From Anthostomella pinea (taxonomy: Eukaryota > Ascomycota > Sordariomycetes > Xylariales > Xylariaceae): a DNA stretch of 64,000 bases. The stretch is from contig CAUWAG010000020.1 of NCBI GenBank assembly GCA_963556695.1, positions 868,001 through 932,000 of the forward strand, written 5' to 3'. The notes under the pieces were generated by a model, which was given only the letters and a program-made list of their open reading frames with translations, had not been told where the DNA came from and did not search any database. Positions 1-64,000 of the stretch are shown here, piece by piece (positions within the stretch are counted from its first letter, which is position 1; each line of letters opens with the position of its first letter). The position numbers and the translations under genes are program-made.

Positions 1-154
1 CCATCTACAACTCCGGACGTGAGTATGTGCTGCTCTACGGGGTGATGCTCACCAGTGTCGTTTTCCTGAAGAGGAAGAAGCCGGACCATATCAGGGCCAG
101 GACCAGGACGGCCACGAGGCCGTGCTTCTTGGACGCAAATACTGGCGCCGTCAT
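1..154 (-). CDS. 5' end of a membrane-anchored protein, runs off left edge
   Basis: Not identified. The ATG at 154..152 opens a short reading frame on the minus strand. A hydrophobic stretch of about 16-18 residues follows a short basic N-terminus (VAVLVLALIWSGFFLF), as in a type II membrane protein or an uncleaved signal anchor. The frame is then cut by what looks like a GTGAGC donor at 52..47. A possible acceptor (TTGTAG) ends at 5, so exon 2 would begin with the last four bases of the window. An in-frame stop at 37..35 supports splicing rather than read-through. A Golgi glycosyltransferase is one common type with such an N-terminus, but nothing here proves it. The in-frame upstream codons (to 427) look like leader, not protein. 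Confidence 0.35.
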
Positions 155-1130
155 AATATCAATATCTGTGTCTGCATTTACCCTCGGAAAACAACGATTA
201 TTCTTTGAGAAATGGTGAAGGGGTAATCGATGCGCTTTGAAGAAGGCGAGGGCACCTGACATCTGTCCTGGAGAAGAAAGGTCTATAACCGCCTGTCTCA
301 CCTCGCTCTCCCTGGACCAAGGGAAAGTCACGCAACATACATAGACAAAGAAGGGCATTATAGCGCGGGTCTGGCATTGTATCTCCCTATCTGGTGTGAC
401 CCCATGGTCAACTATGATGTACCCCAACTCGGGGTTGTAGTTCGGGAGCCGCGGAACAGACGCTGCTACAGACTCTAATGGAAGAGTCGATGTCCCTCCA
501 TCCTCTTGGGGAGGCAGTTGGAGTCACGCTGTTGTAAGTACACGTGAGGGAGAATAGTGTCTCACATGCGGGCTAAAGTGGCTTGCCGGCAATGTGGATC
601 GGTGTGAATCCATTGTTTGAGGCTCTGAGCCATGCTTAGAGTTCAGAGGCATACCAGTATTCAGGGGTAAATGCGTCTCAGTCGTGAATCACCTTTCCGC
701 GTATTTACTGGTCAGACTGTTGCCGCGGAATCAGAAGCCATTACGTTGCACGAGTAAGGTGGAACTGTAGTCGGAAACGTAGCTTCTTTTTCCTCCATCG
801 ACAAGTGGTATCCCATCACGAACTATCTACGGAATCCTTGCCTCCAAACATCTCGACATCTCGTCATCTCAAATCTCCTAGAACGAGTAGGCGAGCAGGA
901 TGAGTCTCATGCCTGTACAAATCCTGGCCAATAAGTATAGCTCAAGAAAGAACAAAATATCCTCGCCACCTATTCTCCCTCTCTACGTGACTCCGACAAG
1001 AATAGGTATCTTTTACCAACCGATACCTCAAAGAACTGAACCTGGAGTTACGCAAGAGTGCAGCACAGCCGCCGCATAGGGAAGCCGATGGATGGAAAAG
1101 GAGGGGGTATTATACGTCGACACAACAGGC
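155..1130. other. intergenic spacer
   Basis: No gene seen. It should hold the promoter and leader of the minus-strand gene at the left edge and the 3' end of alpha-tubulin. The ORFs overlapping 1028-1588 are shadows of tubulin exon 5. Confidence 0.6.
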
Positions 1131-2863
1131 TTAGTACTCAGCCTCCGTCTCGTCAGGCTCGAAGCTGTCGGCCGCGACCTCCTCGTAGTCCTTCTCCAGG
1201 GCGGCAAGGTCCTCACGGGCCTCGGAAAACTCGCCTTCCTCCATACCCTCACCAACGTACCAGTGTACGAAAGCCCGCTTGCTGTACATAAGATCGAACT
1301 TGTAGTCCAGACGCGACCATGCCTCGGCGATGGCAGTGGTGTTGGACAGCATGGAGACGGAACGGTCGACTGAAGCCAGACCACCGTCGTTCGGAGATGT
1401 GGAGGGGACAGACATCGGCTTCTGGTAGTTGATACCCAGCTTGAAGCCAGTGGGACACCACTCGACCAGGTTGAAGGATGACTTGGCCTTGAGAGCCGCG
1501 ATGGCCGCGTTGCAGTCACGAGGCACAACATCGCCACGGTAGAGGAGGGCGACGGCCATGTACTTTCCGTTGCGAGGATCGCAGACAACCATCTGGTTGT
1601 TGGGCTCGAAGCCTGTGATTTGGTTAGTTGACGTAACTGGATCTAGGCTGCGTTGCAGATCTTACATTGGAAGGTAAGGTCGTGGACCTTGAAGCTCTCG
1701 TGGGAACTCTTGGCGGCTGAGACGACAGGAGCGTAGCTGATCAGCGGGTAGTGGATACGAGGGTAGGGGACCAAATTGGTCTGGAACTCATTCAGATCAA
1801 CGTTCAGAGCACCGTCGAATCGCAGAGACGAGGTGATGGAGCTGACGACCTGAGCAATCAGTCGGTTCAGATGCTCGTAGCTGGGCCGGGGGACGTCTAG
1901 ATTGCGTCTGCAGATATCATAGACAGCCTCGTTGTCGACCAAGAAGGTGCAGTCGGAGTTCTCGATGGTGCTGTGAGTGGACAGGACGGCGTTGTAAGGC
2001 TCGACGACAGCGGTTGACACACGAGGAGCCGGGTAGACGGCGAACTCGAGCTTGCACTTCTTGCCGTACTCGGTAGAGAGGCGCTCGAGAAGGAGGGCAC
2101 CGAAGCCAGAACCAGTACCGCCGCCAAACGAGTGGAAGATCAGGAAACCCTGCAGGGAGTTGCAGTTGTCTAGCGCATGTGTCAGTCAGTCACCAAGCAG
2201 CAACGCATGATTCCTGGCCAGCTTGCATACCTGCAACGCGGCGGACTCGGTCGAGGCAGTTGTCGACCATCTCCTTGCCGATGGTGTAGTGGCCACGGGC
2301 GTAGTTGTTGGCGGCATCCTCCTTTCCGCTGATCAGCAGTTCGGGGTGGAAGAGCTGGCGGTAGGCACCGGTCCTGATCTCGTCAATGGGAGAAGGGTCC
2401 AAGTCGACGAAGATGGATCGGGGCACGTATTTGCCGCCGCTGGTCTCGGTGAAGAAGGTCTCGTAGGAGCCACCGTCGAGGACGTCCTTTGCCTTGGGAT
2501 CGGGGCGACCATCCTGTCCGAGGCCGTGCTCGAGGAGGTACCTGTAGATAGCTGTCAGCCAGGACCATGGGAGCACAAGGCGGTGTAACACTTACAACTC
2601 CCAAGCGCTGTTACCGAGCTGGGTACCAGCCTGGCCCAGGTGAATGTGGAGGATCTGTGTGAAGCAGACGATCAGACGGAATCCAAGATAGGCTCAGCAG
2701 ACCAGGAGAAGCTCGAGTAATAGAAGGAGCATCTTCACGATCTCTATCGTCGTAGGGGCATTCCAATTGGCAGAGCCCACACCGGACCAGGTGCCGTGGA
2801 ACAAATCAATGGCCATTGTAAACCGTAGCTCAACGACTGCTCAGAACTTACCTCGCCCTTCAT
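1131..2863 (-). CDS. tubA: alpha-tubulin
   Basis: Alpha subunit of the tubulin heterodimer, the building block of microtubules. Five exons: 2863..2852, 2654..2596, 2541..2231, 2169..1666, 1612..1131. Together they give 455 codons, close to the usual 450. Exon 1 is only 12 bases (MKGE). Recognisable landmarks are the N-terminal [20 protein letters not shown] segment, the nucleotide-binding glycine-rich loop GGGTGSG in exon 4, the [19 protein letters not shown] region, and an acidic C-terminal tail ending in EAEY, the terminal tyrosine typical of alpha-tubulin. Every junction restores the conserved reading frame: for example, GCA G joins AC at the third junction to give ADNC. The first intron is comparatively long at 197 bases. 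Fungi often have two alpha-tubulin genes, and I cannot say which this is. Confidence 0.97.
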
Positions 2864-3573
2864 GGTGTATCGTCGTCGGCTGGTGGTCCGAACTGGTGAG
2901 GTCAAGGGTGTCGAGAAGTCGATGCCGATTCGGAAGATCCAATTACGGGCTGGTGGTCAGGATGCGCACAGCGCTTGAAGGGAAAGAATGCAGGAGGAGG
3001 TCAGGGAGGTGTGGGTGTTGGTGGTTTTGTGTGTGGGGATTGGGAATGCCCTCGTCGAATCAGTTGTCCACAGTCTCCAGTGAGGGGGGGGCTTAAGCAC
3101 TAAGATAGACCGGCTACCAGGGTGTTTTGATGTTGACGCGCGATGGAGGGGCAGCCGTGTTGGCGGTCGGGGTACCTCGAGGGCTGGTTTGCAGAAAGTT
3201 TGCAGTGTTTGGCCAGCTCAGATACATCGGTGTAAACAAATAATGCTGCTATCGTCTCACAGCTAATGCGAAACGGTCAAAACGGGCTCACACCGCCTAT
3301 CAACAAAGCCGGCGTGACAAGGGCCATGCCTCTCTCATGCTGATCTCTCTACATACTATGTGGTAGCTTGCTGCAGGTTGACCGTTTGATGGGCATCGTT
3401 TTATGACAGGTCTTCATAATGATATATCACCCAAAGTTCAGAATCACAAGTCGGGTCTGGTAGTCATCACAGCACGCATGTCAATAGACTCCGGGTATCG
3501 AGACTGAAAAACACCATTGACGTTCGACGTTCGAGGGCACGCCCTCAGCCAAGTGGTAAATACCGACTGCTTC
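2864..3573. promoter_or_regulatory. spacer upstream of alpha-tubulin
   Basis: No coding region seen. It contains the minus-strand tubulin promoter and leader and, at its far end, the 3' end of the Nop12 gene, which is transcribed in the same direction. Short G-rich and pyrimidine stretches are present but I identified no specific motif. Confidence 0.5.
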
Positions 3574-5394
3574 TCACTTCTTCGGACCTGTCTTCCTCCA
3601 CTCTGCCGCTCGCTTGGCCCCTCGACCCTTCGTTTTGGCCTTCACTGCCCCTTTCTTTCCCTTCACCTTCAACTTCAGATCCCGTGGCTTACCATCCGTT
3701 GAACTTGCCCGGCGACCCTCGAAAACGAACTGCTCCGGCGGCTTTATCGTGTCTTCACTTTCGGTTCTGCCAGGCCGTTCTTTCGGCTGTCTGCCATCGC
3801 CCTCCAGCCCGTGCCGTTGCCGTGCTGCGCCGGCTCGACCAAACAATCGCCCGGCTCTGCCAACTTGTGACTGCTGCTCCGGCGTGGCCTTTGGCTTGTG
3901 TTTCGTGCTTTTTGACTTGCCGTCTCTGCCCTTCAGGCCGTCAAACTTGCCCTTCGTCGTACGCTCCATTGCAAGTGCTGTTTTACGCGGGTCTTTGGCG
4001 CGAGACACGCGCAAGATGCGTGGCAGCATGGGCGGGTACTTCTTCCCATTCAACAACAGTGCCGATTCCACGTCGTTGGCCTCGTAGAATTGGACGTATG
4101 CGAAGCCTTTCCCCACCCGTGTCTTGTCGTCTCGGGGTACGCGGACGCTCTCCACCTTGCCAGCATGCTGACCAAATGTTCGCCACAAACCCTCTTCGGT
4201 ATCGGCAGGAATCTTGGTACGCTTCTTTGTCGTAGTCTCGCCTTCTGCGGTCGTATTGATGACTGTCTCGTCATCCACGAAGCCCAGGTTTCCCACAAAC
4301 ACGCATCTGCGGTGGTCTATGGGAGTCGGATGGGCTACACTGTCCACCCGCATGTGGCGATCAAGTATGACTGACCCATTGAGGGCCCTCAGAGCAGTTC
4401 GTGCGGCGAGTGGTGACGAGTAAACGGCATACGCATTGGTAGACTTGGTGGTTGCCGACATGACCAACTTGGTGACATAGGCGGCCCGTTTCGGTATTGC
4501 GCCCGTGGAGAAGGCCGTGGAGCGAAACCGAAGCGACTCAACTTTATGAGGGCCGGTGGAGGAATCGAGAGTGGATAAGGGAGACTCGAGGTGAGTTGTC
4601 AGGAGCTTCTTCGCCTTGGAGGAGGTGATGGCCTCGTTGGAAATATTACCCAAAAATAGGGTGCGATTTGCTTTGTCGAGCTCGATGTTGGCGTGTTCGT
4701 CCGTCTTCTGGAGTGACTCGTGTACCAAGTTGGCAGCGCCCTCCTCTTCATCTCCAGAAGCTTCCGCTGTTTTAGACGTTGTGCTGGCGATGGCCTCGCC
4801 ACTTGGTCCTTTACGACGTTTCTCTTCTTGATGTTCTTTCTCCTCCTCTTCTGCGATTTTGCGCATGTACTTGACCTCTAAGTCGTCATGTTCGTCTTTA
4901 CGCTTTCTCTTGCGATCCTTCTTCTGAACTGGGGGCTCCTCGACAGCGTTCAGGCCCTCGGAAGACGAGTCTTGACCTTCAGATTGGGCGCCATCTTCGT
5001 CGTCATCTTCTATCTCGCTTAGGACCTCGTCGTCTTCCTCTTCAGCCTCGTCTTCGCCGCTCGTCTCCGCGTTGCTCCCATCTGCCGATTCACCATCCAC
5101 GACTGATTCTGCGTCCTGGGTCGCCTCGGAGGGTTTGATCTCCTTTCGTTCAAGTAGTTCCACGTATCGGTTTGTCGAGGGCGCCTGGGCAGGACCGGAC
5201 TTGACGAAGGGTTAGCTTCTGATTGTGGCAACGTGCGGCGTCGACCAGGAATACTGACACTGCCTGCGAATAAAGCATCCAAGGTGGGGTCGATGACCTT
5301 GCCTGAAGCTGCCAGACCAGATTTTCTGGCACACCAGTTAGTCAATTGCGGCGAGCAAAACATCCGGTGCAATGTATACTCACGACTTTGCCAT
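3574..5394 (-). CDS. NOP12: nucleolar RNA-binding protein Nop12 (two RRMs)
   Basis: Nop12 works in the nucleolus in processing of the large-subunit pre-rRNA. Three exons: 5394..5384 (MAK plus two bases), 5325..5259, 5199..3574, giving 567 residues. I chose this start because it adds the N-terminal LDALFAGS segment expected of the family and both junctions keep frame. The intron after exon 2 contains GCTAAC 12 bases before its AG. The N-terminal third is a long acidic and lysine-rich coiled region. RRM1 begins near residue 200 (RTLFLGNI) with an insertion, as in Nop12. RRM2 follows near residue 335 (RCVFVGNLGF as RNP2, GKGFAYVQF as RNP1). The C-terminus is very basic (KGKKGAVKAKTKGRGAKR), fitting a nucleolar signal. 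Divergent from the Dep1 gene across a 700-base spacer. Confidence 0.93.
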
Positions 5395-6093
5395 TGTAAG
5401 ATGGCGACAACTTCGTTCGCGGTGAAGCTGGTTGAGGTTGAATGCAGGAGACCTCAGCTTCAAGCACAGCGCAGTTCGGACCCAAGCAGAAAAAAAAGTT
5501 CCAACCAAACACCGGCAGTACCCCCAACCATGAACCTTATCTTATCGGACGGATTAGCTCCAATTTATTAGCAGCCAACCGATAGTCGCTCAAGGGAGCT
5601 AGCTGCCAGTGGCTTATCGATAAGCAGGCGTCTCTTGTTCCGGCCGCCAAATGCCGTTATGAGCGTCTGGGACTTGGGGTCATTGGGGGGAGGTACCTTC
5701 GCACTTTAGCAGCGAACCACCCAGATTTTGGTCATTCTCTTTCTGTTTCCGCGAGCGCAAACTGATCCCTCCCAGCGCCTGACCCTGCCCACCTTGAATG
5801 ACTCTGCCTTTTCGACAACAGACTTCTGGTCCAACCGCCGCTCGTTTCACGGATCCCATACATAGGTCCCATTTGCTGTGGCTCCCGGCTCAAGTCGAAG
5901 GGCTTCTCCCACCTGAAGCCCACTTCCCGTGTTTACAGCCAGTACCTCCTTGGTCTGCTGAAGCTTCATCCGCCCCGACAGCTTCGAGCACCCATCGTCT
6001 TGCGCACGCCTCTCTCGGCAAATCGTTGCTCCAACTCGTACTTCAATATCCAACCCGTTGAACAGAAAACGGCCTACGAACGGCGATTTTACC
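5395..6093. promoter_or_regulatory. bidirectional promoter between NOP12 and DEP1
   Basis: The two flanking genes are divergent, so this 0.7 kb should drive both. The right half (about 5760-6090) is a CT-rich leader ending in a good start context, TTTTACCATGG at 6087-6097. No TATA box is evident. Confidence 0.6.
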
Positions 6094-8211
6094 ATGGCCA
6101 CTGGAGACACGGCGCCTCCGCCGCTCTCCATCCCTCCCCCGCCGACTGAACCACTTTCCGACGACGATGGGTCCAGTCCTCTGAGCGACGTCGAGGACAA
6201 GGACGATGACCCTGACGACATTCACGGCCGTAGCCCCATCGCAAACCACCACGATGACGAACCGAGCTCGCCCGACAACCTATCCGACGCCAACGACACC
6301 GAAGCCGAAACGGAGCGCCTCTACGACACGCCCAGGAATCCCACCCGCCACAAAGACGTCCCCCTTGACCAGTCCGCGGCAGGCAGTGTCTACGAGCGCA
6401 CCCCGAGCAAGCTGCGTCAAGCCAATAGCACCGTCGCCGGCGGCAATTACGACGACAGTGGGCGCCTCTCTGACGAAGACGTCTCAATGGCCTCCAGTCC
6501 ACCTGCGCAACCACTCGAAGCCCCCGAGAAGCTGCAATCACCGACGTTGGATATCTTAGCCGAAGCAGCAAATCAAGAAGCCGAAAACCGAAAGCGGAAA
6601 CGTCCACCAGTAGAACTAGGAGCCGCCGAGCCGGAGCAGCCCTTGCGCAAACGAACAGAGTCGGCACCCCCTCCCAGTCAAGAAGTTCCGGACAATGATA
6701 TCGCCATGGCAGATGAGGATGACCCTTCATCGAACACTAACAGCGGCGAACACTCTGCTGATGAGGGAGTTAATGCGACTGCGGGTGACGACGAGGTGGA
6801 TAAGCCTCCACCTGGAGCTCCATCGGATCGGGAGACCGGACCTAGGAAGCCGACACGGAGCAGTTCGAGGAAGCTCAAAGGTCCAGAAGATAAAGCGGAA
6901 CGCGGTGTATCTCCCGAAGCTGGCGTCGATGGTACAGCGCCCGAAGAAGACGGGGCGCATACGGGCGACGACGAGCACATGGAAGTCGATGTAGATGGGG
7001 AGGCAGAAGCAGCTCATAAGAACGAAGAAGAACGTATGGCAGACCTCTCGGGCTATCATATAGCAGCAACAGCTAACTCGCTCGGAATAGTTGAAAGAAA
7101 AAGGGCCGCTTTCGAGCAGCTATCGAGTATAGAGAAACGCTTCGCTACCTTCAGAGATAGGTACGGGATTCCACTCTTGTCCTACGGTACCTTTCAGCGA
7201 GCTAACACGGACACAGACTTTACGAGGAAAGACTGGAGCAGCTCAATCAAGAAGAGGCGATGTTGCGATCCGACAACCCTACACACCCCGAGTATCTCGC
7301 CATGATGAAATGTATAGACGCTAGGAGAGACGAGAAACTGCGCGTAGCAGATCGCGAACTCGAGCTGCGCCTGGAGATGCTGGAGAGGTTGGGTGTTGCC
7401 AAGCGCGCGCAAATCCACTCACAGTATTTCCAGGCGGTCAGAGAGTCCCGAGAGACGGTGTTGGCTGAACTTGGCCAACATTGGTACGACATCCAGCACG
7501 AGCGACGGAAGCACGCCGATAATGTACCCGAATACGGCATTCGATTTCCCCAAACGCATAACGAGCACGTAAGAAATGCGTTGGCGTACAACAAGGAGGT
7601 ATCGATTCTATCTGGCATCGCCAAGTACGAGGGAATGCCAGCAGCTCCAGACATGCCAGGAGCTTCCCTGTCCGAGGTAGAAGACGACTTCGATGCTATG
7701 AACGTAAGTAGCCATCGACGATTGCCAATACTGGACGGCAATGCTGATATTGTATGAGTAGAGAGGTCGTCAGCAAGCACCGCGGCATTCAGTACCCAGG
7801 CCAAGCTATACTGATTACCGCGGTGTACCCTTTGGAGAACCTCTAGGGCCAGCGGCAGAGCAGTTCCTGGAGCAAACGCCATGGGCAAATCCCAACCACC
7901 CATCCAACGCCTACCTTCTCCAGCGCCAGCATTCAGCCCAGCAGGAGACGCAAGCGGCAGCAAGTGTGTTGACAAATGCGTCTGCCGGGTCAAGGCGGCA
8001 AACCAGTCAACCGAACCCCTTTTCGATATCATCAGCCAGCCAACCTTTCAACGGCAACGCGAAGCCATCCAAAAGCATACCCAGGCAAGATTCGGAGTCG
8101 CCCGAAGTCACGCGAGCTGCGAATGTGTTAGAACAGACGAAAGCCCGGAGCATGAAGGCAGCGGAGACAGCCGCGAAACGCGAGAATGGCCAGCGAGTCG
8201 GCGGGTTCTAA
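6094..8211 (+). CDS. DEP1: Dep1/Sds3-like subunit of the Rpd3L histone deacetylase complex
   Basis: Likely a scaffold-type subunit of the large Rpd3-Sin3 deacetylase complex, acting in the nucleus on transcription. Three exons: 6094..7160, 7217..7703, 7762..8211, giving 667 residues. The start at 6094 has a strong ATGG context; the codons upstream to 6058 begin with TTG and are leader. The first 310 residues are acidic, low-complexity and serine/proline-rich with basic clusters (KRKRPP). The conserved block starts near residue 318 (YHIAATANSLGIVERKR) and runs across intron 1 into a coiled-coil region (LYEERLEQLNQEEAMLR, YLAMMKCIDARRDEKLRVAD) typical of Sds3/Dep1/BRMS1 proteins. Both junctions are frame-consistent. 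The C-terminal exon is proline- and glutamine-rich and ends in GGF. Dep1 and Sds3 are related; the long acidic N-terminus favours Dep1. Confidence 0.85.
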
Positions 8212-8827
8212 GCGCAACAGTCACATGCTCACAATTACTTGAAGCTTGCAACAGCGCTTTGACACAGGGAGCGGCGGGGGAACCCCGACGTCAACGACGA
8301 CACGACGACAACTGTTCTGTGGGACGTGGAATTTCTCCATTTGAATAGACAGCGAAAGAAAGCATATTGGCGTTTATACCACAAGCTGCATATGTTTTGC
8401 ATGGGGCGTCAGCGGTGGCCATGGGCAATATATTGGCGTTGTCTGCTCAGGCCATACATGTACGAAGGGATGATCTTTGCGTTGGGTGGCTCTTTTCGGT
8501 GCATTTCCGGGGAAGCCGGGAGTAGAGCTGGCCACTTCTCTATGGTACAATCTGATGGGTTTTTGTAGATACACATTTTGTTGGCGTCCGGGGGGCGATT
8601 CGCCTTGTCGGGAGGTCCTCGTCGGGCCATGATACCACCTAGCTTGTTTTTATGTTGTTACAACCAATTGACCGAAGTCGAAGACTCAATTCAAGCCCTC
8701 CTTGTTGTACATTGTATACCCCAGTGCCCTCAACTTGACCAGTGAGGCAGACCGGTGTCGGGTCGCGGCCATCCATGTAGTCATGATGGCTGCTAGTGGT
8801 GGTGGTAGGTCAATGTTTTGTACTCGA
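8212..8827. other. convergent spacer between DEP1 and COA3
   Basis: Both flanking genes end here, so it should contain two 3' untranslated regions and terminators. Short ORFs are present but show no protein-like composition. Confidence 0.6.
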
Positions 8828-9221
8828 CTACTTCGCTCGCTGGCTCGGCGCATCGGGAACCTTGACATCGTCGAACTCGTCCTGACCGATGGCTCGGATA
8901 GTGTAGATATCTGTCGAGCATCAGCGCCCTATCCTCGTACTTCGACACCTGCCTCCCGGCGGCGCATCGGGGGTATGGGGAGTAGTATCCTTACAGACTC
9001 CGATGGCGAAGCTTGCCACGGCAGACCCGACGATGGCATTCTTGAAGATGTAGGGCTTCCGGGCGCGGATGAGGGCGGGCGACTGCCGGGACTGGCGGTC
9101 GTAGTAGGAGGAGCTTCCGAATCTGCCAGTGGTGTTAGTTTTATATTGGTCGATCTTTGCGACAGTTCGTATGAGCAAGCTTGAAGCTTGGGTATGGACG
9201 TAGTACATACCCAGATGGCAT
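8828..9221 (-). CDS. COA3: cytochrome c oxidase assembly factor Coa3
   Basis: Small mitochondrial inner-membrane protein that works in Cox1 translation control and early assembly of complex IV. It is easy to miss, because three short exons build 73 residues: 9221..9211, 9122..8995, 8910..8828. Splicing restores one continuous protein. It has a soluble basic N-terminus (RARKPYIFKNAIVGSAVASF), a single membrane span (about residues 33-50, IVGSAVASFAIGVYIYTI) and a short acidic tail (QDEFDDVKVPDAP), which is the family layout. The first intron has a CTAAC branch site before GGCAG, and the second has CTGATGCTCGACAG. Exon 1 is only 11 bases. It is convergent with the Dep1 gene and its upstream spacer faces the Pta1 gene. 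I am confident because the RARKPY and YTIRAIGQDEF signatures are both present. Confidence 0.9.
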
Positions 9222-10136
9222 CTTGATGTAGTTTTGCCCAACTGGGCCTTTGTCTGTGATATGCGACAGCTAGATGTGGTCGCTGGCTTGGTGTATTCAG
9301 ATTTGGGAAATCGTATGTTCAATGGATTATTTGGGGGAGCCGCTAAAAGTTAACGATGCAGCGATGCTTCAAGCGGGCTTGGCTGCTGTTAGAAAGACCC
9401 GATAGAGCAATGGCCGCAGATCTCCTACATATGCACTTATTAGGTAGTACCTTTGGCCAATTAGAGATGTGGCTGTATTTCCTCGGGTAAATACGCCATG
9501 CCTGACCAACCTCCCGGCTTCCTGTCCACATGCCCTGCCAGTCACGCCAAGCTCCCATCCGCCCAAGCTTGTCTTCAATGTCCTTCGCGGGAAGCTTCAA
9601 CACAAAGCATTCCCTCTTTCACCTAGGTACCTTATCTCCGGTCCATGACGGTGGCCCTGATGAGAGACCATTCGTCCTGTATTTGATTCCACTGCTGTGT
9701 ACTGGGGCATACATTCATGCTCAATTTTACACTTAAGAGATGGGCAGGCGGCTCCCAGCAATCGTAGGTAGGTTCGCATTCAGGCTGTAGAGGGTGCCAG
9801 GAACAGAGCATCGATCGTCCCAATTGACATCACCGGGCAGGAAAAAACAACTCCAACTGAACTTCGACGCGCCCGCGCGACCGGTCCAGTCCACACTCCA
9901 ACACTCCCACACTCCCACACCATACCACCTCAACATCGCCGCGGTCTACGCACAACCAGCACTGCAAGCTGGCTATTAGATCTCGACTACCAGTTGCAGC
10001 TCCCAGGCGCCGATTTGACACTCTCAAATAACGCAACCTCTTATACAATTGGTTCGTGACACAGCACGCTGCCGTAAACTGTATCCCCCTTCTCGCTGGT
10101 CTCAGGTTTGCCTGAGCCCACTCTGCCCCATCCATC
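9222..10136. promoter_or_regulatory. divergent spacer between COA3 and PTA1
   Basis: It should carry promoters for both flanking genes. A short repeat of the form ACTCCCACACTCCCACAC lies near 9900-9921, and a cytosine-rich leader precedes the PTA1 start. No extra gene is supported. Confidence 0.5.
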
Positions 10137-12779
10137 ATGGCGTCAAGTCAACCCTCACTATCAGTTGCCGACCAGATTCGCCAACTCGAGGGAGCCCGCA
10201 AGCTTGTATTGGGCGATGTCACGTACTACCCCCAAGTCATCCAAGCAACACTGCCCATCATCGGACCCTCGTCCCAAGTCGAATTCCGAAGATGGGGTGC
10301 CGAGTTCCTTGCCGAAGCTTTCGCAACACCGGCCGTCCAGCTCAACCAAAAGGAGACACTTTCGCTGCTAGTACTGGAGACCCTGAAGCTGCTGGTAGAG
10401 GACGTCAACCAGGACGTCGTCGTGTTGAGGAGTGCTATACAGGCCGCTGCCAGCATATACCCGCTTGCGATGCGCTGGATGTAGGTTCCCCTCCCAAATT
10501 GTATGCGTTCGTAGACTCTGTAGACCTGCCACCATGTCTGTGACTATGCATGCAGATGTCTCGTCCATATCCCCTTCCGTATCTCCTTTGGGGGTTTGTC
10601 TCCTGAGGCCAGACTGCTGATCCTCGAGGTTCTGTCAGAATCAACAACTCCTACGATACTTCTACCTGGCAACGAATGACAGCCATCAAGACTAGAATAC
10701 TGCGAATCTGGGAAACTGCACCTGTAACTATACGCATGTGCTGCGTCAAGTTCGCCCAACGGATTGTGCTTGCACAGACACCGAGCGTCAACACAGAACC
10801 ACGGGTAGGAAGCCTCTGACAGATCCCTTGTAAGACTTGGTTGCTGACAATGGCTACAGCGTGGCGATCCCCTCGATATATCTCTCCTGATGATCCCACC
10901 GAATCATCCCGTACTCGAAGGACCCAGTCTCGAGGCTGAAGCATTTGGGCTGCTAGATAGGGTCTTGGGCGCCTTGCAAGACAGCAGCAGGTAAGGAAGC
11001 CAAACTCGGAGTATATCGGTAAAATCGGTGACTAAAGCGTATTTGCCTGCAGTGATGCTCTGATTGTCGATGCAACTCTCAATACCTTGTCCATTCTCAT
11101 CCGCATGAGACCTGCCACGTCCAGCCGGATTCTCAATACCCTCTTGAATTTCAACCCATTGAGACTTGCCAGCTCTCCCATGTCATCAAAGACAAAGGTT
11201 CTGGTCAAATCCATGGAGAAGACGACACGGATGTTGCTCATCCACCTGTCGAGACGGTATGTTCGCGCTCTGCATCAAAACGACCATCTCATCACTGACT
11301 TCGTAGCAGCGATCCCCACAATCCGCTTGCTGGCCGGATGCAACAATACGTTGAACGACTGATGCAATCACGAGCTGAACTTTTCGACGAGACAAGTCGG
11401 AAACGAGCAATGCCGGACCAGGGAAGCGCTTTGGAGGCCAAGCGCCAGCGCGTCGCCACTGTGCCTGCACAACCGCAGATCGAGATCCCTCCTCTGAAGC
11501 CCGGTCCTCGCAGCTTGGCAGAAGTCTTCACCTTGACCACCAATGAGGGGTTGAAGAATTTCAACGTAGGCGACATTGTTCCAGCACCGATTGCCGCCAA
11601 GATCAGTGTCCGGACAATTGCCCAGCTAGACCCCAGGCTTTTGGAGCTGGCTATCAACGTATGCCGACCATCCTCTTTCTTTCGATAAATGATTAGCTAT
11701 ACATAATCCCGTTGTTAAAATCACCCATCCTCAAATGTTAATACTGACAGGTCTTGCAGGGTATCAAAGAACGCCTGGTAGCTCTTCACGAAGCATCTCA
11801 GCAACCCATCAACCCTGAGACTGCACCACTGGGCGTAGAGGAGGATGATGATGACTACGAACCCGATTACTACGCGGCAGAAGATACCGAGCAACTGCTG
11901 AATAAGCTCGATTCCTCCCCTTCCGACGAAAGACGTGAATTGCAGAAGCCGGTGTTGAACGGTCTTGCATTACCGACGTTTTCCCTACCGCCACCACCGA
12001 TATTAGATTCGGACCAGGCTGCCAGGGTTGGACAAGGATCTGTCACACGCGTCTTCGGCACAATGAAGACACTCGAAGACCCTGCCGTCAAGAAGATGAA
12101 GGCTGGCATTAACAGATTGGCAGCTAATTCGTACGACCGCGACTCGTGGATTACCGTAATTACTCGCCTAGCAACCCGAGCCAATGCGGGTCTTGACGAC
12201 ATCTCGGTCAAGGAGGAGAGCAGCCAACTGGTCCTACCTACAAGCAGCGTCAATAACAGTATACGTGAAAGCCTCTACAGCTACGTCCTCGAAGACTTTC
12301 GAAAGCGTATCGAGGTAGCTGTGTCGTGGCTAAGCGAGGAATGGTACAACGACCGAGTACAACGTCAGGCTGCATCCGCTTCCGCAACACCACGTCATGT
12401 ACCGGCGCATTACGAAAAATGGGCTCTTCGTCTTCTCGATGGGTTCCTCCCATACCTCCACGCGCAGGATAAAGTTCTGACGCGCTTCCTCAGCGAGCTT
12501 CCCGAGCTGGACGCTCCAATTCTTTCGCGCGTCAAGACACTCTGTCGAGACCCGAGCTTAGTCCAGCTTGCTCTTACGAGCTTATACTATTTGATAGTAA
12601 TGCGCCCGCCCGTCCGGGATCTGGCGTTGGATGCAATTCAGGGGATCTGGACCGAGTATGAGGACTCTCGGCCCATGGCTGCCAAATATCTGCAAAAATG
12701 GCGTCCTGCCTTTCTGCAAGAGGCACAACAAGGTCTGGCTGCGAATGGCACACCGTTGGCAGCTAGCATCACGGCTTGA
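10137..12779 (+). CDS. PTA1: cleavage and polyadenylation factor subunit Pta1/symplekin
   Basis: Scaffold of the cleavage and polyadenylation factor that forms mRNA 3' ends in the nucleus. Six exons: 10137..10480, 10639..10804, 10860..10990, 11053..11256, 11310..11658, 11760..12779, giving 737 residues. The N-terminal part is the helical symplekin/Pta1 domain (RRWGAEFLAEAF, TWQRMTAIKTRILRIWE, CCVKFAQRIVLAQT). The middle carries NPLAGRMQQYVERLMQSRAE and FDETSRKRAMPDQ. The last exon holds the acidic linker and conserved C-terminal helices (YEKWALRLLDGFLPYLHAQD, IWTEYEDSRPMAAKYL). Exon 2 starts at 10639 because the exon before it ends in phase 2 and only this acceptor restores the conserved frame. 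That intron is about 158 bases, and a second AG at 10551-10552 would break the frame. All exon sums are divisible by three. Confidence 0.9.
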
Positions 12780-14156
12780 TTGGCGTGATCACACGATACC
12801 CCTTTACGTATGGCTGCTGTAAGCTATCTTGGCTTTTGCAAGTCGCGACGAGACGTTTTGGAATGTATTGTACGGTATCTTTATCTATTCCTCAGGGAGA
12901 TTCGGGGGTCTTGCGAGACATCCACGGCGGCATGGCATCGACAGGCGCACGCAGGGAGACTGGCGTTTGGAAAAGGATGTGGCGGTATCACTATGATTTC
13001 ATGATTATATCGATATGGCTGTATAGCTAGCTCATGAAGGGTCGGGGCGTTATCTGCGGAACGCCTCATATACCCGGATGTCGATGATTTTACCGCAACG
13101 CTCAAAGCACTTATGAGTTGACCTGCCATTCTTTTTGCGTGTCTAGAGCTGTGTCGCATGTTGGAGTGAGCTTAAGAGTGCTAAACAGACCAAAGAAGCT
13201 ACTTACCTAGGTCCCAGCATCATCGACGTCGTGCGAGATCCTCAAGATTCCCTGTTAATGCTCCATTCTCCCGAGAGGTTCTTGGAAATATGGCCGACTC
13301 TACTAGCAGTAACGAAGTGATGTAACATTCGCTTGCGGTGGTCTTTCTGCGTCGACCTAGGTGGCTACAGAGAACGAGCACGCCTCATTGAGGATACCTC
13401 ACGACGTCGTGACCCTGTCACCACAGTAGCGTGCCTATTATAACTCGCTTTCCTCTAGATCTAAAACGGGCAGTTGTCGGGGACCTAGCTCGTGGGTTTC
13501 GTGTTGGCGGAGGATGTAGGCCTCCTTCTGAGAGGAGGGACTAAAATACCTCCTACCTTGCCCACCCACCTACGACGTCGCAGCTTAGAATACATATTCC
13601 TGGATTATACCTACCTACGCACCAGATGTCGCCCCCTTGATGCTTAGCACCACCTCAGTTCTGATTTCAGTTTTAGGCATGATCTGCTTGTTGTGTTACC
13701 TGTGTTCGGTCAACTACCTCTCTGCATGTGACCCAGTGTAGTGTGCACAAAAGTTTCCCTTGACCCCTGAGACTGAGAATTCGGCACTGCTCAAGTGGCA
13801 CGACTCCTGCAAAGCCCTATCCCCCATGACTACATGCCTGGTCTTAGCATAGCATTGTCTGCTTATGGATGTGACAGCCATAGCTGGTTTTGTGAATTGT
13901 GTGTCTATCACGTCGCTGGCTGGGAACTGGTAGAGCCAAAGGGATGCGGAATGGCATCCACCTGACTTGCCAGCCACATTTTTCATTGCCCAAATAAGGC
14001 CTTCGTGAACTGAGGGAAGAATAGCAGGAGAGCCCCACGAAGAAGTCTTCCCACGCCAAACTTATGTAACTTAAGGGATCCCCTTGCAAAGTTGAGTAGT
14101 TGTACCGATGCAAAACTGCTCCGCTCCCAGAATGAACTGTATATTCTCAAGTAAAG
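12780..14156. other. gene-free spacer
   Basis: About 1.4 kb between the ends of the convergent PTA1 gene and the minus-strand secreted-protein gene. I see no protein-like reading frame, structured RNA or long repeat. GACGTCGT-type motifs recur (for example 13225, 13400, 13573) but are too short to interpret. Confidence 0.5.
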
Positions 14157-15012
14157 CTAAACCACTAGATCCTCTGCTGTGATGACGCTATCCCCAAATA
14201 TCACCATGGTGCTTAGCGGTGGCTGGTTGAAGTCTGCCTCGCCACGCTCCGAGATACCGTGCAATGCATAATTGACTTTGTCCGGGCTCATCATCGCGCT
14301 CAACTCCTGTTCCATGAAGTCGTAGAAGTAGTAGAGCATTTGAGCCCATGTTTTCTTCGAGCTGGAGAATAGCATGTCCTTGTTAGGGTCATTTTCCACA
14401 TCGCCCTTGTCGAGCACCAGCTTGACGTTTTTGGGCTTGATGCCGAGCCTCTTGGCTTCGTTGAACGCAGCTTGTATGTTGGCGAGCTGATCCTTCCAGT
14501 GGTTCTGCCAATCATATTGAGGGTCGACATGCGCTAGAATGTGCCATTTCTCCGATGTGCCCCGTGGCTTCATGGTCGCCGCGACTCCCAGGCACGTGTT
14601 CAGACCTGAAGTCCACAGATACTGTCCGGATCTGCTCCTGACCGTTCTTCTACCCACGCCGTATGGATCATAAACTTTGAGGAATCCGTCCCACATTGTG
14701 TTCATGTCGCCATAGGGTCCATAGTATTTTTCGCCCGCTCTCGGTGCTCTCTCAGAGAGTACGTGATTATTTCGATACTGCACCGTCTTGGGGAAGCCAT
14801 CCTGATGGGGACGACTGGCAAGTCTGCTCTACGAGTCAGCTTCCGGAACCGGCATGGCTCCCCGTTCCGAGGAGGTTGGGGGTTGAAACATACATGGTAG
14901 AATTCACAGTATCCCCAGGAATAGATGCCGGAGTTGAAGCGGGTAGCGCGATTGTGACTATAGCCAGAGGGGCTGACAACGCCCAGGCAAGAATGCATTT
15001 GCTGATGTACAT
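14157..15012 (-). CDS. secreted protein with CheD/CNF-like Cys-His motif, copy 1
   Basis: No family recognised with certainty. Two exons, 15012..14894 and 14823..14157, give 261 residues. The joint is phase 2 (AT plus A). Exon 1 encodes a signal peptide of about 22-25 residues (MYISKCILAWALSAPLAIVT). The mature protein has tyrosine- and glycine-rich segments. Around residues 120-150 it has the motif TSGLNTCLGVA, then KWHILAHV 21 residues after the cysteine (counted to the AH histidine). This resembles the T-x-G-L-x-x-C ... A-H-V core of CheD glutamine deamidases. The rest is helix-rich, with DKGDVENDPNKD and LYYFYDFMEQEL. A related protein is encoded at 29434..30083. The deamidase role is inference; a secreted effector or self-recognition protein is equally possible. 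A short inverted-repeat element starts 341 bases upstream. Confidence 0.75.
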
Positions 15013-15352
15013 AGCTGCGTCGAAAGGTCCGATTGGAAATCCAGCCTAACTGAGCGATTGGTGCGAAGTGATGCAGCTTCCAGGCCAGTGTGAATGAAGA
15101 ACAGCTCTTCTTTGGATGCCCAAGGAATGAGGCGAGATTGACTGTCAAGGATGACTGTGGTGGTTGGTTGACTGGGTTGGTTGTAGTGCTTAAAGTCTAT
15201 GCTAGTGGTCTCAAGAACGGTGGGACGTGACAAGCAGTCGACCTATATACACGTACAACTGGCTTCTGAAGCCAATTCAGGCCTCCATAAGGGCGTGCCG
15301 TACCAAGGATGACTGGAAGGTGGTCCCGGCGGTGCCGGTCCGGATGTAAGTA

Positions 15353-15786
15353 CATGTGTCCAGGATGGTAATAGTTAGCGGTTCCTCGTGACGGTGGCCT
15401 TTAGGCTTGTTAAAAACACGCAAAGTTCTGATTCATAATAATGTAGGGCCAGATGAAGTTCTTGGTATCCGCTCTTCGGTGGGAAAGCTGGGAGGAATGT
15501 CATACAAGTTAACAGGCTTCGATACCAACAGAGCGATGATCATCGCTGGACCCTGGTAGCCTCCGAGAAGTCACTGGGATGGAAGCGACTTTGTCGACCG
15601 AGTGAACTGCTGCCCGCCTACAGCCAATGGCTATGAGTAGTATGCATCCTTGTCGTCCGTCGGTGTCAGTTGACGCTTATTAACCTAGTACGTGGCGATA
15701 ACAACGATAGAACTTTATTCCCATATTTATAGCAGTATATAAATAGGGGTATGGGGCACGCTACTGGTTACCATCCTGGACACCTA
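15353..15786. mobile_element. TA-flanked inverted-repeat element (MITE-like), copy 1
   Basis: The left end reads CATGTGTCCAGGATGGTAAT. The right end, read on the other strand, is TAGGTGTCCAGGATGGTAAC. Both are flanked by TA (15351-15352 and 15787-15788), the target duplication of Tc1/mariner-type elements. No transposase frame is present, so it would be non-autonomous. Internal sequence near the left end (TAGCGGTTC, CAAAGTTCTGAT) is shared with the copy at 30458..31056. The ends are diverged, so the insertion is not recent. Confidence 0.7.
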
Positions 15787-15937
15787 TATATTATTAGTAC
15801 CCATTAATCCTTCTGCACCTGATCCGCTCCTGGAGGGTCTTGTTGCCACTGACTTTTGGATGGCGAGAATAGCAGGTGTGCGACGACTTGAGCTGCGCGT
15901 GGAGTCTTGTAGCCGTACCCGAGCATACTGTGATGAT

Positions 15938-16040
15938 ACACTCAACCCTCATAAGGCTCCGTACGCGCATGATGGTAAGATAAATTTACCTACCGTTTGC
16001 TGAGACGTATGGTGTACGGAGACTCATGAGGGCTCAGTGT
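15938..16040. mobile_element. 103-bp inverted-repeat element
   Basis: Near-palindromic ends of about 28 bases: ACACTCAACCCTCATAAGGC at the left, and ACACTGAGCCCTCATGAGTC read inward from the right, both continuing into TCCGTAC. The centre is AT-rich. A matching single end occurs at 43543-43572. The size and ends suggest a miniature element or a fold-back remnant. It has no coding capacity. Confidence 0.55.
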
Positions 16041-16472
16041 CTCTTAAACACCGCACCCTTTGACAATATCCTGCAGTCAACCAATGTAGCAAGCACACCG
16101 ATAGCTCTCTCTCTTTCTCTCTGCAGTGCCAGGACAGCATCATAGTTTCAATTGAATTCGAATTTACGCACGAAATTCAACACGAGGTTGTTCGAAGACT
16201 TGTTCCGCTTTGTGATACCTCCTACGATGGCGGTCGCTGGTTCCGGCGTGGGCGGCTCCCATTGTCGTCTGGTCTTTGTCCGCCGTGTCTCTACTGGCCC
16301 GCAAAGACCGAGTCTCGAGTTGATAATGGCAGAGGGGCCCGTGTTTTTCTGTCGCACGTATGGTCGCTTGTCACCAATATTGTGTTCTTCAGGTCTTCAT
16401 AATTGCCGAGGAAACGGCGCTCATAGATACACCTTACTATAAGCAGGCTACTAAGACGAACTTCCGATCGCA

Positions 16473-18090
16473 ATGGCATGGCCTCCTAACGTCCCGACAT
16501 GGAATGTGAGTCTCTCATCTGCTTTCAATCCGTTCTCATCACGAATCGATCTACCAGCTTCGTGTCTCGTTTTCTGTTTGGTGGAGAACGTGGTCACTGA
16601 TGATGTAGTATAGGCACCGCATCCATTCGAGAGCTACACCGGTGGTGTAGCCCCCGTGCGTAAGTCTCCACCCGGTGTCAGATCGCCTCTGGCCGCCAAA
16701 TGGTATATCAACTGGAGTCACCAGCGGCTAACGCCGGTGTATGTAGGGCTCGAAACGGTCTCCTTTAACAACATGGCCGGAGCGTCGACACGCATGTGTA
16801 AGACGCTTCAGAGGCTTCCACGGGCAGGTGGCAGCGGCGTAAAAAGGACCAGAGAGAGCTTGCTGAATGAGACGGAAATGCAAGAAATGCTGAGTAGGTT
16901 TATATTCTGCGAGTGCTCGAGAGACCGTCGACCTTTCCATTGATTAACCTTGGAGCACGGCAGATGCGTTCAAATGTGCGCAGCGACCGCAGGAGGAGAA
17001 GAGTTGTGAGTGGCTATCTCCATCATATACAGCCGGCAGTGAAACTTCTTGGCTGACACTGAGTCATCGCAGTGGGCATATACCAATAAGAACATGTGCG
17101 ACGTACCTCGCGACCCGCTACTGACGCACGATTGGGCGAACTGGCAGACAGGCGAGAGGGCAGGAATAGAAAGACAACAAGTGAATTTGGTTCGCGACTT
17201 CAACGCCGCATGGATCCAAATAGCTGCGCAACCGCGCCGACGTTTGACGAGCGACGTCAGGTATCGCTGCCTCATATTCATCCACCGACACCTCACAGGC
17301 CGAGTCGAAGAGGCGACGGGATTAGATCTCGATAGGGTATATTCGGTATCGATTTGGGATCGTGAGGTATGTGGGCTGTATCCTTTTCCCACCCACGGCC
17401 GCGGAGGCGCTGTCGAACCACAACGACGGTGATGCCAAGGGGCATTGACCGACCGCTTGCATTCCGGACGGCTATGACCGGTCGTTAACTGATGGTTTCC
17501 AGCGGGACGAGACGATTTGGCACAATCCGTGGCCGCACGACGGTAATGATCGATGGAATGATATCCAAGACTATTGGACCGATATACCTCACACTTGGCA
17601 GCGCAACGGCGTGAATATCAATTTCGCCGCCAACCTCGTCAGGCGTGATTACACTTCGCTCGACCTGCTCCAAGGTATGACGCATCAGGAGATGAAGGGC
17701 TCCTTGACGCAGTTCGCCGTGCTAGGTACCATCGGAACCGTGATGCGCAAGATGATTAACACGCCGGGCGTGGGCGTCCCATTCCCGGGGATATTCCCGG
17801 GGATTCCCCTTGCGCCAGTTGGGCCCCTGACGGTGGATGATACTTGCGAGATCCCCTCGGGCATGACCGAAATTTCGGATATGATATGCTTCATCATCAA
17901 GACGATCAGAAAGAATGGCCTCGACGTGGCCGCCAACCTGAGGGGGAATGGTGCCGCGACTCAGGCGCACATCGCCAGTGTGTGGAGAATAAATGACAAC
18001 CCATACTTGAAAAGGATGGTCCGCCTCCAGCTAAACGCATACTTCCAAGCCCCCGAGCGATGTATTATCAACGCTGTCTGTCCGCCCTGA
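16473..18090 (+). CDS. orphan hypothetical protein, several exons
   Basis: Not recognised. The two 3' exons are well supported: 17073..17366, opened by CTGAC plus CGCAG and closed by a GTATGT donor, and 17503..18090, opened by TTAACTGAT plus TTCCAG. They join in frame and encode about 293 residues. These are rich in tryptophan (WANW, IWHNPWP) and end in CIINAVCPP. A proline/glycine-rich segment lies around 17760-17830. The 5' end is uncertain. An ATG at 16473 starts MAWPPNVPTWN with a GTGAGT donor, and likely exons follow at 16614..16659, 16747..16797 and 16964..17005. My phases do not close between the last of these and 17073, so at least one border is wrong or the gene carries a frameshift. 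No signal peptide or membrane span is seen. Confidence 0.6.
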
Positions 18091-20089
18091 GTGCTAGTCG
18101 AGCATCGGAGACTGTGGCTACCGGGTTGCAGGCCCCGAGAGTACTTAGTTTTTGTATATGGCATTTCCAATTCCCAGCTTTCCAAAATCTTAGTCCAATG
18201 AAATCCGTCGAAATTGTGTCTAGACGCAAGGATTGACTGACCAGGTGTTGAATACACGGATGTTCATTGATCCTATTGATTGTTCTGCTCTGTGTGCAGA
18301 GATTGATTATCCGCTTCTTGGTGGGTCAGATGCCCTGTGCGTCTCTGCCCCACTGGAGATCTTCCGGTGCCTATCTCCGGCTCCCATTCAACACCAGGCC
18401 TATGTGTCGATATCGATGTCTCTGTGTTATAACGTGCTGGGTAGACCCAGGTGGTGTTGGACGACAGTCTGCTCCACCTGCCCGTTGATTAGGGTTGAAG
18501 AAAAGGGGAACATGCATTGTGGCATATTGACGCGGCTGCGCGTGCTTTTCTCATCATCAGATATACCCTCGACGCTACCGATAGGCAAGCCCCCAGGTCA
18601 AGAGGGCGAGCTCAAGTTGCAGGGTGCAGAGTTTCAAGAGGTGTCATCCGGCCGGGCCGTTGGGTTGATCTTGAGACGATCGGAAGCATAGATCGAGGTG
18701 ACATCGCTTATCGTGTGGTGTTTCGAAACACGTTGACCCCGAGGGCCGTTGACCCCAAGGGCAAGGCTGCCACTCATCGATGGGTCCATTTGACTTCAAA
18801 CAGCTCCGAGAACAGAAAGATGCTGTGCCGAGTTGTCATAAATAGTAGACTCGTAGGTATGGTAGGATGGGTGATGAGAGTGATCGATGCCGACCCCAAA
18901 TAGGAGGAGATTGCCATGGAGCAATTCAATGCCTAATGATGCACAATGCACGCGCGCGTACCCCTATGCTCATGCCCATGCTCATGTCGAATTTCCGATT
19001 GGCAGTTGGAACAATGGACGGCAGCCCTGAATGGTGACAGACATCTTCGAATATGATGCTGTTGAAGACGACGACGACGAGACGGACAGGTGGAATCCAT
19101 GGATCTCCAACTAATAGCATGCGGGATGACGGCAGCACATGCAGCTTCAAGGTTGAGCCTTGAGGGTGGTGGCAGCTGGTTGCCGGGACAAATTGGAGTG
19201 GCGTTTCATCAGTGGTGGTAGCGCCTTATAGGTGACCCTACTGCCCGTCTCCAGATCCATGTCATTGGTGGATGGAGAGCGGCATTCTCGGGTACCTGCT
19301 GAAGCCTGAAGCCGATGGCGAACGCTTAACTCCAACGAAGGGCCGTGCGGCCATGTTAATGGCCCGCCGTCAATACAAGCTGGAGCCAACAACATTGAAC
19401 ACCCGACACATCATCCCATGCCACCTCAGCCAGCCAGCTGCCAGCGAGCATCCAGTGTTGTTCATTCTCAATATGCCGTAATAACATGACATGGGAAATC
19501 TCTCGCTTGCTCTCCCCCATTCTCTCTTGTCCCTGTGCCCTGAATGCAGACAGCCATTCCCTTGCCATTCGAAATCTGCTACTACCTTACACATCGTGGA
19601 TCAAGCACCTGCCCTGTCTGACAACCACGTCGATCTACCGCCAGTCCAAACGCAATATCTGCTCCTTTGCTGCATGAACGAACCACCCTCGACAACGATA
19701 CCCACACCCGAAGCCCGTCCGCTCCCACGAGGTCATGAGATATGCCCAGTCGACTCCTGAAATCCCGACCTCAGTTCATCCCCAACCGCAGACACCACGG
19801 CATTGAAAACGGTAAGTCGCAACGAATGCTGTCTTTCCTTTCACACGCCATGTGGTTAGGAGCATATGTGTCTCCTGAAACACCAGCCCGCCAGCCCGCA
19901 TAGAGATCGGGCCTCACCTCTTTGTTGGGGGCTCGATCGAGGCCAGCAAACAAAGCACATACCCTGCACCCTTCCGGCGAGAAACATGGTCGAACTGCAG
20001 TTGACAATTGTCCACCAGAGCCCGCCTATCTGGATGCCGCCTCAGATGCGAACTTAAGAATAAAGCTTGCGCCTGCTTCAAACGGCGCT
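18091..20089. other. gene-poor spacer upstream of the She3-like gene
   Basis: About 2 kb without a convincing gene. Reading frames at 18233-18903 lack codon-level or motif support. A CTCATGCCCATGCTCATG-type microrepeat lies near 18969-18987. The last 300 bases are the leader of the She3-like gene. A short frame from ATG 19743 ending in a GTAAGT donor (19811) could be a 5' exon, but it does not join the downstream frame in an obvious way. Confidence 0.45.
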
Positions 20090-21298
20090 ATGAACACATA
20101 CAATCGCAACGGCGCAGCGCTCAATTCGAATCCCGACCCTTATGCAAACGCCGGCTCCTCGCTCAACCGCACCCCAAGGGCACCCCCTACCATCCGCACT
20201 GTCCCAAGCTTCGAAGCTGCCTCCGAAGATTCTTCCTCCGAGTCGCCTTCAGCACGGAACAGCGGCTTCTCCAGCTCCGTACACAGTAATGTCAGCGGCG
20301 CGTCCTACGTATCCCTGTTACCACCAGCGCACAGTGGCTCGACTGTGAGGTTAAAAACGCAATCACACCAACAGGATCTGTCGTCAAGATACCAGTGCGA
20401 GGGCTCACAGATGTCGTCGAGCGATGCAACCGTCACAGGCAAGGAAAACGCGGCAGACCACCGCATGTCGTTGCAAGTACCGGAAGCAACACCTGTGGAA
20501 GAACAGTCCAGTTTTGCGCGAGAGAGCTCACCACAATGGGACGGCGCGGTTGGCAAGGCTGGGCTGGGAAAGACGGGCAGAGTGATCAACAAGCTCGTGT
20601 CCGACAATGAAGCATTGAAACGTGACATCAAGATTGAGAGGATGAAGGCCGAAGAATCGAAACAAGCCGCTAAGCTGGTTGAGGACAAGATGGAGCGCAT
20701 GGTCTCCGACTATGAATCACGGCTTTTGGAAGCCAATGTCACCAAGACCTTGTTGAGTCGGAAAGAACGACAGGTGGAACACCTACAGTCGGCAGTCGAG
20801 TTGGAGAAGAAACGTACCGCCGATGCTCAGGAACGAGAACGGACATGGCGAGAGGAGATGGAGAAAGGGCGGCGCGACACCAAGATACAGGTCGAGGAGG
20901 CAAACACTCAGGCGGCGTTGATGGAAGGCCGGTACAATGCCATTTCATCGCATTGGCGGGACCAAGGTGAAGAAGTGAAACTGGCAATGACCAACTTGAA
21001 CGGACGGATATTGACACTGGTCGATGAGCGGAGGAGTGACGACCGGAAGATTGGTATCCTGCGGGATCTATGCGACCAACAGGACGGCAACATCCGGGAT
21101 CTCAAGAGGCAAAATGAAGAGATCAACCAACAGTTTGAATCCTACAAGCGCGAACAAGAAGCGGCCCTGAGAGATATCAAGAAGGCGGCTGGGGAACGAG
21201 AAGAGGAGCAATCCAGAACGATCGAAGAGACGAAGCAAGTACTTGCCAAGCTTAAATGGGCGCTCAACGTCAAACGTGAGGTGAAGGGCGCGCAATGA
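20090..21298 (+). CDS. She3-like coiled-coil protein
   Basis: Resembles fungal proteins annotated as SWI5-dependent HO expression protein 3, a myosin/mRNP adaptor for mRNA localisation in yeast; the role in filamentous fungi is less clear. One exon, 402 residues from ATG 20090. The open frame extends upstream to 19922 but has no ATG before 20090. Residues 1-155 are serine-, asparagine- and proline-rich low complexity. The rest is almost all heptad coiled coil starting at GLGKTGRVINKLVSDNEALK, through SYESRLLEANVTK-like heptads and KERQVEHLQSAVELEKKR, to QFESYKREQEAALRDIKKAA, ending LKWALNVKREVKGAQ. The GKTGRVINKLVSDN and LKWALNV blocks are what made me choose She3 over a generic coiled coil. 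A missing N-terminal exon cannot be excluded. Confidence 0.75.
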   Translation: MNTYNRNGAALNSNPDPYANAGSSLNRTPRAPPTIRTVPSFEAASEDSSSESPSARNSGFSSSVHSNVSGASYVSLLPPAHSGSTVRLKTQSHQQDLSSRYQCEGSQMSSSDATVTGKENAADHRMSLQVPEATPVEEQSSFARESSPQWDGAVGKAGLGKTGRVINKLVSDNEALKRDIKIERMKAEESKQAAKLVEDKMERMVSDYESRLLEANVTKTLLSRKERQVEHLQSAVELEKKRTADAQERERTWREEMEKGRRDTKIQVEEANTQAALMEGRYNAISSHWRDQGEEVKLAMTNLNGRILTLVDERRSDDRKIGILRDLCDQQDGNIRDLKRQNEEINQQFESYKREQEAALRDIKKAAGEREEEQSRTIEETKQVLAKLKWALNVKREVKGAQ

Positions 21299-23145
21299 TG
21301 ACAACATATTCCACGGCGTGTCCTTGCCGCTCTCCAATACTTCTCTAACACCGTCGGACGTCGATGCTCGGACCATAGAGGCTGGGGCAGCTCCGAATTT
21401 CTCAAATGATGCAGGGCGCTTGGCTACCATCAACCCTCACCCGAGCCCTAGACGGCCTGGAGCTCTTCACGACAAATCACATTGATGATCTCCGGTATGT
21501 CTTACGAGACGCGCATTCATATACCAATTTGATCCTTCGAATACATCGCTCGACCGGATAGGATGGCTGTGGAGTTTCGAGATCACCATGTCTGGATATG
21601 ACACGACATTGCGAACTGGCGTTTCAGGGCGGTCGAACTTTACGAAGCCGGCCGGGGCACAAAAGACACGGAACGACTCTGTGGACCTTGGTTTCCTTTA
21701 CACTTGGGAGTTTGGCTTCGCGGCTTGGGGGCGGACAGAGAGAGCCAGCTAGCATGACCACCACAGTGTACGAAGACTTGCTTTGCATTCAATGACCCTC
21801 CCTTTTTTTTATTCCGTTACGTTGCATATACCCATCCGGTCCGCCACAGCTAGAGAATTACTTACATTATGTTCACGTCGCCCCCGTCCGGACCAGACCC
21901 TCTTGGTGTGACAAGATGCGCTAGGCCACAGCCTACCTACGTCGACAGCGCCGCTGCAGATGACACTCGCCCGCTGTGGCTATTGATCTGACATCCTGCT
22001 GAGTTTTGTAGGCCGTTCGTGTTCCGCTGTAGTGTCCATTCTTGAAGCTTGATAACGTGCAATCTCCCTCTCTCGTTCAAAATCCCTCCGATATGCCCAC
22101 TCACTACATACTGAAGAGGAAAGCAGCGCCGTGACTACGATCGGTAGGAACGTCACGTCTACACTGGGCGCCGGCAATCGGGGGTTGCCACGTATCCGCA
22201 TGATCGGTACCGTATTGGAAGACGGCTGGTATTCCGGGTGGTTTGGTACGACTCACAGTGGTGACTGACTACATATATATATAGAGAGCATTCATCTTAT
22301 CCCCTGTGCTATCAGATAGATCTCTCTTCTCTATCCAATACAACGTATTCATACCACGTAACTGCGTTATCTTTTGACATTCGGTGGGGTGTCGGTTGAG
22401 GTCGTCTGGCTGCTCAATTGTGGCCCTGAAGTGAGGTGTGGAGTGTGAGGTTGTGAGGTTGTGAGGTGTGAAGTCTAGGAATTTTAATCCTTGGACTGGG
22501 CTGGTCTCTCATGTCTCTCATGTCACTCATGCCTCTCGTGTGGAATACCTGATAGGGTTTGACTCCGGGTGGATTGGTTGGCGAGTGTGCCTGGGGTTTA
22601 TTGAACGGAAACGGGTGCCGGATAGGGGCAGAAATAGGGGTTCAAATAGGGGTAGGAAAGGATAGGAAAGGGGTAGGTATAGAGGCAGGTATGTATAGTG
22701 TGTTACTCCGGACGTGACTGGCTGGGACTGAGAGATGTATTATGCACTATTATGGTCTTTACAGGACACGGGAGCTAGGCTTGTGTTGGGGAAGTGTTTG
22801 TGTGGTGGTGCTGGTGTTGGTGCTTTGTGTTGGTGGTGGTGCGGGGGTCGCAGCGGCGTCAACAAGTAGCTTTGATCGGCGTTGAATCTTAAGTATGACT
22901 TGGTATTGTGTGATGTGAGAGTGCGATTTGGGTCCTTCGACTATGCCAAGTAGGGATATTGTCGGTCAAGGGCTGAGCTTGGGGGGGCAGATCGGATGGT
23001 CAGTGGACATGCGGCATTCGGCTTGACGCTTGACGCTTGAGTAAAAGGAGTGGTGTTGCATATCACTGTAGATACTTGGAAAGAGATCTGCTGGGGGTGC
23101 TGGGCTTGAAGATACTCACGTGTATATTAGTATATGGCGACTGTG
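21299..23145. other. gene-poor spacer with simple repeats
   Basis: No gene supported. It holds an AT-rich run with ATATATATATA near 22272-22285, then a purine/TG-rich stretch of degenerate short repeats. These are GAGGTTGTGAG units near 22437-22475, TCTCTCATG units near 22505-22535, GATAGGGG/AAATAGGGG units near 22620-22680, and GGTGGTG/GTGTTGGTG units near 22800-22850. Such interspersed slippage repeats fit a loosely constrained region next to the HET pseudogene. Confidence 0.5.
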
Positions 23146-26068
23146 TCAGATGATCTCTATGGTAGTAGGCTCGTGGCTTTGAAAATAGCTGAGACCACCA
23201 CAGTTGACAGTGCTCCACGTCGGTTCATCCGATAGGGACTTACTGAAGCCTCTCGGCATTGAGCTGAACACGCCAACGCGAATATACTTGCCAGGACTTT
23301 TAGCTGGATGAACGACAATGCCATAGGCAGCTCGGAGGGCGTCGTTCTCTGTACGAATCCCGTCGCTGGATCGACCAGGCCGATGTCTGCTGACAAAATC
23401 GTCCTCCTCGTTTTCACTACTTGACCTGCTTGCGTTGGCTGGGCTTCTTATCATTTGATCGGGTCCCCCTTCGAATTCTCCGCTCTCGACTTCTTCGTCG
23501 CTATCAAGCTCTTCGTCGCTATCAAGCTCTTCGTCGCTATCAAGCTCTTCGTTGCTATCAAGCTCTTCGTCGCTATCAAGCTCTTCGTCGCTATCAAGCT
23601 CTTCGTCGCTATCAAGCTCTTCGTCGCTATCAAGCTCTTCGTCGCTATCAAGCTCTTCGTCGCTATCAAGCTCTTCGTCGCTATCAAGCTCTTCGTTACT
23701 ATCAAGCTCTTCGTCGCTATCAAGCTCTTCGTCGCTATCAAGCTCTTCGTCGCTATCAAGCTCTTCGTCGCTATCAAGCTCTTCGTCGCTATCAAGCTCT
23801 TCGTCGCTATCAAGCTCTTCGTCGCTATCAAGTTCTTCGTCGCTATCAACTTCGTCCAAAATGCTTCCGAGTAGCACCAGTGAAAGACCGTGGCAGGGTT
23901 CCTCCTCCCCAGCAGGTAACCAATCTAAGAGGACCCTGGCAATGCATGCTCGACCGCTGCGGACCTCCCATATATTTGGGTCAAATTTGAGTGGTGTTGA
24001 GATGGGCAAGACTACCCCTGTGAAAACCAAGCTCCCACCAGATACCTGGCCGAACGGGTTGGCGCCAGGGACGAAGGTCTTCGCCTCGATGTTTCCTGAT
24101 TCGTCTCGAACCTCACTAGAGCAGAACGTGCCGAACATTCGATCCGCCAAGGATGGGATATGCATAATCCCTTCGGCGCGGCTCGCCCAACTCCACGACG
24201 GCGCAATATACAATGCCGGCGATGGATTCGATCATCGGGCTTCTCCTCCTCCCTAGTTCTCCGTTCGTCCACGGCATGGGATACAAAGGCTTCTCGGCTG
24301 CCCAGAACAAATCACGATGTATATGGGCTCTGCGTAGTCCTGCGAGGTACTGATCTGGTTGGTTTTCCAAAGCAACTCGTGCTAGGCCTGCGATTGCTGG
24401 GAGCTTGTCCGAGGGATTGGAGAACTCTCGCCACGTGAAAGATGCTATATATTCAAAGCAACCCCGAAACACTATCAGTATCAAGATTCCGAATGAGATC
24501 GCTCGTAATTGGCTCGTGCAAAGTGGGCAAAGGGCTTATTTCATTGCTTTCAGACCATCTGGTATCGTTGGTCCATAAGTGCAATTTGCCTTTACCGAAT
24601 ATGATCACGCGCCTTGAGAGTTTGAGTTCCTGATACGCCCAACCGCGGGTATACAGACGGCAGTAGTGGAGACCATCATGCAAGAGATCATCTCCTTTCT
24701 CTTCGTGATCCCGAATAAGTGTCTTGGAGTGCCATCGAATATCATATGTACCGCAGACAGTAGGATCAATTTTCGAACGGAACTTGACGCGCGTTCCGTC
24801 GTCCCTTGATAGAAGTCCACTTTGGCAGGAGTCAGAAGAAGCCGCACATATAGTGGCAAACGCGCACTGATAGATCGAAGCCATCTCGGCGGACTGCCTC
24901 TCCCAGTCCTCTTTATCGCCTTGGATGATGCAGAGGGAGTCGATCCACCTTTTAGAAGACTAGAGTCAGAAATTATTCCTTCTTCTCTTGCACTTTTTTG
25001 GGAGAGGGGTGGGGAAAGAAACAAGAACTCGTAATGCGTGTCTCGGGAGCAATGGCTCCTTACGCAGGCTAGAAGAGAAACTTCGCCCACAAGACATGGC
25101 GATGGCGATGATTAGGGGCGGGGGGAATAAGAGACTCTAAAATGTACATACAGATAGCGTATGCCTAACGCTCTCGTAACCCTGATAGCGTCTTGTATGA
25201 TTGGAGAAGCTGTGGTTATATTGAACCCCTGAACTCGGTCCTGGAGAGTGGCTTTCTCAGTCTTGAACTGCGCTTTGGCATCTTCCGGATTGCCCCAACA
25301 GTAACTCAGGGCGAGGTACTGGACATTGCTTGTGGCCCTGCTCGGATCAGTGACGCCCAGCCGACACATGTTTCTTCCTGTGCACCCTACTCGATGAGAC
25401 GGCAAGGCCTGTACAAGGGAAGAGGGTCCTCCACCGCGGCTTCTTTTTCCAAACAGTGTCGGAGCATTTCGATGTTCTCCGAGCACAGCGTCTCATCTTT
25501 CCGGGCGGGCTCGATTTTAAGCCATTCGCTACATCGTCCTAGGCTCACTATCAGATGTGACCGGTGTGGTATGCCTCGCTACGGCCCAGGTGTGAAGACC
25601 CTGATCGCAGCGACGTGAACAGCTTGTTCGATGATCTGCTTACCAGGAGCACCGTCGATAGTAAATAACAGCTTCTCTCCCTTTCCTATCTTTCCTTTAG
25701 CATTGCTTGTTTCTTTTCACCCCGCGGTTCAGAGCTCACCTTGTTTTCTCCAGGTTTCCAGAAGCAGGACAGCCACGGGACGGGCCAAGGCACGAGCATC
25801 ATTCAAGTCGTATCTGAGGTATACGCGAATTGTTTTCCACCTGAAACCACATGCTTGAATGGCTGTGTACATAGCGGAGCAGAAGGCGCGCCCACTGTTC
25901 GCCGAAGTGGAAAGGACTGGCAAATCTGGCAACGTCTATCAGTTCGTAATCGAGCCACCGGTTTATCACTCCCCCCGTATATGCGAGATGGCTTGCTGCA
26001 TGTTGCACGGACTCCTCGCACCCATAAGCCGAATCATCAAACTCCAGTACTTTGCATCTCTCGCACAA
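23146..26068 (-). pseudogene. HET-domain gene, frameshifted, with acidic repeat insert
   Basis: HET proteins trigger heterokaryon incompatibility, a cell-death response when unlike strains fuse. The order of family landmarks is complete on the minus strand: an N-terminal MCERCKVLEFDD block (26068), PDLPVLSTSANSG, an intron about 25739..25539, CSEWLKIEPA, YLALSYCWG, a second intron 25151..24949, WIDSLCIIQGDKEDW, AEMASIYQCAFATICAASS, SDKLPAIAGLA, YIAPSWSWAS, NPFGQVSGGS and a C-terminal end at 23146. The frame breaks at four places, near 25933, 25385, 24465 and 24255, each changing frame without a plausible intron. I therefore call it a pseudogene; sequencing indels in this region are the alternative. 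Between LSLVLLGS and GKYIRVGVF, where related proteins usually have a short loop, about 120 residues of (LDSDEE)n are inserted. Confidence 0.8.
23490..23849. repeat. 20-copy 18-bp tandem repeat encoding (L)DSDEE
   Basis: Twenty nearly identical units of CTATCAAGCTCTTCGTCG (plus strand). On the HET strand they read as LDSDEE hexapeptides. Two units have N in place of D (SNEE), from one base change each. Copies differ by very few bases, which points to recent expansion by slippage or unequal exchange. Because the unit is a multiple of three with no stop, other frames on both strands also stay open here; those are artefacts. Confidence 0.97.
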
Positions 26069-27952
26069 AGTCGACGGGGTAGGTGTTGGATATCATAGTA
26101 GGTCCAGACGAGGCCTTCGGGGCTGAATGCGCTAATGGGTTTGGTTTGAGGGCAGTCAGCCGACCCTCAGGCCACCAGGATTCTGGCACCATTATCGTAT
26201 GATGATCTGGTCACTCTGATGGCACACCTATACATATATATGGGGGCTTCTCCCCCAGAGATCTTCTTCTCTTTTCCTTTCAATACTAGAACGGTTTGAA
26301 ATCTCACAGTAGGTAAGCTGCTCATACTGGGGTGGTGCTGAGAGAATGTCTCATGTGCTCATGCGATGGTGAGGAGCGACACATAGAGTAACAATATAGA
26401 GCGAAGAAAAGTAGAGTCTGGAACCTGTGAGGACCTTCTGCGATGATGTATTTGGACATAACCGAGAGCGAGGCTGGGGAACGCGGGGTCCAAGGTGCAA
26501 ATATTCGCAGTTGCTCCATTGTTCCAATCCATGTTGGCTGAGTAAGGTAAAGTCGCATAAGCGGATCGACTTGATTGGTCCTTAAACGCATACTTACAGC
26601 TGCGGATGTGTGTCAGCAAAGAATGTGACCGTGATGACATAACGAAGATGAATTCACCTTTCAACGGGTCAAGTCTTCCGCGAGGATTCAATCCAAAGTA
26701 GAACTTCTCTGGGGGTGAAGGCATGTTGTCTTTCTCAAGAAGCTCAAGACCGTCTTGCCCCCTTCATGATGTTCAAAGGCCAATGGCACTGATTATTTTC
26801 TTAGACTACAATGTGCACCATGCTCTAGGAACAGAGTGCACTAAAGGTGTCATCAGTTGCAGACCTCCCTTGTCTTATCCGTGAGGTCCGTACAGTTTCT
26901 CTTGGACGTTGTACTGATCGAGCTGGCTGGAATATAGCTCCGGACCTTTACCGTCATGTCTCCCCACAGCCGACAACAACTCATGAGCGGGGAGTCAAGA
27001 ATACCCACAAATGCAGATCTCATGCTCGGCATGGAAGATGATAGATCTGCAGGGTCCTGAACTTGTCAGTCTGCAAGTCCGCCTTCTGACCGACACCTGC
27101 CTTGGCCTTCTACCCACACGCACGGCTGGCACGTTCACCGCCATAAATAGTCAGGTGTGATCCAGCTCCGATCAGGCAATGGGTTGAATGTATTCCATCG
27201 ACCCTCATTTTACCTGGACATGCCATGGCCCGGGGCGGTTCGGTTATGGAGACCGGCTATCTCGGCCCATGGTGCTAATCACTCTCTCCTTCGGGACGGC
27301 CCATCTCAGGGACCTCGGGAGCCTCATGACAGGGTTCTGTAGGTCGCCAAGAGCCTTAACGAGCGGAACGACCCTTGTCCAGCTGAAAGATAGAGCCGAA
27401 AGGGGAAGAATATTGGGACGAGCGGTTTGGCACCACATATCTGACAACTGCCAAGCGGGCGGCGTAGTCTTCAACTCGAATCATCGTTGGCCACACTTGC
27501 AAGTTTGACGTGCGGTGACTTGCATCATACTTTAACATGCGCTGCGCGCATTGGTGGTGATGTGAGTCCGACGCGGAGGAGGTGATGAACCCGAGAAATG
27601 GTCTGAGCGAGGCGGCAGAAGACAATGGCTACAGAGGGATCTTCCGACATCAGACGACGTCGTCCTGTCTTGGCGGCATAGTTCCAGTGGATCGGAGGGG
27701 CGTCACTCGCATTGTACGGAGGGTCACTGTATGATTGGCATGTATCACAGGCACAAAGGATTACAGAAGTGCAGTGCATCATCCACAATCAACGTTTCGC
27801 CATGCGCTGGGCATTTAAGGAGGGGAGAGGGGACTTTTCCCAAACCAAACTACCTACCTACATTTCACTTGTCCTCTGCAGACTGGACTTCCACCCCTAC
27901 TGCTCCGGACAGCGAGCGATCTTGCACCAAAGCAAAGCACCACGACTTCACC
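26069..27952. other. gene-poor spacer with a TATA/leader block
   Basis: No intact gene seen. Near 26230-26320 there is CATATATATGGGG followed by a CT-rich stretch and TTTGAAATCTCACAGTAGGTAAGC, which looks like a core promoter plus leader with a GTAAGC donor. Nothing convincingly coding follows on the plus strand. The last two thirds of that leader recur at 33733-33766. Minus-strand frames at 26322-26724 show an MPSPPEKFYFGLNPRGR-type start and a possible intron, but no family. The last part is the promoter and leader of the WW-domain gene. Confidence 0.45.
26284..26324 (+). promoter_or_regulatory. leader-like block shared with 33733-33766
   Basis: TTTCAATACTAGAACGGTTTGAAATCTCACAGTA matches TTCAATAGAACACTTTGAAATCTCACAGTA at the second site with one 2-base gap and two substitutions. 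A TATATA element lies upstream of both. This suggests a duplicated promoter/leader from a gene family whose coding parts are no longer recognisable here. Confidence 0.4.
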
Positions 27953-29027
27953 ATGTCGTTCTTCAAGAAACTGGCCGACAAGGTCGAGGATTTCCTAGAC
28001 GACGATAAGGACAAGAAGAAGCAGGAAGAAGTACAGAGTCAGCCTCAAGGCCAAGGTCAGCAAGGGACTGTCACATCAAATTTCACTTCCAGCATTGCTT
28101 ACCAGACCCCAGAGCACGCACGCGGCTACGGCGACAACTACCGACAAGGCGGCTACCCCCAACAATACCAGCAGCAGCAGCAACAGCAACCTCAAGGCTC
28201 ATACTACGGAGGCGCCCCTCCCCCGCAAGGGCCTCCCGCCCCGTACGGCGCGCCGCCTCCGATGCCACCGGGCTGGAACGCGCAGTGGGATTCGAATCAG
28301 AACCGCTGGTACTACATCGAGCAGTCGACCGGCCGCTCGCAGTGGGACCCGCCCGCGACCTTTGGCCAGCCGCCCCAGGGACCCTACGCGCCGCCCGTCG
28401 GAGGCCCGCCCGGCCAGGTGCCGTACACGACGGGTCACGGCGACGGGTTCCGTGGCGAGAGCGGCACGTACTATAGCGGCCAAGGCGGCATGCCGCCGAC
28501 GGAGCACCAGGGACAGTATGGCGGGGATGACAGGGCATACGGACAGGGCGGGGAGCAGCAGAAGGAGAAGTCGGGCTCGGGCAAGGCGTGGGCGATGGGG
28601 GCAGGTGGGCTGGCTGTGGGCGCTATTGGCGGTGCAGTCATTGCGCATGAGCTGAGTATGTTACTTGTGATGCTGGAACCCTTCCGCTTCTCACTGATTG
28701 TCAACTTCTTCTACCTCCGACTTCCATGCTCGACACCCAAAAACATCCCCTCGAAATATGACTTGCTGACAGGGTGGGCGGTCTTGTACAGCCGAAGACT
28801 CCGACGAAGAGCACCACGCAGCCGCCCAGCCCGCCTACGTCGCCCCGCCGGCCGAGTCGTCGTACCAGCCGGCCCCCAATCCCATGTACGCCGAGCCGCT
28901 GCCTGACGAGACCGCCAGCGGCAGCTCAGTGTCGAGCAGTGACCGCGAGGAACTTGAGGAGCGGCGCGAGGAGCTGCAGGAGGCGCAGGAGGAGTATGAG
29001 GAGGCCTACGAGGAGACCTATGATTAG
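27953..29027 (+). CDS. WW-domain protein with glycine-zipper segment
   Basis: Two exons, 27953..28655 and 28792..29027, give 312 residues. The start is the MSFFKKLADKVEDFLDDDKD amphipathic block with a CACCATG context. The middle is Q-, G-, Y- and P-rich low complexity. A WW domain lies at about residues 103-133 (LPPGW-type start PPGWNAQWDSNQNRWYYIE, ending SQWDPP), with both signature tryptophans and the final proline. WW domains bind proline-rich peptides. Near residues 212-236 is a glycine-rich hydrophobic stretch (AMGAGGLAVGAIGGAVIAHE), which fits a glycine-zipper membrane segment. The exon 2 tail is acidic with an EELEERREELQEAQEEYEEA helix. The intron ends GCTGAC...TTGTACAG and the joint is phase 1. 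The cellular role is not evident. Well expressed by appearance: high GC3 and biased codons. Confidence 0.85.
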
Positions 29028-29433
29028 TCCACGGTAGGGGAGTTAGGGCTTGGCGTGGACTGGGTTGCGGATGGTCTTGGCGGTGGCTCTGTCTGTATTT
29101 TGGGAGTGCGTTGTGGGATAGGGGGTTTGAGAGAGCCAGATCCATGTCACGGTTTGGCTGTCTTGATGTTGAAAGGGGTACTCAAGTTAGTATGCTACCC
29201 CCTAACTGGGCCAACCTCTCCTAGTTCCAGCTCCTGCTACCTGAAGACATCTACCAACAAAATGCTACCAGAGGACGGGAAGCATCGTTGACTTCGTCCC
29301 TGAACTCAAAAAGCTTAATGCAGGTGGTTTGTGCACGCAGCTGCATCATACTCCTCAAACGCAGAGGAATCGCCTACTTCAACCTTAGGCACTGACCAAT
29401 CTTGCCTCAAACCAACGGTCTCCCAGCACAACG

Positions 29434-30083
29434 TCACCGTACATGCATGTGCTGCAGCTCAACAGGCAGATAGGAGGTACCCAGGCAGAGGGAACAGAAG
29501 TAGTTAATTTTGCCGCCGACGAGATCCTTGAACTTGCTGCGAACGTCGTTGATGGTCTCCTGCAGCATCTCCTTCATGTCATCCTCCCAATCTTCCGCGT
29601 TGAGCGATGAGACATCGACAGCCGTGAACCACCCTTCTTGATTCTCGAGGTCCATTTCTTTGACCTTCTTCTTGAAGGTCTCGAACTGGTATATGATGTC
29701 GTCCAAATGCCACTCCTCGTCTTCCTCGGACAGGTGGCCCAGGACACGATCCCACTTGTCATCGCCATGGTGAATTTGCTTGCCCATGATCAGAAGGCCG
29801 ATGCATGTGTCGAGGCCGCTGGTGGAAATCGCTTTGCCCCTTGTCCCTCCGGTCTTGCCCATGGGTACTTCTTCGGCACGAGCATGAAGAGACAGCCCAG
29901 TCTTGCTGGTGCCGTCACGCTCGATGACACTCCTGTAACGATGGTTAGGGATGGTACATGTTGCTGGACAGGGCGTGTGCCGGCTTACCTGATATCTCGC
30001 GGAGCTTTCGTGAGCTCTGTTGTAGCGGACGTGGCAAGCAGAGCACTGACAACAAATGTCGACAAGTTCTTCGTGAAATGCAT
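29434..30083 (-). CDS. secreted protein with CheD/CNF-like Cys-His motif, copy 2
   Basis: Distant paralogue of the gene at 14157..15012. Two exons, 30083..29989 and 29932..29434, give 197 residues. Exon 1 is again a signal peptide (MHFTKNLSTFVVSALLATSA), and again the joint is phase 2. The intron ends CCTAACCATCGTTACAG. The core motif is TSGLDTCIGL with KWDRVLGHL following; the histidine lies 23 residues after the cysteine. An acidic helix-rich part follows (EEDEEWHLDD, FKKKVKEM). The C-terminal YFCSLCLGTSY segment has no match in copy 1. This copy lacks the tyrosine/glycine-rich region between the signal peptide and the motif that copy 1 has, so it is shorter. The CheD/CNF resemblance is a motif-level inference. 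The same element family sits 375 bases upstream. Confidence 0.75.
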
Positions 30084-30457
30084 TTTGATGTTGTTCTGTG
30101 TGTTAAAAGTTGGGTTTGAAACGAGGTAGTTTGAGACTATGAGGCTATGTAGTTGTTTGGAATGGTACCGTGAGTGTTGATGATGGTAATGATGGTAACG
30201 AGAAAAGTCAAACTTAGGCTGTTGATACGTGTATTTATATATTGACGCAGCCTTTACTATCAGGTGCCATACCCATCTGGCTCTTGCCTTTATGATGATG
30301 ATGATGTTGCCTCCGCCTTTGCACAGACATCTTTGAGGAGTTCCATAGTATTGATCATCGACGTCGGTGTTTCCGTCGAGCCAAGCGTGTTCAGCTCCGC
30401 GCAAGGCTTCGAAAGGACCATTGCTGGACTATGCCCCTTATGCAGAGCCGGAACTTA

Positions 30458-31056
30458 CAGGTGTCCAGGATGGTAATGGTAAGCGGTTCTACGTAACGGG
30501 ACCTTTTAGTTCCGCAAAGTTCTGATCTATAATTATACGTAATGGTGATAGATAGAACTTGACGCGATGGGATATTGGACTTTTTCGTTACTTACTGTAT
30601 GTAGGAACTTTCTCGTAACAAACCTATAACCCCTAACATGTAAAACCGCTAACCATTACTATCCTTGCTACCTGTATCTGAGGTGCCGTACTAGAGGATC
30701 CTCTAGTAACAGGTTACCCAATGATAAAACGCGTTCCGTGTTATTCGGCCGACATTCTGGGGAGGGATTACTAGAGGGCCAACGAAAGGAGCTGGCCCAC
30801 GAAAGGAGCTGGCCCACGAAAGGATCTGGCCCACGAAAGGAGCTGCCCCAGCTGAGCCGCATAATAAAGTTCCAAGCCTCTAGTGGGCCTTCTTAATACA
30901 CAATGAAAAGTTCCCATGACGTAAAATTCTATAAAGTTATATACATCTGTGCAGATAATTATAAATTAGAACTCTACGTGTTTTGAGCAGGCGACGTACG
31001 GACCTGAAGAGTTCCAATTATATGGAACCGCTAACCATTACCATCCTGGACACCTG
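30458..31056. mobile_element. TA-flanked inverted-repeat element (MITE-like), copy 2
   Basis: It begins CAGGTGTCCAGGATGGTAAT and ends with the exact complement order (ATTACCATCCTGGACACCTG). TA flanks both ends (30456-30457 and 31057-31058). The inverted repeat extends about 30 bases to AGCGGTTC. A second, diverged right-end sequence (CCGCTAACCATTACTATCCT) lies inside near 30650-30676. The element is therefore probably composite: a short element of about 217 bases plus a second segment that contains the 17-bp tandem repeats. No transposase frame is present. Confidence 0.8.
30784..30851. repeat. four 17-bp tandem repeats inside element copy 2
   Basis: Unit ACGAAAGGAGCTGGCCC, four copies; the third has ATCT in place of AGCT and the last ends in CCCC. 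It lies in the second half of the composite element and is absent from copy 1 at 15353. Confidence 0.9.
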
Positions 31057-31458
31057 TATTGCGAACGTCCCGTATCCATCAGAGTCCTCTCTTTGCTCAG
31101 CATCGTGCCACATAGGATTCTGCTACCTTTTGCGAGGTCACTCCTCGGTGAGCCCGGTTTGAAGTTATTTATACTCGTTTTTCTGTACTCGTCTACCCCT
31201 TGTCACGCTTGGACCTAAGCTGGACAGGCGGTTCGGTTGATCTTTCAGATGAATGAGTATCTGGTCCTCCTTTCCTCTCTTTCCCCATCTTTGTCATTTC
31301 ATCGGCAGAGCCGGTACGCCCTTGTCCTGTATCTCGTCTCGACCTAGTTGCCACTCGCCGTGACACTTATCACCCATCTTCAAGCTACTCTACATCGCAA
31401 CTGCACGTCATCCAGCACATTCGAGCTCTGATAATATCCGTCGCTCGAGGGCATCACC

Positions 31459-32670
31459 ATGAAAGAACCACACTTGCAGTTGTTCAACCCTGTGAACATG
31501 GAGAGGGGCGGATCGTTCCCTCAATTTGCTTTACTGCCGCCAGAGATTCGCATCCAGATATGGAAGCATGCATCACAACGCCACCGCATCATAACCGTGG
31601 GTGTAACGACCCACCGGCGCGGGCTGCAGCGCCCCCGCGCCCACAAGAACCACTTGGGAAAGCCGATAATTGGAGATAGTTGTCGCATCGAGGTGGGAGG
31701 TGCTCAAGTGCTTAGCAAACTGCTAAGAGTAAATCGAGAATCCAGACAGCTCACGCTAGAGGTGCAGCGAGTTCACTTGCCGTGCTTCCTTACAGGAAGA
31801 CTCAAGTCGGAACGAGCAACCTTGCATTTCAACCCCGAACTTGATATCCTTCGGATCACACCATCCACCGACGTAGCTTTCGCCAATTTGGTCTTCGAGC
31901 TCAAGGCCTACGACCCACGCGACGTCGGCCTGCTAAGGTTGGCAGCAGATTTCAACAGCCTCGTACGCATTAGTCAGGTCGAACCCGAAAAGCTTGATCA
32001 GCATATGCAGAGCGCGTTCCGGTCGACCTTGATACAAGTAGAGGAGGTGTTCTTCTGTGTGATCGAACCTACCGGACGGGCCTTTCTAGGCCCCTTGAGC
32101 GGGATCCCGGCGGCAAAGGGTGTGTGGTTCAACCGATCCTATCCGATCCTCGCGGCAACGCCGACCTTTGACCTCATAGCACGAGATCCTCGCCCCATTT
32201 GCGCAGACCTGTGTCGGGTTTTCGCGGGGACCGGCGATCCGCGCAGAATGGCTATGGTTTGGAGCGAGACCCTCAGCAACTGGAATATCCAGCAGCCAGG
32301 TCGACAGGCCCGCTGTAGATACCTCTTAGCCATCGAACGAGGGGAACACCGGGGTAATAACATTGCCTGCCGTCAAGATGCTGAAGATTGGCTTCAGTTG
32401 GAGGACAGGGCGTGGACTAGGAGACAGCGGAAGTACGAGAAACATATACTCAGGTGGGGAGGAAATGTTCCAGTCGAAAGTCCTGACAAGCTGGAGAAGG
32501 CCTCAAGGCCTGCTGTGGGCTTCTGGCTCTTCCCTCTCGAGGCTCTCGGGCCACTACCGAAGGACGAACCCCACGGGGGAAATATACAATTCTTCACGAA
32601 ACAACTGAGGAACATGGCAGGGTACTGGCCAGAACTTGGATTGGCAAGTTTGCCTTTAAAGGGGTGTTGA
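31459..32670 (+). CDS. 2EXR-domain protein
   Basis: Single-exon gene of 403 residues. The N-terminal FPQFALLPPEIRIQIWKHA block (about residues 20-38) is the hallmark of the fungal 2EXR domain, which is often found in expanded, lineage-specific families. LSKLLRVNRESRQLTLE (about residues 90-106) is the second conserved part, with a diagnostic N-R-E-S-R. The domain resembles an F-box and is suspected of protein interaction, but no function is established. The rest is mixed alpha/beta with aromatic C-terminal segments. No signal peptide is seen. The context is the composite element upstream and decayed sequence downstream. The start at 31459 has an ACCATG context; an in-frame ATG also occurs at 31498. 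Confidence 0.8.
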   Translation: MKEPHLQLFNPVNMERGGSFPQFALLPPEIRIQIWKHASQRHRIITVGVTTHRRGLQRPRAHKNHLGKPIIGDSCRIEVGGAQVLSKLLRVNRESRQLTLEVQRVHLPCFLTGRLKSERATLHFNPELDILRITPSTDVAFANLVFELKAYDPRDVGLLRLAADFNSLVRISQVEPEKLDQHMQSAFRSTLIQVEEVFFCVIEPTGRAFLGPLSGIPAAKGVWFNRSYPILAATPTFDLIARDPRPICADLCRVFAGTGDPRRMAMVWSETLSNWNIQQPGRQARCRYLLAIERGEHRGNNIACRQDAEDWLQLEDRAWTRRQRKYEKHILRWGGNVPVESPDKLEKASRPAVGFWLFPLEALGPLPKDEPHGGNIQFFTKQLRNMAGYWPELGLASLPLKGC

Positions 32671-34525
32671 TCATCAAACAAGCTCCTCTATATGGTTCTC
32701 CATCTTCTCCTTGAAACAGAAGAAATAGGGTAGATTAACTGTTATAACAGCAGCACTGTATATACAGATATGGTTCACAAGGCATAATAACAGACAACTG
32801 GCACAATGGCACTGTTTAGAACGAGTTACTAGACTGGGACCAAACCACACTGACAAGAAATGGGACCCAGAGAACAGCGTGGGGCCATTTAACACCTTCC
32901 GCACACAGCTCTGCAAGGCACGAGACGCACCCTTTGCCGTATGTAAAGGATCGGCTACGTCAGTCACCAACAAGGTCTTTTGGGAAGGGGAATGCTACAG
33001 ACGGCCCAACTTCTTCACAACCCGAATCCAGAGTCCCAACGAGGACACGATTGTGCTGTTAGTAGGTAAGTTGGGAAGGTCAAGTTGGCCGAGAAAATAG
33101 ATGACCGTTTGAAGCAGGGACGACAAGCAGGAGCACGGACCATAGTCCCGGCGCATATATTAGGGCCCGTGCACCCCCCCAACACCTGGGGTAACCTGTC
33201 ACACATCATTCCGTGGAGGCGTGAGAGGTCGCACAAGCCCGCCTGAAGTGTCTCAAAGTAATCAGTCCATTTGATTCCGCCGCGCTTGCTTGCATCATCT
33301 CATGGCTTTCGACGATGGATATACCAGGAACAAGTCGACGGTGCGGGTGGCACCACTACGGTCAACTGATGCGTAACCTGTTCATGCATTATTGCTGACA
33401 ACATGACGCGCGGCAAGGTGTCGTTCCGTGATAGATTCCGGCAGGTTTTTTCGGTAGGATCTTGACCTGGGCGGTCGAGACGTGACAGTTTGAAAGTGTA
33501 TTAAATGGCTGCTTCGTCCCGATTGCTTCTACCATACACCGAGTAGTTGTTGGAATCTAGGGGTTCTGGTTCACCCTGAGGTCTCAACGTCACCAATCCT
33601 ACCAAAACCCCATATCTGTCCTTTGTGCTAGGATTGCTGGAAAAGGACACACTGTCCTTTTCCACATACATTGTTTCTGTATTCCTTATATATAAGGACC
33701 TTCTGCCCTTCAGGAACTACTCCTGGTTTCTCTCCTTCAATAGAACACTTTGAAATCTCACAGTAATGCAGGATAGTGCAGATGTTTTACGAATTCAAGA
33801 ACAGGACGGCCACTCCGATGAAAGCTGCGATTGGTCGCAGCCCATATGAGGTAAGGGTTCTTGTTAACAAGCGACTTCTGATTAGGACAAATTTTTTCTG
33901 GACTTGCTACCGAAACTACCAACTTCACAATCAGTGGCAACCCACGTTTGTGCCCAGACCCGGCAAGACGGGAACGTGGCTCTGCAGATGGGAACAATAC
34001 ATTGGTGTCGGGTTTTGATTGGTAACCACCGTGAACACCAGCATTATATGGATAGCTGGAAAGCAAAACTCCACTTTTTCCCCGGGAGCTCGTGATGCAT
34101 GGCTCTAGTATACGAAGCCCATCCCGAGCCCCCTCCGGTGTTTGCTGACGTGCACCTAGATAAGTGCAGACCTCGAGGGTTATCGCTGGTGTCATTGTCG
34201 TTACCCCGGCTTATTGAAGCACCGGCGTAGGCCGGCTGGGAGATCCCGCTCGTCTTTACTTCCTGGTCGGTGTGACAATCAGGCCTGCAGCTGCGCTGGT
34301 CAGGGCTGATGGGTTGAAATATCTAGATTCAACGATATCTAAGGAAGAAGAGGCAAGGTCGGAAGAGAAGGGGGAAGCTAGAGGTATATATGTACATAAA
34401 TATGTGGAGGTATTATGTAATACCGTAACAGTCGGTCGTAGGCTTCTTTGCATTGCCCTGGGAGCCACCGCTTTCCCTTTGGCCCACCAAATTCCCTCCA
34501 CGCGACATACCTGCCAACTTGGCCG
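32671..34525. other. gene-poor spacer
   Basis: No intact gene seen. Around 33690-33767 there is TATATATAAGG, a CT-rich leader and the TTTGAAATCTCACAGTA block also found at 26304-26320. A plus-strand frame from about 33776 to 34018 follows but shows no recognisable family. Confidence 0.4.
33690..33767 (+). promoter_or_regulatory. TATA box plus leader, second copy of shared block
   Basis: CCTTATATATAAGG is a near-perfect palindrome with a TATA core, followed 40-60 bases later by TTCAATAGAACACTTTGAAATCTCACAGTA. The last part matches the block at 26290-26320. This looks like a core promoter without an obvious intact product. Confidence 0.4.
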
Positions 34526-34829
34526 CAGGGTCGAAGCTTATGTAGACCAGCGCTTTGAGTCCCTTTGCGTCTTCACTGGTGGCGTAGACCACTGAGCGTT
34601 CGTCACCGGCAGCAGTAACGTAACCTTGATGGCCAGGTGGATTCAGCAACTGATAGATCGATTCCAAACAAGGATCCGGACGTTATGGATTCTTCCTTGG
34701 TGGCCAGGTGTATATCTCGTTCTCCTGATAGATTTGCTTGATCTTGTCTTCAAGGTCGAGGCTGTCCTCGGAGAGTGGTAATAGCTAATCTGTGAGCCTG
34801 GATGTCCCAGCCATGTATCAGCACTTACT
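34525..34829 (-). pseudogene. exon remnants, possibly alpha/beta-hydrolase derived
   Basis: Two short conserved-looking pieces on the minus strand. Piece 1 (34829 upstream into 34784..34683, joined over a 44-base intron with a GTAAGT donor) reads PKYPEYNK, then LLPLSEDSLDLEDKIKQIY and a tail ending PPRKNP before a TAA. Piece 2 (from about 34667 down to a GTATGT donor near 34525) contains GYVTAAGDERSVVYATSEDA and KALVYISFDPAAKLA. That resembles the nucleophile-adjacent strand of alpha/beta hydrolases (VKALVYIAAFAP-type), but the GxSxG serine motif is absent. The two pieces are not joinable in one frame. I treat them as relics; they may come from different genes. Confidence 0.3.
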
Positions 34830-35092
34830 TTGTTGTATTCCGGGTACTTTGGGAAGTATTAGGATGGCGATGTTCATCAGCCTATATATCTGTATCTAAT
34901 CAATGGTGACCCTGACTGCTTTAGGGCTTCTTCTTCTTGTTTGTTCATTTGCCATTTTTACACAAGGGCTCGCCGCCCGGGCCACTTTCTGGTTTGCGAG
35001 GTCCGCGGGGACTTGGTGTAGAGGATGACGACGCAGCCGGTATATCTTCCTCCAGGGCCGAGCTGGTGTTATAGCTGATTTCTGTTTGCAAA

Positions 35093-35476
35093 TCAGGTAA
35101 CAATATCTCCCGGCTCGAAATCGAGGTCGCTATACAGAATTAGGGACACAGCACATGACGAGGCCAAATGTATCTTACAAGATTGGGTGCAGTTGCTGCA
35201 GCATCCGTGCGAACAAGGCGCATCCATAGCCTGGACATGGCCAGTGTCTGTATTGTATCCCAGTCTGTGTGTTATTGCGGTGCACCAGCCTTGCGTGTCG
35301 GGGCCTTGGCCACACACACAGCAAATCCAGCTGCCACTAAACATCTTGAAGCTGCAACCCTGCAGTGGGCAGTCGACCACTCCCCCTATTTCAATGGCCA
35401 GCCTTCGCACATCACTTTCTTCCACCGACGCCTCTGGATTCGAACTATTTTGAGAAGTGACCCCTCTGAGATACAC
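35093..35476 (-). CDS. small cysteine-rich, putative zinc-binding protein
   Basis: Not assigned to a named family. The frame contains VVDCPLQGCSFKMFSGSWICC, then VCGQGPDTQGWC and a CSHGCCSNCTQ cluster. That is the W-x-C-C-x-C ... C-x-H-x-C-C-x-x-C arrangement seen in small zinc-ribbon-like proteins of filamentous fungi. A donor TTGTAAGA is present at 35178, followed downstream by CCTGATTTGCAAACAG, so a second exon near 35049..34951 (ending with a short basic tail) is plausible. With the simplest joint the frame would hit a stop, so the 3' structure is unresolved. The first in-frame codon is GTG, not ATG, and an in-frame TAA precedes it, so a 5' exon is probably missing from the model. Confidence 0.45.
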   Translation of the reverse strand: MYLRGVTSQNSSNPEASVEESDVRRLAIEIGGVVDCPLQGCSFKMFSGSWICCVCGQGPDTQGWCTAITHRLGYNTDTGHVQAMDAPCSHGCCSNCTQSCKIHLASSCAVSLILYSDLDFEPGDIVT

Positions 35477-36000
35477 GGCTTAGTCGCTGCTCGCCTCGAG
35501 CAGCAAAGAATTCAATTCACGCATAATTGTTCCTAATGTTTGTTTGTTTGTTTTGTATTTATCGTGGGTGCAGTCCCTCAACAGGGCAAACCACGCCTCC
35601 CAGAGCCATTGCATCGCAAGGTTATAGAGGTGTCAGTCTAGATACATTCAGATCCGCGCACGAGCCTATCCTCGCTGTAGCGGTACCAATCTGGAGTGTC
35701 CAGATGGTTTTAGTCAATACCCAAACACGATTCCGTCAGAAAAACCTCCTGTCCAGTGACTAAGCGACCCAGTGAACCTCAGTACTCTGGTGTACACATC
35801 GTTCCAGTAGCCGTTCGATATATGTCGCATTAGTGGGTGAAATAGGTGTTTGTTATCTGCTGGCGAGGGAAACCACAAGGGGAAAAACCTCGCAGGAGTG
35901 GGTATTGTGGAGACAAGCTGCTTGGCTATCGGGCTCTGCGATAAGGGGCCTCTCCACTGTCGTGTGCTGGTTATCGACTCGCACAAGCCGGGTCAGAAGG

Positions 36001-36093
36001 GGGCCATAGCAGGATTCGAACCCACTTGTTCTCGTCGCCCACCGCACAAACGAGAACACAACCAGGCGCATTTGACCATTGCGCCATACGGCC
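36001..36093 (-). tRNA. tRNA-like gene with extended internal hairpin
   Basis: Perfect 7-bp acceptor stem (GGCCGTA with TATGGCC, one G-T). There is an A box (TGGCGCAATGG), a 4-bp D stem (GCGC/GCGC) and a perfect B box (GGTTCGAATCC) in a T arm with two wobble pairs. The 39 bases between the D arm and the T arm are too long for a plain anticodon arm and variable loop. They fold as a 9-bp hairpin (TGTTCTCGT/ACGAGAACA) around a 14-base loop. Either an intron disturbs the anticodon arm or this is a tRNA-derived relic. I cannot assign the anticodon, and there is no T-run directly 3' on the minus strand. The opening GGCCGTATGGCG(C)AATGGT resembles fungal arginine tRNAs. Confidence 0.5.
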
Positions 36094-36617
36094 AAATTGT
36101 TCCTAATTGGCCATTTTTCCTACGCGTCATCTCGAGGTGCCCTGTTGTGGCCGCTGTGGCTGTGTCAATGTGGCTTGGCCTTCTCCATCCTCCACGCCCC
36201 ATTTTCTGTGGTGGCCTTGGCCTCCCAACCTTCCAATCCCTCCATCATCCAGCCATTTGCCTACTGCCAACAACTTCAACCAACCTCATCGCTAATAGTC
36301 ACCCGCCAGACTTGTGCTGGCGCCCTTGCTCGGTCCCTACTGTTACCACTTGTCACGATCATCCAGTCTAGCAATCCACCACTGCGAGTCTTGCACCGAC
36401 AAGCCCAACCTCGGACCTCGGGTTGGCCCGCTGCTTGGTACGAGTGGGTGTCTTGCCAGTTGCCGGCCTTCGTCTACTTCTGTTAGATTCATCTACTGAC
36501 CTTTGCCGCTACCTAGGCCGACTCGCCTTCCCTCCCGCCGCTTGCCCCGTCGCGCAACCGCGCTTCTTCCCCAAGTCACACCCAATCCCCTCCCGACATG
36601 GCAGCGCATCCGCCATC

Positions 36618-37238
36618 ATGAGCTCGCCGAACTTCCAGACCGCGCGTGTCCGCATCGCCATGGCTGCCCAGTGCCCTACGTGCAACAAAGACCACATTGT
36701 CCTTGGACGCACCGCGTGGGTAGAGTGTGGCAGCGAGGAGAAGCTCTAGATAAGCTTGTACCTGGAGGCACTATTGGGCGTCGAGTCTCGCTATCCGTGT
36801 TGATACCTAGCTAACTTGGCCTGTAGCCCCTAATCCTTCAACATTAATGGCATCTGCGATGTTGTCAACCTCCGTCCTCCATACCACGTCACCCGCGAAA
36901 TTCGCAACGCTGGTGGCGACGTGGATATCCAACAGCTGCACGTCTACCGCTCGGAAGACGACTTCTCCCTGAGCTGCACCATGGCCGCGATACGCGCGTC
37001 GTCTGCGCAGTTTCGAAACCGGCTTCACCCTGGTACCGCCCCTGAGGTATTGGGCAAGCTCCTCTTGGCCGTCGAGGAACAGAATCGCGCCATGGACATG
37101 ATCGTGCCCGAGGTAGCCGCTCGGCGCCGCGACGAGGCGACATGGGCCGCGGAGGTCGACTATCAACTTCCTGGCTTGCGACACCCAGAGTTGGTGGGTC
37201 GAGCACAGTACGGAAGGCCTCATTTCGTCTGTTGCTGA
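36618..37238 (+). pseudogene. unassigned gene or relic in two parts
   Basis: A pyrimidine-rich leader (36500-36600) precedes ATG 36618. The first part encodes 43 residues with a CPTCNKDH motif and stops at 36749. A donor GTGGGT (36716) and an acceptor CTAACTTGGCCTGTAG (ends 36827) could define an intron. All three joint phases, however, reach a stop soon after or use a frame other than the long one. The long frame starts just after a TAA and reads FNINGICDVVNLRPPY, then GGDVDIQQLHVYRSEDDFSL, and ends at 37238. It is protein-like and GC3-rich. The first ATG in that frame is 36981 (CACCATGG), which would give an 85-residue protein. I suspect one frame break; function unknown. Confidence 0.35.
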
Positions 37239-39418
37239 ACAGCGGCACCGACTTGTTGGAAACCTCCTTCCGGTCCTGGCCGGATGGCGACAGAAGTCTG
37301 TCGAACTGCCTTCCCAACGCTTCCCTTGCCCTGCTTGTGTCGAGTCACGCTGATTACTTGGGGGGGGCATCTGGACGTGGCGAGATACCTTCTGGAGTCG
37401 ACGGTGGCATATATGGTTGCGGTCTGGATGAGCAGTCCCGCATGTTGTGGTTGATGGCCGAGCCGGCGTTGTGTTACAGGTGGTGGCAACTTCAAAGCGA
37501 TGCATTCTAAGCGAGACCTGGTGGACTGTTGTGCTGTGTTTGCATTCCTCTCGAGACACATGTACTGGCATACTGGGCCGAATAAGAACATTCATCACAT
37601 AGAACATCCACTCTCAAATAGTGGCCGCGTGCTGAAGATGTCCCCTCTTCATACTATTTTGTATCTCTCTGCTTTCGTGAACGTAAGACCTCTCGCTGGT
37701 GTTGGGGAGGCAAGAAGCCGGTAACGACGCAGCCAGATAAAACAGTCATTGGATGATTTTGGAAGCATAGGGACATGTCTTGTCTAGAGCTCGTTCTTTC
37801 GTCGGGTCGGAGTAGGCACGGCCCCATGTATAAGCGCACTAATACATACCACCCTTTTCGATGCATATTATCACGGCGAGCGTACCGGGGAGCTGGGACA
37901 TGGCCTGCAGCAAGCAGCTATTACTCTATTGACGAGAATATCAAGACTAGAGAGGAAAAGAAGAGAGAGAAAGATAGGTACAGTGGGAGGTTGTCCCTTT
38001 AAGGGGATCCTCTGGTCAGATCCTTCCCTTATTGGGAGGTATCGGCTTGTCATGTGGGAAGGTCCGTGCAGGCCGTCACACATATCGTAGAAGGGTTTAT
38101 GCAGTTTTCTGACCAGGTAGGCACATCAGGATAGGGGCCCCGAAAAACATATTGTCTTGTCTGCATAGGTCGTGATCTACCTGCGTCCTGGAACCTTGGA
38201 CTGTGTGGCTACTATAGGCGGAAGATCTTAAACGACACACCTCGATTCCCAGACCCTAGTCCAAGCACAAGCAGTATGCAGGCAAGGATGAATCCTAGGG
38301 TAGAAAAACAGTGGTCCTGGGGACAAGCATATCAGTCTTTCAAGTATGGGACGTTGAACAACACACACAGTCATAGTTGGTTGTCTTCTCTACAGTGTGA
38401 TATGCAGGGTGAACCGGAAAAGGACGCGGCAGCCTCCCGCATGCTGCGATTGTATCCTGCTCAACATCAAGTCTATCTCATCTGGAGGCTTTACAGACAT
38501 CATTACACATTGAGGTTTAGGGGTTCAACAAACGGGGCGCCCGCTAAAAGCACGACATCAGCCTGCAGTCAAGCATGACCCTTCTGAGCCTTATAGTTGA
38601 TTAGGAGCTAGCAAGTTCTAATGGCACGCTCTTTCGGCTCTTCTTCGGAGCTTGGTGAAGTGACCAGAGAAAGTCAAAGCCACTGGATGCTCTGTGCACT
38701 GGCATCACTGGCGTGCCCATCACAGACAAACAAGACTCGCAGACAAACCGACACCTCAGCGCTCTTCCTGTTTGCCTGAGCACCTGAGATGAATTCTCAT
38801 GCATGCCAAGCAGCTCTAATTTCATGCCTGGATATTGGCACTTAAGGTAGATAGCTGATTGGACTCTCACCTATGCCCTGTCATATCCTTGTCATGTCAG
38901 CGCTTCAACTGGCCAGCTAATGGGACACTCACTTATTCCATATGTCACATCCTTGTCTGTGTTTGACCAACCGACTGGCCACGTTCAAAACGGGATACAA
39001 ACGTGAAAGATATGAAGTGTGCCCATTTCTCTCTTGGTATAGCCGCCCGTATGCAGCTGGCTCGAGGTCCGTGCTGTGTGCTCTGCCTGAGGCAACCGGT
39101 TTCCAACTCAATACCACCATAGATAAACGGTCATGATTCCCACAGACATGTCCTAATACCGCTGGATTAGTAGTTGGGTCGGTGACGACCAGCGGATCCC
39201 CGGTGTTGTATGTTTTGCACTTTGATTTCTTTTTTTAGCATGCTATTTCGTTTTGCCGCTATTTCTGTGCCGTAAGAGGGATTGATATGACGTGTGTCGA
39301 GATGTGAAGGTATGCCGCACTGCGGTTTATCTCCGCCGTGGTATACAACACCGAGAACCGCGATATCTTCATCTTTTTTGCGCCAGTATACGGTATCTCG
39401 GTGCTGCAGGCTCGCCTC
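37239..39418. other. gene-poor spacer
   Basis: No gene supported over about 2.2 kb. Frames in this stretch are short, and none shows a recognisable motif, splice set or signal peptide. Confidence 0.45.
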
Positions 39419-40733
39419 TCACCATGGCGGCATGGGGGCCATTTCGACAGCGCGTTGTTCTTGCACAATTGTCGCTGGAATGATTGACGATATTACAATC
39501 CAGTGGTGCCTCATCATCGGGGCGTATCCGTAGGCCTCAGATGGCTGAAAGTTCTTCGCCACAGTCGGGCTAGGCATCGCGACCACGGCCGATGAAGACG
39601 CCTCACTCAATCGCCCGTACCCTTCATGTTCAAAGCCCCAACGTGTCACCATGGGACCGCGCACGCTGCGGACTGGGCGCGACTCCCATGGTCGGCGGAG
39701 GCGCTTCAGTGTATTGCCCACATCCTTCGCCTCTCTGGGGATTCCCTAGAGCACTACCGGTAGGCGTTATGTCATCGAACCGCCAATGCCTCGGGCTAGA
39801 CACGGCCACCACGGTCGACGAGGACGCCTCGCTGAACCGCCCATAGCCATCCGGCCTCTGGAATTGTGACGGACTCGTCGCCTCGATATCCGTATACTTG
39901 GTCCTTTCGATGACGATGGGCGGGCGCGAATCCGACTCCGGTGCGACAACTTCTTTGGGGCGGACTATGTTGAGCGACATTTGTCGTACATCGCGATGTG
40001 GTGGTACTCGGCCAAACATCATGCAGAATCCCCCAATCGAGTACTCCGTCCATCGTACCTGGCACGAAAGGAGGGAGCTGTTGCGGATTGCCTGCGGCAC
40101 CTCGGCCGATGAGCTACATACCAGGTACCTATACCTAGCCAGTTCAATCGAAACACGAGCCTGGTCGCTTGGGTCCTCGACTCTACTCACCATACAAGCT
40201 CGGCTCCTTGGATCGACTCGATAGAGCCCATTGAAGACGGTCAAACCCGGCCTCGAAATAGCAGGCGGCATCCTCAGCGACCTCGGTGTGTCGCTTCAAG
40301 AGCATCCACCCTGCCATCTGATGCGTTGATCCCATCAGCGGTCTGTCGCTCGTCTGTCGCTGTCGCAGACATCCCTCCTGCGCAGCACGAGATCTCATGA
40401 TATCAACCTCGATAGCCACGGTACTTAAAGTGTGTCGGTCGACCATTAGACGTGTTCCACATCACCTCCCACAAGTCTCGATACTGGAAGAGGTGCTCTA
40501 TTCTGCATCATACGTAAGTGCAGTACAATATGCGCTGACCTCAAGCTAAACGACACAAACGAAACACATACCTGTTCTCGTGCTGAATTCGCCGTCGCTG
40601 CAGCAAAAAGGCCAACTAGCACAATACCTTCATAGGTAGCCAGTAAGCTTGCATTTGACATAAAGATATACCATAACCCTTCCGTCAGGTTGCGCCAAAG
40701 AGTTCGCAATTCGAAAATCTCATCTGATTGCAA
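39419..40733 (-). CDS. hypothetical protein with three C-terminal repeats, structure uncertain
   Basis: Not recognised. The first exon ends at a GTATGT donor after SAREQ and contains a hydrophobic stretch (LLATYEGIVLVGLFAAATA) that could be a membrane segment; the first ATG in it is at 40661. Further exons probably lie at 40446-40210 and from about 40130 downward. I favour a GTATGG donor with a CTGGCTAG acceptor, because that joint keeps frame. The C-terminal part has repeats built on GYGRFSEASSSTVVAVSSP (A), GCGQYTEAPPPTMGVAPSP (B) and GYGRLSEASSSAVVAMPSP (C), about 41 residues apart. Copy C is in a different frame from A and B, behind a TGA, so the 3' end has either lost frame or decayed. 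Could be a pseudogene. Confidence 0.35.
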
Positions 40734-40996
40734 CGGATTCGAACTTTGAAATTATAGTTACTGTGAGGAACTTTTAACCTTCATGAGCACGTTTCCTAAG
40801 CCACGTGGGTTAGGCCAGGTTGAGTCACAGGCCGCAACATTTTCTCCAAAACTATTAAACGCAAGAATAATACCTGTTCTTCTGCCGCCCTCTCGCCAGA
40901 ACGATAATCACTCTTCAACACAACTACAAACAACGACTCACTATCAACGCAACACCGCCCACCGAACAACTACCAACTGCAAAAAACTGAGCAGTC

Positions 40997-42017
40997 ATGG
41001 ACTTCTACCACGAAAGCCTTCAAGGCCCCCTAAAGCGGATCGGAGCTGGTTTCTGCGGTACCGTATGGGCAGAAGCAAGTACACTGTCAGCACGAGCCTC
41101 AGCAGCAGCACCAGCAGCCATCAAGCGCGAAGACGGCGGATCGGGGCGGTCTCTACTCAATGACACCCAGATATACCAACAACTGCTAGGAGCCCTCCAG
41201 GCGTGTCCGGCAGACATTCGCTCCTTCCGAGTACCGAAATGGCACGCCTATATTCAGAACACGGACGATCGCATTTGGGGTCATGGTCGCCAGCTCCTAT
41301 CCCAGTTTCCAGCAGGATATTCGCCATGCAACGTGCTGGTCACAGAGAGAATCCCGCCCGTGCCCGAAGCAGTCCGGCATTTCCTCGTCGACCGGTACTG
41401 CCCGCCGGCCTTGAGACCAACCATCAAAGGCGACAGGAACGACGACGACTGCCTGATCAGGCCATATATAGGCCGTCGGTGGAGAGGTCGAGGGAGTTCC
41501 AGACTCCCAAGCTTCAGCCTCCGGAATTATCCTCTCCACATCGATCAAATGGAGGATTTGGGGCTCGGCATCTACGAGTACGCGACGTGGGTAGCGAATG
41601 CACTGGTCAGCGCGGATCGATGCGAACGATGTAGAATACGTTCTCGCGCCTGCGCCAGCCTCATCGGTTTCAACGGGAGGAGGATCGGAGTCGGAGTCGG
41701 GCAGCTCGCCGTCGCCTCTGGGCGATCACTGCCTATGGATACTCGACTTCGACTGCTGCAGGGTAATCACCATGGACGAAGAAGGCCTCCAACGAACCGC
41801 CCAAGCATTCTGGAAGAACGACCCATTCTATCCGCGGCCAGGGCGCGAAGACGAGCGCGATGTCGAACTGTAGAAGCATTTCAGACGTGCGTTCCAAGGC
41901 GCGAGCACAAGGATTTTCGAGGCCCTGGAAGTGCGGGATATCCACGTACCACAGCACCTCCCAGGAAGCCTCATGGACTTGATTGAGTTGGGTCCAAGGC
42001 GTCTGGGTGGTGGATGA
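40997..42017 (+). pseudogene. DUF3669-type kinase-like gene, frameshift plus nonsense
   Basis: Intact start (MDFYHESLQGPLKRIGAGFC) with GTVWAE and IKREDGGSGRSLLND, the remnant glycine-loop and lysine region of this kinase-like fungal family. These are followed by LVTERIPPVP, DCLIRPYIGRR, FSLRNYPLHIDQMEDLGL and IYEYATWVANAL. There the frame is lost near 41600; the next frame carries on directly with MHWSARIDANDVEYVLAP, LWILDFDCC and FYPRPGREDERDVEL. An in-frame TAG at 41871 sits where related proteins have tryptophan. The same frame then continues with KHFRRAFQ, EALEVRDIHVPQHL and MDLIE to 42017. TGG to TAG is a CpA-to-TpA change on the other strand, as in RIP. Family assignment is from remembered motif order and is fairly sure. 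Confidence 0.75.
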
Positions 42018-42204
42018 CTGGTACCTACGGCATCTTCATATACGCTTGTCCTAGCCCGAGTCTTCGGTCTTGAAACACCAAAGCATATCAGGTCGACGTG
42101 GGAGAGTTAAACCAGTGCCTTAATCTAATCAACTCATATGGGATTCGTAAGCTCAAGTACTCTCTCTGCTCTCCTATTCCGCAACTATCTAACGTAAAGA
42201 ATCA

Positions 42205-42669
42205 GTCAAGTTGGTCCCTATCGACGGGAGCATCACACTGTCGGAGCCGCAGGCCAAAACGACCCTGGATGCCATCAACCTAGCCCGCATCAATCCGCTA
42301 CGCCATCACCTCCCACATCTTCCAGGAGGCGACGCCGGCATCATCCGCTACGCCATCGCCAACTACATCTTCTAGGAGCCAACGCCGGGTGTCATCGCCT
42401 ACACGGCGGCCTCCCGGCTGCTCCTCGAGAATAATAACGCCCTGCAGGCCTGGGTCGGCTTTAGCACCGAAAACATCTACCCGAGCTCGGCGCGCATTAT
42501 CGACGCGCTGACGTGCCACGTACAGTCGCCATTTCTTGCTCTCTACCTCAGTTTGCAAGGGGTGACAGCTGCTTCGACGGGGACTGAACTCGCTACCCTA
42601 GCTAGGACTTACTGGGAGATCGAAGTTCTGCGGGAGAACGGGGATGTGGGATTTCCCTTGACGGGATGA
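42205..42669 (+). pseudogene. O-methyltransferase relic (secondary-metabolite type)
   Basis: One frame from 42208 to 42669 contains KLVPIDGSITLSEP, IIRYAIANYIF, a TAG at 42374, then EPTPGVIAYTAASRLLLENN and ALQAWVGFSTENIYPSSARI. This is the N-terminal dimerisation/winged-helix part of fungal SAM-dependent O-methyltransferases of the sterigmatocystin/sirodesmin kind. The catalytic SAM-binding half is absent. Within it, 42293-42342 and 42343-42392 are a 50-bp tandem duplication. Because 50 is not a multiple of three, the first copy is read out of frame. The first copy has TTCCAGGAG where the second has TTCTAGGAG, so the stop arose from CAG by a CpA-to-TpA change. A CTAAC...AATCAG acceptor precedes the relic. 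Confidence 0.7.
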
Positions 42670-43780
42670 GGGATGGGCTTTTCGAATCGGGAGAGTACAG
42701 GCTTGGTAGGCTGTCTGCTTTCGTCAGTGCAGTCTTGATAGGAATATTGAGTTTAAGTCACAATAGGGAAGCCGAAGCGAACTTAGCAAATGAGTTAACA
42801 CAAGAGTTGGTATCGTAAGTGAAATTATGGCGTGTATTCATCTGGCGCAGTATCATGTCTTAATCTACCAGATTTTCAACAAACAGCCGGATACTCGTAC
42901 CTAAGTACTCTCGCAGCTCAGCTATTATCACGTCAATATGACAGTTAAGCTGTCTCTTCGTGACCGTTTTGGCCTACTATTGGCAACTATGTATGCTGCC
43001 GGTGACTGGAACGAAGCAAACCCATAGGTACTTTTAGATCGAGCGCACTCACTGTGCTCAGTGGACCTAAACTGCTCAGGGGTAAACTTTCCAGCTTGCT
43101 TTCTCTACCTAATTCCTGCGAGATAAGGTCATGGCGGACGCAGCTCACGTTATGATACATCGAAACAATTGAGAGAGACCCTTGATCAGAGTGAACCAAC
43201 CAGTCAAATCACGTGCACCGATCGAAGGAATCATCACTACCCGTGACCTGTACCTGATCGGATGCCATCACCCCTACGAGGGACCGGTTTTACCGATTCT
43301 GCCTGCACAGATGTTAGGGGAATGTGGAAGTCCCGAGGCAACCAGAAGCCTGGAAACCGCGGTGATACCAATGTACCTTGGACTCCCCTTCCCTGCCATA
43401 AGGGCTGTGGTAAATCGTGTTTAGCCTTATGGTATAGATAGCCAGTGGGTCCACGATGATTACCTAGGTAGGCAGAGCTCAAGTATGTGTACCTGTGCAG
43501 GTGATGAAAATACCTACTGGATATTTCACGGCTTGACAGGGTACACTGGACCCTCATAAGTCTCCGTACACCACCCTCTAGAAAACAACGGTATATGTAG
43601 AATTGTAATAATAACACTGGAATAAGCACTGAAAATAGCGTATCAAACCAGAGCTGCTTATTCATGTATGCTTATTCCTGTATTTCGAAATTTGCCACGG
43701 ACAACCGTTGACTCTTATTAACATAGCGCGCACGGAGACTTTTGAGGCTGAGTGTACACATGTCAAGATTAACTTGTCCG
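42670..43780. other. decayed spacer with a single element end
   Basis: No gene seen. At 43543-43572 there is ACACTGGACCCTCATAAGTC continuing TCCGTACACC, a match to the ends of the 103-bp element at 15938-16040. The partner end is not visible nearby. Confidence 0.5.
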
Positions 43781-46093
43781 CTACCTCTTCTCCAAATGCG
43801 CGTCCCCGTCCTCGCCGCCATCGCTCCGCGCCGAGCCCGAGCGGTCCTGTAACAGGATCCGCAATTTGGCCTGCGCTCGGATCAATGTCTGCCACTGCTT
43901 CTCGCCCCAGCCGTCGGCGAAGGTGGTATCCTCTAACAAGCCCTGCTGCGCCTTCTCGCTCCATGCTAGCCGGGCCTGGATGATGGGACTGAGCAACTGG
44001 CGCTTCGAATCGTACAGGTCGATTCGCTTCGTGGATAACATATTCAAGGCCCCTATGGGTACTGCGAGTCGCGACAGCGGCAACGCGAGGTGTCGCGTGA
44101 CTAGTTTCTCGCACAAAGCACTGTCATGCAGTTTCATAGCGACGGCCAGAGTCGGGCCTGGAATTTGGCGTCATTCAGGAGAGTTGTCTCGATGGGTTTC
44201 TGCTGAGCATCGAGGAGGACGTCGACCAAAGCACGCAAGGAATCTTCCGGCAAGTCTATCCAGAGACACGTGTGAACAATACCGACCGTGCACTTCTCGT
44301 CGTCTCTGATGGCTTCCACGATTCTTTGGCGTACTGAGGCTTAATCCCAAAGGGCCGGCGTCCGAATGATGTCGAGCAAGTCAGCGGTGGCTTTATGTGA
44401 GGGCCAGCCTGTGTTACTCGGGCCTAGCAGATCGACGGCCGTGGGATGTGAGTCTAGCTATAGGCTTACGAGGGAGTGGAAAGGGGCTCCTTGCATGACC
44501 GTCTTGAACAACTTGCGCCGCATGGTCTGGTTGTCACCACGGTGCTCAGGTTCCAGAGTACCGGACGAAAACCAAGAATCAGTATAGGCCGAATAAAAAG
44601 ATTTAGTCCGAGGCTTCTTCGCCCGGTGTGCCACGAGTCGCCTCAAAAAATCGTTGACTTCCTGGACCGAGGGACAGTCACCTACGAGGGCCGCAAACGC
44701 GGCCGCTTCTCCGACGTGGGCCATTAGGTCGGCCTGCCGGGGCCACGCAATCAAGACAAACTTATGGTATGTGCAGTCCTTGGGTGGCGACTCATTGCCT
44801 AGGTAGCCCTCGTAGGTAATTTTGCGCTGACCGTGCCACAGCTGCATCCTGGACTTAAAATCCGGATTCAGAACGTTGTCTTCCGAGAGTTTACTGCTAG
44901 AGGTGCGTAGGGTCTGTCCATCGAGCGAGTACAACGTAGTAGATGTCTGGGTTGGGGCGTCGCATTCTTCCCAGTTGTCATAGCCAGCCAGCCGTGCCGT
45001 AGAAGTTGGCGTGCATCTCTGCCTCTGCGATGAAGAAGGCGAAGCGGGCATCGCCCGGCGCCGCGGCGTTGATCTCGCTCAACACGGCCATGCGACTTCT
45101 GTCTATGCCTTTGAGGCCGGCGATACCTAGAGCCTCAATGGTCTTGGTCGTGTACGCATGGTCAAAGAAAAGATGGAAACTGCGGCCAGTGCGGGCCACA
45201 GCCGTCAAGGTCTCGGCCATGTCAGTCTTGAGTTGTTTGTTGATATCACGGGTTTCGGCTGGCTGGGCGCTCGACCGGGGCCAGCAGATAGAGTACACGA
45301 GGGCGAGTCGATATCCACGCGTGATGGGTGTGACAGCATGCTCTGCATCAGCATAGTGGACGGCGTAGTGACAAGCGTAAGCGGATTTGCCAGCAGCCTG
45401 ACCAAAGTCGTGTCGAACAGGTTCTGCGGCATCGTCCCGATACACGACAAGCTCTCCGCCCTGGTGCTCAGACGGAAGCTGGACCACCAGGGTGGCAAAC
45501 ATGTCGTCCTCCTTGGTATCCCGGTGCTTGGCGAAGTGGCCGCCTTCCTTGTACAACAGGAATTTGTAGAGGTGCAGCGAGATGGGCACGTTGGGAACGC
45601 CCAGCTTGTCGGCGATCATCATGGCCGCGATGTCGATGCCGGCCCCCCAGGCGGGATTGTGGATGCTGACTTTGGCAGGATCTAGTTCCCATGAGTTGCG
45701 TACGGACGTGTCGGTCCGGGTCTCGAGGCCGTGCCCAAATGGGGACTGTTCGCAGACCCTCATGATGGCCTCGGCCTGGGCGTCTTCGACGACAGGGAGC
45801 GCGATATGGCCCAGGCCGTCGATGCTGAGCCCCGGTGCTGCAGGCAGGAAGTCGATCTCGCCGCCGAAGGAGAACTCGACGCGCTCGGTGGGCGCTTGTC
45901 CGAGGAGAAGACCCAGGTCGTGCAGTGGTCCATGGCCCTGGCCAAGTGGCATCCCGTGGTCAGAAGCTTCGGAGCCGCTGTCCTCGCAGTCGGAAGGCTG
46001 GGGTTTCAAGTCATCATAGCCATCATAGTGGTCATAGTTGTCACAGTGGTCATTCTCATCATAGTCATAAGCTTCGGAGTCGCTGTCCTCCAT
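43781..46093 (-). pseudogene. 2-oxoglutarate/Fe(II) oxygenase gene with four lesions
   Basis: A prolyl-4-hydroxylase-like oxygenase domain lies in the first 371 codons (46093..44978). The iron ligands HRD (H-x-D) and EHAV, and the 2-oxoglutarate arginine in RGYRLALVY, are all present, in a double-stranded beta-helix context (LVVQLPSEHQGGELVVY). The frame then breaks near 45003 at GGCTGGCTGGCT, which is best explained by one extra GGCT unit. It resumes with GYDNWEECD. The second frame contains an in-frame TAG near 44458 and TAA near 44341 (each CAG/CAA to TAG/TAA by C-to-T at CpA). Protein-like sequence continues (VRQRIVEAIRDDEK, LWIDLPEDSLRALVD). Near 44150 a 2-base insertion shifts frame to AMKLHDSALCEKLV through to 43781. 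The N-terminus is acidic with D/Y-rich microrepeats (GATGATAC-type). Substrate unknown. Confidence 0.8.
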
Positions 46094-46961
46094 AGTGGTT
46101 GACTCTGCACGTCTAAATTGTAGCCGTATCTAGAACTCGAATCAAGTGCGGACTAGATACGGTATGTAGTCGTGGTGTGGCAGAAGACGGTCCCGAGCAA
46201 CCGAGGTCGTCCAAAACTCGTATGTAGTCTCGTACCGTGAAAGTGGAGACAGCAGATTAGGTTCGACTTGCTCTTTCCTGACGCGTCGAGCGCGTGACCT
46301 TCATGTTGCCTCCTTCCTTGCCTTCCATGCAACGCCTCCTGTCCATCTTCGACTTCCTGGCCTGACTTGGAACCCTCGCAAACATTGGCAAAGAGGCAAT
46401 CAAAAGAGTACTGGCTCCCTCCACCTAGGACACACAATGTCGTAGGAACTCGTGCTGTGCGGACGAGGAGGGAGCGAGGTGGACAAATGAAGCTCGGCTC
46501 ACCCGACTCGCGTTTAATTGGATTCTTATGCCTTCGGAACACCACCGACCAAACACCCACACACTGACCACAGAAACGTTGCATCCCCTGCAGTACCAAG
46601 TGTCTTCGATGATCTTCGCATGAACTTCTGGAATGCACAATGCACATGCACAACGCACATCGAAGGGTAGTCCTGGAACCGCGATAGATCCCATCTGCCG
46701 TTCGTGCCTTTCGTGCGATGGTGACAGGTATGGCGAACAGTCAGTCTATAGAAGACCTCCAGCTATATATGCGTCCTTCTTTCTCGTCTGCTGTTTACTC
46801 CTTTCTGTTTTCTCTCATGCGGTTTCACTCTCTCGCTCATCTATCTATATACCATAGCACGCACCTAATAACCCCAGCCTCGAACCGGCCCAAGACACCA
46901 GTTATAATACCTATATCCCATCCCTGCACCACCACCCCTATACCACACACAAACCCATCAC
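46094..46961. other. spacer with plus-strand promoter
   Basis: No gene seen. From about 46760 a TATATA motif and a CT-rich, then CCAC/ACACC-rich leader precede the plus-strand gene at 46962, marking the return to conserved gene order. Confidence 0.5.
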
Positions 46962-47513
46962 ATGTCGTCGTACTTCACCATGGCCAAGCCTACCACCCAC
47001 GACGCGGCGGACTCATCCTCCATCACGCTCGAGAAGCCCGTCCCCGCCCCTACCAAGCGCCCCGGCACCTCAGGCACCGAGAACCTGCTCATCACGAACC
47101 GGCGGCAGGCCTCAGAGCAATTCCAGAAAGCCCAGAAGGCCGAGCGTGCCTACCGCGCTAAGAAGCACGCGTCGGCGGCGCGCACCAACTACACGGAAAC
47201 CAAGGCGCACTTTGCGGCCGCGGCAACGCACCTGCGCCTCGGCGTGAAAGGGCTGCTGGGCGTAATGCGCGCATTGCCGTACCTGGCGGGCGAAAGGCGC
47301 GAGGAGGGACGGCGGAAGGCGGAGGCAAGGAAAAGGGCGAGGCATTTGGAGCAGAAGAAGAAGCTTGAGGAGGAGCTGGCACGGCGGTCGGGGGACGGGG
47401 ATGGTGATGATGATGCGGAGGGTGGAGAGACCGCGGAGGGCGAGGATGAGAACGAGAAGCTGAGCGAGAAGAAAAAGGGGAAGGGGAAGGGCAAGAAGAG
47501 CGCGGCGGAGTAG
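46962..47513 (+). CDS. small charged coiled-coil hypothetical protein
   Basis: Single exon, 183 residues from ATG 46962; a second ATG at 46980 (ACCATGG) has the better context and may be the real start. No family recognised. The N-terminal 60 residues are S/T/P-rich. The middle (QKAQKAERAYRAKKHASAAR, LRLGVKGLLGVMRALPYLAG) could form helices, with a short hydrophobic patch. The C-terminal 70 residues alternate basic and acidic runs (KRARHLEQKKKLEEELARR, then GDGDGDDDAEGGE and KKKGKGKGKKSAAE), typical of nuclear or ribosome-associated small proteins. High GC3 and strong codon bias suggest a real, conserved gene. Confidence 0.65.
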   Translation: MSSYFTMAKPTTHDAADSSSITLEKPVPAPTKRPGTSGTENLLITNRRQASEQFQKAQKAERAYRAKKHASAARTNYTETKAHFAAAATHLRLGVKGLLGVMRALPYLAGERREEGRRKAEARKRARHLEQKKKLEEELARRSGDGDGDDDAEGGETAEGEDENEKLSEKKKGKGKGKKSAAE

Positions 47514-48619
47514 GGGTTACCGTACGATATGCGTGTACCAACGGCAAGAGGTGAAGATGAAGGAGGAGGAGGACAACGATGATACCCCAAGCTGGGCCAC
47601 CACGACACGCAACAAACACCCTGCTCGCCACGCCTTTCTCGGCCCAAAAAAACAACACACATTCGCTATTTCCTATGTTCCAGACGGCCACCCGGCTATA
47701 CATACTCTCTTTATTTCCATCTCGGATTTTCCAAACACTCGCTCTCGTCCAGACGGACAACAACACCAACGCTCATTTCCTATCCGAACCAAAATATTAT
47801 CTCTGCAACCGACAGACACCTGATATAGGCTTCCACGTCGATTGTCCACCTCCCAGGACCCCACACGGCTCAGGGGGATCCCGCAAACCGGAATCAACAT
47901 CGCTTGCTCTTGGGTCAGCCTGACGAACACCCATCTTTCTTTCATCACTCTTTCCTTATAACGAACACGACATGATATGACGAGACAACGCCGATCACAC
48001 ACGAGGCAAAGAAAACATCCATGATGCATAATCATAATCCCGTCACCCTTTGGTCCGTCCACCAACAAACGACGCGACTGAATCGGATCGGATGGGGGTC
48101 TACGGCGTTATACACCATACCTACGTAAACCCCCTAACCAGATCACACAGCATTCAGTCTCATCAACGGGCAACGGACAAGGGCGTTTTCTCAACACAAA
48201 TCCGGCCATGCATGGTTTTCCAACCTCAGATCTCATGTCTGTCTTGTCTGTCATATCCGATTTTCCAACATTCTTGTATTTATCACGTTCATATCCCATA
48301 GGTACCTAGGGGTAGAGCTTGAAAGAAGGCGCGGCAGAGGAACTTGATACCATATCGACGCGGCTCAGAAGCCGGGCAATACTACCTGACAAGTATCCAC
48401 ACTAAACTGCCCAGAAACATGTCACGCCACGTGAAGCCAGCAATGCCGTGCAGAGTACAAGAACCATAGTAATCCCATTAACTTGTGTGTAAAATGCATC
48501 AGTCTATGTCCGACCGACCCAGCCATGTGCCCATGCCCAAGTCGAGGTTGTGTCTTCGTATCATCATCGCCCCAGGCATTGTGGTATGCTGCCTGTTCGT
48601 ACGCCGCAGCTGATCCAAC
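47514..48619. other. convergent spacer
   Basis: About 1.1 kb between the 3' ends of the charged protein and eIF3g. It contains only short frames. The long antisense frames at 47158-47769 are shadows of the GC-rich gene to the left. Confidence 0.55.
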
Positions 48620-49711
48620 TTAGGCGGCCTTCTTTGCGAACTCCACGCGGAGAATCAGATGCTTGAAACCGTAGCCGTCCATCTTGGCGGCCGCCTTGAC
48701 GGCGTCGCCCCGGTCCGCAAAGCTGATGAAAGCAAAGCCCTTCGCAAGACCCGTGTCGCGGTCCTTAGCCAAAAACACACGGGTGACGCGGCCGAACCGT
48801 TCGAACATGTCGCGTAGCTCGCCTTCCTCGGCCATCTCGGAGACCTGTGATTATACATGTCAGTACCAAGCATAACACATACAAACGAAGTGAAAAGTCA
48901 CAACGGGTTCAACACAACAAGGGGTTTCGAAGGGTGGTTGCATAAGGATGAGGAAGGGGAAAGGGAAACTCACGTTCGTTACACGCAGTGTAGCAAGGTC
49001 GTCCCGCTCGCCGTACTTGCCACCCATCCTCTCGCCAGCCGCAGCAGAACCGCCAGGGCCTCCCCTCATCGCCGGCGGAACGTAGCTGCCCTTCTTGCCA
49101 GCGCCAGCAGCGCCAACGCCCGGCTGCTCGTCGTCGCCCATGCCCGCGGCGACGTCACCGGCGGCACCCTCGGCGCCGACGGGGGCCATGGTATCCTTGT
49201 AGGGGCAGCGGGCGGTGAAATGCTCGCCGTTACAAATACGACACTTGACGGTCTTGTCCTTGAGCTTGTCCTTCATGGCGTTGGCGTCGGGATCCTTGGC
49301 CTCGTCCTTGGTGTCCTTCTTCCAGTTGGTGCTGAGGCGGAAGATGATGTTCTCGGCGACCGACGTCGTGTCCATCTGGGGGCCGGCGCCGTCCTTCTCC
49401 GACAGGCCGAACTTGGCCCAGTGCTTGCGCTCGGCCACGCGCGGGTTGACGACCTCGCGGTGCGTCACGAGGCGGATGCGGCGCGTGGTCTTGACCTTCT
49501 GGCCTTGGTCGTTGAGCCGGTACGAGATGGTGGTCTTGGTGCCGTCTTTGTTCTGGATCGTCTGCGGGGGCGGGAGCTCGATGGCGACGTCGTCGCCCTC
49601 ATCGTCGTCGGCCCAATCTCTGTTTCCACATGCATGATTAGCGAACTGCGCAGACCCTTTTTTGTCGGATGCGGCAGGATCCAGTGCGTACCTGTTCTTG
49701 GTCGAAGCCAT
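48620..49711 (-). CDS. TIF35: translation initiation factor eIF3 subunit G
   Basis: Subunit g of the eIF3 complex, working in 40S recruitment and scanning in the cytoplasm. Three exons, 49711..49692, 49619..48974, 48844..48620, give 296 residues, the usual length. Exon 1 is 20 bases (MASTKN plus AG). Order of parts: acidic N-terminus ([19 protein letters not shown]), the eIF3g block ([28 protein letters not shown]), a CCHC-type zinc knuckle ([15 protein letters not shown]), a glycine/alanine-rich linker, and a C-terminal RRM split by intron 2 (LRVTN, then [27 protein letters not shown]). Every joint is phase-consistent. The 3' end is convergent with the charged protein gene. Confidence 0.97.
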
Positions 49712-50458
49712 ATTGGCGGTTCTGTGTGCGATCGTGGTGTTTTCGCAGCTGTTTATCGAGGGTCGAAAGAGCGGGATATGTTGCGTTGATTGATGGTTGT
49801 GGTTGTGGCGGTTTGTTCAGTAGAGGTGGATTTTTGCGATTTGGAGAATAATTCTGAGGGAGGTTTGGACTGTGTGGGGCAATCTCTGCCCCGCGTTCAG
49901 CCTCTCACCAGGTATCTGTGCTGTCTGTGTCTCCGCCGCCACACACCTCGACATTCGTGAGTCATCGAGCTCATTTGAATCTACCAAACTCGGATAAATC
50001 CAAGTTCAAGCTGCAAAGGTTCATTACAATTGGGTGTGAGGAACGACATCTTTCAAACTTCAATATGGGGTGGTGTTGTGTTTGCACTGGGATGCACAAG
50101 TTGCACAAGTCTGGTAAGTTTTGTTGCATGTAGAATTTCTTTGATTAGCTATGGAAAAGTCATGTGAGGTAGCCAGCCAGGCTATGTGGCGTAGGGGGTT
50201 GCTTCTGTTGTACATCCCACTGCCCTATATCGTCTCTTCATTGCATTGTGATGGTATCTCTTCGTATCCCTCAAGGTATCAAAAACCAGCCAAGCCAAAG
50301 GGGCCGCCGGACCCATATCAGCTTTTGGAGCAGATGAGTCTATGTACAAATCTAAAACGCCATCATAATCGGTCATAACAGGCATAAGGGGTATACACGA
50401 ATGAAGAACATCATGGAAAGAAAAGGGTGGCCGTTGTGGTGGTACGTGCATCAATAAA
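49712..50458. other. spacer between eIF3g and the PH-domain gene
   Basis: Upstream of eIF3g on the minus strand, and the 3' end of the PH-domain gene, which is transcribed in the same direction. It contains the eIF3g promoter; nothing else is supported. Confidence 0.55.
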
Positions 50459-52966
50459 TCAAGCCTTGATGCTTCGGAGTGTTCTCGAGGCTTTCTTCGG
50501 AATAGGGGGAAGTGCGCAGTTTGGCGGCGGCGCCGGAGGCGGTCCTTCTGCGAGTTGAGGCAAGCTCCTTCGAGACATGCGCGCTTTCAAGTCTGGGTCT
50601 ACGCCCAGGAACGGCGGCGACTGGCTCTGCTGACAAGTCCGCAGTGATGAGGCCGAACGTTTGGAAGAGCATACGACCGTGGGTGCGGGTCTTGACTCCT
50701 CATTACGAGGTGCACTCCGTTCTGCGCGATGGGAGAATGAGTATTGCAGGTCCTGAGAGAATGAGCCGTCGACCGAGAAATCTGATCTTTTGAAGGGTTG
50801 GTTTTTGGTACTTGGGGTCGTCGAAAGTCTTCGGGTTGGGCCGTACGAATCCATCGCTGAAGCGGCTCTCGGAATGTGCTCCGGCGCATCAAGTCTGTCT
50901 GAGTGCAATACACTTCTTCGGTTTGAGCTTATGCTTGACTGAACGGCGTCCGCCATTTGGGTCGACATCACACTCGAATGCCGCTTGGGGACTTTAGGGA
51001 CATCTGCCCTGCCTTGTGGCTCGCGTACAGAGTAGTTGCTAGTCCAGGACGAGCCGTTGATAGGTGAGTCCTTTGCCCCAGATGCAGCGCGTGGGAACGG
51101 ACTCAGTGACTTCCACTTCTTGGAAACCGCAGAGAGGGGAGATACGGGAGTTGGCTGATCAACAACTGTCGAAAGAGGACGTGACAACGCGAGCGCTGTT
51201 GGTGGAGTTCTTCGGATAGGCTTTGATGGCTTCTCGGGCTCAGGGGTCTGCGATACTTTCGCGGTGACATTAGTGCATATTGGGCTCAACGAGGAGAACC
51301 GCCTGATTGCCGTGTGCGGCACGCTGAAGTTGGGCACAGCTTGTATGCCTGGCGTGGATTGCTGAAGACACTCTTGACTCGAAGTTGAGACTGTTGAATG
51401 TGTATATGCACTTGTATCTTCAACAGGCTCGAGGCCGGGCACCGCAGTTTGCATCGACATTCGACGACTCGAGATTGCTGCAGCATTCGGTCGCAGATGG
51501 ACTTCTGGTACACCAGGTGCAATTCGAGGATCCTCAAAGCTCGAGAAACTCTCTCGTGTCGGAGAACAGCCCGGGGAAGAGCCTGTCGATGTGACAACCG
51601 TCCTCTGGCCCGAAGATATGTATGATAGCCGGTTGCCGATGCCACTATCATGACTATCACGAAGGCTTTCGAGATGACGGCCGTCGGCTGAAACTAGACT
51701 CGCAGTAGTGGAGTCACCATCGTGGGTCGATTCCGACGTTCGCTCTGCGGCTGGATTAAAAATGCCGCTATCCGCAGGGTCGATCAGAGCATTCTTTTGT
51801 GTGTATGAGAAATCTTCGGTGACGACACGAGAGAAGCGTTCTGGATCACGGAGAACAAGTGTCCTCTGGCTAGGTTGTTCTCTCAATACACTCACGATTT
51901 CGTGGACGTCGGGTTTTCCAGTCTCTGATAGCTTCTTTTTGCCACCCAGAGACTCGATCTCGCGCCGCAATGTTGCCAGCCAGTCGTCCATCGTCTCGGG
52001 GTTTTCAAAAATCAGCAAGGTCTTGTAGACCTGTCTCCGGTCGTTGCCTCTTGGAGAAAGCTTGGTCATGAGCGACTTGTGGTCGGACGACGGGTTTCCG
52101 TCCGCGTCAGTTGATGCAGCCACCTGCAGGACCCAATGTCTACCGGGAATCAGATCGCTGGCGTAGGCAGCGGAGTCTTTCGTAAGCTGCAAGACCTTTT
52201 CTGGTAACCTGTCGAAGTTGCCATCCACGGCATATTGCAGGATGTATCCGGAGGTGACAAGGACATATATTTTCCTTGTCCAATCCAAAGAATTCTTTCG
52301 GCCGGCGATGCGCTGCCTCCTCTTCACCGTATCGCCTTTTCTGTCGATTCCATGGTCCCCAACTTGATCCAGCCCGTGGTTGTTGCTCTGTGACAAGTCG
52401 CTCAGGCGCGCGAGTGTCTCCATGGAAACATTGCACGCCGGCAAGGTCGCATGCTTCACAGCCTGGGTGAAGACCTTGAACAATGGTGGTGCTTCCCAAC
52501 CCATCGCCGCAGCTTGCGCCTTCTGGGGCGCGAGCGGTAGAGGCTTCTCCTTGTCGGCACTGCCTTGCCGTGATCGAGGTGGGGTTAGAAGATCGGCGGT
52601 AGACCTCGACGCAGTTGATGGTGGACTCAACAGGGACAGCTGCGAGCGTGAGGAGTGTAGTCTGTGAGGCCAATTGCTGATCTCGGCCAATGAAGCCCGA
52701 ATTCCACCAGATCGCAACTCTTGTAGGGACGCTGACTCTTCAGCGACATCGTCGTCCTTCCCCGCTTTTGACCTGCCGAATATGTTCCTCAAGCCAACCA
52801 TGGATTCCCGCTTCATCGACCTCTTGACGCGCAGTGGGATCCTATTTTCGTCCCCGATGATGGTAATGTCGGCTGGTCGTGGTCGTCGCCCACTACTCGC
52901 GCGCTGATTTATTGCTTGTAGTGCTTCGAATGTGCCACTCTGCGGGCTCGCCAGTGATTCTGCCAT
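50459..52966 (-). CDS. large PH-domain protein
   Basis: Single exon, 835 residues from ATG 52966 (MAESLASPQSGTFEAL). The frame stays open upstream to 53071 but has no ATG there. A PH-like domain lies roughly at residues 195-335: it starts GRKNSLDWTRKIYVLVTSGY, continues LQYAVDGNFDRLPEKVLQL and HWVLQV, and ends near NPETMDDWLATLRREIESLG with the C-terminal helix tryptophan. PH domains bind phosphoinositides, and fungal proteins of this build are usually uncharacterised cortical or signalling factors. The remaining 500 residues are serine/proline-rich, disordered by composition, with several R-x-x-S and S-P sites that suggest phosphorylation (RKRSSV-type RHSSVMS, RRLSTTPS), and end with a proline-rich PPPAPPPNCALPPIPKK tail that could bind SH3 or WW domains. 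Confidence 0.8.
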   Translation of the reverse strand: MAESLASPQSGTFEALQAINQRASSGRRPRPADITIIGDENRIPLRVKRSMKRESMVGLRNIFGRSKAGKDDDVAEESASLQELRSGGIRASLAEISNWPHRLHSSRSQLSLLSPPSTASRSTADLLTPPRSRQGSADKEKPLPLAPQKAQAAAMGWEAPPLFKVFTQAVKHATLPACNVSMETLARLSDLSQSNNHGLDQVGDHGIDRKGDTVKRRQRIAGRKNSLDWTRKIYVLVTSGYILQYAVDGNFDRLPEKVLQLTKDSAAYASDLIPGRHWVLQVAASTDADGNPSSDHKSLMTKLSPRGNDRRQVYKTLLIFENPETMDDWLATLRREIESLGGKKKLSETGKPDVHEIVSVLREQPSQRTLVLRDPERFSRVVTEDFSYTQKNALIDPADSGIFNPAAERTSESTHDGDSTTASLVSADGRHLESLRDSHDSGIGNRLSYISSGQRTVVTSTGSSPGCSPTRESFSSFEDPRIAPGVPEVHLRPNAAAISSRRMSMQTAVPGLEPVEDTSAYTHSTVSTSSQECLQQSTPGIQAVPNFSVPHTAIRRFSSLSPICTNVTAKVSQTPEPEKPSKPIRRTPPTALALSRPLSTVVDQPTPVSPLSAVSKKWKSLSPFPRAASGAKDSPINGSSWTSNYSVREPQGRADVPKVPKRHSSVMSTQMADAVQSSISSNRRSVLHSDRLDAPEHIPRAASAMDSYGPTRRLSTTPSTKNQPFKRSDFSVDGSFSQDLQYSFSHRAERSAPRNEESRPAPTVVCSSKRSASSLRTCQQSQSPPFLGVDPDLKARMSRRSLPQLAEGPPPAPPPNCALPPIPKKASRTLRSIKA

Positions 52967-55900
52967 GGCCTGTATTTCCAATGCGTTGTGAGGACAGCTG
53001 ACAAGGCAATGTTCTTGCTGACGGTTCAAGGAGATGTGGACTAGAGAATACTGAAGAAGGAGAGCAGACACCTAAAGACATGCGCAGAGCAGCGTGGGGA
53101 GCAGCGTAACATATGATGTTTGTACGATGACCAATGCGTAAGGTGGAACGAAATTGTCGCAGGCATGTAGGCATGTAGAGCACAACCAACACCGCACCGC
53201 CGCAGTCGCAAGTATGTGTCAACAACGGCGCGATTAGTATGAGGCCGCGTGAAATGTGTGAAGGGTGACCCTGCAGTGTAAGTTCCTCAGGCGCGGTTCT
53301 CACGGGAACTCTGGATTTGAAGGGTGCCTTGACGTCTTCCAGTCCGGAGCAACCGTGGACTGGAGCTGCTAAGCCCACCGGGCGGCTCTAGTCTAAAAAT
53401 GAGAGGTAGGTCGAGTATCGAGATGTGAGGCGGGGCTTTCGTGGTGGAGCTGACGGAGTGGTGAGAGCTTGCGAGACTTGGTGACGTTATAATTAGGGCG
53501 AAAGAGCGCGTGGGAAAACAAGAATCAAAGACCCGTTGACCTGTGCGCAGTAGAAATGCAGGCAGGAATGATCAGATCATAGATGCACATGTAGGTACCC
53601 AAGGTATCTGATGACGAGGGCGTGTCATGGGTTGGCGTGTTTCTTCGCAGTCTCACGAGTCACATCTGACAGGAGACGGTTCCTTGGGAATAGGTAAGGT
53701 AGGTAGGCATGCAACTGGGAGCAGAAAATGTTAAAATGTTGGTTGTCGGCGGCCAGCTGAGAGGCCGTTGATGAAGGCACGAAGGTGGGAGGGGGGAAGA
53801 GATGGAAGCGTGCCCGTGCTTACTTCAAGTCACACCCGACCATTGAGACCTGAGCAGTGACTCGTGAGTGGGATGGGATGTAGGATGGCGAGGGCCCCAC
53901 CTGGCCAAGCACTCCAGGCTCCCGGGTCATGCCCTGGCGCCCTGACGTGCTGGGCTGGGGCGGCCGGGGTGCCCTGCAACGTGCCCTGCAGGGGCTGTTA
54001 GGTACCACTGGACCGGCATTCTGCTCCTCCAGTGCCAGCGGGCAGCTTCAGACACAGTGTTGTAGAATTGTGCCGTATCCTCGGGCCTGGCGTTGTTCAA
54101 TGGGCATCCTGTGATTTGGCACGTCCAGTCACGAATGCAGCCTGTCCACTGTCACAATTCGACTGTGACTCTCTGGGTATGTAGTCGCGAAGTGAATGCG
54201 GTGCCTGATCTGATGCAAGGGGGATGGACTACCCGGCATGATCAGTGATCAATGTTCACCATGGCCCACGACTTGCAGGTGGTTTTATTACCTAGTACAT
54301 CAGTTCTCCTTTGGCGCTGTATTGCTGGGCGAGTCTGTGCTGGTACGACTACATGTGGCACTGGTATGTGGACAGTGGGTGCCGGTGTGGAAGCGCAAAT
54401 TCGCGACCCAAACTCTAGCCTCGACTGGTTAAGCGGTCGTTGAACCAAGTCACCAGTGACCACCCTCTGGAACGCAACTACATTACAGCCGTGTGACCAA
54501 GATGGACTCCAATTTCCTATTTCCTGCACGCGGTTGTCACGTCCTGTGCGTCCCAGGTACGTCCAGGGTTTCCGATGTTGTTTTGAATCCGTGAGCAGAA
54601 ACGCGCTGCGTGCCCCTGGACCTCGCAGCGAATCAACGACGTGCCAGGACGTGATGGCCATCGATCAGCGTTGCATCAGCACGGCATTGCATGTTGCTTC
54701 CGACTCCAATTGCAGCTAATACGCCGGTAAACTCCGGGGAATGATCATCTTACACGTTATTCGAGAGTAGCATGCCGCAACAATGCTTATGGAGGTATCT
54801 AGGTAATTTTCAGCAACATGCCGCACCTCTGTCGTACCCTCCTATGTATGGACCATGATGCCAAATCACATCCATTGCGAATTACGGTACACAGCATGAG
54901 AGCATCGGACTATCGATAGCAAGTGCTCAAAAGATCAGGCTGAAAAGGTACTCGCAGGATGCAGTTGAGTTATTGGCAACATCTCTGTGTTCCCCCAGAA
55001 GAGGGAACGCTATGGTCGCCCTACCTTTATTACCTCGCTGGTCTCTTTCCCGCCCTCCGGTATTTGGCGACGAGCAGCTGCGGTGCTATGGTGCGGTGGC
55101 GGGCCGCCTCCGCGATCTATCGGCTCCGGACTCGTCACAAATACGAGAGCCTCTCATGTCCCATTCGTCAGTCTTGCTTGCTGATCAGCTACTGCACGGT
55201 ACCTACTGCCAGCTTCGCTTCGTCCGAACGCCATGTTTCCCACGGGATGTCTCTATCCTTCTGTGGTGCGTCGTCGTACAGACGGGCAGCTACATGCGCC
55301 TTCATTCAGCTCAGCTGATGGTCCCTATCCGTTACGGTTTACGACATACAGAACGGTCAGGACACTCGTCATTTCGAGATACGAGCTGTGTACTTCGGAT
55401 GAAGAATAGCTGTCGTCATCTTCAACACCAGTCACAAACATTTGACTAGTCACAACCTGTCACCTGAAACCAAGTCCGCCCTCTACTATGTACTCGTCGC
55501 TCCCACTGATATTTGTTCTCGCTATTCGACCACGGGCTAGCAAAGACTCCTCAGTCGGGTCGACGGGTCGGGCTGGCGTTGGACTACCCACAGCTCGGTA
55601 ATTCCAGCTACGCCATAAAAGACTAGCTGCGCCATCTGACGTCCGTCCTGCTCTGGCAAAAGCTCGTAAAGGCAATTTGACGTCGCACCAAAATCTGCAA
55701 GCTCAAGTTTCCCGTCGCCCAAGGCTTGTGGCGTCGACTCGTCGAGTTTTGTTCGGCTGGTCCATCGTCGTTCCTGCAGTAGTGTCATGCACCAGACCAG
55801 GCCAGGCACTTCTCGGGACTTTTCCTCCCCACGAGCACCTCAGCCATCTGTTGATGTGACGGCCGGCAGCTACACCATCGGCATTTCCAAACCAGGCCAG

Positions 55901-58769
55901 TACTCCAAGTTCGCGTTTAGTACTCTCGGCTTCTTACGCGCACAAGACCTTTGCGCTCTAATGTATCACGACTGTCGGCTCTAGGGAGGGACACCACTTA
56001 TACGTTGTTAGTCGAAACTGGGGTCAGACCGTTGCCATTGTCTTGGATTCTAGACCTCTTTTGGGATGAAGATCACCGTTTGGGATCTCGCATTTTATTA
56101 TGTAAGGAAATCAACGAAATCGAGCGATCACCTACGAGCTACTTTCAGAGCAGGGAGTTTCCTTGGTTACGATCTAGATTTTTAAAGTTCATGCGATGTT
56201 TTCATTCAGAACTTGGGCCTTCATGTGGCCGTTTGTTTACGCTTGGTAAGCTTACTTCTTATTAGGAAGCGGCCTCGAAGCGCGAACTCCGTGTTCAGCC
56301 CAATCGAGCGAATGCGCCGGCGCCCAAAGCTGAAAGTATGGACCTTGCCGTTCTGGGACTCTGAGATGATTGATGGGCATTGGGCACTCTCGCTCATCAT
56401 AGCAAGCAACATTTCTGCTCGAACACCGGTAACGGCTTCTCGGTGTGGGCCTTCCCCCTCCGGACTTCGAACTTTAGCCAAATGGGTGCCGGCAATGGAC
56501 ACGACAGCATAAACAAATCCTCTCCCAACGGCTGCAGCTGGCACGGCTCAAAAATGAGGTTGCCGTTCGCAGACATTCCCTCTCTCACCGTCTTCTTGTC
56601 GCTGGGCAAGTGGAATCGATCGCATTAGAACCTTAAATTTATTATTAACAGGTGACTTTCAAGCGGTGACCAGAATCAGCTGTTCCTGTACTAAGAATAA
56701 AAACCTACAGCTGCCAAATCTCACACTTCCCTGTCGCACCCACTTTGCAAACTCCATTCCCCCGAACGGCTGCAAGGTTGAAGAGAACCGGGACAGGGGC
56801 CAGAACAAGGACGAAATTTCTTTTTCATCTTTTCAAGCTGGCATGTTTCTTGCTTTTCGAACATAATATGGAGTAGTAGGCATTCCTCCGACAGGGCAGA
56901 GTCTGCAGCGCACAAAGAACAGATGGCCAAGATGGGGGCAGTTGGATTACAGATGGGACCCCGTCCCTGATCTGCTCCTGGATCCCTTCCCTCGGGCCCC
57001 GTCGACGCAGCGGCTGACAAGCATCGCTTGACCGCCTCGACCGCATCCGGCTCCTTCACGGTCCCGTATGCTGGGATGACAGGGTGGTGCCACCGGATCG
57101 TGGGGTTGATGAGTTGTCCTCTCTCGTGGGATCACTAATCTTGTCCGTCTCGTGCTTGGGCCATGTTTTGATGATTGATGAATCATTACGCCTGGAATAT
57201 TTATGCTCCCATCACTGTGGAAGCTGACACTGATGAGGCGGCTATGCTCAGCCAGCCCTACGAGACGCTGGCGACGCCGGTTGCCTTGACACCCGGTGCG
57301 GACTATATCCAGGTCGGCGAGGGATCATCTGGAAAGATCGGAGCCGTATTCGGCTCGTATGGACCGTCGCGGGCCTGCCGGCTGTCGCTGGGGACAACGT
57401 GCCTTGCTGCCATGATCGAACCTTATGCGGCTGCGGCTGCGGCAGGTTCTGTCGTCCGTAAGCCTCGGATCATCCTTCCCTGGCAGGCCTGTGGGTGCGC
57501 TCAAGAGTCCACGAGGGCATACGACATAGTCGCTTGCCGCGGCTGCGTCTCCTGGTTTCGGTTGGGAGATCGCTCGCCTTCAACGTCACGTTGTATGCGA
57601 ATGATGGATATCAAGCTTGGGAACTTACCCATCCAATCGTCCTCTCTGGTCTCCTTGCGGCTTCTTCGGGATCTCTAACCCAGTTGGAAGGGCCACTTGA
57701 GGCCAAAAAGATGGGCCAAGATGAGCTTCCTCCATCAAGCATTCGACAGGAAGCGATAGAGAGAGACAGTATACTACCAGTTGAGCTCAATGTCTGCTTT
57801 GAGCTCCCTCAAAGCAAGCCACCATACCTAGCAACAGCTCTTTCCATGAAAGGATACTGTTGTAGGAGATCGTGGTCCGGGAGATGCCACTGCTTTTAAA
57901 AGTATGTTGCATGTGTTTCAGGATTACAGGCAGTGTCCTAGAAGTGCAAACTCTCACTCTTGCGATGCTGGCGGTAGAGGCGCGTCGTACATGAAGCTGG
58001 CTGCTCATCCAAGGTGATCGTCCAATGGAAGTTTCCAAATCATGGCGGGTCATACATCCGGAACTGTAACTGTACTTGCATGTGGCTAGGGTCCACGTGC
58101 CTCTGGCTTCTGGGGCTGTCGTACCTCAGTCATCTGTAGGTATTACGTACATGTGCCTAGCTGAGTACCATGGAAACAACTCACTTGTGGCACTCGCCTG
58201 TTGACTGGTATATCTGGTAGTGAATGTACCAGTTGACTTGTTTGCGTTGTACTCAGTTGGACTGCGGCTCTTTGTGCACATGTGGAAGCATGGAATCACT
58301 CCAGGCTGAGTTGAAATGTAGGGGTCCAGGACGCCAGGTGTGGCTTGGCTCCTTCTGAGTTCTGATTGCCCCACCATCACCAGATCTGACGTAGCGCTGA
58401 AGCTGAACCACACCCTGGAGACCACATGCACACTCCAGATGTCTTGGATCACACCACCTTGCTGGGCTGCGAACCTTTCCCAACACCCGACCTATCGCAG
58501 CCTTCCTGGGCAACCTGGAGACAACCTGAACCTTCTGCGATCACCTGAGCACCGACGCTTCCTAGCCTGAGGTCGACAGGTATTCTTCGGCGTTCGCGCA
58601 GTCACCCAAGCCCCAAGCGCCCTGGCTGTTTGTCTGCCTGCAGGTGTCTCTGTCTGCACCCACCTTACCACCCACCACCTTCAGATCCTACCTGCCTACC
58701 TGCCTAGCAAGGCGGCCTATGTAACCTTGCTGCTTGGACCCCTAATAACTTACCCCTCCGATCGTCGAG
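52967..58769. other. 5.8-kb gene-poor region
   Basis: The promoter of the PH-domain gene is at the left and the promoter of the serine-rich coiled-coil gene at the right. Between them I find no gene I can support. Frames at 54959-55449, 56666-57059 and 57175-57899 lack motifs, splice-supported continuation or consistent codon use. A short stretch at 53900-54000 is GC-rich with CCCTGCA repeats. The region may hold non-coding transcripts or long regulatory sequence. Confidence 0.4.
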
Positions 58770-60028
58770 ATGTCTCCTGATCTCAACTCACTCCCGCCGT
58801 CTTCATCGCCAGTCACCGGATACCCTCGCATCATGACCTCGACCAACGGCAATGGCAACGGCAACGACAACGGCAATGGCAATGGAGGAGCCGCTGCCCC
58901 ACCAAGGGAGTCGCCCTCGCCCTCCTCCCGTACTGCCTCCATCTCGTTACAAGCTGCCGCCACCGTGAACGCTGGCCTGCAGCATGAGCCAACTCGACGT
59001 AGGTCCACATTATACCGACACTGACACACAAATACCGCTGACACGAGCTTCTAATGGCAGGTTCCTCGAGCAGCTCTATATCGCGACACCGACAGTCACC
59101 CCAGACCGGCCGAAGACGCTCCACAGTCCTGATGAACCTCCAGCTCAACGATCCATCCCTCCCCGGTCCGGGCGAGTTAGCCGCAGAGGGAGAAGGACAT
59201 GGTGTGCCTGCCGCGCTGAGCCCACGGCGCATGTCGACATCGCCCTCCTTGACTGGTGGCGATCCCCACCACAACAGAGCCCCGAGCCTGGGAGAGCTTC
59301 ATCAAGAGCTTGAGGCCGAGCAGGAAGCTCAGGTGGTATGTGTACCCCTCGTCGCATGGATGAGGTTATGACGGTGCTAAAATGATTACACTGACAGAAC
59401 CGGCTTCTACAAATGATCCGCCAGCAACAGCTTCAGCTCCAACAGCTCCAGACAGGTCAAGGACAAAGCCAGACAAGTGTAGCTGCTGAGGACCCTACAC
59501 CTACGTCGGAGCGCTCCAGTTCCGTAACGCAGCCGAATATAGATGTGACATCAGCTATCCCGACACCCTTGGCCTCTACACCTCGATCACCAGTCTTCTC
59601 ACAGCCTCGATTGTCTTTCGACATGGCTCGAGATGCACTGCACCGCGGATCTAGGACGCCAAGTCGTGGCGCTTCGTCCCCGCGAATGAGATCAACCTCC
59701 TTTAGCCAAGAAGGCGAGCCACATCTGTCAGGAGTTCGTGACGAGAGTGTCTACTATCAGGCCGAGACGCAGTCGCTGGTTCGTGAGAATCAGATGTTGC
59801 GCCACAGAATCCGTGAACTCGGTAAGTACATTTGGGTTGTCATACTAGCTGTCCAATGCTAACCCGACCCCAGAGCGTCAAGTCAACGAGGCACATGCAA
59901 GTGCTGCTGCGGTGACACGCGAGCCGGCTCATCATTCACATCTGACGCATGCCACTTCGGTGTCAGAAGAGGATGCAGCTGCTGCTCGCACCTCACAGCC
60001 AGCGGTAGGGCTTGACATCCTTCTGTGA
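58770..60028 (+). CDS. serine/proline/glutamine-rich coiled-coil protein
   Basis: Four exons, 58770..58998, 59061..59335, 59398..59821, 59874..60028, give 360 residues; each joint keeps frame. No named family. The N-terminus has an N/G microrepeat (NGNGNGNDNGNGNG) and S/T/P clusters with RSTVLMNLQLNDP. The second exon ends in an acidic helix (LGELHQELEAEQEAQV) that continues into LLQMIRQQQLQLQQLQ, a glutamine-rich coiled coil. Serine-rich spacers follow (many SP and RxxS sites). A short leucine-zipper-like segment (SLVRENQMLRHRIRELERQV) sits near the C-terminus and is split by the last intron. These features fit a regulatory adaptor in the nucleus or cytoplasm, but nothing identifies its partner. 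Confidence 0.8.
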
Positions 60029-60639
60029 TGTCCGCCAGCTGTGGTAGTCGACGAAGTTGTCGCGACCTACGATGCCTTGGTCTGCCCATCCCGATGTGCA
60101 CATCAAGTGTCAGCTGCACACATCCCATGAACAGCCCCTTCAACTTGATGGACTAGCATCAGATGCCGCAAAGGACGAATAAGACGTACAGATCTGTCGA
60201 TTTCTTATGGTCGAGGGGATTCACTCGGTCTAGGACACTGTCGTATCTCTTAAGGGCCAAGAACACGGGTGCTTTCATGCTTTTTCAGAATCTGTTTCCG
60301 TTTGGCGTTGGGGATGGAAGCCAGGACAGCACGTTGAGCAGGGACTATGGATCACTTGTCTTCACCATTGTCATCCAAAACATGTCAACACTAGCAAAAT
60401 CGGTTTCCGGTCCTATCCAGGATTGAGTATGTGTTATTTCCCGGCCTAGCTGGAGTCTACCTGCGTACATATTCAGGAAACCAGAATCGCGAAAGCTCGA
60501 GAGCGACGGCTCACTTGCTTAACTCTACTCTTGCTCTGGAATCTTTGCTCTATGTCTAATCGTTCAATCCAGTCCATACCACCCAAAGCCCATCCGTAGC
60601 AAGCCAAGGCAACTCCATTCCATTCCTCCACGCTATGTC
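60029..60639. other. convergent spacer
   Basis: Both neighbours end here. No further gene is seen; the frame at 60163-60426 lacks protein-like composition. Confidence 0.5.
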
Positions 60640-62386
60640 TCAGTCGACCTTCTGACTCCCATATAGCAGGTCACGCACGTAATCCCCGATGGCCAGACAG
60701 CTCGTCAGCCCCGGACTCTCCATGCCCAGCAGGTTGACCCAGCCCTCGAAGGCCTCCTCGCGACGGATGTAGAAATCCACAAACCCCTTCCCACTCCCCA
60801 CGGCGCCCGCGCGCGCCAGCTTCGGCCGAATGCCCGCGTAGTCCGGCGCCAGCGCCTTTTCGTCCACATCCGGCAGATAGGCCCGTATCTCGTCCAGCGC
60901 GCGCGCGAACCGCGCCGTGTTGACGGAAAGGTCGTCGGGGCTGTCGACCCACTCGACGTCGGGCCCGAACCGCAGCCGGCCCGCCAGGTCCAATGTCAGA
61001 TGCGTGCCGAGCCCGCCGGCGCCCGGGGCCGTGACGGGGTAAATCAGGCGTTTCGTCTTTGGGGAGGAGGCACCGTAGCTGAAGTAGTTGCCCTTGGCGT
61101 AGAACATCTGGCGCTGGTCTGCCGGGGGCGCGATCATGTTGTGCACGGCGACGGCGCCGAGACCAGCACTGTTAATCAGGGTTTCGGTGGTGATGGTCGA
61201 GGTCGAGGAGGAGGAGCCCGTGCTGCTGTTGCTGTCGGCGACTGTGAGGCGCCAGCCGCCGCTGCCGGGTTTGTCGTTGCTGCTCCCTGGTAAAGGCTCG
61301 ATGGCGTCGACGCGCGAGTTTAGGGCTGTTGTGCCGCCCGCGTCTTCGAATTGGCCTTGTAAGGCGACCATCAGGCCGTGCGAGTCCACGACGCCCGTCG
61401 TGGGGCTGGCGAGCACGCCGGCGCGCGCGCGCACGGATGGTTCCTCGCGCGCGGCCTCGGCGGCGCCGACCCAGCGCGTTGGCACGCCGATCTCGTCGCG
61501 GCAGTAGGCGTGCGTGCGCTCGAGGACCTCGCGCTGCGCTGCGTCTTGCGCCACTGCAACACAGGTTGGTTAGGTTAGTACGATACTATCTCTTGGCTCG
61601 GGTAAGGTATGTAGCCCAGCCCAGCCCGGTGATGTTCCAACAAGAGTTTGCAAACTTCAGAGCCCTCCCTATTCGTTCTCAACAGCTAGAGAGAGCCTGC
61701 CTGCCTGCCTCGGCGGCAAAAAAACAAAAAACAAAAAAAACAGAGGACTGGGAATAAATTTCTCCCTTCCGAGACCTTTTCGAGAATATCTGTTTGTTTG
61801 TTTGTTTGTTTAGGGCTTAACGTTACATACCGATCCACTTGCCCGTGTTGGCGTGCCCGACGCCGTGCGCCGCGCAGAAGGCGTACAATGCCTCTTTGCC
61901 AGAGATACAGAGCCGCGTCTTGAGCGAACCCGCGCCGTAGTACAGGCCCGCGTGGATGACCTCGCTGTTGCGCGACGACGTCTCGGTGCCGGGCTGCGCG
62001 TGCCGCTCCAGGAGGAGCGTGCTGCTGGAGGGCTGGGCGAGCGCGAGGGCGCGCGCCGTGGCTAGGCCGATGGCGCCGCCGCCTATTACCTAGGAAGCTG
62101 GGGTTAGTTTGTGGTTTGATGGTTGATGGGCTTGCGGGAGGGGGAACGGGTTCGGGTTCGGGTGTGCGAAGTCTATATCCTTTTCGGGACATATATCATG
62201 GATACATGTATGTTACGCCTCTCGTCCATGGCGGCGGGGTGGGTGCGTGGGTGAGACGGGTCACGGAAAGATACTCACCACATGAGTGAAGTCTGCTCTC
62301 GCCGGCGCGGTATTAGAGAACGAACGAGCCAGCAGCTCGCCGGGGGGCCTCGCGAGGCATTGCCGTTTCGAAGCTCTCGCGAACAT
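60640..62386 (-). CDS. L-2-hydroxyglutarate dehydrogenase-like FAD oxidoreductase
   Basis: FAD-dependent enzyme that would oxidise L-2-hydroxyglutarate to 2-oxoglutarate in mitochondria, a metabolite-repair step. Three exons, 62386..62279, 62089..61831, 61553..60640, give 426 residues. Exon 1 is a plausible mitochondrial targeting peptide (basic, no acids: FARASKRQCLARPPG). Exon 2 opens with the dinucleotide-binding VIGGGAIGLATARAL, then ERHAQPGTETSSRNSEVIHA and GLYYGAGSLKTRLC, hallmarks of the L2HGDH/LhgO branch. Exon 3 has SPTTGVVDSHGLMVAL, GKGFVDFYIRRE-type residues and NLLGMESPGLTSCLAIGDYV near the C-terminus. The phases (0, then 1) agree. Intron 2 carries a (TTTG)5 run and CT-rich tracts. 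Divergent from the ankyrin gene. Confidence 0.9.
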
Positions 62387-62904
62387 GGTCAATACTTATT
62401 ATGCCAGTGGGCGGGCGGGCGGACGAGTGGGTAAAGTCGGTGGTATAAACGACCTGAGTTGGTTGAAATCGTACTTCAGCGATTTGCGCCAGCTATGATT
62501 TCATGATTCGCAATCTTCCCGGCGCACTCGATCTCAAGCTCACTCAGCCAGTTACAATATACTCGGCTGGGCTTCGCCACGGATTCGAACGAGAGAGAGA
62601 AGTACAACTCTTGTTCGGACCAATATATTTTTCTTCACCCCTAAAGCATTGCGTGCGAGATGGGCGAGGTGGTAGTCAAGCTAGTACGTAATAAACGGCG
62701 GGCGGGCGGGTTTTCCGTTTTGGCCGGCCTCTTGGAAGCGGCGGGCGTATTCGGGACGGACCCATCCCTTTACTGTCTGCTAAATGCACGGCCGCCGGAT
62801 CATAGGTAACAGCACTAAATCCTTCGAAAGAACTCATCCCCGATATCTGGGCGGAAAATCCGACCAGTCCATGCTTCGGGAGCCTGTAACGCATACAATT
62901 CGTT
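62387..62904. promoter_or_regulatory. bidirectional promoter between L2HGDH and ankyrin genes
   Basis: Divergent genes share this 518-base spacer. GGGCGGGCGGGCGG-type GC boxes lie at about 62410-62423 and 62698-62711. No gene is seen inside. Confidence 0.5.
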
Positions 62905-63573
62905 ATGAGTGCTGCCCCCGGATCATCCGTCAATGATCCCATGTCTGCCGCAGAATGGGCTCGTCGCATCCGCGCCGGCACAGCGCCGCCGTCCCTGAAT
63001 CTAGCACGGATTGCCGCGACCAGCAACAACGGCGCCGAAGGGGTTGCTCTGCTCGACGCCATGAAAAGCAAAGAGCCCAATTTTTTGTCTTCAGATCCAA
63101 AGTCACAACAAGTCCTCCTAACACACCTGGCCTTGGCGAAAGGCCAGCCTGAAGTTATTCAATATCTCTGGGATGCGTATTCCATCACACCAGACAACGA
63201 CACGCTGGTCAAGACGGTCGAGACCAGAAGCGGTCGTAGCGTTGAGATACTGCGATGGCTTCTGGACCGGCATGGTCTGGACATCAATCACGTACGCGTT
63301 CCGTCGCGGAGCCTCGGCAGCGACAGCGGCAGTATTCCTACCACCACCGATCCTCGAGACAGAGCAGAGCTGGAGCACGCTCAGAGCATAGTGGTAAAAG
63401 CAAGGCAAAGGACATCTTTGCATGCTGCGGTTTCCAGGGGCGACGCCGAGGTTGTTCAGTTCCTACTGCAGAGAGGTGCGGATGTAGGTATAAAGGATGG
63501 AAATGGCCTGACTGCTTCATCTCTCGCGGAGGCGGAGGGTCGAGATGGCATCCTACAGCTACTCCGTGCATAA
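62905..63573 (+). CDS. ankyrin-repeat protein
   Basis: Single exon, 222 residues. The N-terminal half is helical with degenerate ankyrin-like units (LTHLALAKGQPEVIQYLWDA about residues 73-92; SVEILRWLLDRHGLDINHV about 112-130). A canonical repeat lies at about residues 170-205 (TSLHAAVSRGDAEVVQFLL, then GADVGIKDGNGLTASSLAEA). Ankyrin repeats are protein-binding scaffolds; the partner is unknown. The gap between the second and third repeat holds a serine/acidic loop. No signal peptide or membrane segment is seen. Confidence 0.75.
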   Translation: MSAAPGSSVNDPMSAAEWARRIRAGTAPPSLNLARIAATSNNGAEGVALLDAMKSKEPNFLSSDPKSQQVLLTHLALAKGQPEVIQYLWDAYSITPDNDTLVKTVETRSGRSVEILRWLLDRHGLDINHVRVPSRSLGSDSGSIPTTTDPRDRAELEHAQSIVVKARQRTSLHAAVSRGDAEVVQFLLQRGADVGIKDGNGLTASSLAEAEGRDGILQLLRA

Positions 63574-63960
63574 ACAGTCGTGGGGGAGCAGCGTCTAATG
63601 AATTTATACCTGTTTTTAGGTGGTAATGCCACCTGTTTGAAGTATTATTCAGGTGGTTGTGTTATTCCGGTATCTATGCGTTGGCCCCCACTCTCTGGGC
63701 TGCGCGCAGTGCAGCGCAGAGCGAGCTCGAGGATGGACGTGATTTGAGTGAGACAAAGATGACTTTAAGACTCTGAAACTGACGATGAGTTCTAGAAACC
63801 AACCTCTTGTTTCCGGTTACGGTACCTGCAGTCAACTCACCTGTTCTTCCCCTGATAATTCCTCATCCACCTACTCCAACATCGTCAATCCCAACACGGA
63901 TTTTTCGAACCATCCCATCCCACATCTAACATAGCCACGCAATCCGAGGCAATAGGTCCA
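63574..63960. other. spacer upstream of the right-edge gene
   Basis: No gene is seen; it probably contains the promoter of the plus-strand gene that begins at the right edge. Confidence 0.4.
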
Positions 63961-64000
63961 ATGCCGGACCCGATAGCACCGTCCGTCGCGGCCGGCGCCT
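63961..64000 (+). CDS. possible gene start, runs off right edge
   Basis: ATG 63961 in a GTCCAATGC context opens a GC-rich frame (MPDPIAPSVAAGA) that is uninterrupted for the 13 codons present. Too short to identify. Confidence 0.3.
   Translation, partial: MPDPIAPSVAAGA

What the first reader, a model, noticed from the sequence alone, without database searches (positions are those of the whole stretch)
14157..15012. Secreted Cys-His protein resembling CheD/CNF deamidase core (copy 1)
Seen: a signal-peptide exon, then TSGLNTCLGVA and, 21 residues after its cysteine, LAHV. Known: CheD-type glutamine deamidases share T-x-G-L-x-x-C and A-H-V with a comparable order, and CNF/BLF1-type deamidases also use a Cys-His pair. 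Inference: a fungal secreted deamidase-fold protein, possibly an effector or competition factor. I know of no described fungal family with this combination.
Basis: partly seen in the sequence, partly recalled or inferred. Interest (0 to 1): 0.8.

Follow-up and report, generated by a model that had tools for sequence, protein, structure and literature searches.

The report
Fungal secreted CheD-fold enzyme family
A pine- and lichen-associated fungus carries about eleven diverged, apparently secreted proteins that look like a fungal branch of the bacterial CheD / CNF1 protein-deamidase fold, possibly a new kind of fungal weapon or signal enzyme, though no activity has been tested.

Summary
Copy 1 is a two-exon gene on the minus strand (15012 to 14157, 261 aa, signal-peptide-like first exon); copy 2 is at 30083-29434. 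Both belong to a family of at least 11 diverged genes in the Anthostomella pinea genome. Three protein-database searches, limited to relatives sharing short exact words, found only A. pinea entries.

Verdict: the CheD/CNF1/YfiH-fold reading is supported at family level. Copy 1 itself gave no usable model, and copy 1 with its nearest paralogue alone matches CheD only weakly. Deamidase activity, Cys-His geometry and an effector role are inferred, not shown. Two members lack the His; Cys-His spacing is 21-25 against 17 in CheD.

The parts
14894..15012 (-). copy 1 exon 1: start codon and signal-peptide-like stretch
   Evidence: reading; first exon and donor resemble those of paralogue L002
14824..14893 (-). 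copy 1 intron (phase 2, 70 nt; acceptor may instead be at 14815, 79 nt)
   Evidence: GTATGT donor, CTGAC branch-like site, CAG acceptor; frame kept
14157..14823 (-). copy 1 exon 2: N-terminal stretch and predicted CheD-fold domain, with stop
   Evidence: open frame; homology to the family
14610..14612 (-). Thr at Cys-6 (same spacing as CheD Thr21 to Cys27)
   Evidence: CheD triad from PMC7022378 passages
14592..14594 (-). putative nucleophile Cys of TSGLNTC
   Evidence: present in 11 of 11 members
14529..14531 (-). putative catalytic His of LAHV (Cys+21); a second His lies at 14541-14543 (Cys+17)
   Evidence: His at Cys+21 to +25 in 9 of 11 members
29989..30083 (-). copy 2 exon 1: signal-peptide-like stretch
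29434..29932 (-). copy 2 exon 2: same domain (TSGLDTCIG ... LGHL), with stop
15354..15785 (.). dispersed inverted-repeat element (MITE-like), nearest end 342 bp upstream of copy 1
30459..31055 (.). same kind of inverted-repeat element, nearest end 376 bp upstream of copy 2

Best explanation
[quoted passage not shown] Shown: gene structure, family, Cys-x-Gly in all 11, Thr at Cys-6 in 8 of 11, His in 9 of 11, profile similarity to CheD, CheD-like fold of one paralogue model. Inferred: after removal of the signal peptide the Cys thiol, activated by the His that the Thr orients, attacks a side-chain or N-terminal amide (Gln or Asn) of a protein outside the fungus or in another organism's cell, releasing ammonia. 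The diverged copies would reflect different or fast-changing targets, in competition or host interaction.
Against: One of 5 models was usable, of a paralogue; its residues 111-114 beside the Cys are below pLDDT 50, and the CheD alignment (model range 58-241) takes in low-confidence residues. Copy 1's own model has pLDDT 34 and no superfamily chain among the 50 rows shown. Foldseek gave no significant hit (best E 0.13, a RadC). No member scanned, nor the consensus, hits CheD in Pfam or NCBIfam. The CheD profile match comes from the stretch up to and around the Cys; the part after it alone scores 10.8. It is carried by L029/L030 (probability 36) and L016/L027 (25); copy 1 with L002 gives 3.3, copy 2 0.2, L005-L009 1.4. 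A family HMM scored 1 of 13 CheD sequences clearly (17.4 bits), the other listed ones 0 bits or less. An earlier 7-member profile gave probability 6. His lost in 2 of 11, Thr-6 absent in 3 of 11, spacing 21-25. No activity, expression or target data.
Confidence: 0.66

Rival explanations
1. Same fold, different chemistry: an N-terminal amidase like NTAN1, a YfiH-like enzyme acting on small molecules, or another hydrolase, rather than a Gln deamidase.
Against: The motif and profile resemblance tested is to CheD; NTAN1 and YfiH profiles were not compared.
Confidence: 0.3
2. Secreted CheD-fold pseudoenzymes: the fold is kept as a binding scaffold, without catalysis.
For: His absent in L002 and L008, Thr-6 absent in three members; low identity, 15-50 percent to copy 1 among the six aligned.
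Against: Cys and Cys+2 Gly in 11 of 11 and His in 9 of 11 while the rest diverged.
Confidence: 0.2
3. Chance motif: an unrelated small secreted alpha/beta protein whose thin alignment lets AlphaFold2 settle on a familiar fold.
Against: Sequence profile and model point to the same superfamily, and CheD, NTAN1, YfiH, BLF1 and CNF1 chains fill all ranks before the first unrelated chain; the incoherent hits of the poor copy 1 model show what chance looks like.
Confidence: 0.15
4. A relative of the XopAK/HopK1 C-terminal effector domain that reached the fungus.
For: XopAK is the only NCBIfam match of the family consensus (E 0.018) and of P0002 (E 0.045), with the Cys at about model position 63-64 as I count it from the two ranges.
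Against: 13-14.5 bits against a cut-off of 150; 9 of the 10 members scanned do not match; none of 6 CheD sequences scanned matches XopAK.
Confidence: 0.05

Closest known systems
CheD chemoreceptor glutamine deamidase (Pfam PF03975; 2F9Z)
   Same: T-x-G-L-x-x-C with Thr six before the Cys, an upstream VxhGxhk strand, His on the following strand in an A-H-V/I/L context, predicted topology
   Different: Apparently secreted and fungal; no Pfam hit; Cys-His 21-25 instead of 17; no LGSC or G-M-x-H motif
NTAN1 N-terminal asparagine amidohydrolase (6A0E)
   Different: N-degron enzyme with an added C-terminal region (passages)
CNF1 and BLF1 toxin deamidases
   Same: Same fold class, Cys-His pair
XopAK / HopK1 C-terminal domain
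   Same: Weak profile match around the Cys; a predicted deaminase domain is reported for XopAK (PMC11116571, passages)
   Different: Far below the family cut-off; bacterial type III effectors

Membership tests
[quoted passage not shown]
   Copy 1 model pLDDT 34, no interpretable matches.
[quoted passage not shown]
   Copy 1 has Thr-6, Cys and His; family Thr-6 8 of 11, Cys 11 of 11, His 9 of 11. Sequence positions only.
[quoted passage not shown]
CheD (PF03975) | Sequence match over the Pfam cut-off | tested here: not met
   No CheD hit for the 7 members nor for P0002, P0003, L029; L016, L027 and L030 were not scanned. No match in the genome (control rang in 5 of 14 genomes).
CheD (PF03975) | LGSC and G-M-x-H motifs, Cys-His spacing 17 | tested here: not met
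   Family has mostly L-x-[TS]-C and mostly [AGST]-H with spacing 21-25; copy 1 and L002 do have a His at +17.
CNF1/BLF1 toxin deamidases | L-S-G-C motif | tested here: not met
   Copy 1 reads L-N-T-C; motif as given in PMC8960835 passages.
XopAK (NF041406) | 150-bit curated cut-off | tested here: not met
   14.5 bits for the consensus, 13.2 bits for P0002.
Fungal secreted effector | Signal peptide and role in interaction | tested here: inconclusive
   Signal peptides read by eye only; no expression or phenotype data.

The most novel reading that the evidence does not exclude
A lineage-specific, expanded family of fungal secreted protein deamidases with the CheD fold, several of whose upstream regions carry a shared miniature transposon: a eukaryotic counterpart of CNF1/BLF1-type protein deamidation used outside the cell against competitors, lichen partners or the pine host.
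Probability: 0.4. Interest if true: 0.85.

Novelty: new variant of a known kind. Interest (0 to 1): 0.67.

Why it matters
Protein deamidation by CNF1-like enzymes is known from bacterial toxins, bacterial chemotaxis and the N-degron enzyme NTAN1 (PMC8960835 and PMC7022378, passages). A secreted, multi-copy fungal branch would add a reaction type to the fungal secretome and would help to explain orphan small secreted proteins that sequence searches miss. It is directly testable with one purified protein and a Cys to Ala control.

Tried and rejected
Sequence routes without result: Pfam (no hit or only sub-cut-off hits to unrelated families), PHROGs (chance-level hits), solved-structure sequence search, protein database searches (only A. 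pinea entries; copy 1, the 7-member alignment and part of L005 were the only queries), GTDB contigs (112, 113) and viral contigs (114). The consensus' best Pfam match was an apocytochrome F model, E 0.0066, 17.2 bits against a cut-off of 30, taken as chance. No CheD match was found in the genome. The AlphaFold2 model of copy 1 was set aside (pLDDT 34); no CheD-fold chain is among its 50 rows. Foldseek against PDB and BFVD gave nothing at E 0.001 or better. Considered and dropped: papain-like Cys-His enzymes (I saw none among the 50 rows, which does not exclude them). The thought that the shared upstream repeat is a promoter motif of this family was dropped: it is a dispersed inverted repeat with 86 end sites genome-wide.

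The 11-member set was not a blind sample: members came by chained searches. Copy 2 matched copy 1 only at E 0.14 in the window, and L016, L027, L029 and L030 entered at E 0.017-0.1 because the motif was visible, which favours the motif columns. Two later checks back the set: L029 and L030 match at E 1.8e-9 and 5.4e-6, and each subgroup matches the rest at probability 96-98. Without the stretch up to Cys+8, copy 1 with L002 matches the rest only at probability 4.6, P 0.009.

Full report
What was reported.

Check of the observation. The gene is on the minus strand: ATG at 15012, a hydrophobic signal-peptide-like exon, a phase-2 intron (donor 14893, acceptor 14824 or 14815), and exon 2 to a stop at 14157, 261 aa with the longer exon 2. 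Copy 2 at 30083-29434 has the same layout and intron phase, 197 aa. The protein database showed for copy 1 only a 138-aa entry from an internal Met, P0001, without signal peptide and Cys.

The organism.

The family. Chained searches of the whole genome found 11 members: copy 1, copy 2, L002 (C16:2.349 Mb), L005 (C5:0.394 Mb, P0003), L007 (C4:1.752 Mb), L008 (C5:1.936 Mb), L009 (C16:1.564 Mb, P0002), L016 (C5:1.620 Mb), L027 (C7:0.917 Mb), L029 (C2:6.021 Mb) and L030 (C2:1.114 Mb). Some links were weak at first: copy 1 to copy 2 E 0.14; L016, L027, L029, L030 at E 0.017-0.1, taken in on sight of the motif. Profile tests then tied each of five subgroups to the remaining members at probability 95.9-97.9 (P 5e-9 to 5e-13; 0 of 100 column shuffles each); copy 1 with L002 aligns with the other nine over 77 columns, though without the stretch up to Cys+8 the link falls to probability 4.6. 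Identity to copy 1 is 15-50 percent for the six members aligned. L002's frame is broken between two open segments. Copy 1 and L002 diverged with dN/dS about 0.37 over 135 codons and 0.47 over 79 codons of the tail.

Conserved features. Cys and the Gly two after it are in 11 of 11 members, Leu at -3 in 9 of 11, Thr at -6 in 8 of 11 (not L005, L007, L008; L005's exon edge is uncertain), and a His at +21 to +25 in 9 of 11 (L002 has Asn; L008 has Tyr at the matching place as I align it). CheD's triad is Cys27/His44/Thr21 and NTAN1's Cys75/His92/Ser69 (PMC7022378, passages): Thr/Ser six before the Cys, as here; His 17 after it, where this family has 21 or more. Copy 1 and L002 also carry a His at exactly +17, so which His would be catalytic in copy 1 is open.

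Profile comparison with CheD. Thirteen sequences from named plasmid records (six of them checked as CheD) were aligned and compared with the 11-member profile: probability 54.5, P 1.2e-4, 44 gapless columns from a VxmGxxK strand through T-x-G-L-x-x-C. None of 600 column shuffles reached the score 31.4 (highest 22.5), reversed profiles scored about 15, and leaving out any single member gave 28.7-33.9. Shuffles that kept the motif block in place reached at most 21.0 and 27.8 (0 of 200 each). Against: the part after the Cys alone gave 10.8; the match is carried by L029/L030 (probability 36) and L016/L027 (25), while copy 1 with L002 gives 3.3, copy 2 0.2 and L005-L009 1.4; a family HMM scored only 1 of 13 CheD sequences clearly, 17.4 bits; the earlier 7-member profile gave probability 6.

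Another lead. Against NCBIfam the consensus and P0002 each had XopAK as their only match (E 0.018 and 0.045), with the Cys at about the same model position; 9 of the 10 members scanned did not match it, and none of 6 CheD sequences scanned did. A review reports a predicted deaminase domain in XopAK (PMC11116571, passages). This is a hint only.

Mechanism, with steps marked. Secretion: inferred from signal-peptide-like starts. Fold: supported as above. Chemistry: inferred from the Cys/His/Thr set; the most likely reaction is hydrolysis of a Gln or Asn amide. Target and purpose: unknown; multi-copy, diverged and apparently secreted proteins fit antagonism or host interaction.

Literature. Searches for fungal CheD- or CNF1-like deamidases showed me no such report (of I saw the first 20 of 45 listings; the one listing opened, PMC7341126, mentions CNF1 only in passing, passages). 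The library lacks most subscription papers.

Surroundings. A dispersed inverted-repeat element lies 342 and 376 bp upstream of copies 1 and 2. Its 18-base end occurs 86 times in the genome at up to one mismatch. At up to three mismatches 6 of 11 family loci have such an end within about 700 bp upstream of the start or, for L029, of the motif; 1 of 180 letter-shuffled loci did. In the window the only four matches are the ends of these two elements. Such elements may prefer certain regions, so this is not proof of a functional link; a control on random genome stretches was not obtained.

Noticed in passing
window 15354-15785 and 30459-31055: MITE-like inverted repeats upstream of both copies; similar ends upstream of L016 (260 bp, 1 mismatch) and, at 3 mismatches, of L009, L007 and L029.
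   Followed up: partly
L002 1471-2165: Paralogue on C16 whose reading frame is broken between two open segments; the residue matching the LAHV His is Asn.
   Followed up: partly
L005 1312-1746 and P0003: The deposited protein P0003 appears to splice out the SGLSTCVGV stretch that the genome encodes in frame, so it lacks the family Cys.
   Followed up: no
P0002, P0003, L007: Dibasic KR/RR sites between signal peptide and domain suggest Kex2-type processing of a pro-region (read by eye).
   Followed up: no
window 23149-24231 minus: Run of 20 DSDEEL-like units in an open frame; no Pfam match at E 0.001.
   Followed up: no
window 31435-32667 plus: 2EXR family protein (PF20150, E 5e-18); an open frame with a WW domain lies at 27566-28903.
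   Followed up: no
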